Part shown: positions 1 through 42,667 of the stretch, in pieces | How positions within the stretch are numbered: position 1 is the stretch's first letter | Layout: each line of letters opens with the position of its first letter | Source of the DNA: Candidatus Parvarchaeota archaeon | Lineage (GTDB): Archaea; Nanobdellota; Nanobdellia; Parvarchaeales; Parvarchaeaceae | Direction: 5' to 3' | Length of the DNA stretch: 42,667 nt | Assembly: GCA_023380585.1 (NCBI GenBank) | Contig: JAMCRN010000031.1 | Span: 1 to 42,667 of the forward strand | The notes under the pieces: model-generated | What the model was told of the DNA's origin: nothing | Seen by the model: the letters and a program-made list of their open reading frames with translations, nothing else | Database searches by the model: none | Position numbers and translations under genes: made by a program

Positions 1-3
1 TTA

Positions 4-1398
4 TCAGGCAGAAGATCTGCTTGCCCTTTTCTCACTTATGTCTTCAAGTGTAATCTTACTTGTCTTTACACCAGTCACTGCTAGGACTGCGACGCACACA
101 AACCAGCTTATAGCGACGAAACTAAGTTGGGCCGCAGGAGAAGCGGCTAACGCGACACCTATGACCAAAAGACCTACGACGTTGAAGCCTCTGCCAAGGC
201 CATTGGCCAAACCACCGGCGCTGGCTCTTGATCTTGCAGGGAAAAGTTCTGGGACATAAGCATAAAGAGTCGATGCCCAAGCCTGCATGAACAGATTAAT
301 CAGGAAAGCCAACACCAGCAAAAGAGCTAAATCTCCCGCAGGAGTGAGTCCAAGGGAAACCGCTAATATTCCTGCCAGCGCAGCATAAAACATAAGCAGA
401 TTTTTTCTCTGGAATCTATCACTAACTATAGCGACTGTTACAGGTCCTAAGAACCCTCCAGTGTAACCTATGGATGCATAGAAAACGGCAGTTACTATAG
501 TAAATCCTTTGGCGATAAGTATAAGCGGAAGGAAAGCTGCTACTCCATAAAATGCCCAAGTCTGGAATATCCATAGTAGGCTTGCAGAGGCAGTCCTAAC
601 TCTTAGTTTCTTAGAAAACAGGTCCCTGAGAGGTGTTTTTTCTTCAAGTATCGAATAATGAACGCTTCTGTCATATGGTGGTAAAGCCTTCTTGTAAGAA
701 GCCCTTACTTTAGATTCTATAATACGCATTGATTTCTCGGCCTCTTTATGTCTTCCATGACTTAGATACCATCTCGGGGATTCAGGTACTAACGCTCTAA
801 GAGGTAGGACAGCAAATGCTACAACAGCTCCGACTAAAAACACATAACCCCAATTATATAATGAAAAAGATAGTACATATGTAGCGAAGAAACTTACTGC
901 AGGTATCGATAAGACCCCGATTATCATGGACATACCATAATATCTACCCCTGTATCTGGTCGGTATCAGTTCTCCCATGTAAGCCCATATCACTGGTAGG
1001 TCACCACCTATCCCGAAACCTGTTATGAAACGGGTTATCCAAAGACCTGATATGGACGGGGCAAATGATACTAAGAAAGTAAGGAATGATCCTAATGCTA
1101 TTATGATAAGAGTTATGGTGAATATCTTCTTTCTCCCATACTTATCCCCGAGCCTTCCGAAGAAAATCGAACCGAAGAACATCCCTATAAACGCCATCGC
1201 TATCGTCAATGTGGTCAATAGTGGAGTGACCGTAAGGACGTGCTTTATAGCTCCTATAGTTACGGAGATGGTGTCTATGTCGAAAATGTCAAAGAAATAA
1301 CCTGTCGCGGCGACCATCGCCACGAAGAAAAGATACCTGGTCAGAGGGAGCCTGTCGATTCTCTGAACGATATTTGATGTGTCTTTTACATCCGTCAT
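4..1398 (-). CDS. MFS transporter, sugar-porter/metabolite-proton symporter type
   Basis: Integral membrane carrier of 464 residues with enough hydrophobic segments for the usual 12 helices. The loop after the second helix has the MFS signature GRLGDKYGRKK (residues 81-91). After the fourth to fifth helices comes a glycine-rich GFGIGGDLP stretch followed by ELIPTRYRGR, and the central cytoplasmic loop starts with PESPRWYLSHGR, which is typical of the sugar-porter and related metabolite symporter branches. A second-half counterpart, YVPELFPARSRA, is also visible, so the protein is complete. The ATG at 1398 has an AT-rich TATA-like box about 27 bases upstream, fitting a leaderless transcript. 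The substrate cannot be told from sequence; a sugar, organic acid or aromatic acid are all possible. No catabolic genes next to it narrow this down. Confidence 0.88.
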   Translation of the reverse strand: MTDVKDTSNIVQRIDRLPLTRYLFFVAMVAATGYFFDIFDIDTISVTIGAIKHVLTVTPLLTTLTIAMAFIGMFFGSIFFGRLGDKYGRKKIFTITLIIIALGSFLTFLVSFAPSISGLWITRFITGFGIGGDLPVIWAYMGELIPTRYRGRYYGMSMIIGVLSIPAVSFFATYVLSFSLYNWGYVFLVGAVVAFAVLPLRALVPESPRWYLSHGRHKEAEKSMRIIESKVRASYKKALPPYDRSVHYSILEEKTPLRDLFSKKLRVRTASASLLWIFQTWAFYGVAAFLPLILIAKGFTIVTAVFYASIGYTGGFLGPVTVAIVSDRFQRKNLLMFYAALAGILAVSLGLTPAGDLALLLVLAFLINLFMQAWASTLYAYVPELFPARSRASAGGLANGLGRGFNVVGLLVIGVALAASPAAQLSFVAISWFVCVAVLAVTGVKTSKITLEDISEKRASRSSA

Positions 1399-1418
1399 GT
1401 TATTTTAAATAATCTCTT

Positions 1419-1431
1419 ATATTTAAATATA
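1419..1431 (-). promoter_or_regulatory. TATA-like promoter of the MFS gene
   Basis: An AT-only stretch around ATTTAAATAT lies about 27 bases upstream of the ATG at 1398. This is the distance expected when transcription starts at or beside the start codon. Confidence 0.5.
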
Positions 1432-1443
1432 TCTATCCGTAGA

Positions 1444-2253
1444 CTACTTGCTCACCAATCTGTATACATCCTCTAAACTGCCGACACGAAAGTCAGGTCT
1501 GTAAGGACTTGTCTTTTGGGAAGCGTATCCTCTACCAGAGACCAATATAGATCTTATACCGTTTTGATAAGCCATCTTTATGTCTGTATCCATCCTATCC
1601 CCTATCACCAAACTGCTTCTTTTATCGCTATTACCTAGTTTCAACGCCAGGTCAATAACACCTTTAAACGGTTTACCGAGTACATAATCTGCGTTCCTTC
1701 CAGTAGCCGCTGTCAGAAGTTTCATGAACATACCGGCGTCAGGTATCTCTTCTCCATCCCTGTATGGACAAAGCTCGTCTATGTGCGTAAGCACTATCCT
1801 TTTATGTAGATTTATATGCATTATAGTGCGTTTTATTTTTTCATATGTTATCTCGGTATCAAATCCCACTATCACTATCTCTGGATTTATAGTATCATGT
1901 ACGAAGCCTTCTGCGACTAACTCTTCCTTAAGGTCTGCTGTCACAAGACCATCAAAACTTCTTATTCTCTTTTCTTTAAGAAAATTTTTTAGAAGATCAT
2001 TCGGTAAAATTAGGTTTTTATCGGATATTTCGACTCTGAGTATCTTGCTTATCTCTTTGATCCTATGTTTCTTGCTTTTTGAGTCGTTATTGCTTATTAT
2101 AACAAATCTTTTGTCAATACTATTCAACCGGCGTAGGAGCTCGGTGGCAAATGGCAGCGCCTTGTCCCATAAATAAAGAGTGCCATCCCCATCAAGTATG
2201 AACAAGTCTTTTGATCCCAAAAGAGCCTTTAATCTCTTACGATTTTTTTGCAT
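1444..2253 (-). CDS. HAD-superfamily phosphatase, NagD-like (subfamily IIA)
   Basis: Cytoplasmic phosphatase of 269 residues. All four HAD motifs are present: DGDGTLY at 21-27 (nucleophile and acid Asp), SNN at 54-56 (motif II Ser/Thr), the motif III Lys in GKP at 193-195, and GDRMDTD at 218-224 (metal-binding acids). The large insert between motifs II and III fits the C2 cap of NagD, phosphoglycolate phosphatase and p-nitrophenylphosphatase relatives. Length is normal for the family. Its start lies 17 bases inside the end of the upstream unknown gene, so the two are probably co-translated. The natural substrate is likely a small sugar phosphate or nucleotide, but which one cannot be said. 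Confidence 0.87.
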   Translation of the reverse strand: MQKNRKRLKALLGSKDLFILDGDGTLYLWDKALPFATELLRRLNSIDKRFVIISNNDSKSKKHRIKEISKILRVEISDKNLILPNDLLKNFLKEKRIRSFDGLVTADLKEELVAEGFVHDTINPEIVIVGFDTEITYEKIKRTIMHINLHKRIVLTHIDELCPYRDGEEIPDAGMFMKLLTAATGRNADYVLGKPFKGVIDLALKLGNSDKRSSLVIGDRMDTDIKMAYQNGIRSILVSGRGYASQKTSPYRPDFRVGSLEDVYRLVSK

Positions 2254-3280
2254 ATCTATCCACGTTTTCCAAGTATATCTGTGCGTAAGGTATCTTAGTC
2301 TTGTCCGTCATCAACGAGTCAAGGTTATTTTTGACCAATCCGCTTATCTGATCGTTATCAAGCCAGAAAAGCAGGTCCTTACCTGTCCTTGCCAGCATTT
2401 GGAAAAACCTTGATACGTCCAAGCTGGAAGAGAACTCTCTGAAGATAGTCGTTATCCTGTCAAGCTCCACGGTAGTTTTTATACCGGCTCTGTCCACAGA
2501 GTCCATAGCCAGGAGAAAATCTGGTTTATAACTGTAATACTTCGCCAGGTTCAATACAAATATAGAATAGCACTCTGCGGCTTCCTCCCTGCTCGCCCTC
2601 AAATCCACTATTTCATCTCTTTTCATTTTTATGTTATATGGGTCTATGTTCAATATAGAATCTGCGGCTACTTTACTGCCAGCAGACGGGAAGCTGCTTT
2701 TTACCCATTTGCTGTGCAGGATCGCTCCCGCACTTACGGTAAACTTGTTCATTTTCTGCATCGTTTCTTCGAATCCGAAAGCTATTCTTATCTTCTTTTT
2801 AAGGTTCTCTGTGTCGGCCAGCGTAAGTGAATAAGCCACACCGCAGGCCTTGTCATTATCATATTTTAATATTGTATCGAGGGATTCTCTGAACGTCTGT
2901 TTTATATCCGTCTGATCCGCAAGGCTAAAAACATAGTATAAAAGGTCCGAATCATCCGACTTCGCTTCCTTTCTAAGCATGTACCCGAGTCTGTCTATTA
3001 TATATTCGTCGTTCAATATTTCGCAGCGCTTATATGCGGCCTCTAAAAGCAGGCGAGCAGCCCTACGCCTTTCGTAAGGGTCTCTGTATATGCTTACAGC
3101 TTCTATCAATTTCCTGTCTCTCATTATCCTGTCAGTATCGCCTTTCCACATTGCATAGCCGACATTCACGGAAGCAAAACTACTGTCTCTAAAATAAAAT
3201 GAAGGGGTTTCGAGGATGCCCTGCCAGAAACTGAGCGCTTTCTCTTTAGAGACCAGGTTACTGGGGGACAGGTCTTCCAT
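2237..3280 (-). CDS. Unknown helical protein, 347 residues
   Basis: I do not recognise this protein. It has no signal peptide or membrane helix and is rich in charged and amphipathic helical segments, with Tyr/Arg-rich stretches such as YRDPYERRRAARLLLEA near the first quarter. This could be an alpha-helical repeat scaffold, but no repeat period is clear. A TATA-like TTTATAAA box about 30 bases upstream of the ATG supports the start. It overlaps the following HAD phosphatase gene by 17 bases, so both are likely expressed as one unit, and the protein may modify or use the phosphatase. Codon use resembles the neighbours, with nothing suggesting recent transfer. Confidence 0.75.
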   Translation of the reverse strand: MEDLSPSNLVSKEKALSFWQGILETPSFYFRDSSFASVNVGYAMWKGDTDRIMRDRKLIEAVSIYRDPYERRRAARLLLEAAYKRCEILNDEYIIDRLGYMLRKEAKSDDSDLLYYVFSLADQTDIKQTFRESLDTILKYDNDKACGVAYSLTLADTENLKKKIRIAFGFEETMQKMNKFTVSAGAILHSKWVKSSFPSAGSKVAADSILNIDPYNIKMKRDEIVDLRASREEAAECYSIFVLNLAKYYSYKPDFLLAMDSVDRAGIKTTVELDRITTIFREFSSSLDVSRFFQMLARTGKDLLFWLDNDQISGLVKNNLDSLMTDKTKIPYAQIYLENVDRYAKKS

Positions 3281-3305
3281 CTTTATACTATCAATGATTC
3301 GGTTT

Positions 3306-3313
3306 TTTATAAA
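3306..3313 (-). promoter_or_regulatory. TATA box of the unknown/HAD gene pair
   Basis: The octamer TTTATAAA is centred about 30 bases upstream of the ATG at 3280 and is the only good promoter-like element in the short intergenic space. Confidence 0.5.
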
Positions 3314-3364
3314 TAGTTTATTTTCCCAAGTATTCTTAACGATTTATTAAATGAAGACTGACGA

Positions 3365-4165
3365 TCAGGAAAGCGATCTTTTAAAGAATGTTTTTACCTG
3401 CTCCCATGCCTGCTTAGCAGATTTTTCTCTGTAATTGTTGGGATTAGTGTCGTTGAAGAAGGCGTGCGGCGAATCCGGGTATATCCTCATCTCAAGATCT
3501 TTCTTATAAGTGACAGCGGCGTCGACAAGGTCCTTCAGTCCTGCGTTTATCCTTTCGTCTAGGGAGCCGTATATACCAAGAATCGGACCGTTTACGTTTT
3601 TTATCTTGTCTGCTGGAGAAGGGTTCTCACCATAGAAGATAACACAAGCGTTAGTGCTGCCCGTACATGCTAGATTTATGGACATACCGCCACCAAAGCA
3701 GAAACCCATGCTTCCTATCTTGTCTACTGAAACATTCCCAGAAGCCTTTAAAAATTCTACTGCTTTGACAAGCTCTTTAGTAAGTTCATCTTTGGGCAGA
3801 GAGAAAAGCTTTGCCATAAGTTCGGATATCACATTTCTGTCATCCTCAGCAAGCTTTGTCAATTCATGCTTGACGTATTCCATGTCTCTCTGCTTTTCTG
3901 CAGGGATGCTCAAGAAGAACTTCATTGTCTTTCTTATGTTTTCTACGGTCATTGACTCAGGCACAAAAGCACTTGAGAAGAGATCCGGGGCAAGAACGAC
4001 ATAGCCCTCTCTGCATACCCTTTCAGATACGTCCTTTATGTGCGTATCGAGTCCCCATATCTCGTGTATAAGTATCACTGCCGGTCTATTTCCAGCCGCT
4101 TCTGGCGTGCACAGATAGGCGTCTATTTGGTTGGATACTCCAGGATATTTTATCATTTCCCCCAT
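3365..4165 (-). CDS. Dienelactone hydrolase family alpha/beta hydrolase
   Basis: Probable soluble alpha/beta hydrolase of 266 residues. The dienelactone hydrolase triad is visible: Cys156 in GFCFGGG, Asp203 in GSLDERI and His234 in PDSPHAFF, with Glu35 in HEIWGL near the oxyanion region. Between about residues 66 and 135 there is a helical, Lys/Glu-rich insert that makes it longer than the common size of about 230. I placed the start at the ATG at 4165, not at the upstream in-frame codon at 4258, because AAATATTTATAAG sits about 30 bases before 4165 and the extra 31 residues match nothing in the family. The substrate is unknown; members hydrolyse lactones or esters. Confidence 0.85.
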   Translation of the reverse strand: MGEMIKYPGVSNQIDAYLCTPEAAGNRPAVILIHEIWGLDTHIKDVSERVCREGYVVLAPDLFSSAFVPESMTVENIRKTMKFFLSIPAEKQRDMEYVKHELTKLAEDDRNVISELMAKLFSLPKDELTKELVKAVEFLKASGNVSVDKIGSMGFCFGGGMSINLACTGSTNACVIFYGENPSPADKIKNVNGPILGIYGSLDERINAGLKDLVDAAVTYKKDLEMRIYPDSPHAFFNDTNPNNYREKSAKQAWEQVKTFFKRSLS

Positions 4166-4193
4166 ATAATCAATCTTATCACGACGCGACAAA

Positions 4194-4206
4194 CTTATAA
4201 ATATTT
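4194..4206 (-). promoter_or_regulatory. TATA box deciding the hydrolase start
   Basis: AAATATTTATAAG on the minus strand is centred about 32 bases before the ATG at 4165. It would lie inside the coding region if the longer reading frame were used, so it argues for the shorter protein. Confidence 0.55.
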
Positions 4207-4226
4207 CGATTTGCGGTCTGTTTTTT

Positions 4227-5105
4227 CTATAAAAGAGAGTATGAAAATATTCCGGCAAGTATTAATAGCAATCCTATCAGCTCTTTTGTGGAGAATTTCT
4301 CTTTTAATATTATTACCGAGGCTATAAGGACCAGCGGACCTGATAACTCGACTATTATAGGAGTAAACACTGGATTTATAATATAAGAGAATGCGAAAGT
4401 AGAAGTCCCAAGTCCTATTATAAAACCTGCGGCAGCGATCGGTGCGATCCAGGCGATGTTCTGTTTTATGCGGACCTTTACGTGTTTTCTGCCGGCCTTC
4501 ATCAAAACAAACATGGCGGCCGATGACAAGACTGCGAAGAGCGATACCCATGTGAAGTACGATATAGGTGTCCCGCTGCCAGGTATCTTGTAGAATATTA
4601 CCCACATGATAACCCATATGAGGTTCCCGGTTATCGCGAGAGCCACTATGCGGTTTATACCTTTTTTGTATTTGTTTCCTGCATGGCCGAAACTGACTGT
4701 GAGTATTATAACCCCTACGATTATTATGTAAGATGCAAGAGCTGCCCTAGGGAAAGATAGCGGCTTAAAGAGAAAGCTACTGAAAAGCGCTATGAGGGGG
4801 CCTTGGGACGCCAATATGGTAGACACTACTCCGAGGCGCTCTCTCTCCAAACTGTAAAAGACAAGATACGACGCGGCAGTATAAAGGACCCCCAATAATA
4901 TGAAATACTGAAGTTCCCCGGATTCGAAAGATATCCTGTGATAAGACGCAAAAAGCATCACCAGAGACCCAATAAAAACGAAGAAGACGAAAATCGGCAC
5001 GAAGTTCTGATATCCCGCTCCGCCTATATATTTCTTGCCGATTATCCCGTATACGGTGTAAGCGACTAAAGTTATTATTATCGCAAGATAGTAATAAGAC
5101 ATCAT
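4227..5105 (-). CDS. EamA/DMT-superfamily permease
   Basis: Membrane protein of 292 residues made of two similar halves of about five hydrophobic helices each, the layout of EamA (drug/metabolite transporter) proteins. Typical features are the Tyr/Gly-rich first helix, the YTAASYLVFYSLE segment at the end of the first half, and a C-terminal ELIGLLLILAGI segment. I chose the ATG at 5105; a longer version beginning at 5138 would need a TTG start and adds only a charged tail. A TATA-like TTAAAAATATAC sits near 5141-5153, so a short leader is likely. The substrate is unknown; exporters of amino acids or metabolites are common in this group. Confidence 0.85.
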   Translation of the reverse strand: MMSYYYLAIIITLVAYTVYGIIGKKYIGGAGYQNFVPIFVFFVFIGSLVMLFASYHRISFESGELQYFILLGVLYTAASYLVFYSLERERLGVVSTILASQGPLIALFSSFLFKPLSFPRAALASYIIIVGVIILTVSFGHAGNKYKKGINRIVALAITGNLIWVIMWVIFYKIPGSGTPISYFTWVSLFAVLSSAAMFVLMKAGRKHVKVRIKQNIAWIAPIAAAGFIIGLGTSTFAFSYIINPVFTPIIVELSGPLVLIASVIILKEKFSTKELIGLLLILAGIFSYSLL

Positions 5106-5141
5106 AAAGTATCTATGGACACACACTTTTTCCTTCAACGC

Positions 5142-5798
5142 TTAAAAATATACAGGATTGTCCCATTTATGATCGCGCTCATGTGATTCTCCTTCTGCTG
5201 ACTTCTTGCTGAAGTCCAGCGCAAAACCGTAGAAAGCTATCCTCCGTTCGTTTTTATCCGACTTATCGTAATTGAACTTAAAACCAGAATACTCATTCAA
5301 TACTTTCTCCTGGTCTTTTTCTCCCGTGCAAAAAAATATTATAAGGTAATTGAATACCGGTATTTTGAACGAGTCTCTTTCTTTTAAAAAGGACATTTCA
5401 ACATCCTTAAGGTAGGCGTAGTTTTTACCCCATACTTTCTGTTCTTTTTCATTCTTTATGCTGTAAATCTCTTTTATGATATCCGGGTCTTCCTTTGTTG
5501 CCCTGTTGAAATCATTGAAAGATTCTTCTATGTAATCATGTCCGGAAAAGCATTTCTCTATTCCATCCGACACATCGCTGCTTTTTAGACCGTCCACCGA
5601 GCCGTCCGATACGACTTTTATTCCATCTTTAGAAAACTTATATAGAGACAGTTCCGCTAGCGCAGTTGACGGGCCGACCTCACTAAGTAAGGCCCAAAGT
5701 TTCGGATATTTTTTTATCTTTTCCATGTTGGCTCGATCCATAGTAATGATTCTATCATGTATTAATATTTTACAATACAGACTGCTCGATCCACGCAT
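5142..5798 (-). CDS. Unknown soluble protein, 218 residues
   Basis: I do not recognise this protein. It is soluble, rich in Lys, Asp and Ser, and has one hydrophobic strand-like core (PVFNYLIIFFC) in its second half followed by a Phe/Tyr-rich segment, so a small alpha/beta fold is plausible. Its ATG shares one base with the stop codon of the upstream gene (TAATG), preceded by AGAAGG, so translation is probably coupled to the membrane-anchored protein before it. In-frame ATGs 19 and 24 codons later are alternative starts. Co-translation with a surface protein suggests a linked role, but none can be named. Confidence 0.65.
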   Translation of the reverse strand: MRGSSSLYCKILIHDRIITMDRANMEKIKKYPKLWALLSEVGPSTALAELSLYKFSKDGIKVVSDGSVDGLKSSDVSDGIEKCFSGHDYIEESFNDFNRATKEDPDIIKEIYSIKNEKEQKVWGKNYAYLKDVEMSFLKERDSFKIPVFNYLIIFFCTGEKDQEKVLNEYSGFKFNYDKSDKNERRIAFYGFALDFSKKSAEGESHERDHKWDNPVYF

Positions 5799-6319
5799 TA
5801 ACCTTCTAAATAGAAATAGACATCGAATGATATCGGCTCTATATGCATGGATGTGCCGTTTTTCCAGGAAAAACTAAGGTATACATTGTATTCTCCAGCA
5901 GCGGTAGGGACTTTCACGCCGCCGTTGTAAGGCCAAGTAAGCCGGGAATAAGAAAATGGCGGCAGTGACAACTCGACAATCGCGTTACAATTCAGGTTGG
6001 AAGAGTTTATACCGATTTTATTGCCAAGATAGTAGACTGAACCGTATATCGGTGATACACATCCGCTTTGATAACTTACCGAATAATTGGCAGTATTCTG
6101 CATCAAGAATGAGAAAGCCAATAAGCCGTTTTGGAAAACCACTGGTTTCACGGCCACTATTTTTATAGGGCCGGAATATGTTATGTTAACTACATTTATG
6201 TTCATCTTCTGATTGTGACTTGTATAATAGACCAAAAACGGAAACACTATCAGTACTATGCACAACAAGCAGAACGGCAAAAAGAGCGATAAACGTTCCA
6301 TAGGGTTTTTCTTCTCCAT
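5798..6319 (-). CDS. Membrane-anchored extracytoplasmic protein, 173 residues
   Basis: Small surface protein with a short basic N-terminus, one hydrophobic segment at about residues 10-32 acting as a signal anchor or uncleaved signal, and an outward domain of about 140 residues. That domain is rich in Tyr, Ser, Asn and Val with alternating hydrophobic residues, looks all-beta, and has two cysteines (SGCVSP and LNCNAI) that could form a disulfide, plus sequons such as NSS and NGT. The SYSR and FSWKNGT segments resemble immunoglobulin-like strands, but I assign no family. It is coupled to the soluble protein downstream by a TAATG junction. Confidence 0.72.
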   Translation of the reverse strand: MEKKNPMERLSLFLPFCLLCIVLIVFPFLVYYTSHNQKMNINVVNITYSGPIKIVAVKPVVFQNGLLAFSFLMQNTANYSVSYQSGCVSPIYGSVYYLGNKIGINSSNLNCNAIVELSLPPFSYSRLTWPYNGGVKVPTAAGEYNVYLSFSWKNGTSMHIEPISFDVYFYLEG

Positions 6320-6391
6320 TCAAACCATCTCTTATTATCTAATCTATGTTAAAACTCAAGATATGATTCGTGAAGAAAATATAAAAACCTT

Positions 6392-7513
6392 TCAACCGGC
6401 AGTAGAATTTATCGCGGCTCTTGCGCCGTCCTCGCCCTGTACAATTATCATGTAAGAGGCCCCGCTTACTATCGACACGAATACATGACTGTCCCCAGCG
6501 AATATTTTACCTGAAAATGTGAGTACGACAGATCCTCCTGGTTGGAGTGAAAATCCAGTATCCTGTTCATGCTCTCCATTAAAAGGCAGATATAAAGATC
6601 CATTCTGCCCGACGAAAAAGTTTATCACCCTGCCTTGATCCTCTAAGTGATTGCTATCCGATTCTGAAGACCTGTTGGCCGCTACAGTGGAATTGTTCAG
6701 AGAACCATTGTCGACCCCGCGCTGGTTCGCGTCTCCTCCTCTGTCGTTTTTATGCGATGGGAACAGCGTCTCTGCTCCAAACAACAGTACATGCTTTAGG
6801 ACGACGGAAGTATTGGAATCGTCGGTAACTTTTACAGAGACAAGGGTATTGTTTGTAGAATTCTGCGTGGATACAGACGCGCCGACTATGCTTATGTTCA
6901 CTTTTGTGTGCTCCAAATCTTCTCTCTCCGTACTTGTCAGCCCGCTTCTCGAGCCGTGAGTAGGCGCTATGAATGTCGGTCTTCTACCGACAGATATCGC
7001 CTTGACCGACGGGACAAGGATGAATAGACGTGTGTTATTGGATGTATTTACAGAAATAACGGTAGGAGACAGATCTAAAAGCAGGGTTATAGTGCCGTTT
7101 ACTACCGAGGAACCAGAGCTTAGATGGTTGACAGTTATCGATCCGCTCGGCAAAAACACAGGGTATGACGCCCCGTTAATCAATATAGAGCTTGAAGAGA
7201 CATTGAACTTTACAAAATTTATGTTCGCACCGTTTGGTATGCTTAAGCCAGCGAGTATTATACTAGAGTTTGAAAGGGACATGAGATTTACACTGCCGGC
7301 AGCAGTAGACACTGCGATACCGCTAGCATTATGGCCAGAATATCCAACGGAAACGGATGAGTAATTTATGTATAATGCCTGCGTACCAGCAGGTACCACT
7401 GGAGGGTCCGTTAGGGCCACTAAGACATTATCGTTAGGGACGCTTGTAAAGTAAGCATACGCTATTATCACTAAAATCACGGCTATCAACCCGGCCACTA
7501 CCGCTTTGTTCAT
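6392..7513 (-). CDS. DUF4382-like anchored surface protein
   Basis: Secreted or anchored protein of 373 residues. Residues 1-23 are a classical hydrophobic signal/anchor. The domain that follows has the landmarks of DUF4382: VALTDPP near the start, ALYINYSSVSV, a GSVNLMSLSNSS segment, YPVFLPSGSITV and LLLDLSPTV in order. The second half is Ser/Asn/Thr-rich with many NxS/T sequons and ends in another beta-rich domain with the FSLQPGGSVVLTFSG segment. It is probably glycosylated and sits outside the cell. The molecular function of DUF4382 proteins is not known to me. The start is supported by CGCTTATAAATAC about 25 bases upstream. Confidence 0.78.
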   Translation of the reverse strand: MNKAVVAGLIAVILVIIAYAYFTSVPNDNVLVALTDPPVVPAGTQALYINYSSVSVGYSGHNASGIAVSTAAGSVNLMSLSNSSIILAGLSIPNGANINFVKFNVSSSSILINGASYPVFLPSGSITVNHLSSGSSVVNGTITLLLDLSPTVISVNTSNNTRLFILVPSVKAISVGRRPTFIAPTHGSRSGLTSTEREDLEHTKVNISIVGASVSTQNSTNNTLVSVKVTDDSNTSVVLKHVLLFGAETLFPSHKNDRGGDANQRGVDNGSLNNSTVAANRSSESDSNHLEDQGRVINFFVGQNGSLYLPFNGEHEQDTGFSLQPGGSVVLTFSGKIFAGDSHVFVSIVSGASYMIIVQGEDGARAAINSTAG

Positions 7514-7531
7514 TTTGAGTCGAACTTTTTT

Positions 7532-7544
7532 GTATTTATAAGCG
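7532..7544 (-). promoter_or_regulatory. TATA box of the DUF4382-like gene
   Basis: CGCTTATAAATAC on the minus strand is centred about 25 bases before the ATG at 7513 and fits a leaderless promoter. Confidence 0.55.
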
Positions 7545-7570
7545 TTTCGTATTTGTCAAGACCGGCCTTT

Positions 7571-10276
7571 TCAACGGTTTAGTTCGGATTTTAAAACGCT
7601 TGAGACCTGCCTGTATAGGACGTCGTTTTCGATTGGCTTGTCAAGAAGCTCCTTTACGAACAACTCGGGAGAGTCTACCAGAGAAAGAAAGTATTTGGCA
7701 TGGTTTTCGAAAGTGTTTACCTGGTCGGCTCTCGGCTGTGCGGCGTCGAGTTTCAAGCCGAGTTTCTTTGTATTTATGTTGCCTCTCAGACCTATGAAGC
7801 CTATAGCCACGGAGATGTCCTCTTCTTTTATGTTCTCGTCCATAGATAATGCCTTTTTGTAGACTGCCAGCTGTCTCCTGTGATCCCCAGCCCTGTTTAC
7901 GTTTCTATCTGTTTTATAGTCCAATATGACGTATTTACCGGAATCATATTTGAATATCGCGTCTATCTTGGATGTGAATGACATGTTCCCTTCATATCCT
8001 CGGACAAATCCCTTCAATGGTAGGTTTATCTGCTTTTCTGCGTATATTTGGGCTGCATTGAACTTGTGTTTTATTTCTTCTATTATGCTTCTTATGTTTC
8101 CTAAGTAGCTCATCTGCTCCTCTGATAATTCAGACTCTTCTAGGCTTCCATTGAACAGTTTTTCCGCTATAGTATGTATCTCTGACCCGAATTCCAGCGC
8201 ATATGTAGTCTTCTTCAGCTTCAAGATGTTGTTTTTAAGGAAATAAAACGGGTCCTTTATGCCTTCCACCAAAGAATAGGATAGGCTCCTTATGTTTTTG
8301 AAGTAGTCGAATATGAGGCTTTTAAGCCATATTTCCTCTTTTTCTAGTGCGGTTTTCGCTTCCTCGTACCTGCGGTTTACGAACAATGAGTAAGCTTCAT
8401 CGTACTTCTTTGAGATGGGTTCTGTTTCTATCTCTGAGAAGTCTACCTCCTTTGTGCTCCTTCCGGGTATATGGTAAGCCTCCTCCAAGTCGCTCTTAGT
8501 GACTATATACAACTTTTCTTTAGCGCGGGTAAAAGCTACGAAATCCACACGCAGGTACTCTTCTGCAAGTTCCTCTTTTATGTCTATGCCTTTCTGGCTC
8601 TTTATTATGGAATAAACCACGGTGTCTATGAAGCTGAATTTATCAGGGATCTTCTTTGGGACATAGATCACGTTATCGAATTCCAATCCCTTTGCTTTAT
8701 GCACCGTTGTCAAGACGAGCTGCTTTTCCTCCCCTATCACTTCATAATTGTCTTCAGTCGTGCTAAGATAATCAAAAAGGTCATCTCTAGTCGGGTTTTC
8801 AAATGTCATAAAGAATTCATCTACGTTCCTTAAAATAGCGGCAGCGGTTACATAGTAATCCTTACCTATCGATACCGATATCGGAAGTATGACTCTGTCG
8901 AATATGCTTTTTAGTCTCACTATACTGAAATCCCCTTCTCTTAATCCAAAAAAACTCGGAGCGCCGATGGCTATCTGATGCAGGTCCATCTTATTTTTAT
9001 AGTTCGCTTCCGAGATCCGGAAAGCCTCCCTTAGGGAAACGCCGGAAAAGGGAGTAAAAAGTGCGTTTATGACCATAGTCGTGTCGTCATAAAGCAGCCC
9101 GCGAAGGAACGACAATATACTTTCTTTGGCCTCATCAGATACCGAAGCGCTTATTGTCGTGGTATACTCCACGCCCTTGCTGTCTAAAAGGCGCGACAGG
9201 TGTAAAAGCTGGAAATTCGTACGCGTTATTATGGCGCAGCGTTTTCCGTCTGGTCCTAGCAGGCTCAGTGCCTTCTTTAAAGCGGCCTTGAAAGGGTCGT
9301 TCGACACGACCACGCCGACTTCACCTTTTATGTCCTTTTGGTTTCTTAACCCAGATAGTTCTTCTTCATATGATTTGTCTGAAGTATTTGAGAGAAAATA
9401 TTCCTTCGCATAGTCCAAGACCTCCTTTGAACTCCTGTAGTTCTTATCTTTCTTTGACTCTTCCATACCGGCCATCTTCCTAAGCCTGTTAAAATTGCGC
9501 AGGCTCCCACCCTGAAAACCGAATATCGCCTGCTTCCTATCGCCGACCATGAAAAGTTTGTCCCCAACCCCAACGGCTATGTCAGCTTCTAGCTCATTAA
9601 GGTCTTGCAATTCGTCCACGAGGACATATGAATAGTGCTTCCTGCTGCCGTCATATCTTTTTATGAACTCCAGTAGCATATCGTTGTAATCTATGCTGTT
9701 CTTTGGTTTAAGGTTCTCATAGTCTTCATATGCCTTGACAAAATACTCCAAAAAAGCGAGGTTTTCTTCCAATGTGACGCTGCTTATCTTGTAGAGGAAG
9801 AAAGTCTTGATTAGCTCTTCTTTGACTTTCTTTATGTCTATGTCTTTAGGCAGGATGCCGAAACTCTTCAAGTACCTTATGGCGTTTTCCGATTTCGGGA
9901 CTATCTCGGATATTATGTACTCCTTACTGTAATTTAGAGCCTTGTTCCTTTGGAAGCTTTTGAATATCGAGAACCTTATCGCGTTATTGTTTATGACATT
10001 GTAGTTTTCTCCCAGAGAGAGGAGATAATCGTACGTAAAACTATGGAAAGTGTGTATGCTCAGTTTGTACGGCTTAACGTCGGATAGCCCGCTTTCCCGT
10101 ATCTTCGCTTCTATTCTGTCCCTCATCTCGGCTGCGGCTTTATTCGTGAACGTTATGCAGAGTATTTTCTCTTCAGACACCCCGCTTTTTAGTAGATCGA
10201 CGACTTTATCAGCTATTGCGGCCGTCTTGCCCGTCCCCGGATTCGCCACTACTATAACTCCTTCTTTTTGCTCCAT
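7571..10276 (-). CDS. UvrD/RecB-like superfamily 1 helicase with C-terminal PD-(D/E)XK nuclease
   Basis: DNA helicase-nuclease of 901 residues. The motor motifs occur in order: Walker A GTGKT at 14-18, CITFTNKAAAEM (Ia), VLVDELQDLN (II), FMVGDRKQAIFGFQGG (III), NYRSS (IV), TVHKAKGLEFDNVIYVP (V) and VAFTRAKEKLYI (VI). The C-terminus has a RecB/AddA-type nuclease: an early FGSEIHTIAE segment, then DAIFKYDSGKYVILDYKT with the catalytic D...DxK, and QLAVYKKAL. It likely processes double-strand breaks or excess DNA. It is shorter than AddA or RecB (about 1,200), and no AddB or RecC-like partner is in the window. The Walker A motif begins only 13 residues after the ATG, so the normal Q-motif region is absent or compressed. 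A TATATAC box about 22 bases upstream supports this start. Confidence 0.93.
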   Translation of the reverse strand: MEQKEGVIVVANPGTGKTAAIADKVVDLLKSGVSEEKILCITFTNKAAAEMRDRIEAKIRESGLSDVKPYKLSIHTFHSFTYDYLLSLGENYNVINNNAIRFSIFKSFQRNKALNYSKEYIISEIVPKSENAIRYLKSFGILPKDIDIKKVKEELIKTFFLYKISSVTLEENLAFLEYFVKAYEDYENLKPKNSIDYNDMLLEFIKRYDGSRKHYSYVLVDELQDLNELEADIAVGVGDKLFMVGDRKQAIFGFQGGSLRNFNRLRKMAGMEESKKDKNYRSSKEVLDYAKEYFLSNTSDKSYEEELSGLRNQKDIKGEVGVVVSNDPFKAALKKALSLLGPDGKRCAIITRTNFQLLHLSRLLDSKGVEYTTTISASVSDEAKESILSFLRGLLYDDTTMVINALFTPFSGVSLREAFRISEANYKNKMDLHQIAIGAPSFFGLREGDFSIVRLKSIFDRVILPISVSIGKDYYVTAAAILRNVDEFFMTFENPTRDDLFDYLSTTEDNYEVIGEEKQLVLTTVHKAKGLEFDNVIYVPKKIPDKFSFIDTVVYSIIKSQKGIDIKEELAEEYLRVDFVAFTRAKEKLYIVTKSDLEEAYHIPGRSTKEVDFSEIETEPISKKYDEAYSLFVNRRYEEAKTALEKEEIWLKSLIFDYFKNIRSLSYSLVEGIKDPFYFLKNNILKLKKTTYALEFGSEIHTIAEKLFNGSLEESELSEEQMSYLGNIRSIIEEIKHKFNAAQIYAEKQINLPLKGFVRGYEGNMSFTSKIDAIFKYDSGKYVILDYKTDRNVNRAGDHRRQLAVYKKALSMDENIKEEDISVAIGFIGLRGNINTKKLGLKLDAAQPRADQVNTFENHAKYFLSLVDSPELFVKELLDKPIENDVLYRQVSSVLKSELNR

Positions 10277-10292
10277 GTTCAGCGCCGATTCA

Positions 10293-10302
10293 TTCTATAT
10301 AC
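10293..10302 (-). promoter_or_regulatory. TATA box of the helicase-nuclease gene
   Basis: GTATATAGAA on the minus strand is centred about 22 bases upstream of the ATG at 10276. It lies upstream of an in-frame TAG, so the short N-terminus of the helicase is genuine unless a non-standard start codon is used. Confidence 0.5.
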
Positions 10303-10404
10303 ACAGTATCATAAACGTAATAAGAGTCCCACTGGTTTATTAGCATTTTTAGGTCTAATGTCGTTTGCGGCGACACAGCATAGATAATGATTAAATGCTA
10401 AATG

Positions 10405-10418
10405 TTAAATATTATAAG
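10405..10418 (+). promoter_or_regulatory. TATA box of the malate dehydrogenase gene
   Basis: TTAAATATTATAAG lies about 20-25 bases upstream of the ATG at 10433. The rest of the divergent 156-base space from 10277 holds only AT-rich near-repeats (TTAAATG, CTAAATG, TTAAATA) next to this box. Confidence 0.5.
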
Positions 10419-10432
10419 GCATACTTAATCTC

Positions 10433-11350
10433 ATGAGTAGGATAGCATTTGTCGGCGCAGGCAGAATAGGCCAAACCATAATATACTCTACACTTATGTC
10501 GGGCGTGGCCTCCGAGGCGACTATATTCGACATCGTGCCGAACCTGCCACAAAGGTTCAAGGATGAACTGATGCACGCCCTAGCAGCGAGCGGTATAAAC
10601 ACGAAGATAAACGCAACGAACTCGGTAGAAGACATAAAAGACGCAGACGTGGTCCTTATAAGTGCAGGAAAGCCTAGAAAGGCCGACCAGAGCCGCACAG
10701 ACGTGTTCAAAGACAACGCAAAGATAATGATGGACTTCGCCAAGACGCTCCCTAAAAACAACCAGAACGCTCTTTTCATAATGGTAACGAATCCAGTAGA
10801 TCAAATGGCATCCGTCTTCATGAAGTATTCTGGCAAATTTACGATAAGCTCCGGCGCTCAGGTCGAGAACACAAGGCTAAGGTCATTCATAGCGGACAGA
10901 CTTGGAGTACCTGTAAACTCAGTAGACGGGTTGACTGGTGGCGAACATGGAGAAGGATTATCTATATTTTGGGATACAGTAAAGGTTAACGGCCGGCCAT
11001 TCGATGAGGTTTCAAAGGGAGTGCTTTCTAGAGAAGATGTGACCAAGTATGTGAAAGGAATAGCAGCGCAGATAATAGGGGTAATGGGCGGTACGTCATG
11101 GGGTCCTGCTACGTCTATGAGGGACATTATAGTGTCGTTTTGCAAAGACCAAAAGAGAGTGATGAGCATATCCATGCCTTTGAAATACAAAGATGAAGTG
11201 ATCCATATGAGCAGACCTACGGTTGTAGGGAACCCTATAGGTCCGACCATTGAAAAATCTCTTTCCGAAGAAGACCAGGGGCTTTTAAACGCCTCGGCCG
11301 AAAAAATGTACAATGAATACAAAGAGCTGCTAAAGACTCTTTCAGCCTAG
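10433..11350 (+). CDS. mdh: Malate dehydrogenase (LDH/MDH superfamily)
   Basis: NAD-type 2-hydroxyacid dehydrogenase of 305 residues interconverting malate and oxaloacetate. The Rossmann loop GAGRIG is at 8-13, with an Asp after strand 2 (FDI, 33) that favours NAD(H). Arg82 in SAGKPRK occupies the position that is Gln in lactate dehydrogenases, so malate is the better call; Arg88, Asn120, Arg148 and His172 (GGEHGE) are the other expected active-site residues. Odd feature: the Asp that pairs with the catalytic His in the family (LDSxRF) is Glu145 here (VENTRL). The coding end overlaps the convergent oxidoreductase gene by 9 bases. A TATA-like box upstream supports the start. Confidence 0.9.
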   Translation: MSRIAFVGAGRIGQTIIYSTLMSGVASEATIFDIVPNLPQRFKDELMHALAASGINTKINATNSVEDIKDADVVLISAGKPRKADQSRTDVFKDNAKIMMDFAKTLPKNNQNALFIMVTNPVDQMASVFMKYSGKFTISSGAQVENTRLRSFIADRLGVPVNSVDGLTGGEHGEGLSIFWDTVKVNGRPFDEVSKGVLSREDVTKYVKGIAAQIIGVMGGTSWGPATSMRDIIVSFCKDQKRVMSISMPLKYKDEVIHMSRPTVVGNPIGPTIEKSLSEEDQGLLNASAEKMYNEYKELLKTLSA

Positions 11351-12337
11351 TTTCAGATTTGTACTGTGTTCTCCGAATACTGAAGAGGCCGGGTTTAGGT
11401 ACCTCTTGATGTTGTTTACTGCCATGTAGGCATCTGAGAAGCATACTGCTAAAAGCCCCATCTTTGGTCTCGAAGAAAAGACCGCACAGTCACCGGCTGC
11501 GTAAATTCCCGGGACATTTGTGGACATGTTCTCGTCCACTTTTATCTTTTTGTTCACAAGCTCTATGTCCAGCGATTTGAGACTATATGGTTCTGTTTTG
11601 TGGCCTATCGCCACTATCACAGCGTCAACCGCTAGATTTTTTACTTCTCCAGTCTTTACACCGGCTATCTTTAAGGAGGATACCTTGCTGCCATCGCCTA
11701 TTATCTCCTTTACTTCAAAGCTCGTCAGTATCTCTGCCTTGCCCGTCTTTAATAGGTCGTTTACCGACCTCTCCATCGCCTTTACGTTCTGCATATACTC
11801 TACTATGTAGATCTTTTTGCATGAGCCTATTATCTGATTTGCCCAATCGAAACCTGCGTCTCCTCCGCCAATTACTGCCACCGTCTTTCCAGAGAAGGCC
11901 TCTCTATCAATCACTGAATAATAGACTCCTTTTTCCTCGTATATGTCTTCTCCCGGCACGTTTATTTTCGTTGGCCTTAAAGAGCCTATGCCAGTGCATA
12001 TAAGCACCGCTTTGGACTTGTATTTGCTCTCTCCGTTTACTTCTATTAAAAAGTTTTCCCCGTCTTTACGCACATCGGTCACTTTTGAATTCAGGGTTAT
12101 CTCCGCCCCAAAGAGTTTGGCTTGAGTTATGAGCGCTTTGGACAGGTCCATGCCCTTTATCGAAGGTATGCCGGGGACATCCAAAACGTCTTTTACGGGG
12201 TAGAATTTAAGTATCTGTCCGCTGGCCTCGCTTAATGCCTCCAATGTTACGCTCTTTATGTCCCTCAGACCAGCACAGAACGTGGAAAAAAGTCCCGTTG
12301 GACCGCCGCCTATTATTGCTAATTCATATTCTTCCAT
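11342..12337 (-). CDS. Thioredoxin-reductase-like ferredoxin:NAD(P)+ oxidoreductase (YumC type)
   Basis: Flavoprotein of 331 residues with the two-dinucleotide-fold layout of thioredoxin reductases: FAD motif GGGPTG at 10-15, NAD(P) motif VIGGGDAGFDW near 155-165, and the C-terminal FAD motif GIYAAGDCA. The redox CxxC of true thioredoxin reductase is absent after the NAD(P) domain; the equivalent region has GGGDAGFDWANQI. The tail ends with EHSTNLKL, resembling the C-terminal extension stacking on the flavin in YumC-type ferredoxin-NADP reductases. This makes a ferredoxin or similar electron carrier the likely partner instead of thioredoxin. Its promoter box GTTAAATAAA lies about 26 bases before the ATG. 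Confidence 0.87.
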   Translation of the reverse strand: MEEYELAIIGGGPTGLFSTFCAGLRDIKSVTLEALSEASGQILKFYPVKDVLDVPGIPSIKGMDLSKALITQAKLFGAEITLNSKVTDVRKDGENFLIEVNGESKYKSKAVLICTGIGSLRPTKINVPGEDIYEEKGVYYSVIDREAFSGKTVAVIGGGDAGFDWANQIIGSCKKIYIVEYMQNVKAMERSVNDLLKTGKAEILTSFEVKEIIGDGSKVSSLKIAGVKTGEVKNLAVDAVIVAIGHKTEPYSLKSLDIELVNKKIKVDENMSTNVPGIYAAGDCAVFSSRPKMGLLAVCFSDAYMAVNNIKRYLNPASSVFGEHSTNLKLG

Positions 12338-12357
12338 CCATGAATTAGAAACGCCTC

Positions 12358-12369
12358 GTTTATTTAACG
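12358..12369 (-). promoter_or_regulatory. TATA box of the flavoprotein gene
   Basis: CGTTAAATAAAC on the minus strand is centred about 26 bases upstream of the ATG at 12337. It overlaps the stop codon of the possible 48-residue gene upstream. Confidence 0.5.
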
Positions 12370-12510
12370 ATTTTCGTTTGCTGTGTCCTGTCTTAGTTTA
12401 AGTTTATTGAGCATGCCTTTCCCTAAATATTTCCTAGCTCCTTCTAAAGCCGCATATTCGGAGACGGATTCGAAGAGGGACTGGGATAGCCGGCGAGATT
12501 CCACTAACAC
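12364..12510 (-). CDS. Possible small basic helical protein, 48 residues
   Basis: A short open frame with a GTG start (another GTG two codons later) in an otherwise gene-free 221-base gap. The product is basic and mostly helical, including SVSEYAALEGARKYLGKG and a Lys/Arg-rich C-terminal half, which reads like real protein sequence more than chance. An AT-rich TTTTTTATCC box lies about 29 bases before the GTG, as for leaderless genes here. No family is recognised. It is in the same orientation as the flavoprotein gene 26 bases downstream. It could instead be the remnant of a longer gene, since no Shine-Dalgarno or ATG is present. Confidence 0.4.
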   Translation of the reverse strand: MLVESRRLSQSLFESVSEYAALEGARKYLGKGMLNKLKLRQDTANENR

Positions 12511-12558
12511 TGCCAGAACTCAAACAAGATTTTAGGATAAAAAATTTTAAAGTCCTGA

Positions 12559-12987
12559 TTATTTTGCCGCAATCGAATGTTTTATTTCAGATATGATATC
12601 TTTTTCATCCAGGTTTTCTGTGGCGATTTTAAAAACTTCTTCATCGAATTGCGCGCTCTTGTATTCATATATAAGTTTATTCCTCATGTCTCGGAGCTCC
12701 CTCACCTTCTTGTTTATCTTTTCTTTGAAAATTTCTGAAAATGCAGCTATCAGCGAAATATCTTCCCCTACGACTTTCATATTTAACTCTTTGTAAAGAA
12801 TAGCAAGTATGTCTATTTCCGTATCACTTATCAATTGAAGCCTTCTTTCAACTGTGCTTTTGATAAGAATATCGCTTTTTTTGTACTCTTCAACAGTTTT
12901 TGGAAGAACATGGGAGAGTTCTTTTGAGAATCTTTCTAAATCCAGGCACTTTTCCAATATCCTGTTTTTCACTGTTTCATTGTTCAT
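12559..12987 (-). CDS. HepT-like (HEPN, DUF86) toxin of a MntA-HepT pair
   Basis: Helical protein of 142 residues belonging to the HepT/DUF86 branch of HEPN ribonucleases, which cleave RNA until silenced by a MNT-family antitoxin. The signature region near the C-terminus reads RNKLIYEY at 102-109. The family motif is R-x4-H-x-Y; here the His position is Tyr107 and the modified Tyr is Tyr109, so the ribonuclease His is missing (codon TAT checked in the DNA). It overlaps the upstream nucleotidyltransferase gene by four bases (ATGA), the standard coupling of these modules. It may be an inactive or altered toxin. Confidence 0.82.
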   Translation of the reverse strand: MNNETVKNRILEKCLDLERFSKELSHVLPKTVEEYKKSDILIKSTVERRLQLISDTEIDILAILYKELNMKVVGEDISLIAAFSEIFKEKINKKVRELRDMRNKLIYEYKSAQFDEEVFKIATENLDEKDIISEIKHSIAAK

Positions 12988-13496
12988 ACAGTCTTTAACG
13001 CTTCCCGCAGTATATGTCTCGAATCTGCTGATTTCTTTATTAGATCAATCGTATAATCATGTAAAGAAGGGTCGTTGGTTGAGTACACGACGATAGCATC
13101 ATTAAAAATACTGCTTTGAACGTCAGCCGGAAGGGAATTTATTATAGAAAAATCCAAGTATTTCTCTCCACCAACAAATTCGGCATAGTCAGAATAAACC
13201 TGTACAGAATCCGCCAGGTCGTACAGCAATAGACCGACATCGACATCGCGGAAATCGGCCTCTTTTCTGGCATAGCTACCAAATAATATGACTGATAGGA
13301 CTCTGTCGTCGTTTTTTGCTTTTTCGACGACTTTTGAAATCAGAGACTCTATTGATGATATTGTAGTAGTCCATCTGATCAAAGCTTCTTCTGCTGCTTT
13401 GCTTATTGCTCCCCTGCCGTAACCAAATCTCTTCATAGCATTGGCTCTAAACGGTTCGTCTACCCTTTTCGTTGAGTATATTTTTATTTGAGACAT
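12984..13496 (-). CDS. MNT-domain nucleotidyltransferase antitoxin with N-terminal ribbon-helix-helix-like segment
   Basis: Protein of 170 residues. Residues 1-44 (with KRFGYGRGAISKAAEEA) resemble the RHH-like DNA-binding segments seen at the start of many archaeal regulators. Residues 60-165 form a minimal nucleotidyltransferase: GSYARKEA from 73, catalytic DVD at 84-86 and a third Asp at 115 (YLDFSI). MntA-type enzymes AMPylate the Tyr of HepT and so neutralise it. It is the first gene of the pair and is probably autoregulatory, because a palindromic AACTATAGTT lies between its TATA box and ATG. The RHH assignment is from pattern only and less certain than the MNT domain. Confidence 0.85.
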   Translation of the reverse strand: MSQIKIYSTKRVDEPFRANAMKRFGYGRGAISKAAEEALIRWTTTISSIESLISKVVEKAKNDDRVLSVILFGSYARKEADFRDVDVGLLLYDLADSVQVYSDYAEFVGGEKYLDFSIINSLPADVQSSIFNDAIVVYSTNDPSLHDYTIDLIKKSADSRHILREALKTV

Positions 13497-13501
13497 ATTG
13501 T

Positions 13502-13511
13502 AACTATAGTT
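13502..13511. promoter_or_regulatory. Candidate operator of the toxin-antitoxin operon
   Basis: AACTATAGTT is a perfect 10-base palindrome placed 5 bases before the ATG of the antitoxin gene, at the expected transcription start. RHH repressors commonly bind short palindromes in their own promoters. CTATAG-centred palindromes also occur inside genes here, so chance is possible. Confidence 0.35.
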
Positions 13512-13516
13512 CTTTT

Positions 13517-13527
13517 AGTATATACTT
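13517..13527 (-). promoter_or_regulatory. TATA box of the toxin-antitoxin operon
   Basis: AAGTATATACT, itself containing the palindrome AGTATATACT, is centred about 26 bases upstream of the ATG at 13496. Confidence 0.5.
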
Positions 13528-13596
13528 TAATTTATTGGCAGAGCAGAGTCATCTTATAGATAGTGGCAGAAGCAAACAAAAAAGACAATATAAAAT

Positions 13597-13606
13597 TATT
13601 TAAATC
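13597..13606 (+). promoter_or_regulatory. TATA box deciding the peroxiredoxin start
   Basis: TATTTAAATC-type sequence is centred about 27 bases before the ATG at 13628. With this spacing the in-frame TTG at 13613 would lie upstream of the transcript start. Confidence 0.5.
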
Positions 13607-13627
13607 CGCCCGTTGTCTAGTATAACA

Positions 13628-14083
13628 ATGAATATAAAAGAAAATGATGCGTTTCCCAGTTTTTCTCTGCCGGCTGACGACGGTTCCGTCGTAAGTCTTT
13701 CCAGCCTAAAAGGCAAGGTAACAGTGGTCTATTTTTACCCAAAGGATGATACTCCTGGTTGCACAACAGAGGCGTGTGGTTTCAGAGACAGTCTGAAAAA
13801 CCTGGATTCTTTGGGCGTGCCTGTTTATGGGATAAGCGTAGACAGCGTAGAATCCCATAAAAAATTCAAGGAAAAATATAAGATCAACTTCAGATTACTG
13901 AGCGATAGCCAAAAGAAGCTGGTGGAAAAGTTAGGTATAAAATCTATGACAGGCGTGGCTTCGCGCGTTACATTTATACTGGATGAAAACGGCAGGGTCC
14001 TGAAGATATATCCGAAAGTTTCTCCTGACCTTCATGCTTCTGAAGTGATAGAGTATCTCTCATCGCTTAAAAAAGACCATTAG
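13628..14083 (+). CDS. bcp: Peroxiredoxin, Bcp/PrxQ type
   Basis: Thiol peroxidase of 151 residues reducing hydrogen peroxide and organic hydroperoxides. The thioredoxin-fold active site reads YPKDDTPGCTTEACGFRD, with peroxidatic Cys45 and a second Cys50 five residues later, the spacing of the atypical two-cysteine PrxQ/Bcp subgroup. The downstream Arg in GVASRVTFILDENG is the conserved residue that activates the thiolate. The ATG at 13628 was preferred to an in-frame TTG at 13613 because of the TATA box position. Endonuclease III and exonuclease III genes follow within 3 kb, consistent with an oxidative-damage neighbourhood, though each has its own promoter. Confidence 0.93.
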   Translation: MNIKENDAFPSFSLPADDGSVVSLSSLKGKVTVVYFYPKDDTPGCTTEACGFRDSLKNLDSLGVPVYGISVDSVESHKKFKEKYKINFRLLSDSQKKLVEKLGIKSMTGVASRVTFILDENGRVLKIYPKVSPDLHASEVIEYLSSLKKDH

Positions 14084-14799
14084 GTCGGGAGATACGCGCA
14101 TTCCCCGGTCGGGAAAGGAGAGGGGTCATACATGGCAGTTTCATTCGGCGTTATAGAGAACGATTTGCTGGAACCGGATAATATGACTGCGACGTAGCCG
14201 GCGCAGCCAGAGCTTTGATTGAACCATACTGATATATTCTTACCATTTTCTAACAGGGGGTAAGGCTGCTGCTTGTAGACTCCTATCGCGCTAAGAAGCC
14301 AGTCTATTGCCGAATTTACAGGGTTTTGGTCGTTTACCCAGTTAACATATTGGGAATTGCTCATTACAATGAATTCGGTTGACACGTTTGAAAAGTATTG
14401 CATATGTATTTTGAAGGTGTCAGGTATGGACAGAAAAGAGTATAGACCTGATGGCACAGAAGTCTTTGCGGTCCAAATCGGCAAGATTATGTGGCCGTTT
14501 AAAGTGTAGAATGAGAAAGGCTCTACACTTAAATTCGATACAAGGAAAGTAGAATTGGCCGAGAAAGACCTGATTTCTCCTCCCGTCACTACCGTCTCAC
14601 TTTTGTATGGGACGCAATAAGAGTTCGTGGAATTTATTATCTCAATATATCCCGATCCGCATGCAGAATAACCGTACCCTTCTACTCCCGGCGTCTGGTT
14701 TACGACCATAGGTCTCTGTGAAGTAAAGACGACTGCAGTATAGACAAACACTAGCAGGAGCAGTAATAGAAATATCGACGTTACAGCGTATTTTCCCAT
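14080..14799 (-). CDS. Membrane-anchored surface protein, 239 residues
   Basis: Protein with one N-terminal hydrophobic segment (about residues 6-26, rich in Leu and Val) followed by an outward domain of about 210 residues with no recognised family. The outward part is rich in Ser, Asn, Tyr and Pro, carries several N-glycosylation sequons (NST, NVS, NLS, NQS) and at least four cysteines (SACGSG, SYCVPY, SGCAGY, GECAYL), so two disulfides are likely. The ATG at 14799 is preferred over an in-frame GTG at 14820, since a TATA-like TGTTTAAATC lies about 27 bases before the ATG. Its end overlaps the convergent peroxiredoxin gene by four bases. Confidence 0.75.
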   Translation of the reverse strand: MGKYAVTSIFLLLLLLVFVYTAVVFTSQRPMVVNQTPGVEGYGYSACGSGYIEIINSTNSYCVPYKSETVVTGGEIRSFSANSTFLVSNLSVEPFSFYTLNGHIILPIWTAKTSVPSGLYSFLSIPDTFKIHMQYFSNVSTEFIVMSNSQYVNWVNDQNPVNSAIDWLLSAIGVYKQQPYPLLENGKNISVWFNQSSGCAGYVAVILSGSSKSFSITPNETAMYDPSPFPTGECAYLPT

Positions 14800-14820
14800 G
14801 TAAACGGAAAGACGCCACAC

Positions 14821-14830
14821 GATTTAAACA
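14821..14830 (-). promoter_or_regulatory. TATA box of the anchored surface protein gene
   Basis: TGTTTAAATC on the minus strand is centred 27 bases upstream of the ATG at 14799. It is back to back with the endonuclease III promoter. Confidence 0.5.
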
Positions 14831-14837
14831 TTTTTAA

Positions 14838-14849
14838 AAGTTTATATGG
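14838..14849 (+). promoter_or_regulatory. TATA box of the endonuclease III gene
   Basis: AAGTTTATATGG is centred 27 bases upstream of the ATG at 14871 and fits a leaderless mRNA. Confidence 0.55.
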
Positions 14850-14870
14850 CTAAATGAATAAATTGCTCCT

Positions 14871-15527
14871 ATGGGCACTGAGAAACTGCTACCAAGAGAA
14901 ACGGCTAAAAAAGCTGTGAGTATACTAAAGGACAGTTATAAGGGGGCTAAATACTACCTGGATTTTTCTAATCCACTGGAATTATTGGTCGCAGCGATAT
15001 TGTCCGCACAGACAAGGGACACGGTCGTAAACGAGGTCACCCCTGCTCTGTTCAGGAAGTTTAAAAACGTTGTTGATTACTCAAGTTCTACGCCAGCCGA
15101 ACTTCTAAAATTCATCGGGCGCGTCACTTTTGCCGAGAATAAGGCTAAAAACATAATCGAGGCTTGCAGGATCCTAAAGGAAAGATATGGCTCCAAAGTG
15201 CCTGATAATATGGAGAGTCTTCTGTCCCTACCAGGCGTCGGAAGGAAGACGGCTAACACCATACTGATAAACGCTTACGGCGTAGTAGAGGGTATACCTG
15301 TCGATACCTGGGTCATAAAACTGTCCTATAGGATAGGTCTTAGTCTGTCTAGAAAGCCTGATGACATAGAAAAGGACCTCATGGGGGTGATAGATAAAAA
15401 AGACTGGAAGAACATAGCCTACATATTAAAAGAGCACGGACATCAGATATGCCGAGCTGAGCCGTTGTGCACTAAATGTCCCATAAATTCTCTGTGCCCA
15501 AAAAATGGCGTAAGTAAGTACAAGTAA
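14871..15527 (+). CDS. nth: Endonuclease III (DNA glycosylase/AP lyase)
   Basis: Base-excision repair enzyme of 218 residues removing oxidised pyrimidines and nicking at abasic sites. The helix-hairpin-helix LPGVGRKTAN carries catalytic Lys126, and Asp145 follows in PVDTWV. The C-terminal cluster-binding cysteines are present as C-x5-C-x2-C-x5-C, one residue shorter in the first loop than the usual C-x6-C-x2-C-x5-C of the E. coli enzyme; I checked this in the DNA. Also unusual is Trp after VDT where His is common. Exonuclease III lies 330 bases downstream and a family X polymerase further along, so most base-excision steps are encoded within 8 kb. Confidence 0.94.
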   Translation: MGTEKLLPRETAKKAVSILKDSYKGAKYYLDFSNPLELLVAAILSAQTRDTVVNEVTPALFRKFKNVVDYSSSTPAELLKFIGRVTFAENKAKNIIEACRILKERYGSKVPDNMESLLSLPGVGRKTANTILINAYGVVEGIPVDTWVIKLSYRIGLSLSRKPDDIEKDLMGVIDKKDWKNIAYILKEHGHQICRAEPLCTKCPINSLCPKNGVSKYK

Positions 15528-15550
15528 AAAAAGAGTAAAAAAAATCCGAA

Positions 15551-15563
15551 AAAATATATATAC
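15551..15563 (+). promoter_or_regulatory. TATA-like box of the small membrane peptide gene
   Basis: AAAATATATATAC lies about 26 bases before the ATG at 15583, in the 55-base AT-rich gap after endonuclease III. Confidence 0.4.
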
Positions 15564-15582
15564 TACTTATAATCATAAGATT

Positions 15583-15696
15583 ATGTGGAGGAAACCTCGT
15601 ATGCAGAATATAATATTCGCGGCGGCTATTATAGCGTACTTGGTGATTTTCTTGGGCTTTATCCTGAGAAATAATTTCTTGGCGGCCAGAAGCTGA
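15583..15696 (+). CDS. Small single-helix membrane peptide, 37 or 31 residues
   Basis: Short frame with two in-frame ATGs, at 15583 and 15601. From the second, the product is a 31-residue peptide made almost entirely of one hydrophobic helix (IIFAAAIIAYLVIFLGFIL) ending in a short basic tail. The first ATG lies about 25 bases after an AT-only TATA-like run, fitting a leaderless start; the second has GGAGG nine bases upstream. GAGG-AAA-CCTC between the two could form a small hairpin. Its size and shape resemble CcmD-like or other small membrane-complex subunits, but this is only a likeness and no partner genes are nearby. Confidence 0.5.
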   Translation: MWRKPRMQNIIFAAAIIAYLVIFLGFILRNNFLAARS

Positions 15697-15751
15697 AGAA
15701 ACCTAAGTAAGCGTATCGTTTTCCGAGCCCTACTTCTAAATATACAGTGCG

Positions 15752-15761
15752 TTCTATAGAA
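15752..15761. repeat. Palindrome TTCTATAGAA, copy 1
   Basis: Perfect 10-base palindrome placed 6 bases after an AAATATAC TATA-like sequence. A second identical copy lies 90 bases downstream in the exonuclease III promoter. Nothing obvious is transcribed from the first element; the 60 bases that follow show no clear gene or RNA fold. Confidence 0.45.
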
Positions 15762-15820
15762 GCAGTCGCGTCAACTTGCAGCCGCTCGTGTTGCCGAATA
15801 TGACCCAATTCGATTTGCGG

Positions 15821-15831
15821 ATTATTTATAC
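15821..15831 (+). promoter_or_regulatory. TATA box of the exonuclease III gene
   Basis: ATTATTTATAC ends about 31 bases before the ATG at 15862, so the mRNA would carry a leader of roughly 5-10 bases. The palindrome TTCTATAGAA lies between this box and the start codon. Confidence 0.5.
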
Positions 15832-15841
15832 TAAAAGTCCC

Positions 15842-15851
15842 TTCTATAGAA
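15842..15851. repeat. Palindrome TTCTATAGAA, copy 2 (possible operator of the exonuclease III gene)
   Basis: Identical to the copy at 15752 and located at the predicted transcription start of the exonuclease III gene, where a bound protein would block initiation. Confidence 0.4.
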
Positions 15852-15861
15852 CATCGATGCC

Positions 15862-16617
15862 ATGATCAATCTTTTGTCCTGGAACATAAATGGAATAAGG
15901 AGCGCTATGAAAAAAGGATTAGGCTCTTTGATACAGACAGGAATATACGATATAATCCTGCTGCAGGAAGTCAAAGCTGAAGTCATCCCTCTTGATTTAG
16001 ATATAGAAGCTTACAATAAGTACATATTTACATCAAAAAGGAAAAAAGGGTACAGCGGCACTATGACGTTATCAAAGAAAAAACCGATATCTATTATATA
16101 TGGTATAGGAGATAATAGATTCGATTCAGAGGGGCGCTGTATAACCTTAGAATTTCAAGATTTCTACGTCATAAATGCCTACTTCCCGAATTCGAGGAGA
16201 AATTTAGAGAGACTTGGATTCAAACTCGATTTTGATAAAAAAATATCCGGATTCAGCCAAGAGCTTCGCAAGAAAAAGCCGGTTATAATAGGTGGCGACT
16301 TTAACGTTGCAAATGAGGAGTTGGATATAGCAAGACCAAAGGATAACATTGGCAATGCGGGTTTCACGGAAGCTGAGAGGAAGTGGATGAAATCATTTCT
16401 TAGAAGCGGCTATTTCGATTGTTTTAGACTGTTCTCGAAGGAAAGCGGGCACTATACCTGGTGGACGTTCAGGTTCGAGGCCAGAAAAAGGAACATAGGC
16501 TGGCGGATAGATTATTTCCTCGTGTCCGAAGAAATAAAGGACAGGGTCATATCTTCTGACATTTTGACGGAGCAGTATGGCTCAGACCATGCCCCCGTAT
16601 CATTAAAAATAAGGTAG
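15862..16617 (+). CDS. xthA: Exodeoxyribonuclease III / AP endonuclease
   Basis: Endonuclease/exonuclease/phosphatase-fold enzyme of 251 residues that incises DNA 5-prime of abasic sites. Motifs in order: SWNINGIRSA with the metal-ligand Asn at the start, LLQEVKAE with the metal Glu, NAYFPNS with the active-site Tyr, IIGGDFNVANEELDIARP with the catalytic DxN, GFTEAERKWM, and GSDHAPV at the end with the catalytic Asp-His. Length is close to the 250-270 usual for the family. It is most likely to work after endonuclease III, whose gene is upstream on the same strand. An inverted repeat at its promoter suggests regulation. Confidence 0.94.
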   Translation: MINLLSWNINGIRSAMKKGLGSLIQTGIYDIILLQEVKAEVIPLDLDIEAYNKYIFTSKRKKGYSGTMTLSKKKPISIIYGIGDNRFDSEGRCITLEFQDFYVINAYFPNSRRNLERLGFKLDFDKKISGFSQELRKKKPVIIGGDFNVANEELDIARPKDNIGNAGFTEAERKWMKSFLRSGYFDCFRLFSKESGHYTWWTFRFEARKRNIGWRIDYFLVSEEIKDRVISSDILTEQYGSDHAPVSLKIR

Positions 16618-16693
16618 GGCAGGATATTTATCCTAATAAGAATAAAATCTTATTATAATATACACTTAATAAGTTATAGTGCCGGAGAATACA

Positions 16694-17182
16694 ATGACAG
16701 ATATATTCCCTATAGGGGTTAAGAGCTCACACATAAAGGGATTGACATTGATAGTGAAAGAACACGATAATGAGATGTCAGTTTCCGAGCTCGGAACCGA
16801 AGCTGAAGAGGAAATAGACGATCTTCTACCGACCCTAATAGCGGGAAAGGTACTCGGTTTCCTTACGATGGAAAACGGCATTATAAAGCTTACCGCGGAG
16901 GGCGCCTCTTTGAACAGTAAAAGCTTCAGCAAGACGATAGCCGAGAAGATACCGAAGATAGAGCCGTTTTATACGATAATAAAGGAGGTAGAGAAACAAG
17001 GAGAAGTTAAAACAAGGGACATATTCAAGATGCTCAGTAAGAAAGGGCTCATAGAAGATAGATTTGAGTCGGGGAATTATACTCAGTTCAGGAAGAACCT
17101 CCTCAACTGGAGCATAAAGTCTAAGATCCTTGTATACGATCAATTGGCCGACACATGGAAGATTGCGACGATTAAGATCTAG
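16694..17182 (+). CDS. Stand-alone AAA-associated C-terminal domain protein
   Basis: Soluble protein of 162 residues resembling the AAA-associated domain (AAA_assoc_C) normally fused behind NitT/TauT-type ABC ATPases in archaea and bacteria. It has a first winged-helix-like half (MSVSELGTEAEEEIDDLLPT, then GFLTMENGIIKLT) and a second half with KTRDIFKMLSKKG and YTQFRKNLLNWS. The ATG at 16694 has GGAG eight bases upstream; a GTG at 16679 is an alternative. It ends directly against the stop codon of the convergent ABC ATPase gene (no base between them). I infer it regulates that transporter in trans. The domain call rests on sequence pattern and context. Confidence 0.68.
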   Translation: MTDIFPIGVKSSHIKGLTLIVKEHDNEMSVSELGTEAEEEIDDLLPTLIAGKVLGFLTMENGIIKLTAEGASLNSKSFSKTIAEKIPKIEPFYTIIKEVEKQGEVKTRDIFKMLSKKGLIEDRFESGNYTQFRKNLLNWSIKSKILVYDQLADTWKIATIKI

Positions 17183-17932
17183 TCATCCGACTAGAAGTGA
17201 ATACGTCTCATCCACTATTTTCATGAATTCTTTGGAATGCCTGTTTCTATTGTCCCCCAATGATATTTGTTTTATGGCCTTCACGTGCGTTGGTTTATTC
17301 GAGAAAATGACTATCTTATCGGATAATTCCACCGCCTCTTCTACGTTATGGGATACCATTATAACCGAAGAAACGGACTGCGCTTTGTCTTTTAATATGC
17401 GTATGACCTCGCTCCTGAGCGCCCTTGCAGTCAACTCATCTAGAGAACTAAACGGTTCGTCCATAAGTAGGACTTTAGGGTTTGATATGAGGGCTCTCGC
17501 CAGACCGACCCTTTGCTTCATTCCTCCGCTCAGAACGTTCGGGTAAGCGTATTCGAAGCCGCCAAGGTCTAATTTTTTAAGCATCTCTATGGAAACCTTC
17601 TCTTTTTCTTTCTCATTCATTTTTGTATGAGAAAGCCCTACGCTTACGTTATCCACGTTGGTAAGCCAAGGGAGCAGAGCGAAGTCTTGGAAAACGAATG
17701 ATATATCACGTATCGGCTGAGATATGGTAGAACCCATATAGGAAACGCTGCCTGATGTCGGATGTATAAGGCCGGCTATTATCCTAAGAAGGGTGCTCTT
17801 GCCGCAACCGGATGGCCCGACCAATGAAACGAATTCGTACTCATCTGCATCGAAAGAAACCGAATCAAGTATCTTAGGGCCCTCTCCATTTGCAAAAGAA
17901 AACGACACTTCCTTTACGTCTATTATTCCCAT
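17183..17932 (-). CDS. ABC transporter ATP-binding protein, NitT/TauT (SsuB/TauB) type
   Basis: Cytoplasmic ATPase of 249 residues energising the permease encoded immediately upstream. Walker A GPSGCGKST is at 39-47, Q-loop FVFQDFALLPW, signature LSGGMKQRVGLARAL, Walker B VLLMDEPFSSLD and the switch His in VSHNVEEA. FQDFALLPW followed by NV and the SGGMKQR form are characteristic of the nitrate/sulfonate/taurine importer branch. The ATG follows the permease stop by one base, so the two are translated together. Archaeal members often carry an extra C-terminal domain; here the protein ends at the ATPase and a matching domain is encoded convergently next door. Confidence 0.92.
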   Translation of the reverse strand: MGIIDVKEVSFSFANGEGPKILDSVSFDADEYEFVSLVGPSGCGKSTLLRIIAGLIHPTSGSVSYMGSTISQPIRDISFVFQDFALLPWLTNVDNVSVGLSHTKMNEKEKEKVSIEMLKKLDLGGFEYAYPNVLSGGMKQRVGLARALISNPKVLLMDEPFSSLDELTARALRSEVIRILKDKAQSVSSVIMVSHNVEEAVELSDKIVIFSNKPTHVKAIKQISLGDNRNRHSKEFMKIVDETYSLLVG

Positions 17933-17933
17933 G

Positions 17934-19466
17934 TCACGAATACACCGCCGTAACCTTCGAATATAAGCGTTTCCATAAGAATGTATTAAGCAGTATTATC
18001 ATAATTACCATATTTATTAAGGCGATAAGCATTAGGACGATATTTCCTGATGAAAGAGAGAGGTCTAGCAATCTTCCTATCCCGACTTTGACTGACGTCG
18101 AAAGACCATTGGAAGAAAAGTATTCAGCTATTATGCTGGCGTTCCATTCTGCGGCTATTGCGGTTATGCTGCCTGTTATAAGACCAGGTCCTATGGCTTT
18201 TAGGTAGATGTATCTCCATGCATTGATCCCTCGGATCTGGAATATCTTTTGCAGGTCTTCTATGCTTGACTGCAAATATTTGCTTCTTGACAGAATGCTG
18301 AATATTACGTACCAAATACCGCTTAGGAAAAAGATCATAAAAGCAAGGGCTTCTGCATTTCCTCCAGATGCTATGAATAATATCGGAAGCAGGATCGTCG
18401 CAGGTATGGAGGCGGCTATCTGGAAAAGAAGGAGAAAAGTGTTCTTCTTTTTTGATATAAAAACTACGTAAACGCTTATCGGTATGGAAATAGCGAGTAT
18501 CAATAAAAATGCGCCCCAGATGCGAACAAAAGACAATAACAGTGAAAATAGAGACTCGGCTTCGTAACCAGGAATCGTATAAAACACTTTACTTACCATA
18601 TTTTGGCTGTTTATCGTCAATCTTAACAGTAAAAAGATGGATAAAGCCAGGATCAATATGCCCAATGCTAAAAATATTAACTTTCTATGGGAGTGCATGT
18701 ATCCCTTTAACCTGCTCATGCCTGCCTCGACTTTCGGAAAATTTATCATATGCAGACTATCGAACAGACCAAGCTTGTGTCTGTGCCTGGGATATACATT
18801 GGTAGAATATTTATTCACGTATTCATCAAATTTGTTAAAAAAAAGCAGGCGTGTCACGACCACGAAGAGTACAAATACGCCTATGCCCAGTAAGTACGCC
18901 GGAAAGTTTCTAGACGCACCAAGCTGAGTAAGCGCTACGCCTATCCCATGCCTTACCTCGTACTTTGCGTTTCCTGTGGAGAATATCTCGCTCGTTACGA
19001 GGTAAAAGAGTCCTATAGCCCATGATAAGCTCATCTGTTCCGAGAGCTTTGAGAGACTGGCCGGGATGAAGATCATCCTCAGTCTTTTATAAAGACTCAT
19101 ACCGTATACGCGGGACATCTCTATTACCTCGTTTGGTATTGTTCTGACGGCTTCGTTAACGCCAAATATCATGTTCCATAGCATGCTTGTGACTATAAGG
19201 AAAACTACTGCTGAGTTTATTCCAATGTACCCGGGCAGGTAAAACACGAAAATATATATTGCGAACGGGAAGAAAGCAAGTATCGGCAATGTCTGCAATA
19301 CATCGACTACTGGGATTATTATCTTACCTGCGACGGCCGACCTAGCTGTCCATATCCCAATGCCTAGAGCTAAGATCATAGATATAAAGAGAGCGACGAA
19401 CATCCTGGCCCAAGAATAAACTGTGTCAACAACGAGCAGAATAAATTCCGGATAGATACCTACCAT
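17934..19466 (-). CDS. ABC transporter permease with two fused NitT/TauT-type membrane domains
   Basis: Integral membrane protein of 510 residues holding two binding-protein-dependent permease domains in tandem. Each has an EAA-type loop that docks on the ATPase: EMSRVYGMSLYKRLRMIFIPAS in the first half (about residues 115-136, shown in two parts by EMSRVYGMS and KRLRMIFIPA) and LQKIFQIRGINAWRYIYLKA in the second. A basic linker with HRHK separates them. One such polypeptide can replace the usual permease dimer. No periplasmic-type binding protein gene is in the window, so substrate recognition is unexplained. The start follows an AATATATTTTAA box by about 24 bases. Confidence 0.88.
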   Translation of the reverse strand: MVGIYPEFILLVVDTVYSWARMFVALFISMILALGIGIWTARSAVAGKIIIPVVDVLQTLPILAFFPFAIYIFVFYLPGYIGINSAVVFLIVTSMLWNMIFGVNEAVRTIPNEVIEMSRVYGMSLYKRLRMIFIPASLSKLSEQMSLSWAIGLFYLVTSEIFSTGNAKYEVRHGIGVALTQLGASRNFPAYLLGIGVFVLFVVVTRLLFFNKFDEYVNKYSTNVYPRHRHKLGLFDSLHMINFPKVEAGMSRLKGYMHSHRKLIFLALGILILALSIFLLLRLTINSQNMVSKVFYTIPGYEAESLFSLLLSFVRIWGAFLLILAISIPISVYVVFISKKKNTFLLLFQIAASIPATILLPILFIASGGNAEALAFMIFFLSGIWYVIFSILSRSKYLQSSIEDLQKIFQIRGINAWRYIYLKAIGPGLITGSITAIAAEWNASIIAEYFSSNGLSTSVKVGIGRLLDLSLSSGNIVLMLIALINMVIMIILLNTFLWKRLYSKVTAVYS

Positions 19467-19483
19467 TCTCCCATAAAGCCCCC

Positions 19484-19495
19484 TTAAAATATATT
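19484..19495 (-). promoter_or_regulatory. TATA box of the ABC transporter operon
   Basis: AATATATTTTAA on the minus strand is centred about 24 bases upstream of the ATG at 19466. Confidence 0.5.
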
Positions 19496-19518
19496 AATTA
19501 CAGGTATTGGGCTTGGCT

Positions 19519-20214
19519 CTAGAATACCGGCTGGTCCTGAAATATCTTCATTCCTGTATCTGTTATGTCGAACGGATGCATGCCTGCGCTATGGGAAGAA
19601 AACCTCATCTTCAGTATCGAGATGGTTTTCTGGTAAAAATTTTGGTTGTAAACCATAGACATCAGCACCGCGGAATCCGACAGGTATATTGGTATAGCAA
19701 CGTCCTCCATCAACTCCAATTTATTCATGTCACCATAACGTTCTATAGTCACGACGGCAGTGCCGAACTTTTTCAATAAATTGAATGTGTCACCAAGTAC
19801 GTTTCTTTGTATGGCTATGTCTTTTACTTCCCATATGAATGGAGTTAGGGGGTCTATTACTACTCTGGAATGCTTGTCCCTTCTTGATTCTAGGATCTTT
19901 GGCAGCTCTATCGAAAGAAAATTCTTGAAATCGTGCCCTGTCATCTTTGTGAAGATAAAGTTGGAGTTCAGCTCTTTCCTGAATTCAGAGAATCCCAATG
20001 TGTCTGCCTCGCGAAGAAACGAGTCTATATCCTGTTCAAGGCTTATGTAGAAAACTTTCTCCCCATCTTTTAGGCCCTGCCGCAGGAAACTCGTGCAGAA
20101 TATGCTCTTGCCGGCCCCAGGAGAACCATAAAGTACCGTGACGGTGTTTTTTACTATCCCGCTCCCTATAAGCTGATCAAATCCGCTTATGCCGCTTTTT
20201 ATTCTCTCATCCAT
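19519..20214 (-). CDS. KaiC-like RecA-superfamily ATPase
   Basis: Single-domain KaiC/RadA-like ATPase of 231 residues. The N-terminus has the diagnostic RIKSGISGFDQLIGSGI segment, Walker A GSPGAGKS at 30-37, the catalytic Glu in YISLEQD, and Walker B RVVIDPLTP. Such archaeal single-domain KaiC proteins are ATP-dependent signalling or assembly factors without a settled general role. I chose the ATG at 20214; a TTG at 20235 would extend it by seven residues, but a GATATAAAG box is positioned about 28 bases before the ATG. That box overlaps the end of the polymerase gene upstream. Confidence 0.85.
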   Translation of the reverse strand: MDERIKSGISGFDQLIGSGIVKNTVTVLYGSPGAGKSIFCTSFLRQGLKDGEKVFYISLEQDIDSFLREADTLGFSEFRKELNSNFIFTKMTGHDFKNFLSIELPKILESRRDKHSRVVIDPLTPFIWEVKDIAIQRNVLGDTFNLLKKFGTAVVTIERYGDMNKLELMEDVAIPIYLSDSAVLMSMVYNQNFYQKTISILKMRFSSHSAGMHPFDITDTGMKIFQDQPVF

Positions 20215-20236
20215 ATCATATGTTTTGAAATTCAAT

Positions 20237-20246
20237 CTTTATATCT
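20237..20246 (-). promoter_or_regulatory. TATA box deciding the KaiC-like start
   Basis: AGATATAAAG on the minus strand, immediately after the DNA polymerase stop codon, is centred about 28 bases before the ATG at 20214. Confidence 0.5.
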
Positions 20247-21956
20247 TTATTTTCTGCGTCTAAATTTAAAGAAGTCGTTAAGTCCCATCGCATTTACTAT
20301 GTCCTTCTTTTCAAGCCAGCCTCTCCTTGCTATGGCTGTTGCCATTCTTATGAATCTAAGGTGGTTTACGCTGTGGGCATCGCTGCCGAGAGTAAACTTT
20401 ATACCATAATCCTTTGCATTCTTTACTAGATCGAAAGGCAGGTCGGACCTATTCGGGTATCCGTCTATCTCAAGCCAGACATCTGAGCGCTTGCACGCAG
20501 AGAAAACTTTCTCCATGTCTATGTCCAGTGGCTCTCTTTCTCCTATCATCCTGTCTGTGGGATGGGCTACCGAGTCTATTAACCCGCTGTCTATTGCCTT
20601 TACTAACCTTTCTGTAAGGTCCTGTCTGCTCATTTTAGTGTTCTGGTGCAGTGCTCCCAAGACGAAATCAAAATCCTTTAAAAATTTGCTTGGCAGGTCG
20701 AGAGAGCCGTCTTTAAGTATCTCCAGTTCAACACCGTTAAGCACCTTTATACGGCTTTTCTCGTTGAACTTTGCTATTTTTGCAGCCAATTTTTGAAATC
20801 TGTCTTCGTCTAGACCGTTCGCCACTCTTAAGCTCTTGCTGTGGTTTGTCAGTGCTATGTACTTCAAACCTATTTTTTCTGCGGCCTCTGCCATCTCCTC
20901 GAGGGAGTTAGAGCCGTCGCTGTCTTTTGTATGCACATGCAGATCGGCTATAATTTCCTCATAACCGACTATTTTGGGTAGGGTACCTGCTTTGGAGGCC
21001 TCGATCTCACCCATATTCTCTCTCAGCTCAGGCTCCATCTCATCGAGGCCAAGTGCCTTGTAAACGCCTTCCTCAGTAGGACCTGCCAATTTCTTTGTTC
21101 CTTTGAATAAGCCATACTCATTCAGTTTCATCCCCATCGATATAGCTATTTTCCTCAGCTTGACATTGTGCTCTTTATTCCCTGTGAAATACTGCATAGC
21201 CGACCCGAATGATTCCGCAGGCACTATCCTTATGTCGCAGTTGAGGCCTAGATTAAGACGCACGGATGTCTTAGTGCTGCCTTTTACTAGTACCTCTTTC
21301 ACTTCTGGTAGTTTGACAAAAAAATCCATGCATTTTTCAGGCATGTCTGATACGGCTAAAACATCGAGGTCGCCAACAGTCTCCCTCATTCTACGCGCAG
21401 ATCCGGCTATTCTCACGTCTTTGAAAAGGCCGCTTTTTTCCAATTTCTTTACGAAATCCTCGAAGTGATCTATTACAAGACCAAGCAGTTTCCTCTCCTC
21501 TTTCAGTTTTAAAAATGCTTCTATGTTTTTACGAAGGTCTTCTTCACTTTTCTCTCCAAATCCCTCGAGTTTTCTTATTTTATTCGAGCTTATCGCATCT
21601 TTTAGGCCGTTTAAATCCTTTATACCGAGTTTTTTGTACAGGGTAAATATCCGCTTTGGGCCAAGGCCCCGTATCTTTCTAAATACTCGAAAATCTATCG
21701 GAAATTGCTTACGCAGATCCTCGTATTTTTTAATCTTTCCGGTCTGGAAGTATTCTGATATGGATTTTGACATGGACTGCCCTATACCTTCCATTTCCAT
21801 AAGTTTGCCCTCTTCGTACACCTTTTTCAGGTCTACTGGGAGCGTCGATATTACCATCGCTGCGTTTCTGTAAGCCCGCGGTTCCCACTGTACTCCCTTT
21901 ATCTCGAGCATGTCTGCTATATCATAAAATATTTCTGCTATCTCCTGATTAGACAT
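20247..21956 (-). CDS. polX: Family X DNA polymerase with C-terminal PHP domain
   Basis: Repair polymerase of 569 residues with the full PolX layout. The N-terminal 8-kDa-like domain and helix-hairpin-helix segments (MEGIGQSMSKSI, IRGLGPKRIFTLYKKLG, LEGFGEKSEEDL) bind DNA; the palm has GSARRMRETVGDLDVLA with the catalytic DxD and DIRIV with the third Asp. From about residue 335 the PHP domain begins with ADLHVHTKDSDGS and continues with TNHSKS, GVELEI, ALHQN, VAHPTDR and GSDAHS, which are metal-binding sites of a 3-prime exonuclease or phosphatase. It is expected to fill short gaps in base-excision repair. The gene starts one base after the phosphoglycerate mutase stop codon. Confidence 0.94.
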   Translation of the reverse strand: MSNQEIAEIFYDIADMLEIKGVQWEPRAYRNAAMVISTLPVDLKKVYEEGKLMEMEGIGQSMSKSISEYFQTGKIKKYEDLRKQFPIDFRVFRKIRGLGPKRIFTLYKKLGIKDLNGLKDAISSNKIRKLEGFGEKSEEDLRKNIEAFLKLKEERKLLGLVIDHFEDFVKKLEKSGLFKDVRIAGSARRMRETVGDLDVLAVSDMPEKCMDFFVKLPEVKEVLVKGSTKTSVRLNLGLNCDIRIVPAESFGSAMQYFTGNKEHNVKLRKIAISMGMKLNEYGLFKGTKKLAGPTEEGVYKALGLDEMEPELRENMGEIEASKAGTLPKIVGYEEIIADLHVHTKDSDGSNSLEEMAEAAEKIGLKYIALTNHSKSLRVANGLDEDRFQKLAAKIAKFNEKSRIKVLNGVELEILKDGSLDLPSKFLKDFDFVLGALHQNTKMSRQDLTERLVKAIDSGLIDSVAHPTDRMIGEREPLDIDMEKVFSACKRSDVWLEIDGYPNRSDLPFDLVKNAKDYGIKFTLGSDAHSVNHLRFIRMATAIARRGWLEKKDIVNAMGLNDFFKFRRRK

Positions 21957-21957
21957 A

Positions 21958-23211
21958 TCAAAGCCTCATGACAAAATCCATCAATTGGTCTGCTTTCTTT
22001 ATCGTTTTTATGTGGTTTTTCCTGCACGCGCTTTCTCCGAAGGCTAAAGTGTTATTGAATCCCCTATTTGTTATCATGACGGGGATGTTCGAGTTTATAT
22101 GCCTCTTGAGCTCAGAAGAAGTAGAATGATCACAGCTTAAAACAAACGTGTCTCCATTTTCAATCTCTATAAGCCCGGATATTCTGCCGATCAAGATTCT
22201 GTCCATCACCTCGATCACGTGGTACTTTTCATGGTATTTGCCTAAGTGCGCAGCCGAATCTGTCTGCTTTACATGGATATAGACGCAATCAAACTTATGT
22301 ATAGCGTAGGAAAGCATGTCCGCCTTGGCCTGTATGTCTTGTGTCAGGTCCGAACGTTCTTCGATGTCCAGTACAGACATCCCCGCTGCCTCTGCTATCC
22401 CTTTCTCTAACGGCATGCCGGCTATTGCTGCCCATTTCTTCCCATAATTTTTGTTTATGCTCGGCAAGTTCGGATCGTGTATTGCTCCATCTCTTAAGAA
22501 TAAGAAATTCGGCGCAGGCAGGCCATTTTCGATCCTTTTCTTGTATACTTTTGACTCCTTTATCACCTCCTGTGATTTTTTAATAAATTTGTTTAGGAGA
22601 TCTGCCGTGTATTTTGCTTCTTTTCTTGCCGGTCTTATACTTTTTATCTTCTTGTCTTTCACAGGAGACGCAAAACTAAGCTTTTTACCGTTTGGGAAGA
22701 ATTTCGCTACATAACCTGGTTCGTTGTTCGATACAAACTGAGAAAGCTTCCTTTCGCCGCCCTTTATCACAAGTCCCCCTCTGTAACTTTCTCCCGACTT
22801 GAAGTAAAAATCCGCGCCTATTTTGACTTTTGAATTGATGTCGTTCTCCAATTCGAACAGTTCTTCTTTTGACATATAAACCCTGACGTTTTCCAATTTC
22901 CCACCAGACGTCTGCCCGAAGTTCACCCTTAGACACAGATCGCCTTCTGAAGGGCCCATACCGAGACCCAAACATTCAAACCAGCCTCTGCCAGTAGAGT
23001 ATTTCAGGGGATCGTAGCCAAGATTTGCTAGCACACCGGCGTCGCTCTGCGGCGCAAGACGCCCTAAAACAGATGGGAAAGCGAAGGAGGAACGCGCTGA
23101 AAGCCTGACAATGTTCGGTTTATATGCGTACTCTAGCGGAGTCTTGCCGTTAAGCTGTCTTATCGGAGTGTCTCCCATCCCATCAACTATTAAAAAAATA
23201 GTTTTAGCCAT
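21958..23211 (-). CDS. apgM: Cofactor-independent phosphoglycerate mutase, archaeal type
   Basis: Glycolytic/gluconeogenic enzyme of 417 residues interconverting 3- and 2-phosphoglycerate through a phosphoserine, in the alkaline phosphatase superfamily. The start IFLIVDGMGD provides the first metal Asp, LAPQSDAGVLANLGYDP carries the nucleophilic Ser, and the end has HVKQTDSAAHLGKYHEK and SCDHSTSSE for the remaining metal ligands. Length matches the archaeal ApgM branch (about 400-415), not the bacterial GpmI. It overlaps the preceding coiled-coil gene by eight bases and is followed one base later by the polymerase gene, so the three form one operon. Confidence 0.94.
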   Translation of the reverse strand: MAKTIFLIVDGMGDTPIRQLNGKTPLEYAYKPNIVRLSARSSFAFPSVLGRLAPQSDAGVLANLGYDPLKYSTGRGWFECLGLGMGPSEGDLCLRVNFGQTSGGKLENVRVYMSKEELFELENDINSKVKIGADFYFKSGESYRGGLVIKGGERKLSQFVSNNEPGYVAKFFPNGKKLSFASPVKDKKIKSIRPARKEAKYTADLLNKFIKKSQEVIKESKVYKKRIENGLPAPNFLFLRDGAIHDPNLPSINKNYGKKWAAIAGMPLEKGIAEAAGMSVLDIEERSDLTQDIQAKADMLSYAIHKFDCVYIHVKQTDSAAHLGKYHEKYHVIEVMDRILIGRISGLIEIENGDTFVLSCDHSTSSELKRHINSNIPVMITNRGFNNTLAFGESACRKNHIKTIKKADQLMDFVMRL

Positions 23212-23923
23212 TAGAAGAAGCTAGATAAGCGAGCTTTCTTATCAGCTCTGACATCTTAGATGAGTTGTTATTCCTACGCGTTTCGTCTATTACCCTTCTC
23301 AGTTGTATTGATATGTCCGTGTTTGTCCGTATGAGTTCATTCAGATTCTTTATTAAGACTGGCAAATAATTCAGGTCTCTTGGCTGGAAAGTAGTGGTCT
23401 GTTTCTTTGCCGTTTCATCCTTTGTAGCCGGAACCTGCTCTTTTTGCACGCTCTTAACATGCGCCGGCTCCTGCGCTCTTTTTGAGGCTTCTCTCCTGCC
23501 AGCCCTTATGCTTTCCACTATCTGGCTTATTTCCTCGACCTGTTTTGCTTTATCCCTTAATTCGTTTATCTGCTCGTTCAAGTCTTTTGTGGATATCGTC
23601 TTTAAAGGAGGAGGCGCCTTAATTTCTTCGTTCATCTTCTCTGCAGGCAAGTCATCATGTCTTTCTACTATTTCGCTGCCAGAAGGTATATGTATGTCTA
23701 TTTTAGGTACCTCTTGGAATGAAACTGTTTGTTTCGCCGGTTCCTGTTTTTCCGTTGCCTGCTGCTTAGTCTGGCTTTTAGGAGGGCTGTACTGCGGGAT
23801 TTTTTTGAGTTCCTCTATGTCTATACCAAGGTTAGTCTCTATGTTCACTATCTTCTTTTTAAGTTCTTCTACTTGGGATAGAAAAGCATTTCTCTCGTCT
23901 TCGTAGCTTTTTGCTTCTTCCAT
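23204..23923 (-). CDS. Unknown coiled-coil/disordered protein, 239 residues
   Basis: I do not recognise this protein. Residues 1-45 look like a coiled coil with Glu/Lys heptads. Residues 48-105 and 155-185 are low-complexity, rich in Pro, Gln, Lys, Thr and Glu, and probably disordered. A second coiled coil (NEQINELRDKAKQVEEISQI) lies in the middle, and the last 60 residues (LPVLIKNLNELIRTNTDISI onwards) form a helical tail with an Asn-rich run. No signal or membrane segment is seen. It is the first gene of an operon with phosphoglycerate mutase and PolX, overlapping the former by eight bases. A scaffold role is conceivable but unsupported. Confidence 0.72.
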   Translation of the reverse strand: MEEAKSYEDERNAFLSQVEELKKKIVNIETNLGIDIEELKKIPQYSPPKSQTKQQATEKQEPAKQTVSFQEVPKIDIHIPSGSEIVERHDDLPAEKMNEEIKAPPPLKTISTKDLNEQINELRDKAKQVEEISQIVESIRAGRREASKRAQEPAHVKSVQKEQVPATKDETAKKQTTTFQPRDLNYLPVLIKNLNELIRTNTDISIQLRRVIDETRRNNNSSKMSELIRKLAYLASSNG

Positions 23924-23991
23924 ATTTTATAGTAAATAAGCCATTGTATTTAATACTTAATCAATGCCCGGATATAAGCAGCATCCCCGCA

Positions 23992-24657
23992 TCAATCACA
24001 CAGCAAGAGGGAATGATTTTTCTGGTATGGGTAAAGGTTTATGCTCTGTACTTTCTTGAAACGCCCTTTGAGGATCTTTACGGATTCTTTTATTATTTCG
24101 CTGCTTTCCCCGTATACATCTATGCTTTTGGTCTTTATGGCTATCGCTGCCGAGCCGCCTTTCTTTAAGAATAAATCGGCGTTTCTAATGAATATGTCGA
24201 CCTGGTTTCTCTGTGCTATGTCCTGATATAGAAAATCGCATGATGGAACGTATTTCGTATAGTCCTCTGGTTTAGATGCATCCGAAACTATCGGAAATAT
24301 ATTTTTTCTCTCTTCCGACAAGAATATAAGTTTTATGGCCATCTCTTCTGATACCTCCACTGCGTATACACTCCCATCCACGCCAACAATGTCGGAAACA
24401 TGAGACACAGTAGTACCGGACGAAGCTCCCAAGTATAGGACCTTAGACTCTTGTTTTATCTTAATGTCCCTAAGTCCATTATATATGGCCGCCCCCAGTT
24501 TGCTTTTCGATGGGATCCACTCCCTATACTCTAAACTGTTTATGTCTATCAGCCTCTCCCCATATACAGATCTGCCAAGGACAAGATTCTTGGTCAGCAG
24601 AGTTTTCCTGCCGTCCCTCATCCAGAATATGTTTTCTCCGATATTTTCAAGTTTCAT
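23992..24657 (-). CDS. flpA: Fibrillarin-like rRNA/tRNA 2'-O-methyltransferase
   Basis: SAM-dependent methyltransferase of box C/D ribonucleoprotein particles, 221 residues. The fibrillarin signature is clear: YREWIPSKSKLGAAI with the catalytic Lys, SAM-binding VLYLGASSGTTVSHVSDIVG, VYAVEVSEEM, the Asp of YQDIAQRNQVDIF, IAIKTKSID with the second Lys and a C-terminal YQKNHSLLL with the catalytic His. Length is only slightly below the usual archaeal 225-230. Its ATG overlaps the end of the Nop5 gene by four bases, the conserved archaeal pairing, so the two proteins should be made together and assemble on guide RNAs. Confidence 0.95.
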   Translation of the reverse strand: MKLENIGENIFWMRDGRKTLLTKNLVLGRSVYGERLIDINSLEYREWIPSKSKLGAAIYNGLRDIKIKQESKVLYLGASSGTTVSHVSDIVGVDGSVYAVEVSEEMAIKLIFLSEERKNIFPIVSDASKPEDYTKYVPSCDFLYQDIAQRNQVDIFIRNADLFLKKGGSAAIAIKTKSIDVYGESSEIIKESVKILKGRFKKVQSINLYPYQKNHSLLLCD

Positions 24658-25388
24658 GGCCTTATTCCCTTTATTTCTTTTTCTAGTCTGTCTTTTATCT
24701 CCTCGGAAATGTCTTTCTTCGATATATAATCTGCTTTAGCTGCTAAAGATATGGCTGCCGCTATCTTTTTCGCCGCCTTCGGTCTTTTTTCCAAGCTTAA
24801 ACCGGATAACCTTTCATGTTTGAATATGACACCGTATTTTGGTGTGCGATCGCCCTTTTTCCCTGAAAAAAGCGACATTTCCGCGCCCATCACCTGCACT
24901 TTGGAGGAGGGGAGCATCGCCAGTCGCTTTATCCCGTTGCTTAGAGCTATAAGGCGGGCGGATATTTCATATCCCGCTATAGAGTACATGTTTGGGTAAT
25001 TGGACCTTATAATCTCCTCAATCCTGTTCCATATCTGTTTCTTCACCATAGAGATGTTTCTTAGCTCGTTCAAATAGAGGTAGATCACATCCAAATCTTC
25101 ACTGGAAAGGTCATACCCCATGCTTTCCGTGCTTATGCCTTTTAGTTTACTTAGGTCTTTTCTGGAGATACTTGAAGAAAAACTCTCTATAAAATCTTCT
25201 TTTTCAGTCACAAGACGTTCCCATTCAGGAAAATAAAACGCGTACATGTCGCTCGAAGCCTTAAACAGCTCATTTTCGGCCTTTTCGGCTGACTCAACCA
25301 GCTCAAGCAGCCTCTTTATTAGGTCGTCCACCGACAGGCCGTCTTTAACAGCCTTCTTTGCCCGTTTGACATACTCCGAGTTATCCAT
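24654..25388 (-). CDS. nop5: Nop5/Nop56-like C/D box protein, lacking the N-terminal domain
   Basis: Core scaffold of C/D box RNPs, only 244 residues against roughly 360-420 for archaeal Nop5. The coiled-coil region begins almost at once, with MYAFYFPEWERLV at 49-61 matching the family FPEL landmark, and the C-terminal Nop domain is intact: YEISARLIALSNG, LPSSKVQVMGAEMSLF (159-174), PKYGVIFKH and AAISLAAKAD. About 100 N-terminal residues that normally bind fibrillarin are missing. The divergent epimerase gene starts 46 bases upstream, so no missing exon-like piece fits there. A TATA-like run is centred about 30 bases before the ATG. It is coupled to the fibrillarin gene. Confidence 0.9.
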   Translation of the reverse strand: MDNSEYVKRAKKAVKDGLSVDDLIKRLLELVESAEKAENELFKASSDMYAFYFPEWERLVTEKEDFIESFSSSISRKDLSKLKGISTESMGYDLSSEDLDVIYLYLNELRNISMVKKQIWNRIEEIIRSNYPNMYSIAGYEISARLIALSNGIKRLAMLPSSKVQVMGAEMSLFSGKKGDRTPKYGVIFKHERLSGLSLEKRPKAAKKIAAAISLAAKADYISKKDISEEIKDRLEKEIKGIRP

Positions 25389-25410
25389 ATTTATATTTGT
25401 TAAAGCACAT

Positions 25411-25424
25411 TAGTATTATTATAC
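25411..25424 (-). promoter_or_regulatory. TATA-like box of the nop5-flpA operon
   Basis: AT-rich AGTATAATAATACT-type sequence in the 46-base divergent gap, centred about 30 bases upstream of the nop5 ATG. The divergent epimerase promoter must overlap it, but I could not place its box with confidence. Confidence 0.4.
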
Positions 25425-25434
25425 TTATTTTGTT

Positions 25435-26379
25435 ATGAAAAACAAAAACGTACTGGTAACAGGCGGTGCCGGTTTTATAGGGTCAAATACTGTCGAGAAA
25501 CTTATAGACGACAATAGTGTGACGGTCATAGACAACCTTTCCAACGTACCTGACGACAGATTTATAGCACGATTCAAGAAAAACATGGGCTTTAGATTCT
25601 TAAAGAGGGATATAACTGACCCACTGACATTTAGCGACCTGGAAGATTTTGACGTCGTTATACACCTTGCTGCGCACTCCGATGTCAGAGGGGGCTATGA
25701 AGATCCCGACATCGATTTCAAGCAGAATATAATCGGTACAAAAAACGTCCTTGACTTTATAAAAAGAAAAGGCATAAAAGAACTGATATTCTCATCTTCT
25801 TCCGCCGCATATGGGGAGGCAAAGTCATGCCCTACACCGGAAGACTACGGTCCATGTATCCCTATCTCCACTTATGGCGCTACAAAATTGGCATGCGAAG
25901 GCCTTATCTCGGCTTACTCCGCTTACTACGGGATAAATGCGTCTATATACAGGTTTGCCAATGTTGTGGGAAAGAATTCCACACATGGGGTGATAATCGA
26001 CTTTATAAATAGGCTGAGAAAGGACAAAAAAAAGCTTGAAATACTCGGGGACGGAAACCAGGAAAAATCCTATATCTACGTTTCTGATTGCGTCGGTTCG
26101 ATGCTTTCAATACACGAAAGGACGAAGGGGGTCAGGATTGTCAACCTTGGGAATCACAGCACGACTTCCGTTAAAGCTATAGCTAGTATTGTAGAGAGTG
26201 AAATGGGACTCCATGACGTAAAGCATGTATTCATCGGAGAGAAGGATGGCAGGGGCTGGAAAGGCGATGTCAGAAAAATGCAGCTTGACATAAGAAAGAT
26301 GGAAGAAGAAGGGTGGAAAAATGATTACAGCAGTGATGACGCGGTTAGAAAGGCGGTAAAGGACATACTATCACAATGA
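25435..26379 (+). CDS. NAD-dependent nucleotide-sugar epimerase/dehydratase (GalE-like)
   Basis: Extended short-chain dehydrogenase of 314 residues acting on UDP- or dTDP-sugars. The Rossmann motif TGGAGFIG is at 9-16, the Asp binding the NAD ribose in VIDNLSN, HLAAHSDV follows, and the catalytic set is Ser in FSSSSAAYGEA plus Tyr147 and Lys151 in STYGATK. Substrate-binding RFANVVG, QEKSYIYVSD and NLGN segments are typical of UDP-glucose 4-epimerase relatives. It is the first gene of a cluster with two glycosyltransferases and a sulfatase-fold enzyme and ends two bases before the next ATG, so it probably supplies a sugar donor for surface glycan synthesis. Confidence 0.9.
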   Translation: MKNKNVLVTGGAGFIGSNTVEKLIDDNSVTVIDNLSNVPDDRFIARFKKNMGFRFLKRDITDPLTFSDLEDFDVVIHLAAHSDVRGGYEDPDIDFKQNIIGTKNVLDFIKRKGIKELIFSSSSAAYGEAKSCPTPEDYGPCIPISTYGATKLACEGLISAYSAYYGINASIYRFANVVGKNSTHGVIIDFINRLRKDKKKLEILGDGNQEKSYIYVSDCVGSMLSIHERTKGVRIVNLGNHSTTSVKAIASIVESEMGLHDVKHVFIGEKDGRGWKGDVRKMQLDIRKMEEEGWKNDYSSDDAVRKAVKDILSQ

Positions 26380-26380
26380 T

Positions 26381-27421
26381 ATGGATGTGACACTTGTAGT
26401 TGAAACACTGGACCAGAGCGAAGGCGGGATACCAAGGTACAACTTTGAAATATCCAAGATAAGAGAGATAAAAAACGTGATAGAATTCAGGAAATCGATA
26501 AAAAACGAAAGGCTTTCGGATAAACTGCTCAACAGGGCTTATAGGAGAAAAGATATACTAGAGGAGAACAGGAGAAAGATCGGAAAGATAGTCCATTTTA
26601 CGCAGCCAGAGATAATGCCGAAGACACATGCCATAGACGGGAAAAAGGTGGTCCTTACAGTACATGATCTGGCAGTATTCGGGACTATGAGATCAAGGAA
26701 CATATACTCTCTTCTTAGAGCTGCCTTGTTCAGGAAGCAATTCAGATACGCTATAAGACGTGCAGATACCATAATAGTAAACAGCAATCAGACCAAGAGC
26801 GAGATCGTAAAGATACTCAAAGTCGATACATACAAAATAAAAGTGTCTAACTTAGGGGTCGACGGAAAATTTAGGCCAATAAAAACGCAAAAGAAAGACA
26901 ATATAATAGGGTATTTCGGCGGATTTGACAAGAGAAAAAGAGTCGGAAAATTGATCAGGGACTTTTTGTCTTCTAGATTGAGTGACAGGTATTCTCTTTT
27001 GATATATGGCCCAGAAAACCGTGCTTACAGGTCACTAAGAAACCGTTTCTCATCTCTCGGCAGTGTTAAGTTCATGGGCAAGATACCAGAAGAAGACATG
27101 ACCAAGACAATAAACAAATTCAAGTATTTTGTTTCTGCGACTTCGTATGAAGGTTTTGGGCTTCCTCTGCTGGAGGCCATAGCATGCGGTATACCGACAT
27201 TTATTTATAATGATGCAGTGATCCCGGCAGAGGTCAGGCCTCTTGTCAAGACTATAAACAGGCTAGATGACATAACATTTTACAGTTATGGCGCAATAAA
27301 AAAAGACTTTATGAAGAAATCAAAGATTGTAAGAAAAAGATTCTCATGGGACAAGACAAGAGAGGTTACCTTGTCCGTTTATAGACACCTGTCTTCGGAA
27401 GAAAGGGACTCGATCGGTTAA
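26381..27421 (+). CDS. Glycosyltransferase, GT-B fold, family 4-like
   Basis: Cytoplasmic sugar transferase of 346 residues. The acceptor-side half has VETLDQSEGGIPRYN with the glycine-rich loop of GT4 enzymes, HFTQPEIMP and VLTVHDLAVFG; the donor half starts around NLGVDGKFRP and IIGYFGGFDKRKR, and carries the E-x7-E motif in SYEGFGLPLLEAIACGIP that binds the nucleotide sugar. No membrane helix is seen. It directly follows the epimerase gene with one base between stop and ATG. It likely adds a hexose to a lipid-linked or protein-linked glycan; the exact donor and acceptor cannot be named. Confidence 0.9.
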   Translation: MDVTLVVETLDQSEGGIPRYNFEISKIREIKNVIEFRKSIKNERLSDKLLNRAYRRKDILEENRRKIGKIVHFTQPEIMPKTHAIDGKKVVLTVHDLAVFGTMRSRNIYSLLRAALFRKQFRYAIRRADTIIVNSNQTKSEIVKILKVDTYKIKVSNLGVDGKFRPIKTQKKDNIIGYFGGFDKRKRVGKLIRDFLSSRLSDRYSLLIYGPENRAYRSLRNRFSSLGSVKFMGKIPEEDMTKTINKFKYFVSATSYEGFGLPLLEAIACGIPTFIYNDAVIPAEVRPLVKTINRLDDITFYSYGAIKKDFMKKSKIVRKRFSWDKTREVTLSVYRHLSSEERDSIG

Positions 27422-27426
27422 AACTT

Positions 27427-28533
27427 ATGAAAGTGTTCATAAACGTAGGGCCGCATCCTCAATACAGAGAAATAGTAGATTATCCTCCCAAAGGGGTCTC
27501 TTACGAAGTCAAAGGGGCCAGCGATGCGTCCAGATATTACTCTTCCAGGACTAACGGATTGAGGAAAAAAACCAACAGCATAATAAAGATCCTTGGCGTC
27601 CCCAGGATGACTTATTACAGGACAGACGCAGACGTCATATTCTCAACAAGGGGCATAATACCTCTCAATCCTGCTCCATGGGTGCTAGAACTTGAACACC
27701 CTTACGCATTCGTCGGAATGGACTACAAAAACTGGGGCATCAGGCAAAAATTCCTCGTAAAGCGGTTCTTAAGCATGAGAAATTGCAGATTTATAATGCC
27801 TAATTCGAACGGTGCTTTGATAGCGCTAAAAAGGAGTTTCGACGCCGAGGAAATAGAGAAAAAGATAAGACTCGTCTACCTCGCCGTTCATTACAAGAAG
27901 ATAAAAAAGATAAGGCATACAGGGATAAACATACTCACGATATCGAACGAGATCTATGGGAGGGGGTTCAACGTAATAAAAGACATGTACGTAAAGCTAA
28001 AAAGAAAACATCCTGAGATAAGGTGGATAATAAAAACAAGGACTAGGTTTCTGCAAAGAGACGTGGCATTCATAAAGAAGAGCGGCATAGAAGTGATAAA
28101 CGGCATTTTATCCGATGCTCAGATGGACGAGCTTTTCGGTATAGGCGATATATTCTTATATCCGTCCTTGGTGGACATAAACGCGATGGTTGTCAACGAA
28201 GCCATGAGAGCCGGTCTGCCTTTGATCACGACAGACACATTTGGTTTCAAGGACAAGGTTTTCTCGTATAAAAACGGTATAACAATACATGATCCTGGTG
28301 TATTCTGGAACAGTGATTTCCTAAGGACTGGATATGAAGATTTCTATAATTTTCATAATGAGAAAATGTCTAACGAGGCCTTTGCCGCACTTGATTATTT
28401 AATAAACCATGACAGAGAAAGAAAAAGAATGGGAGAAGTCGGCGAAAGATATGTAAGGTCCGGCTTCCTATCAGTAAAAGAAAGGAACAAAAAACTTAAA
28501 GCAATATTTGAAGAGGCCGTAAAAAATAGTTAA
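27427..28533 (+). CDS. Glycosyltransferase, GT-B fold (second of the cluster)
   Basis: Probable family 4-like glycosyltransferase of 368 residues, more divergent than its neighbour. The N-terminal half has VIFSTRGIIP and LELEHPYAFVGMDY; the C-terminal half has NILTISNEIYGRGFNVI, GILSDAQMDELFGIGDIFLYPS and SLVDINAMVVNEAMRAGLPLIT, the region equivalent to the E-x7-E donor-binding motif but with Asp in the first position. The His in EHPYAF could be the acceptor-site catalytic residue, by analogy. It starts five bases after the preceding glycosyltransferase stop, so co-expression is almost certain. Confidence 0.85.
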   Translation: MKVFINVGPHPQYREIVDYPPKGVSYEVKGASDASRYYSSRTNGLRKKTNSIIKILGVPRMTYYRTDADVIFSTRGIIPLNPAPWVLELEHPYAFVGMDYKNWGIRQKFLVKRFLSMRNCRFIMPNSNGALIALKRSFDAEEIEKKIRLVYLAVHYKKIKKIRHTGINILTISNEIYGRGFNVIKDMYVKLKRKHPEIRWIIKTRTRFLQRDVAFIKKSGIEVINGILSDAQMDELFGIGDIFLYPSLVDINAMVVNEAMRAGLPLITTDTFGFKDKVFSYKNGITIHDPGVFWNSDFLRTGYEDFYNFHNEKMSNEAFAALDYLINHDRERKRMGEVGERYVRSGFLSVKERNKKLKAIFEEAVKNS

Positions 28534-28538
28534 ATAGC
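28529..28538 (+). promoter_or_regulatory. TATA box deciding the sulfatase-fold enzyme start
   Basis: GTTAAATAGC overlaps the stop codon of the second glycosyltransferase and is centred about 25 bases before the ATG at 28558, supporting that ATG and not the TTG one codon earlier. Confidence 0.45.
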
Positions 28539-28557
28539 AAAATTTGCAAATAGATTG

Positions 28558-29883
28558 ATGGAACCGAACGTGATGGTGATAGTATGCGATACGCTTAGAG
28601 CGGACATCCTTGACGTATATGGGGGCGAAGCAAAGACCCCAAATATCAATAAACTCGCCAGGGACTCGGTCGTTTATACCGGGGCTATAGCCCCATCCCC
28701 ATGGACTTATCCCTCACATGTGTCCCTCTTTACCGGTCTTTATCCGAGCGAACACGGAGTACATGAGACCAAGAAGGTAAAATTGCTTGATTTGACAAAG
28801 TATCATAAAGCGCTTAAAGCCGAAAGATTGGCTGAAAGACTCCTTAGGTTGGGTTATAATACATCGGCTATCTCAACTAACGCCATGGTATCACCGTTCA
28901 CATATTTCGACCCGGGGTTCCAGTCTTTCTTAAGCATAGACCCTGCTCCTAAAAACAAAGAGAGTGATGTGTTCAACAAAGCAAGGAAACTTGGATCAAG
29001 TCCTTTCCAGATAGCCAAATCCCTCGCTAGGCAGGGAAAATTACTTGATATAGTTAGGTTCTATAAGGCATGGAGGAATATAAACGCCCTAAACAAGGCT
29101 TTGAACTATCCTTTAGATAAGGGATCGTCTCTGGTAAATGATATTCTGTCAAACGAAAAATGGGAGTCTAAATTCTTTAAATTCATAAATTTTGTCGAGA
29201 TGCATGAGCCTTATAAGGGTTACAAACCAAAAGAGACCTGGGACAATTTTACAGGCATAAAGAAGACTGGCAATAGAAAAGCCAATAAACTAAAAAAGCA
29301 ATACATACTTACTGCGGAGTATTTGGATTCGTCTATAGGGAACCTTCTGAAAACGCTTAAACGCAGAGGATACTATGACGACACTCTCCTTATAATAACG
29401 TCTGACCACGGACAGGCGTTCAATGAGCACGGATACATGTACCACAATACTTATCTCTATGATGAGATATCCCATATACCTTTGATAATAAAATATCCAA
29501 ACGGGAAGAAGTTCCTCAGGAGAGAAGGGTACCAGAGCATAGTGGATATACCGTCGCTTATAAAAAACGTCATGGAAGGCGGAGACGATTCGGCCCTGAC
29601 AAGAGAGACCGCGTTCTCAGAGGCCTACGGGGATGTGACAAGATTGCCTGGGGGTTATGAGCACAGAAGAGGATATGTAGTCCAAAAATATGAAAAAGTG
29701 AGAAAAGCTATCTACAAGGGAGGTTTCAAACTTACTGTGAACGGAAGCGACGGTGTTGTGGAAGAGTTCCTCAAAAAAGGAAGGCCAGTGGACGAAAAAG
29801 GGTATCTAGACGAAAAGAAGGAACTCCTGGAAGAGCTGGACATATTCAAAGGAAAAGAAGATTTCAAGATACCCGGGACCTAG
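28558..29883 (+). CDS. Sulfatase-fold enzyme with Thr at the nucleophile position
   Basis: Alkaline-phosphatase-superfamily enzyme of 441 residues related to sulfatases and phospho-group transferases. The first metal Asp is in VIVCDTLRADIL (Asp11). The sulfatase C/S-x-P-x-R signature reads TYPSH at 50-54 followed by VSLFTGLYPSEHG, so Thr replaces the formylglycine-forming Cys and His the Arg; codons were checked. The second metal site is ITSDHGQAFNEHG. No signal peptide or membrane helix precedes the domain, so it acts inside the cell or is exported another way. With Thr as nucleophile it is more likely a phosphodiesterase or phosphotransferase acting on glycans than a sulfatase. Confidence 0.85.
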   Translation: MEPNVMVIVCDTLRADILDVYGGEAKTPNINKLARDSVVYTGAIAPSPWTYPSHVSLFTGLYPSEHGVHETKKVKLLDLTKYHKALKAERLAERLLRLGYNTSAISTNAMVSPFTYFDPGFQSFLSIDPAPKNKESDVFNKARKLGSSPFQIAKSLARQGKLLDIVRFYKAWRNINALNKALNYPLDKGSSLVNDILSNEKWESKFFKFINFVEMHEPYKGYKPKETWDNFTGIKKTGNRKANKLKKQYILTAEYLDSSIGNLLKTLKRRGYYDDTLLIITSDHGQAFNEHGYMYHNTYLYDEISHIPLIIKYPNGKKFLRREGYQSIVDIPSLIKNVMEGGDDSALTRETAFSEAYGDVTRLPGGYEHRRGYVVQKYEKVRKAIYKGGFKLTVNGSDGVVEEFLKKGRPVDEKGYLDEKKELLEELDIFKGKEDFKIPGT

Positions 29884-29897
29884 TAGCGGCCGGGCCG

Positions 29898-31097
29898 TCA
29901 AAGCTCTGATTCCTTTACCTTCAAGTCCTTCTTCTCCTTAAGGTCTCTTATCGTTATTTCTCCCTTTTGGATGTCTCTCTTGCCTATTATCACTGCATAC
30001 CTTATCTTCTTGGAATTACAATAATCAAGCGCTTTAGAGAGCGACACGTCTTCGAAAAGTATATCGGTCTGGATCCCCTTTTCTCTTAGTCTGGAAGCTA
30101 TCTCTATGCTCTTGTCGACATCATCTATGTTCACAACACAGTATCTATCTAGGAAGTCGTCCGAGACATCCTTGCTTATCATGTCCATGATCCTATCGAA
30201 ACCTATTGAACCTCCGGTTATAGGCATTTCTGTGTTGAATTTTAAGCTTAGCTGGTCGTATCTACCCCCAGATGCTACCGTGCCCTTGAATTTTTCGTCC
30301 TCGCTTATGAACTCGAACACGTTGCCATCATAATACGCTATGCCCCTTACAAGGGAGTTGTCTACGACCGCATTTACTTTGTAGTCTTTGAGGTACGCAA
30401 GAAGCTCGTCTATCTCGATGTTTCCTTCGCTTTCCGGCATGAATCTCCCCTCTATATAATCTCTTATTTTCTCCGCCTTTTCGTTGCCGACTAATTTTGA
30501 TATGTTTTCTCTTACTGCGGCTGCTCCTATCTTGTCCGTCTTATCCATCTCACGCATAACCTGCAAGCTGCTCAAAAATGGGATTTTAGCTGATTCCATC
30601 ACGGCCTGCAGCACCTTTCTATTGTTTATATGCACCTTGAAGTTCTCAACTCCTATACGTTTCAAAGCAAAGTCTATGCAGCCGATGACTTCAGCGTCGT
30701 ATTTTATGCTCTTTGAACCGTATATGTCTATGTCTGCCTGAGTGAATTCTCTGTGCCTTCCCTTGCCAGGATCCTCGTATCTCCATACATTGCCTATAGA
30801 ATATGCTTTGAAAGGCTTTACTATGCTTTTATTCGACGCGACTAACCTTAACTTGGATACCGTGTGTTCTGGCCGCAAGGCCAGCTTTTCCCCTTTTTTA
30901 TCGGCAAACGAATATATCTGAGATTCGATCTCTTCCCCAGATTTCTGTGTAAACAGGGATAGGTACTCTATTATTGGCGTTTCGACAGGCTCAAAGCCGA
31001 AAAGTTCGTACGATTCCCTTATCTTCTGAAGTATCGTCTGCCGGATAGCGGCTTCTTTCCCTGAGAAATCCCTTACCCCCTTTACCCTTTCTACCAT
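29898..31097 (-). CDS. hisS: Histidyl-tRNA synthetase
   Basis: Class II aminoacyl-tRNA synthetase of 399 residues charging tRNA-His. Start: VERVKGVRDFSGKEA with the usual KG-RD landmark. Motif 2 is the FKAYSIGNVWRYEDPGKGRHREFTQADID region, and the histidine-specific loop reads LVRGIAYYDGNVFEF, in which the common RGLDYYTG has become RGIAYYDG. Motif 3 GGSIGFDRIMD and an anticodon-binding C-terminal domain complete it. I moved the start to the ATG at 31097; the frame is open to 31280, but the extra 61 residues are Cys/Tyr/Arg-rich and match no HisRS, and ATATATTTAA lies about 28 bases before the chosen ATG. Confidence 0.94.
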   Translation of the reverse strand: MVERVKGVRDFSGKEAAIRQTILQKIRESYELFGFEPVETPIIEYLSLFTQKSGEEIESQIYSFADKKGEKLALRPEHTVSKLRLVASNKSIVKPFKAYSIGNVWRYEDPGKGRHREFTQADIDIYGSKSIKYDAEVIGCIDFALKRIGVENFKVHINNRKVLQAVMESAKIPFLSSLQVMREMDKTDKIGAAAVRENISKLVGNEKAEKIRDYIEGRFMPESEGNIEIDELLAYLKDYKVNAVVDNSLVRGIAYYDGNVFEFISEDEKFKGTVASGGRYDQLSLKFNTEMPITGGSIGFDRIMDMISKDVSDDFLDRYCVVNIDDVDKSIEIASRLREKGIQTDILFEDVSLSKALDYCNSKKIRYAVIIGKRDIQKGEITIRDLKEKKDLKVKESEL

Positions 31098-31119
31098 TTT
31101 GTAATATACGGATAATAGC

Positions 31120-31129
31120 TTAAATATAT
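31120..31129 (-). promoter_or_regulatory. TATA box deciding the hisS start
   Basis: ATATATTTAA on the minus strand is centred 28 bases before the ATG at 31097 and lies inside the 61-codon open extension, which argues against that extension being coding. Confidence 0.55.
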
Positions 31130-31170
31130 TATAAGGCCGGCGGAGAACGCGTACTTTATGGCTGTTAAAA

Positions 31171-31180
31171 GCTTTTATAC
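31171..31180 (+). promoter_or_regulatory. TATA box of the amino-sugar module
   Basis: GCTTTTATAC is centred about 33 bases upstream of the mini-ORF ATG at 31209 and 50 bases before the CofD/YvcK-like ATG, so the mRNA should carry a leader that includes the mini-ORF. Confidence 0.4.
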
Positions 31181-31208
31181 TGGTTTTAATCTGAGTAAAA
31201 GAGTACAG

Positions 31209-31229
31209 ATGGCACCGGGACAGATATGA
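31209..31229 (+). other. Upstream mini-ORF (six codons) overlapping the CofD/YvcK-like start
   Basis: ATG GCA CCG GGA CAG ATA TGA encodes MAPGQI and stops on a TGA that overlaps the next gene's ATG (ATATGA). It could couple translation by reinitiation. No conservation data are available to me. Confidence 0.3.
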
Positions 31230-32146
31230 AGAACGTATGTATAATCGGGGGCTCAGGCACGAAAAGTACTCTTCTGGCACTTCGTAGTATAGAGGGTGTT
31301 AAGATACACAGTATAATAAGCGTTTTTGACTCTGGCGGACATACTGGTTTTTTGCGAAAAAAGATGGGTATATACGCCATAGGCGATATACGTGACAACC
31401 TTATAGCCTCGTCTGGAAACCAAGAGATATCATCTATATTGGACCAGAGGATGGAAGTAAACGGAGTAAAGCATAGCGTCGGCAACCTTGTTTTATCCAG
31501 CCTCATAAGAGAAAACGGTGGGGATTATATACAGATCGCAAGAAAAATATTACAGATACCCAGCAACATAGAAATAATCCCAGTCACGCGCGACATAAAT
31601 TATGACGGGGACCTTGTAATAGAAACAGAAAACGGTGAGCTGGTGGGAGAGCATAATCTCGATTCCGGAAAAAGAATAAAAGTTCGTGGGATAAAATTAA
31701 GCAAGGAAGCTTACCTGAATCCTGATGCCGAGTCTGCCATAAAGGAGGCAGATTACATATTTTTTGGCCCGGGTGATATATATTCTTCGATATTGGTCAA
31801 TACCCTTGTCAGAGGGTTCCACTCTGCTTTTAAAGAGTCTAAGGCGAAAAAGATACTTGTAATGAACATAATGAACAAAATGAATGAAACCGATGGTTTT
31901 GCAGCTTCGGATTTCGTGAAGGCCTTCCATGACTACGGGATAAGATTCGATAAAATCATAGTCAATACAAAAAAACCGAAGACGACCCAAAAAATGAGCA
32001 AATACGGAAGGCTATGCGGGTTCGTTAAAAATGACATCGAGGGAGAAGACGTCATAGCTGATGACGTCGTAGATGAAGATATGCCATTCCAGCATGACGT
32101 GGATAAACTTAGCCTAGTATTGAATAGAGTAATAAAAGACGCGTAG
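31226..32146 (+). CDS. CofD/YvcK-family (GlmR-like) nucleotide-binding protein
   Basis: Cytoplasmic protein of 306 residues in the family of 2-phospholactate transferase CofD and the bacterial YvcK/GlmR proteins. The dinucleotide-like start is IIGGSGTKSTLLAL, followed by SVFDSGGHTGFLR and IGDIRDNLIAS, which match the family D(S/D)GGxxGxLR and GDxRN segments, and then DYIFFGPGDIYSSILVNTLV, equivalent to GPGSLYTSILP. Length and motifs fit YvcK slightly better than CofD. Known YvcK/GlmR proteins bind UDP-GlcNAc and tune amino-sugar metabolism. The next two genes look like UDP-amino-sugar synthesis enzymes, which supports that reading over a coenzyme F420 role. Confidence 0.8.
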   Translation: MKNVCIIGGSGTKSTLLALRSIEGVKIHSIISVFDSGGHTGFLRKKMGIYAIGDIRDNLIASSGNQEISSILDQRMEVNGVKHSVGNLVLSSLIRENGGDYIQIARKILQIPSNIEIIPVTRDINYDGDLVIETENGELVGEHNLDSGKRIKVRGIKLSKEAYLNPDAESAIKEADYIFFGPGDIYSSILVNTLVRGFHSAFKESKAKKILVMNIMNKMNETDGFAASDFVKAFHDYGIRFDKIIVNTKKPKTTQKMSKYGRLCGFVKNDIEGEDVIADDVVDEDMPFQHDVDKLSLVLNRVIKDA

Positions 32147-32160
32147 CTGCTTTTGGAAGC

Positions 32161-32170
32161 TTTTTTATAG
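32161..32170 (+). promoter_or_regulatory. TATA box before the nucleotidyltransferase gene
   Basis: TTTTTTATAG is centred about 27 bases before the ATG of a nine-codon mini-ORF at 32193, not before the enzyme ATG at 32224, so a transcript starting here would begin with the mini-ORF. Confidence 0.45.
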
Positions 32171-32192
32171 TATGGCAAATCTAAGAGTAGGC

Positions 32193-32222
32193 ATGAAAAT
32201 TAGCAATCTACCGCAAAAATGA
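32193..32222 (+). other. Possible leaderless mini-ORF (nine codons) before the nucleotidyltransferase gene
   Basis: ATG AAA ATT AGC through AAA TGA encodes MKISNLPQK and ends one base before the enzyme ATG. The same frame is also open from an ATG at 32172. No Shine-Dalgarno sequence precedes the enzyme ATG, so reinitiation after the mini-ORF is plausible. Confidence 0.35.
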
Positions 32223-32223
32223 C

Positions 32224-32919
32224 ATGGTAAAGCAAGCAATAATACTCGCAGCAGGGGAAGGAAAGCGAATGAAAGCAGGATCTTTTGACGCCGAGATATT
32301 GTCGACGCCGAAACCTCTCCTAAAAGTGGGAGGTGTGCCTATAATAGAGAAAAATGTAAAAAAGCTGATAGAGAATGGTTTTGGGGTGTGCATAGTCGTG
32401 CATGAGGACAATAAAAAAGCCTTTCAAGAAGCTCTAAAAGATTATAACGTTTCTTATGTGATACAAAAAGAAAGGCTCGGGACAGCAAACGCCTTAATGG
32501 CCGCAAAGGATTTCATCAATGATGACCTTGCCATAGTTCTAATGGGCGATGATATAATAGAGTATGACCTAAAGCAGATAAAAGAAGCCGACGGACCAGC
32601 AGTATTTGGCTACGAAATGGATGACGTGAGCGGTTATGGGGCGATAATATTAGACAAAGACGGTTATGTAAAAGAGATAAAAGAAAAGCAGATAAAAGGG
32701 AAAGGCTTCGCAAATACAGGGGTATACATAATGCATAAGGATTTTTTAGACATATACAGTGAGATACCTAAAAACGAGAAAAGCGGAGAGTATTACCTTA
32801 CCGATGCTATAGGTATACTGTACGACAGAGGGGTAAAATTCTCATTTGTGAAAGCTAATTTTTGGATGGGCATAAACACCCAGGAGCAGCTCAGCTTAGC
32901 CAGAAGAGGAGCGTTTTGA
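32224..32919 (+). CDS. Sugar-1-phosphate nucleotidyltransferase (UDP-GlcNAc pyrophosphorylase-like)
   Basis: Nucleotidyltransferase of 231 residues forming NDP-sugars from sugar-1-phosphate and NTP. The N-terminus has ILAAGEGKRM and STPKPLLKVGG, the family G-x-G-x-R...PKP signature, here with about ten extra residues (KAGSFDAEIL) between its two parts. LGTANALMAAKDF binds the base as in GlmU-type enzymes, and the metal-binding Asp is in LMGDDIIE. SGYGAI, NTGVYIM and EYYLTDAI follow in the usual order. The C-terminal left-handed beta-helix of bifunctional GlmU is absent; acetylation is supplied by the next gene, three bases downstream. The sugar is inferred from context. Confidence 0.87.
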   Translation: MVKQAIILAAGEGKRMKAGSFDAEILSTPKPLLKVGGVPIIEKNVKKLIENGFGVCIVVHEDNKKAFQEALKDYNVSYVIQKERLGTANALMAAKDFINDDLAIVLMGDDIIEYDLKQIKEADGPAVFGYEMDDVSGYGAIILDKDGYVKEIKEKQIKGKGFANTGVYIMHKDFLDIYSEIPKNEKSGEYYLTDAIGILYDRGVKFSFVKANFWMGINTQEQLSLARRGAF

Positions 32920-32922
32920 CAG

Positions 32923-33372
32923 ATGGAGAAAAGACTCATAATAAGAAACGCTGAAGAAAAGGACTTGGAGCAGTTATCCGGCCTGCTAGACCAGTTAAAA
33001 CCTGGAAATGCAGAAAAAGTCCACGACATGCAGAAAATAAGGGAAGCCTTCCTTAAGATTAAAAAGGACGGGAATTATTACCTAAAAGTCTGCGAGATAG
33101 ACGGAAGGATAACCGGTACCGCTACTCTGCTTATACAGGACAACATCACGCATGGCGCTAGACCGTATGGACACATAGAAAATGTTGTGACAGACAAAGA
33201 CTACAGAGGTTTAGGCATAGGAAACAAGATAATCGAGAGCTTGGTACAAGATGCAAAGGGCAGGAATTGCTATAAAATAATTTTAGATTGCAATGAGACA
33301 TTAATAAGATTTTATGAAAAAGCAGGATTCCATAACACCGGCTCTGTAGAGATGAGACTCGACTTAAAGTGA
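32923..33372 (+). CDS. GNAT acetyltransferase resembling glucosamine-6-phosphate N-acetyltransferase (GNA1)
   Basis: Acetyl-CoA-dependent acetyltransferase of 149 residues. The second half is close in pattern to GNA1: YGHIENVVTDKDYRGLGIG (acetyl-CoA binding), then NCYKIILDCNETLIRFYEKAGFH with the CYK-x2-LDC and FYEK-GF landmarks, and a final MRLDL. GNA1 converts glucosamine-6-phosphate to N-acetylglucosamine-6-phosphate. It follows the nucleotidyltransferase by three bases, giving two of the steps toward UDP-GlcNAc; a phosphoglucosamine mutase and GlmS are not in the window. Other GNAT functions cannot be excluded, but the LDC and FYEK features are fairly specific. Confidence 0.83.
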   Translation: MEKRLIIRNAEEKDLEQLSGLLDQLKPGNAEKVHDMQKIREAFLKIKKDGNYYLKVCEIDGRITGTATLLIQDNITHGARPYGHIENVVTDKDYRGLGIGNKIIESLVQDAKGRNCYKIILDCNETLIRFYEKAGFHNTGSVEMRLDLK

Positions 33373-33397
33373 TCGATTTTGTGCACTAAAGGTATTT

Positions 33398-34981
33398 TTA
33401 ATTTATTCCGGGGTCCTGTGCTGAAGGCACGCTCCCATACTCTATGTCTTCCCCGTCCCCGGTGTAGATAAGCATAGGTTCCCCATCCTCTGGGTCTATA
33501 GTCTGGAGATAAACAGGTTTTTTCCAGATACCATATATCCTCAAGAGAGTGGCGGCCGTTCTGTGGTTATCCAGTGTAAGCATAGAGTATATATTATTTT
33601 CCTCGTCCTCCTCTTTCTTTTTGTACCCATCTATATACTTATTTATTAGACTCATGTCCTGTTTTATAAGAAGCCCGCCCTCACGATCATAGTTTCCGCC
33701 TCCTCTTGGTATGAACACTGGCGGCGTGTAAGATTCTGCACCGGTAAGAAGATTTACTTTAAATTTTGTTATGTCGTCGTATGTATATTTTTTATCCAAA
33801 GCGTCTAAATGTGAATATATGTTATAAAAATTAGGATTGTTTTCGGATAGAGTCCTCTTTAGGTATTCTATGTTATCTTTTACTTCTTTGGTATACATCT
33901 CAAGAAATTCCTGAGAAGCGTAAGAAAATATGAAGTCCCAATCCGTCTTTGTTTTTACTATGTCTAGCACTTTATCCAGTCCTTTGTTCTCGTGATTGTC
34001 ATAGTCTTTCTTTTCTGATTCGGGAAGACTCTCATAAAGTATACCATGCCTGCCTTTGTTCCAGCATTCCTCCACATACTTGAAAAGTCTGAAACCCAAT
34101 GCATACCTTAGCTGGCCCTCGTTAATCGGATTCGCTATACCAAGTAAAAAGTCTTCCATTTTCATCGCCATGGCTGGATCTGTTTTTGCCTTTTCTATAG
34201 CGTACTTTTCCTGTACAAATGTCGCGAACCCCTCATGCATTATCATAACATTTATCATTGCTATGTCTGTGTTAATGTCATGTATCATCTGAAGTAGTTC
34301 TTTTTGCCAGCCGCTTATTTCAGAGTTATCTATTATAAATTGAAACGCATCGTATTCATCTTTTCTCGGGATGATTGGTTCTGTGTCGTAATATTCGTCT
34401 CTGGATTCCTTTATTTCCTCGTCTAAGGACTTAGGTCGGTCGATACCTATTAGGCTTGCGAGACTTTTTCCTATGTCATATACTTCCTCAACAGTTTTCA
34501 CACCGAGTATCCTCTCAAGCTCCCTGTACCTTTTTCTTCTCTTGACATCCATGTTCAGGTCTCGTCCACAACGTTTGCAGATGAAGTTGTTCTTATCCAT
34601 ATGCAGATGCCCGTAAACATGGGCTATTACACTCAATACTTCGTGTTCTTTGTTTGAGTTTCTTATATAAGAGATAATCTTCTTCTTATTTGTTGCCGGA
34701 TCTATCACTGAATGGCTTACAATCTCGTAAAGCATACCATATCTATATTCGCCTCGGCTTTTTTGCATGTAATAATTCTGATATGTCTCCCATGTCGGTA
34801 AGGGGTCCTGATAAAGCGCCATTACTTCCGACATCTCGTCATTGTCTACGAGCCTGAATTCTACATCCTCAAAATCAAGGTGTAATTTATCTACTGCAAA
34901 GTCAGCTATTTCCCGCGCTGCTTTTGTGTACCCATCGTGCACTTTCGCCCCTTCTTTTACTACGATTTCCATGTCAATCAT
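33398..34981 (-). CDS. SpoVR family protein
   Basis: Cytoplasmic protein of 527 residues of the SpoVR family, typically found with PrkA kinase and a DUF444 protein as here. The sequence has the SpoVR landmarks AHVYGHLHMDKNNF followed by CKRCGRDL (a possible metal-binding C-x2-C), HDINTDIAMINVMIMHEGFATFVQEKYA, and NEGQLRYALGFRLF in the middle, then YDDITKFKVNLLTG and VPRGG-like segments near the end. Family length is about 500. Its molecular activity is unknown to me; in bacteria it is tied to spore coat formation and stress. It is the last gene of the operon and overlaps DUF444 by eight bases. Confidence 0.92.
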   Translation of the reverse strand: MIDMEIVVKEGAKVHDGYTKAAREIADFAVDKLHLDFEDVEFRLVDNDEMSEVMALYQDPLPTWETYQNYYMQKSRGEYRYGMLYEIVSHSVIDPATNKKKIISYIRNSNKEHEVLSVIAHVYGHLHMDKNNFICKRCGRDLNMDVKRRKRYRELERILGVKTVEEVYDIGKSLASLIGIDRPKSLDEEIKESRDEYYDTEPIIPRKDEYDAFQFIIDNSEISGWQKELLQMIHDINTDIAMINVMIMHEGFATFVQEKYAIEKAKTDPAMAMKMEDFLLGIANPINEGQLRYALGFRLFKYVEECWNKGRHGILYESLPESEKKDYDNHENKGLDKVLDIVKTKTDWDFIFSYASQEFLEMYTKEVKDNIEYLKRTLSENNPNFYNIYSHLDALDKKYTYDDITKFKVNLLTGAESYTPPVFIPRGGGNYDREGGLLIKQDMSLINKYIDGYKKKEEDEENNIYSMLTLDNHRTAATLLRIYGIWKKPVYLQTIDPEDGEPMLIYTGDGEDIEYGSVPSAQDPGIN

Positions 34982-35999
34982 TTAACAGTTTAGTTATCGT
35001 ATCACGTATGTTGTCAGTCGATTCATTGTCCGATGCAGCTACCATCTTTACGTTCGGCTCTTTTACTGCAGAAAGACTTGACATAAACGAATTCGCCGCC
35101 CCTCCGCCGCTGCCTATCTCGAGATACATAAACCTAGTCAATTCAGGTAATATTGACTTAATCACGTCTATGACAGGTTTGTTCGGATCTTCGTTTTCTC
35201 CGTCAGTTATATGTAAAAGGTAAACGTCCTCGTTTTCGCTGTTTATATGTCTTGAGACTCCGATACTACTTTTATACTGTGTACCTTTTAACATAGAATT
35301 TACAGTATTATAGGCGTTTAAAAACGCAGTGCCGCCGCTTTCTATCGGGGTCTCTCTGCCGTTTATGCCGAACATCTCCTCTTCTGATACTTCCATGGCG
35401 TCGATAGAGTGCACTATGTAAACTCTGGTAACGTTTTCCCTGTAAAGATGCTGTAGCCAAAGCGTTATCCGTAGAGCGACACTGTATGCAAATTTGGATA
35501 TTTTATCCATGGAACCGCTCACATCTCTCATTATTATGAAATAAGCGCTCCTATCCGGCAGAGGCTTGTCTATGACTATGTCGTATTTCACATCTTGCTC
35601 TTTTATATCTATATGAAACTTTTCTTTGTTCGCTATCTGTCTTTCCAGCATCGATGCAAGCGTTTTCTCCTGATTTTCTTGCGAACCGTAGTCCGATATT
35701 AGGAACTCCATCTTAGAACCCTTCTTACGGCCGGGCTTAGTGAAGTTAAGCTTCCATTTGTTCATCTCAGATATTATCTCATGTTTTTTTATACCAAATA
35801 ATATATTTTCGTCTTGATATCCTTCATCTTCACTATCTACTCCGTAGGAAATCTCTGGGTTTTTCTTTATTTTTATCCTCTTCCTAACCGGTTTATTCCT
35901 TGCAAAATCGTAAAGATCCATCCAGTCTACGTCTAAATCGTCAGTGTCACGGATCTTGTTTCTGTACTTGTCTTCAGCATCCCCTATCTCAGTGGTCAT
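34974..35999 (-). CDS. DUF444 (YeaH/YhbH) VWA-like protein
   Basis: Protein of 341 residues of the DUF444/YeaH family, a partner of PrkA kinases. An acidic and basic N-terminal third (about 1-95, including many Lys/Arg/Asp) is followed by a von Willebrand A-like domain with the MIDAS motif DVSGS at 159-163 in FIIMRDVSGSMDKISKF, then SGGTAFLNAYN supplying the Thr of the site, and a LLHITDGENEDP strand with the third-position Asp. The C-terminal tail is short compared with the 420-residue bacterial YeaH. It overlaps the upstream kinase by four bases and the downstream SpoVR gene by eight. Confidence 0.92.
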   Translation of the reverse strand: MTTEIGDAEDKYRNKIRDTDDLDVDWMDLYDFARNKPVRKRIKIKKNPEISYGVDSEDEGYQDENILFGIKKHEIISEMNKWKLNFTKPGRKKGSKMEFLISDYGSQENQEKTLASMLERQIANKEKFHIDIKEQDVKYDIVIDKPLPDRSAYFIIMRDVSGSMDKISKFAYSVALRITLWLQHLYRENVTRVYIVHSIDAMEVSEEEMFGINGRETPIESGGTAFLNAYNTVNSMLKGTQYKSSIGVSRHINSENEDVYLLHITDGENEDPNKPVIDVIKSILPELTRFMYLEIGSGGGAANSFMSSLSAVKEPNVKMVAASDNESTDNIRDTITKLLND

Positions 36000-37798
36000 A
36001 GGATCTCCTTCTTCCTGTAAATCATTACTGCTTCCTGGAAAGCCTTTTCCCCGAAACCGAACGTTTTTTTTGCGATTTTACGTATATACGGATAAAATTC
36101 TTTATCGAAGGTGGAGTCCTCATCTTCTATCGATTTTACAAGGTTGTCATCTTTTTTTATTATCTCCTCGCTCGGGGAGGTTATATGGAAAAACTTTATC
36201 GCATCGACAAGATCTATAGAGGAAGGGGCAGACAAAGAAGCAGTCTTCTCCGCGTATTTAACGGAGATTGTCTTCAATTTGTCTATATCAATGTATCTCT
36301 TAAGCTTATCAATATCATTGTTAAGCTTATCTAGATATTCTTTATCTCTAAGCTTATCTGGATGCAGATCAACAGCCAAAAATTCTTCTGCTCTTCTCTT
36401 ATAATATTCAAACCCAGGTTCTGTTTCGTTCTTCATCAAAAATGATAATATAGAAAAGTCAATCTTGCTCCTTATGTCCGCTATGATCTGGCTTGATACA
36501 TATAGGACTACATCGTTTATGTTCGCATTGTTTTCCTTCATAAACCGGGAAAAATCAGAGTAGCTAAATTCCTCTGAATCCTTAGACTTTAGCAGATCTA
36601 TTACTTTACGAGGGGACACTCCATCGCTCCAGCCGCTTATATATCCGCCATCGTGGCTCATTATCAAGGACTTTACAGTATCCTCCGGTTTAAGATTCGA
36701 TCCTATAATGAACCTTCTTAAAGAGTCGCTTATATTAGGGACCCCTGACAAATTAAGCTTGTCTGAATCGTACATATCGAGCAGTTCTATTACATCATCA
36801 AGCTTCTGCTTATACGTCGTGCGCACATCATGTCCGACCCTCGAAAGAGAGTTGAAAAGGGAAAGGTATCCCATGGCACCTGGAAAAGTTTTCCCTAGTG
36901 GAAGGTTAAACTGCTTATATATCTTCTCCTCCTCTGATTTAGAGAGGTTTCTCCGTACTTTTACGGTTATTATGCGCTCAAGTAGAGGCCTTGACTCGTT
37001 CATTTTCTTCTTGGCCTCCTCCAGAAATCCCTCATTCCCGTGTATTATTACGAGCATATCCAAAGGTATCCTATTGCCTTTTTCATCAGACACATCGTTG
37101 TCATACAGATTTATTAGAAACTGGTATGTTTCTTTCGGTATCTGATCGAGTTCGCTTTTATCCGCGGTTATTATAAGGATGCCTCTGTTTGCATTTTTAG
37201 CTATCCTTACGAATTTCTCTGCTAAATTTTCTGTGTTTAGTTTTATAGTTGCGTTCTTTGAGAAAGTAGGCGTTACTATCCTGAATAGATCGCTTTCTTT
37301 ATCAACTCTTCCTGTATCGTCTACTACTAATTTATGCAGTCTATCGAAGCAAGTAGAACATGTTTCTGGCCCGTTCTTCCTGACGTTTTCACTGGCAGGT
37401 ATCTTAAGGTTATATTCAAACGGGAAAGCGGTACGGAGCATATTATAAGGATCCTCTCTGTAAGGGCACTCTTTGCCTTCGATAGACAAAGTGTATATCG
37501 GTTTTGCTATCATATCAGCGCCTATGCCCTCGACCATGTTCACAGTCTTCCGTATGCTTTCGATTATATCGCTTTTACCGCTCCCGCTCGGTCCCATCAA
37601 AAGGACTATCGGTATATATCCCCTGGAAGACAAATATGATGCTTTGAAAAGAGCTTTTAGCAGTTCTTCCTTGACTTCCCTTATTCCACGTATACTTTTA
37701 GTTATTCCCGCGGCCTTTATAGTGTTGTAGACCCTCTGAGGAGTCGTCTCTTCTCTTTCATTTTTTCTTATCAGTTCCTCTAACGTGAGTTTCTCCAT
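35996..37798 (-). CDS. PrkA-family AAA+ serine kinase, paralogue 2
   Basis: Protein of 600 residues with the PrkA layout. Walker A LMGPSGSGKSD lies about residues 67-77, and the Cys-rich insert typical of PrkA is present as KECPYREDPYNML followed by CSTCFDRL, a probable metal site. The AAA core includes RGILIITADKSELDQIP, an IPLDMLVIIHGNEG segment and RII-VKVRRNLSKSEE, corresponding to the sensor parts, and DVRTTYKQKL. The C-terminal third is the PrkA-specific part. The start is the ATG at 37798; a TTG nine bases earlier is less likely. It shares only moderate similarity with the paralogue before it, so the pair is old, not a recent duplication. Confidence 0.9.
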   Translation of the reverse strand: MEKLTLEELIRKNEREETTPQRVYNTIKAAGITKSIRGIREVKEELLKALFKASYLSSRGYIPIVLLMGPSGSGKSDIIESIRKTVNMVEGIGADMIAKPIYTLSIEGKECPYREDPYNMLRTAFPFEYNLKIPASENVRKNGPETCSTCFDRLHKLVVDDTGRVDKESDLFRIVTPTFSKNATIKLNTENLAEKFVRIAKNANRGILIITADKSELDQIPKETYQFLINLYDNDVSDEKGNRIPLDMLVIIHGNEGFLEEAKKKMNESRPLLERIITVKVRRNLSKSEEEKIYKQFNLPLGKTFPGAMGYLSLFNSLSRVGHDVRTTYKQKLDDVIELLDMYDSDKLNLSGVPNISDSLRRFIIGSNLKPEDTVKSLIMSHDGGYISGWSDGVSPRKVIDLLKSKDSEEFSYSDFSRFMKENNANINDVVLYVSSQIIADIRSKIDFSILSFLMKNETEPGFEYYKRRAEEFLAVDLHPDKLRDKEYLDKLNNDIDKLKRYIDIDKLKTISVKYAEKTASLSAPSSIDLVDAIKFFHITSPSEEIIKKDDNLVKSIEDEDSTFDKEFYPYIRKIAKKTFGFGEKAFQEAVMIYRKKEIL

Positions 37799-37820
37799 AG
37801 CAATCAAGGGTCAGCCTTGC

Positions 37821-40025
37821 TTACTTGGGAGAGCTGAAGAGAAAATACGCGATATCCGCGCATTTGTCGCAGTAACCCCTTTTCTTTAGCCCTTCCTTTA
37901 TAGCAGTTATACCAGAAGGTATCTTGGCGATAAGCTGGTCTTTAGACATATCCAGGATCGCCTTGCCTATTTCAGCGTAATCCTCAAGTATAGAGTCTGC
38001 TACTTTAGAGATAACTGCGTCAGTTATTCCTTCATCCCCATATCTAAGGAACACATTGTAGATCGAGTCGCCTACTGTCTTTGGTACGCCGCTTTTTTTC
38101 TCTATCTCATTTATGAAAGCGTGATCGACCCGCTCAGTCTTTCCATTGTAGATAAAAGTATCCATTTTATCGTTTCTTCTTTCAAAGAACTTGTGCAAAA
38201 CGTATTTGTTAACTGATTCTTTCAGCGCATTCGTATCCTGGTATAATGAGCGTATAACGTCGAACTTTACCTTGTTTCTGTACTTGTCAAATGCTATCTG
38301 CACAAGCGCCTTGCCTTTTCCACCATCTGACGTGTCGAGTCTCTCCCTAGTCTCCGGGTATAAGCTTTCTATCGATGTCAACAAGTCCTCCAAGTAATTG
38401 GAATTTCCGCTGCCGAATATAGAATCCATGCAGGGGGAGCCATTATCGTTGCGAGACTGCTTGCTGTTTTTTTGAGCATTGGCCTCTATGCGTTTGCAGT
38501 AATTTAGTATCCTCGTAGGGAAATCCTTTATTTCGGTGTAGGGTATACCAAGTTTTATCCCCTCTGATCGTTCTAGTATCCTCTTAGAATCAAAAGCAGC
38601 TCTGCGCATTTCTTCTACGGTAACTCCCTTATTACTGTGGTTGCCTATACCTGCTATCATCTCGGCTTTTACATCCAGCGGTATGTTCGGATATTCCTCC
38701 AAGGCGCTCATAGAAATAAGGTAATCCATAGCCGTCAGAAAATTGGGGGAAAAATGGGCGCCTAGAGTCTTAGCCGTCGATGAGAACATCTTCGCGGTAG
38801 CCGCACTTATGTCGTTCATATTGTACATGAATTGGAAATATATCTCTCTTATCCTCCTCATCATATGCGGTTTAAGATTGGCAGTCATCTCCGAGTAATC
38901 CCCGAGGTTCGTAGCGCCTATTATCACAGCGTCAAAAGGCTCCTTAAAAGACGTCTTTATGTAGACGAACCGGTCCTCCAGCAGATCCAATAAACCTTTT
39001 GCAGCAGACTCCGGACTTTTTAAAACCTCATCCATTATTACTATACCGCCTGTAGCCGAAGGAGATATCTGGCTTCCGGCTACCCCATAATTATACGCCA
39101 ATGGACTTACGTTATTACCACCTAGTCTGCTTAACTGTGGGTATATTATTTCTCCGCCGAAGACCGCCTTGTAGTCAAAGTTCTTTTCACCGCTTGCTAC
39201 TACTGGATGCACGTAAGGGAGAATGTCGGCCTTTGTTGCTTTCTCTATCGAAATAACGCTTTCAAGCATACTGTATATTTTTTCATAATCCGGAGAACCA
39301 TCTTTCTTAGTTATAAACTTCTCTAAGCCGGAGGTTATCGCGGTTTTTATCTCAGTTATAGTCGAACTCTCCGAACCACGATTCAGGTGTATCCTCTTCC
39401 AGTACTCACTTTGTTTGCTCTCGATGTCTGAATTTATGTTTTCTATGGCCTTTTCTATCTTAGTCATCTCTCCGCGTTTATCGTCCCTCTTTAACATAAG
39501 ATAGATAGCAGTCTGTATATTCGCGCCTAGACCGACCTTCAAATCTTTTATTTCACCGAACCTGGATTGTAACATGTCCATAAAATCGTTGAAACTTCTC
39601 TCGGAAGGGAAATGATCTTTGAATTTTTCCTTAATGTCGTCCATGTGTATCCATGCGCGATACATTGATCCCTCATCGCTGTTATAGTAGCTTTCCATCG
39701 TTGAGGCTAACGTCTTTATGACCTCCGATTTACCGCTACCTGCAGGGCCCAATAGGACCAATAGCTTGTTACCCTCATCTTGGTCCTGTGTGGACACCTT
39801 TATACGGGTAACTAATTCGTCTATCTGACTGTCTAAACCGAAAAGTTCTTTTATGTCACCCCTATCGTCGTTTGGCTGTTTATAGATAAAGTTCCATTTG
39901 CCGTTTGTTTTTCCATAGCGATCTACTGCAGCATAAAGCCTCTGCATCGAATTGAATAAAAGATTAGGATTTTTCGCAGAAACCTCCAAGAACTCATCAA
40001 GACTCATCTTTGACTTTAATCTCAT
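37821..40025 (-). CDS. prkA: PrkA-family AAA+ serine kinase, paralogue 1
   Basis: First gene of the operon, 734 residues, about 90 longer than bacterial PrkA. The N-terminal MSLDEFLEVSAKNPNLLFNS and RYG segments open the PrkA domain; Walker A LLGPAGSGKS is at 91-100; GGIVIMDEVLKSP is the Walker B region, followed by IIGATNLGDYSEM (sensor 1) and HMMRRIREIYF (sensor 2). A long helical insert with ENINSDIESKQSEYWKR separates the first strands. The C-terminal region has DTSDGGKGKALVQIAF and ends with GYCDKCADIAYF, a C-x2-C. Unlike paralogue 2 it lacks the CPYxExP insert. It is translated from an ATG with GAGGGGGG seven bases upstream. Confidence 0.92.
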   Translation of the reverse strand: MRLKSKMSLDEFLEVSAKNPNLLFNSMQRLYAAVDRYGKTNGKWNFIYKQPNDDRGDIKELFGLDSQIDELVTRIKVSTQDQDEGNKLLVLLGPAGSGKSEVIKTLASTMESYYNSDEGSMYRAWIHMDDIKEKFKDHFPSERSFNDFMDMLQSRFGEIKDLKVGLGANIQTAIYLMLKRDDKRGEMTKIEKAIENINSDIESKQSEYWKRIHLNRGSESSTITEIKTAITSGLEKFITKKDGSPDYEKIYSMLESVISIEKATKADILPYVHPVVASGEKNFDYKAVFGGEIIYPQLSRLGGNNVSPLAYNYGVAGSQISPSATGGIVIMDEVLKSPESAAKGLLDLLEDRFVYIKTSFKEPFDAVIIGATNLGDYSEMTANLKPHMMRRIREIYFQFMYNMNDISAATAKMFSSTAKTLGAHFSPNFLTAMDYLISMSALEEYPNIPLDVKAEMIAGIGNHSNKGVTVEEMRRAAFDSKRILERSEGIKLGIPYTEIKDFPTRILNYCKRIEANAQKNSKQSRNDNGSPCMDSIFGSGNSNYLEDLLTSIESLYPETRERLDTSDGGKGKALVQIAFDKYRNKVKFDVIRSLYQDTNALKESVNKYVLHKFFERRNDKMDTFIYNGKTERVDHAFINEIEKKSGVPKTVGDSIYNVFLRYGDEGITDAVISKVADSILEDYAEIGKAILDMSKDQLIAKIPSGITAIKEGLKKRGYCDKCADIAYFLFSSPK

Positions 40026-40030
40026 ATAAA

Positions 40031-40039
40031 TCCCCCCTC
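40031..40039 (-). promoter_or_regulatory. Strong Shine-Dalgarno of the prkA operon
   Basis: GAGGGGGGA on the minus strand sits 6-7 bases upstream of the ATG at 40025. It is unusual here, since most neighbouring first genes look leaderless, so this operon probably has a real 5-prime leader. Confidence 0.5.
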
Positions 40040-40042
40040 TAC

Positions 40043-40055
40043 TCTATACTATAGA
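40043..40055. repeat. Inverted repeat TCTATA-TATAGA in the prkA promoter
   Basis: Six-base arms with one spacer base, between the TATA-like box and the start codon, around the expected transcription start. It is a candidate operator, and resembles the CTATAG-centred palindromes near the exonuclease III and toxin-antitoxin promoters. Confidence 0.35.
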
Positions 40056-40062
40056 ATGTCCA

Positions 40063-40075
40063 TTATTTAAATAAG
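40063..40075 (-). promoter_or_regulatory. TATA-like box of the prkA operon
   Basis: CTTATTTAAATAA-type sequence centred about 44 bases upstream of the ATG at 40025, predicting a leader of roughly 18 bases that contains the Shine-Dalgarno sequence. The rest of the intergenic region to 40173 is AT-rich with no clear element. Confidence 0.45.
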
Positions 40076-40173
40076 TTAGCTTGTAATAGTTTTTAATAAT
40101 CTAGATAAAAGTTGTAATAATTACTATTGATATTTACCACTAACATAGAGTTGCACAGCTGAAAATGCTCGAT

Positions 40174-41616
40174 TCAAACACTTATTATAAAAACAAAGTT
40201 GCCTGAAGCCGACGCTGCATATAAGAAATTTCCATTTTTGGTCAGAACTGCATATGACATGCAGTGGTTGTATACACCCAGATTTATGCTATTTGTGAAT
40301 GAGTTCGAGGCTGTATCGAATATGCCGATTACTCCGTCCCCTGTCGATGACGTACACACTGGCGTGTAAAGATAGCTATATGACGGCGATGAAGTTATGC
40401 CGCTAATAGCGGAGGCTGTGAAAGAAACGTTATCGACTATTGACTGGGAAGATGTACTTATCTCTATCAAAAATTTCCCGTCTCCGATGTACACGTCCTG
40501 TCCATTTTGATTGAACAGTATCGGCTCAGGTGATACAAAGCCGGTAAGATTTTTTGTTATGGAATATGACTGTGTATTCATTATAGAAACGGTTTTGTTA
40601 TTATTGGTGGAGCTTAGATATATATACTGACCATTTGGACTCTCCTCCGCGCTCCATACATCAAACCCGTCTTCGGACACGTTGTCAATGAAGTTTAGAC
40701 TTGAGGTATTAAGTATAAGTAGCCTATCACAAGTATTTGGTACATTGTGTACTGGTGAAGGTGGCCACCCAGGTATAATTAATCTGCTACCATTATATGA
40801 CATAGCAAGTATCTGTGGATCGCATATCCCGCTTATATTTTTGATTATAGTATAAGTAGAAGTATTCATAACTGCCATCCACTCTCCTCTTGGAGAGGCG
40901 GGAGAGTTACCTGCCATAAAAGCCAATTGCCCGTTTTTTGAAAACACTATGCTTCTAACGGGCATATTAGTCAAAGTTTTAACTACGGAAGCAGAAATCA
41001 CATTTATTATTGAAACTGTGCTGGTGCCCTGGTTTGGTTGCCAGATATAATATCCATTATTAGTAACTGCGTTCACGGTCGGGAAACTTCCGGCAGGAAG
41101 TGCTATACTTTCCAGTATCTTATAAGGAGACAAAGCTCCGACTCTGCCACTTAAGCTCCCAGACAAAGCATAAGAGGCATTGAATGAATCTGGCTCAGAG
41201 CCGTAAATCATTATTCTATCAAGATACGATTTTCCAGTTGAATTTGGACATGCGTTTTGCAGAAAGAATGTGTGAGACGTCCCAGGAGAAAAGTAATAAT
41301 CGAGGGGTTCCACGATAGTAGAATCGTTTGAAAGGGTTATATTTATATTTCCAAAGTAGATAGGTATCTTTTGTAAATTTGTGAAGGATGTGATTAAAGT
41401 ACTTCCGACTACGCACTCTGCCTGCGTCTGGAAGCCTACGAATCCTGCGGAGAAGGAAGAACCGACTGTCGGGGGCGCGAAGAAATTTAGAGAATATAAG
41501 ACTGCGATAGATACACTAATTATTATTATGACTAAAGCATAGACAGATAGATATTCTAACGAAGACTGCACTCTGTTTCGAAACGAAGACTTTTTGAGTT
41601 GTTTTTTTACTTTCAT
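40174..41616 (-). CDS. Class III-signal (pilin-like) beta-propeller surface protein
   Basis: Exported protein of 480 residues. A basic start (MKVKKQLKKSS) leads into RVQSSLEYLSVYALVIIIIS, the QxSxEY plus hydrophobic-helix pattern of archaeal class III (type IV pilin-like) signals, cleaved just before the Gln. Residues 60-170 are a Ser/Thr/Asn-rich segment, and from about 190 onward there are YVTN/YncE-type beta-propeller blades, such as VSIINVISASVVKTL, KNGQLAFMAGNS, PNGQYIYLSSTN and KNGNFLYAASAS. Many sequons suggest glycosylation. I chose the ATG at 41616; earlier starts at 41640 or 41694 (overlapping the tRNA gene) add unrelated residues. It probably forms or caps a surface filament. Confidence 0.82.
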   Translation of the reverse strand: MKVKKQLKKSSFRNRVQSSLEYLSVYALVIIIISVSIAVLYSLNFFAPPTVGSSFSAGFVGFQTQAECVVGSTLITSFTNLQKIPIYFGNINITLSNDSTIVEPLDYYFSPGTSHTFFLQNACPNSTGKSYLDRIMIYGSEPDSFNASYALSGSLSGRVGALSPYKILESIALPAGSFPTVNAVTNNGYYIWQPNQGTSTVSIINVISASVVKTLTNMPVRSIVFSKNGQLAFMAGNSPASPRGEWMAVMNTSTYTIIKNISGICDPQILAMSYNGSRLIIPGWPPSPVHNVPNTCDRLLILNTSSLNFIDNVSEDGFDVWSAEESPNGQYIYLSSTNNNKTVSIMNTQSYSITKNLTGFVSPEPILFNQNGQDVYIGDGKFLIEISTSSQSIVDNVSFTASAISGITSSPSYSYLYTPVCTSSTGDGVIGIFDTASNSFTNSINLGVYNHCMSYAVLTKNGNFLYAASASGNFVFIISV

Positions 41617-41686
41617 ATAAAAATATACGTTTTTGTACATTAAAAGGCATTCTATACCGGCATTGGTTGAATATACTATCACATAG

Positions 41687-41759
41687 CGCCCCAAGCGGGA
41701 TTCGGACCCGCGTCAATGCCGTGACAGGGCACTATCCTAGACCACTAGACTATTGGGGC
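41687..41759 (-). tRNA. tRNA-Asp (anticodon GTC)
   Basis: The minus strand folds into a complete cloverleaf of 73 bases: acceptor GCCCCAA with TTGGGGC, D arm with AGTGGTC loop, anticodon stem GTGCC/GGCAT around loop CTGTCAC (anticodon GTC), variable TGAC, T stem GCGGG/CCCGC around TCCGAAT, discriminator G. CCA is not encoded and there is no intron. The identity elements G34-U35-C36 and G73 match Asp. Confidence 0.96.
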
Positions 41760-41805
41760 ATTCCCATTAAAATCATATTCTAAGATTAATACTTTTTTAA
41801 GTTTT

Positions 41806-42667
41806 CTATTTTATGTTCAGAACTAGGGAATTCGACTTCTTCTCATATTTCTTGCTGTTATATTCGAACCTGACTGTAGCTTTAGACAGCTTTATGCTGC
41901 CTATTATGCCTATCTTGCTTTTTATGGAATACATGAGTATTATTTCATCACCGGGATTAAGATTATCTTCCATCCAGTTTATGTGTACATTATTCCCCTG
42001 TCTGGCTATCTTACCTTCTTTCGGACCTATAGAGGAAACTTTAAGCGAATTAGGCGGCACCCAGTCTTTTACACTTATAGACGTCAGAGGCCTCTTCGAG
42101 ACATTCCTTACTCTTATTGCTATTTTAACGTCTATAAACCCGCCCACTGCCTTGTGCTCAGCTACTTCTTTGGTTATTACTACCTTCCTATTAAGGTAAA
42201 AAAATATGACTATAGCGGCTATCACTATAAGTATTATTACATATAGCGGTATGAAGGATTCTGAATAAGACATCGATATTGTTTGGCCCGGCTGTAAATA
42301 AGGGACAGATGGATATAAAACTCCGTTTGATATGACCGGTGATCCAAGAGAAGAATACTTTGATATCAAGAAAAGAGAAGATATACCGGCGACGGATAAA
42401 CTTAGGTTTTTCGAAGGAATAGGCTCGTTCCCAGTATTTTTTATCGTAACGGAAGACTCGCCACCGAATAATCCGAATGAAGATACTGGTTTCTTGGTAT
42501 AAGAATAATAAGGAAGCACTGTTATTGAAGAATTTATTATCGAATAATTACCTGTGTATTTAAGGGAGACAGACAATACATAAGTCCCGGGCCGGGTGGA
42601 TGAATTTATAGGAAAAGAGAAACCAAATGAATTTGAACCGAGATTTTCTAAGATGATCGTGTGCGAA
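41806..42667 (-). CDS. Anchored surface protein with CARDB/COG1361-like domain, truncated by the window edge
   Basis: Partial coding region, at least 286 residues, open to the right end of the window. The frame continues upstream of the TTG at 42576 as SHTIILENLGSNSFGF and FPINSSTRPGTYVLSVSLKY, which reads as an immunoglobulin-like repeat, so the real start lies outside. The outward part contains another such repeat (VTIKNTGNEPIPSKNLSLSV, LQPGQT), then one membrane helix (YVIILIVIAAIVIFFYLN) and an inner domain with DWVPPNSLKVSSIG and INWMEDNLNPGDEIILMYSI resembling DUF11/CARDB-like folds. This topology resembles COG1361-type archaeal envelope proteins. A TATA-like box is not visible because the start is missing. 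Confidence 0.75.
   Translation of the reverse strand, partial: SHTIILENLGSNSFGFSFPINSSTRPGTYVLSVSLKYTGNYSIINSSITVLPYYSYTKKPVSSFGLFGGESSVTIKNTGNEPIPSKNLSLSVAGISSLFLISKYSSLGSPVISNGVLYPSVPYLQPGQTISMSYSESFIPLYVIILIVIAAIVIFFYLNRKVVITKEVAEHKAVGGFIDVKIAIRVRNVSKRPLTSISVKDWVPPNSLKVSSIGPKEGKIARQGNNVHINWMEDNLNPGDEIILMYSIKSKIGIIGSIKLSKATVRFEYNSKKYEKKSNSLVLNIK

What the first reader, a model, noticed from the sequence alone, without database searches (positions are those of the whole stretch)
24654..25388. Nop5 without its fibrillarin-binding N-terminal domain, still coupled to fibrillarin
Seen: the 244-residue protein reaches the FPEW landmark at residue 53, whereas this landmark lies well after residue 140 in Nop5 proteins of 360-420 residues that I know. 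The coiled coil and Nop domain are intact, and the fibrillarin gene overlaps by four bases. Known: the Nop5 N-terminal domain anchors fibrillarin in the C/D RNP. Inference: this organism either recruits fibrillarin by another route or assembles a minimal C/D RNP. The upstream gap is only 46 bases, so the missing part is not encoded just before it.
Basis: partly seen in the sequence, partly recalled or inferred. Interest (0 to 1): 0.62.

Follow-up and report, generated by a model that had tools for sequence, protein, structure and literature searches.

The report
Nop5 lacking its fibrillarin-docking domain
A whole family of tiny acid-mine archaea, and many of their relatives independently, make the scaffold protein of the RNA-guided rRNA methylation machine without the domain known to hold the methyltransferase, yet keep the methyltransferase gene overlapping it and a guide RNA aimed at the ribosome's active centre, so the standard picture of how this machine is put together cannot be the whole story.

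Summary
The 244-aa ORF is Nop5 starting at the last helix of the N-terminal domain (NTD): 20 residues precede the coiled coil, against about 72 in A. fulgidus and 124 in P. furiosus. It is no sequencing error or missed start: 28 of 28 readable Nop5 proteins of the window's family (Parvarchaeota-type MAGs) have the same start, and there is only one Nop5 per genome. No separate NTD was found in the genome or in 30 others of the family. NTD loss recurred: 31 more NTD-less Nop5s lie in 20 other family-level groups of the class, with at least 7 state changes forced by well-supported branches. Fibrillarin stays adjacent with its conserved motifs intact, and L7Ae is present. A box C/D sRNA persists in 27 of 31 genomes of the family. 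The window genome's copy has a compensatory stem change, and its D' guide pairs 11 nt with 23S so that N+5 falls on the universal Um2552 site. Class-wide the sRNA occurs in 18/30 NTD-less, 31/84 NTD-bearing, but 2/60 Nop5-less genomes. Best reading: a working, reduced box C/D RNP in which fibrillarin reaches the guide duplex without the NTD tether. The docking route is unproven. Variant of a known system, apparently undescribed.

The parts
24654..25388 (-). Nop5 without N-terminal fibrillarin-docking domain (244 aa)
   Evidence: sole Nop locus in the genome; family-wide conserved start
25338..25379 (-). residual N-terminal helix (residues 4-17), equivalent of the last NTD helix of full-length Nop5
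   Evidence: AF2 model H4-17, pLDDT about 90; conserved motif in the family
24669..25295 (-). coiled coil plus Nop domain (Pfam PF01798)
   Evidence: E 7e-36; structure match to solved Nop5
25221..25232 (-). FPEW landmark, residues 53-56
   Evidence: sequence
23992..24657 (-). fibrillarin (221 aa) with SAM-site, DxAQ, KxxSID and H motifs intact
24654..24657 (-). ATGA overlap of the Nop5 stop and fibrillarin start
25389..25434 (.). 46-base gap to the divergent epimerase-family gene; no room for an NTD upstream

Best explanation
The gene is a genuine Nop5 that has secondarily lost the small alpha/beta NTD which docks fibrillarin in all characterised box C/D RNPs, keeping only its last helix. Shown here: absence of the domain, recurrence of the loss, persistence of fibrillarin, L7Ae and a C/D guide sRNA whose guides match 23S rRNA. 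Inferred: a Nop5 dimer, L7Ae and the sRNA form the guide scaffold as in other archaea. Fibrillarin is then placed on the guide-substrate duplex without the NTD clamp, by a weaker contact with the residual helix or coiled coil and/or by binding the RNA duplex directly, helped by co-translation from overlapping genes. It would methylate a very small set of sites, chiefly U2552 and about U2438 of 23S rRNA.
For: 20 residues before the coiled-coil anchor in this protein and 20-26 in 28/28 family members. AF2 model all-helical, pLDDT 88.7, no alpha/beta NTD. Its best two-way full-length PDB match is 3nvi, a laboratory N-terminally truncated Nop56/58 bound to L7Ae and C/D RNA (TM 0.81/0.80). A class relative with 71 N-terminal residues does fold three strands plus two helices there. 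No NTD found in the genome or near any NTD-less Nop5 (leave-one-family-out sensitivity 50/57). Canonical sRNA at G000:C14:38799-38863(-), intergenic, with C, D', C', D boxes and a CCCGC/GCGGG stem against GCGC/GCGC in relatives. The D' guide pairs 11 nt with the A-loop, N+5 = U2552. Ortholog in 27/31 genomes of the family. Class-wide 18/30 NTD-less vs 2/60 Nop5-less genomes, p 3e-9. L7Ae at G000:C12. Fibrillarin motifs intact.
Against: [quoted passage not shown] Gagnon et al. 2012 (PMC3365980, cited but not held; content from memory) report that deleting the NTD abolishes fibrillarin dimerisation. No interaction or methylation data exist here. The family also lost the ALFRHL loop of Nop5 and the PRVxR segment of fibrillarin near the RNA contact V110, so the RNP could be decaying or doing something else. 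The window genome's own 23S is not assembled; targets were read from sister genomes, and G015, G001, G024 and G028 gave no sRNA hit.
Confidence: 0.68

Rival explanations
1. Fibrillarin and the NTD-less Nop5 no longer cooperate: Nop5-L7Ae-sRNA is a remnant or an rRNA-folding chaperone, and fibrillarin acts alone or guide-independently.
For: About 30% of class genomes have lost Nop5 altogether, so the system is erodible. ALFRHL and PRVxR are lost in the window's family. Guide-independent methylation by archaeal fibrillarin-Nop5 is reported (Tomkuviene 2017, cited in PMC7994747).
Against: Overlapping gene order kept across at least 7 independent losses. Guide sequences and both box pairs conserved with a compensatory stem. 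N+5 lands on the universally modified A-loop uridine. Fibrillarin motifs intact.
Confidence: 0.17
2. The NTD is encoded as a separate, highly diverged protein elsewhere and docks fibrillarin in trans.
For: NTD sequence conservation is very low (20% mean column identity) and the genome is 83% complete, so a diverged piece could be missed.
Against: Profile with 50/57 leave-one-family-out sensitivity finds nothing near any NTD-less Nop5 or genome-wide in the own genome; in 30 others of the family only one noise-level hit (E 0.2, G017). At least 7 independent losses would each need a split.
Confidence: 0.1
3. The protein is not a Nop5 but a solo-Nop effector of the TIGR-Tas (TasA) type.
For: TasA proteins are solo Nop domains (PMC12045711).
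Against: Next to fibrillarin in conserved order, no interspaced repeat array in the 42.7 kb window, best sequence matches are archaeal Nop5, and the family groups among class Nop5s.
Confidence: 0.02
4. Truncation artefact: wrong start codon, frameshift or assembly error.
For: Draft MAG.
Against: Stop 7 codons upstream; same N-terminus in 28 proteins from independent assemblies.
Confidence: 0.01

Closest known systems
Archaeal Nop5 (aNOP56/58) of box C/D sRNPs, P. furiosus / S. solfataricus
   Same: Coiled coil, Nop domain, operon with fibrillarin; NCBIfam PRK14552 positions 139-377 match; fold match to 3pla, 3nmu
   Different: Lacks all but the last helix of the NTD that binds fibrillarin; below NCBIfam's cut-off (137 of 452 bits); ALFRHL loop changed in this family
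A. fulgidus Nop5 (1nt2_B, 258 aa)
   Same: Similar total length
   Different: Keeps about 72 residues before the coiled coil (compact NTD) and is short in the coiled coil instead
Laboratory N-terminally truncated Nop56/58 with L7Ae and C/D RNA (3nvi); S. solfataricus Nop5 135-380 (3icx)
   Same: Almost the same extent and fold (TM 0.81/0.80 with 3nvi); shows that such a fragment binds L7Ae-C/D RNA
   Different: Engineered there, natural here
TasA/TasR of TIGR systems
   Same: Solo Nop domain dimer (TasA)
   Different: No TIGR array; fibrillarin operon; box C/D sRNA

Membership tests
Nop5 / aNOP56 of box C/D sRNP | Nop domain (PF01798) above gathering cut-off | tested here: met
   124 bits vs 25.4
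Nop5 / aNOP56 of box C/D sRNP | N-terminal fibrillarin-binding domain | tested here: not met
   only 20 residues before the coiled coil; none elsewhere
Nop5 / aNOP56 of box C/D sRNP | coiled-coil dimerisation helices | tested here: met
   AF2 helices 20-52 and 96-130; aligned to solved Nop5; dimerisation itself not tested
Nop5 / aNOP56 of box C/D sRNP | GAEKALFRHL RNA/L7Ae-contacting loop | tested here: not met
   GAEMSLFSGK in the window; changed across the family, intact in other NTD-less groups
Nop5 / aNOP56 of box C/D sRNP | operon with fibrillarin | tested here: met
   ATGA overlap; conserved in relatives
box C/D sRNP system | L7Ae | tested here: met
   G000:C12:6395-6661, E 4e-26
box C/D sRNP system | box C/D sRNA with guide complementary to rRNA at N+5 | tested here: met
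   23S read in sister genomes
box C/D sRNP system | fibrillarin catalytic and SAM motifs | tested here: met
box C/D sRNP system | fibrillarin bound to Nop5 in the RNP; guided methylation | not testable with these tools
   needs complex prediction or biochemistry
TIGR-Tas (TasA) | adjacent TIGR repeat array | tested here: not met
   no array in the window

The most novel reading that the evidence does not exclude
A recurrently evolved class of box C/D RNPs in DPANN archaea in which fibrillarin is delivered to the guide-substrate duplex without the Nop5 NTD clamp. In the Parvarchaeota-type family this is pared down to essentially one double-guide sRNA serving two sites in 23S domain V, in ribosomes whose peptidyl-transferase letters are themselves altered.
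Probability: 0.5. Interest if true: 0.78.

Novelty: new variant of a known kind. Interest (0 to 1): 0.64.

Why it matters
Structural and NMR work treats the Nop5 NTD as the sole attachment of fibrillarin in the box C/D RNP. Repeated natural loss of exactly that domain, with guide RNA, fibrillarin and operon retained, means either a second docking mode or catalysis without stable docking. It also supplies natural minimal proteins for testing how fibrillarin is positioned, and shows an order in which a minimal cell pares down this machine.

Tried and rejected
Missed start or frameshift: stop 7 codons upstream and the same start in 28 proteins. Second or full-length Nop5: none. Separate NTD: PF08156 (weak test, since no control genome passes its cut-off), custom NTD profile near all loci and genome-wide: none. 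NTD fused to fibrillarin: no, fibrillarin is 221 aa and collinear with solved ones. Short length as proof of NTD loss: rejected, A. fulgidus is short for another reason. Relaxed fibrillarin surface as a general result of NTD loss: not seen; other NTD-less groups have fibrillarins as conserved as NTD-bearing ones, and only the window's family replaces PRVxR by EEMxx; relatives f51 and f23, which have an NTD, also deviate there. TIGR-Tas: no array. The interface residues of the A. fulgidus complex could not be read, as the papers are not held.

Full report
WHAT IS THERE. The ORF at 24654-25388(-) encodes 244 aa. Pfam Nop covers residues 32-240 (124 bits). NCBIfam's archaeal Nop5 model aligns only from its position 139 on. 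phmmer places residue 20 opposite residue 124 of P. furiosus Nop5 (4by9_C). FPEW begins at residue 53 as claimed. Fibrillarin starts inside the stop codon (ATGA), and a divergent gene starts 46 bases upstream. In frame, a stop lies 7 codons before the ATG. The genome (G000, 31 contigs, 702 kb, 83% complete) has no other Nop locus.

IS IT REAL. Among the 27 other genomes of the genus, 26 have one Nop locus. All 28 readable Nop5s of the family have 20-26 residues before the coiled-coil anchor (window D21), mostly MDNxxF/YIxxA+..IK.GLSVDDLI. Related records are named Candidatus Parvarchaeota or Nanoarchaeota MAGs. AlphaFold2 with 48 relatives gives pLDDT 88.7 and an all-helical chain: helix 4-17, coiled-coil helices 20-52 and 96-130, Nop domain. 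The best two-way full-length PDB match is 3nvi, a laboratory N-terminally truncated Nop56/58 with L7Ae and C/D RNA (TM 0.81/0.80). A class relative with 71 N-terminal residues folds three strands and two helices there with high confidence, so a compact NTD of about 70 residues is a real domain and 20 residues are not. A. fulgidus Nop5, although only 258 aa, keeps about 72 residues there.

HOW WIDE. In 194 genomes drawn evenly from the class, 134 have Nop5. Measured before the anchor, lengths fall into at most 33 (NTD-less), a few at 41-58, and 61 or more. NTD-less proteins outside the window's family number 31, in 20 family-level groups; seven groups hold an NTD-less Nop5 beside a longer form. 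On a tree of Nop domain plus fibrillarin (146 tips, quick method) the NTD-less state needs 17 changes, and at least 7 are forced by starred branches. The window's family is one clade at 99. Since Pyrococcus, Sulfolobus and the eukaryotic Nop56/58 have the NTD, these are most simply losses. NTD-less forms also appear in a Diapherotrites and probably a Micrarchaeota MAG. All NTD-less proteins keep the last NTD helix.

IS THE NTD ELSEWHERE. A profile of 57 NTDs of the class (50/57 detected when their own family is left out) finds no NTD ORF within the fetched flanks (about 1.5-2 kb) of any NTD-less Nop5. Genome-wide it finds none in the window's genome and only one noise-level hit (E 0.2) in 30 other genomes of the family, while it rings in four NTD-bearing genomes (those four were in the profile). 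A strongly diverged NTD is not excluded.

IS THE C/D MACHINE STILL THERE. Fibrillarin directly follows Nop5 in most loci; its GxxSGTT, DxAQ, KxxSID and H motifs are intact in the window and nearly all relatives. L7Ae is at G000:C12:6395-6661. A strict C/D sRNA pattern found one conserved sRNA in the genus. The window genome's copy, G000:C14:38799-38863(-), lies between two genes. It reads CCCGCU-AUGAUGA-AGUGAACACCUU-CUGA-AAACCA-AUGAUGA-AAAGGGUAGCUG-CUGA-GCGGG. The terminal stem is CCCGC/GCGGG here and GCGC/GCGC in relatives, a compensatory change. The D' guide pairs 11 nt with 23S of sister genomes in the A-loop (2 of 200 shuffled guides do as well), and the nucleotide opposite the fifth base upstream of D' is the U of GGU*GUUC, U2552 in E. 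coli numbering (numbering by comparison with the Rfam consensus and the known E. coli A-loop). The modification is always found at U2552 and/or G2553 (PMC7994747). The D guide pairs with AAGCU*ACCC, about U2438 (1 of 200 shuffles as good for the G018 guide). A covariance model finds the ortholog in 27 of 31 genomes of the family. Across the class it occurs in 18/30 other NTD-less, 31/84 NTD-bearing and 2/60 Nop5-less genomes (NTD-less against Nop5-less p = 3e-9; genomes are not independent). So NTD-less lineages keep the guide RNA at least as well as NTD-bearing ones.

MECHANISM. Shown: missing domain, recurrence, and retention of the other parts and of a guide aimed at the ribosome. Inferred: scaffold assembly as usual (supported by 3nvi), with fibrillarin placed without the NTD. 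[quoted passage not shown] One lead: in the window's family the fibrillarin segment PRVxR (P. furiosus 108-112; V110 is the methyl expected within 5 A of RNA) is replaced by EEMxx, with E105 in 27/27, and the Nop5 ALFRHL loop is lost. Other NTD-less groups keep both, so this is not a general consequence of NTD loss. It may be re-docking of fibrillarin or the start of decay.

KNOWN OR NEW. No paper found describes NTD-less Nop5 with fibrillarin (open-licence library only). It is a new variant of the box C/D RNP. By a strict membership test it is a Nop5 lacking one defining domain.

Noticed in passing
L191, L192, L193 (23S rRNA of sister genomes G018, G015, G022); pattern in 10 genomes: The genus's single full-length 23S has altered peptidyl-transferase-centre letters: GGGGAUAACAG reads GGGCGUAAGAG (G2447C, A2448G, C2452G) in 10 of 10 genus members where the stretch is assembled, and ACCUCGAUGUC reads CCACAGUCUUU (about A2503U, U2504C, G2505U) in the three read in full; C2452G with U2504C could form a Watson-Crick pair. 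These letters are nearly universal. G039, another family, reads GGGGGUAAUAG.
   Followed up: partly
window 23992-24657 (fibrillarin residues 101-108): Family-specific replacement of fibrillarin's conserved (D/E)x(S/A)PRVxR segment by ExxEEMxx, at the surface reported to contact the guide-substrate RNA.
   Followed up: partly
class survey: About 30% of high-quality genomes of the class have no detectable Nop5 at all, suggesting repeated loss of the whole C/D system; two of these (G058, G076) still match the sRNA model.
   Followed up: no
window 23204-23923 (-): 239-aa ORF directly downstream of fibrillarin with no Pfam match, coiled-coil-like and Q/K/E-rich, followed by phosphoglycerate mutase and PolX-type DNA polymerase/PHP genes.
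   Followed up: no
L268, L272, L273, L275, L278-L280: Aenigmatarchaeota Nop5s keep an NTD-length N-terminus but have a shortened coiled coil, like A. fulgidus: a second way of shrinking Nop5.
   Followed up: partly
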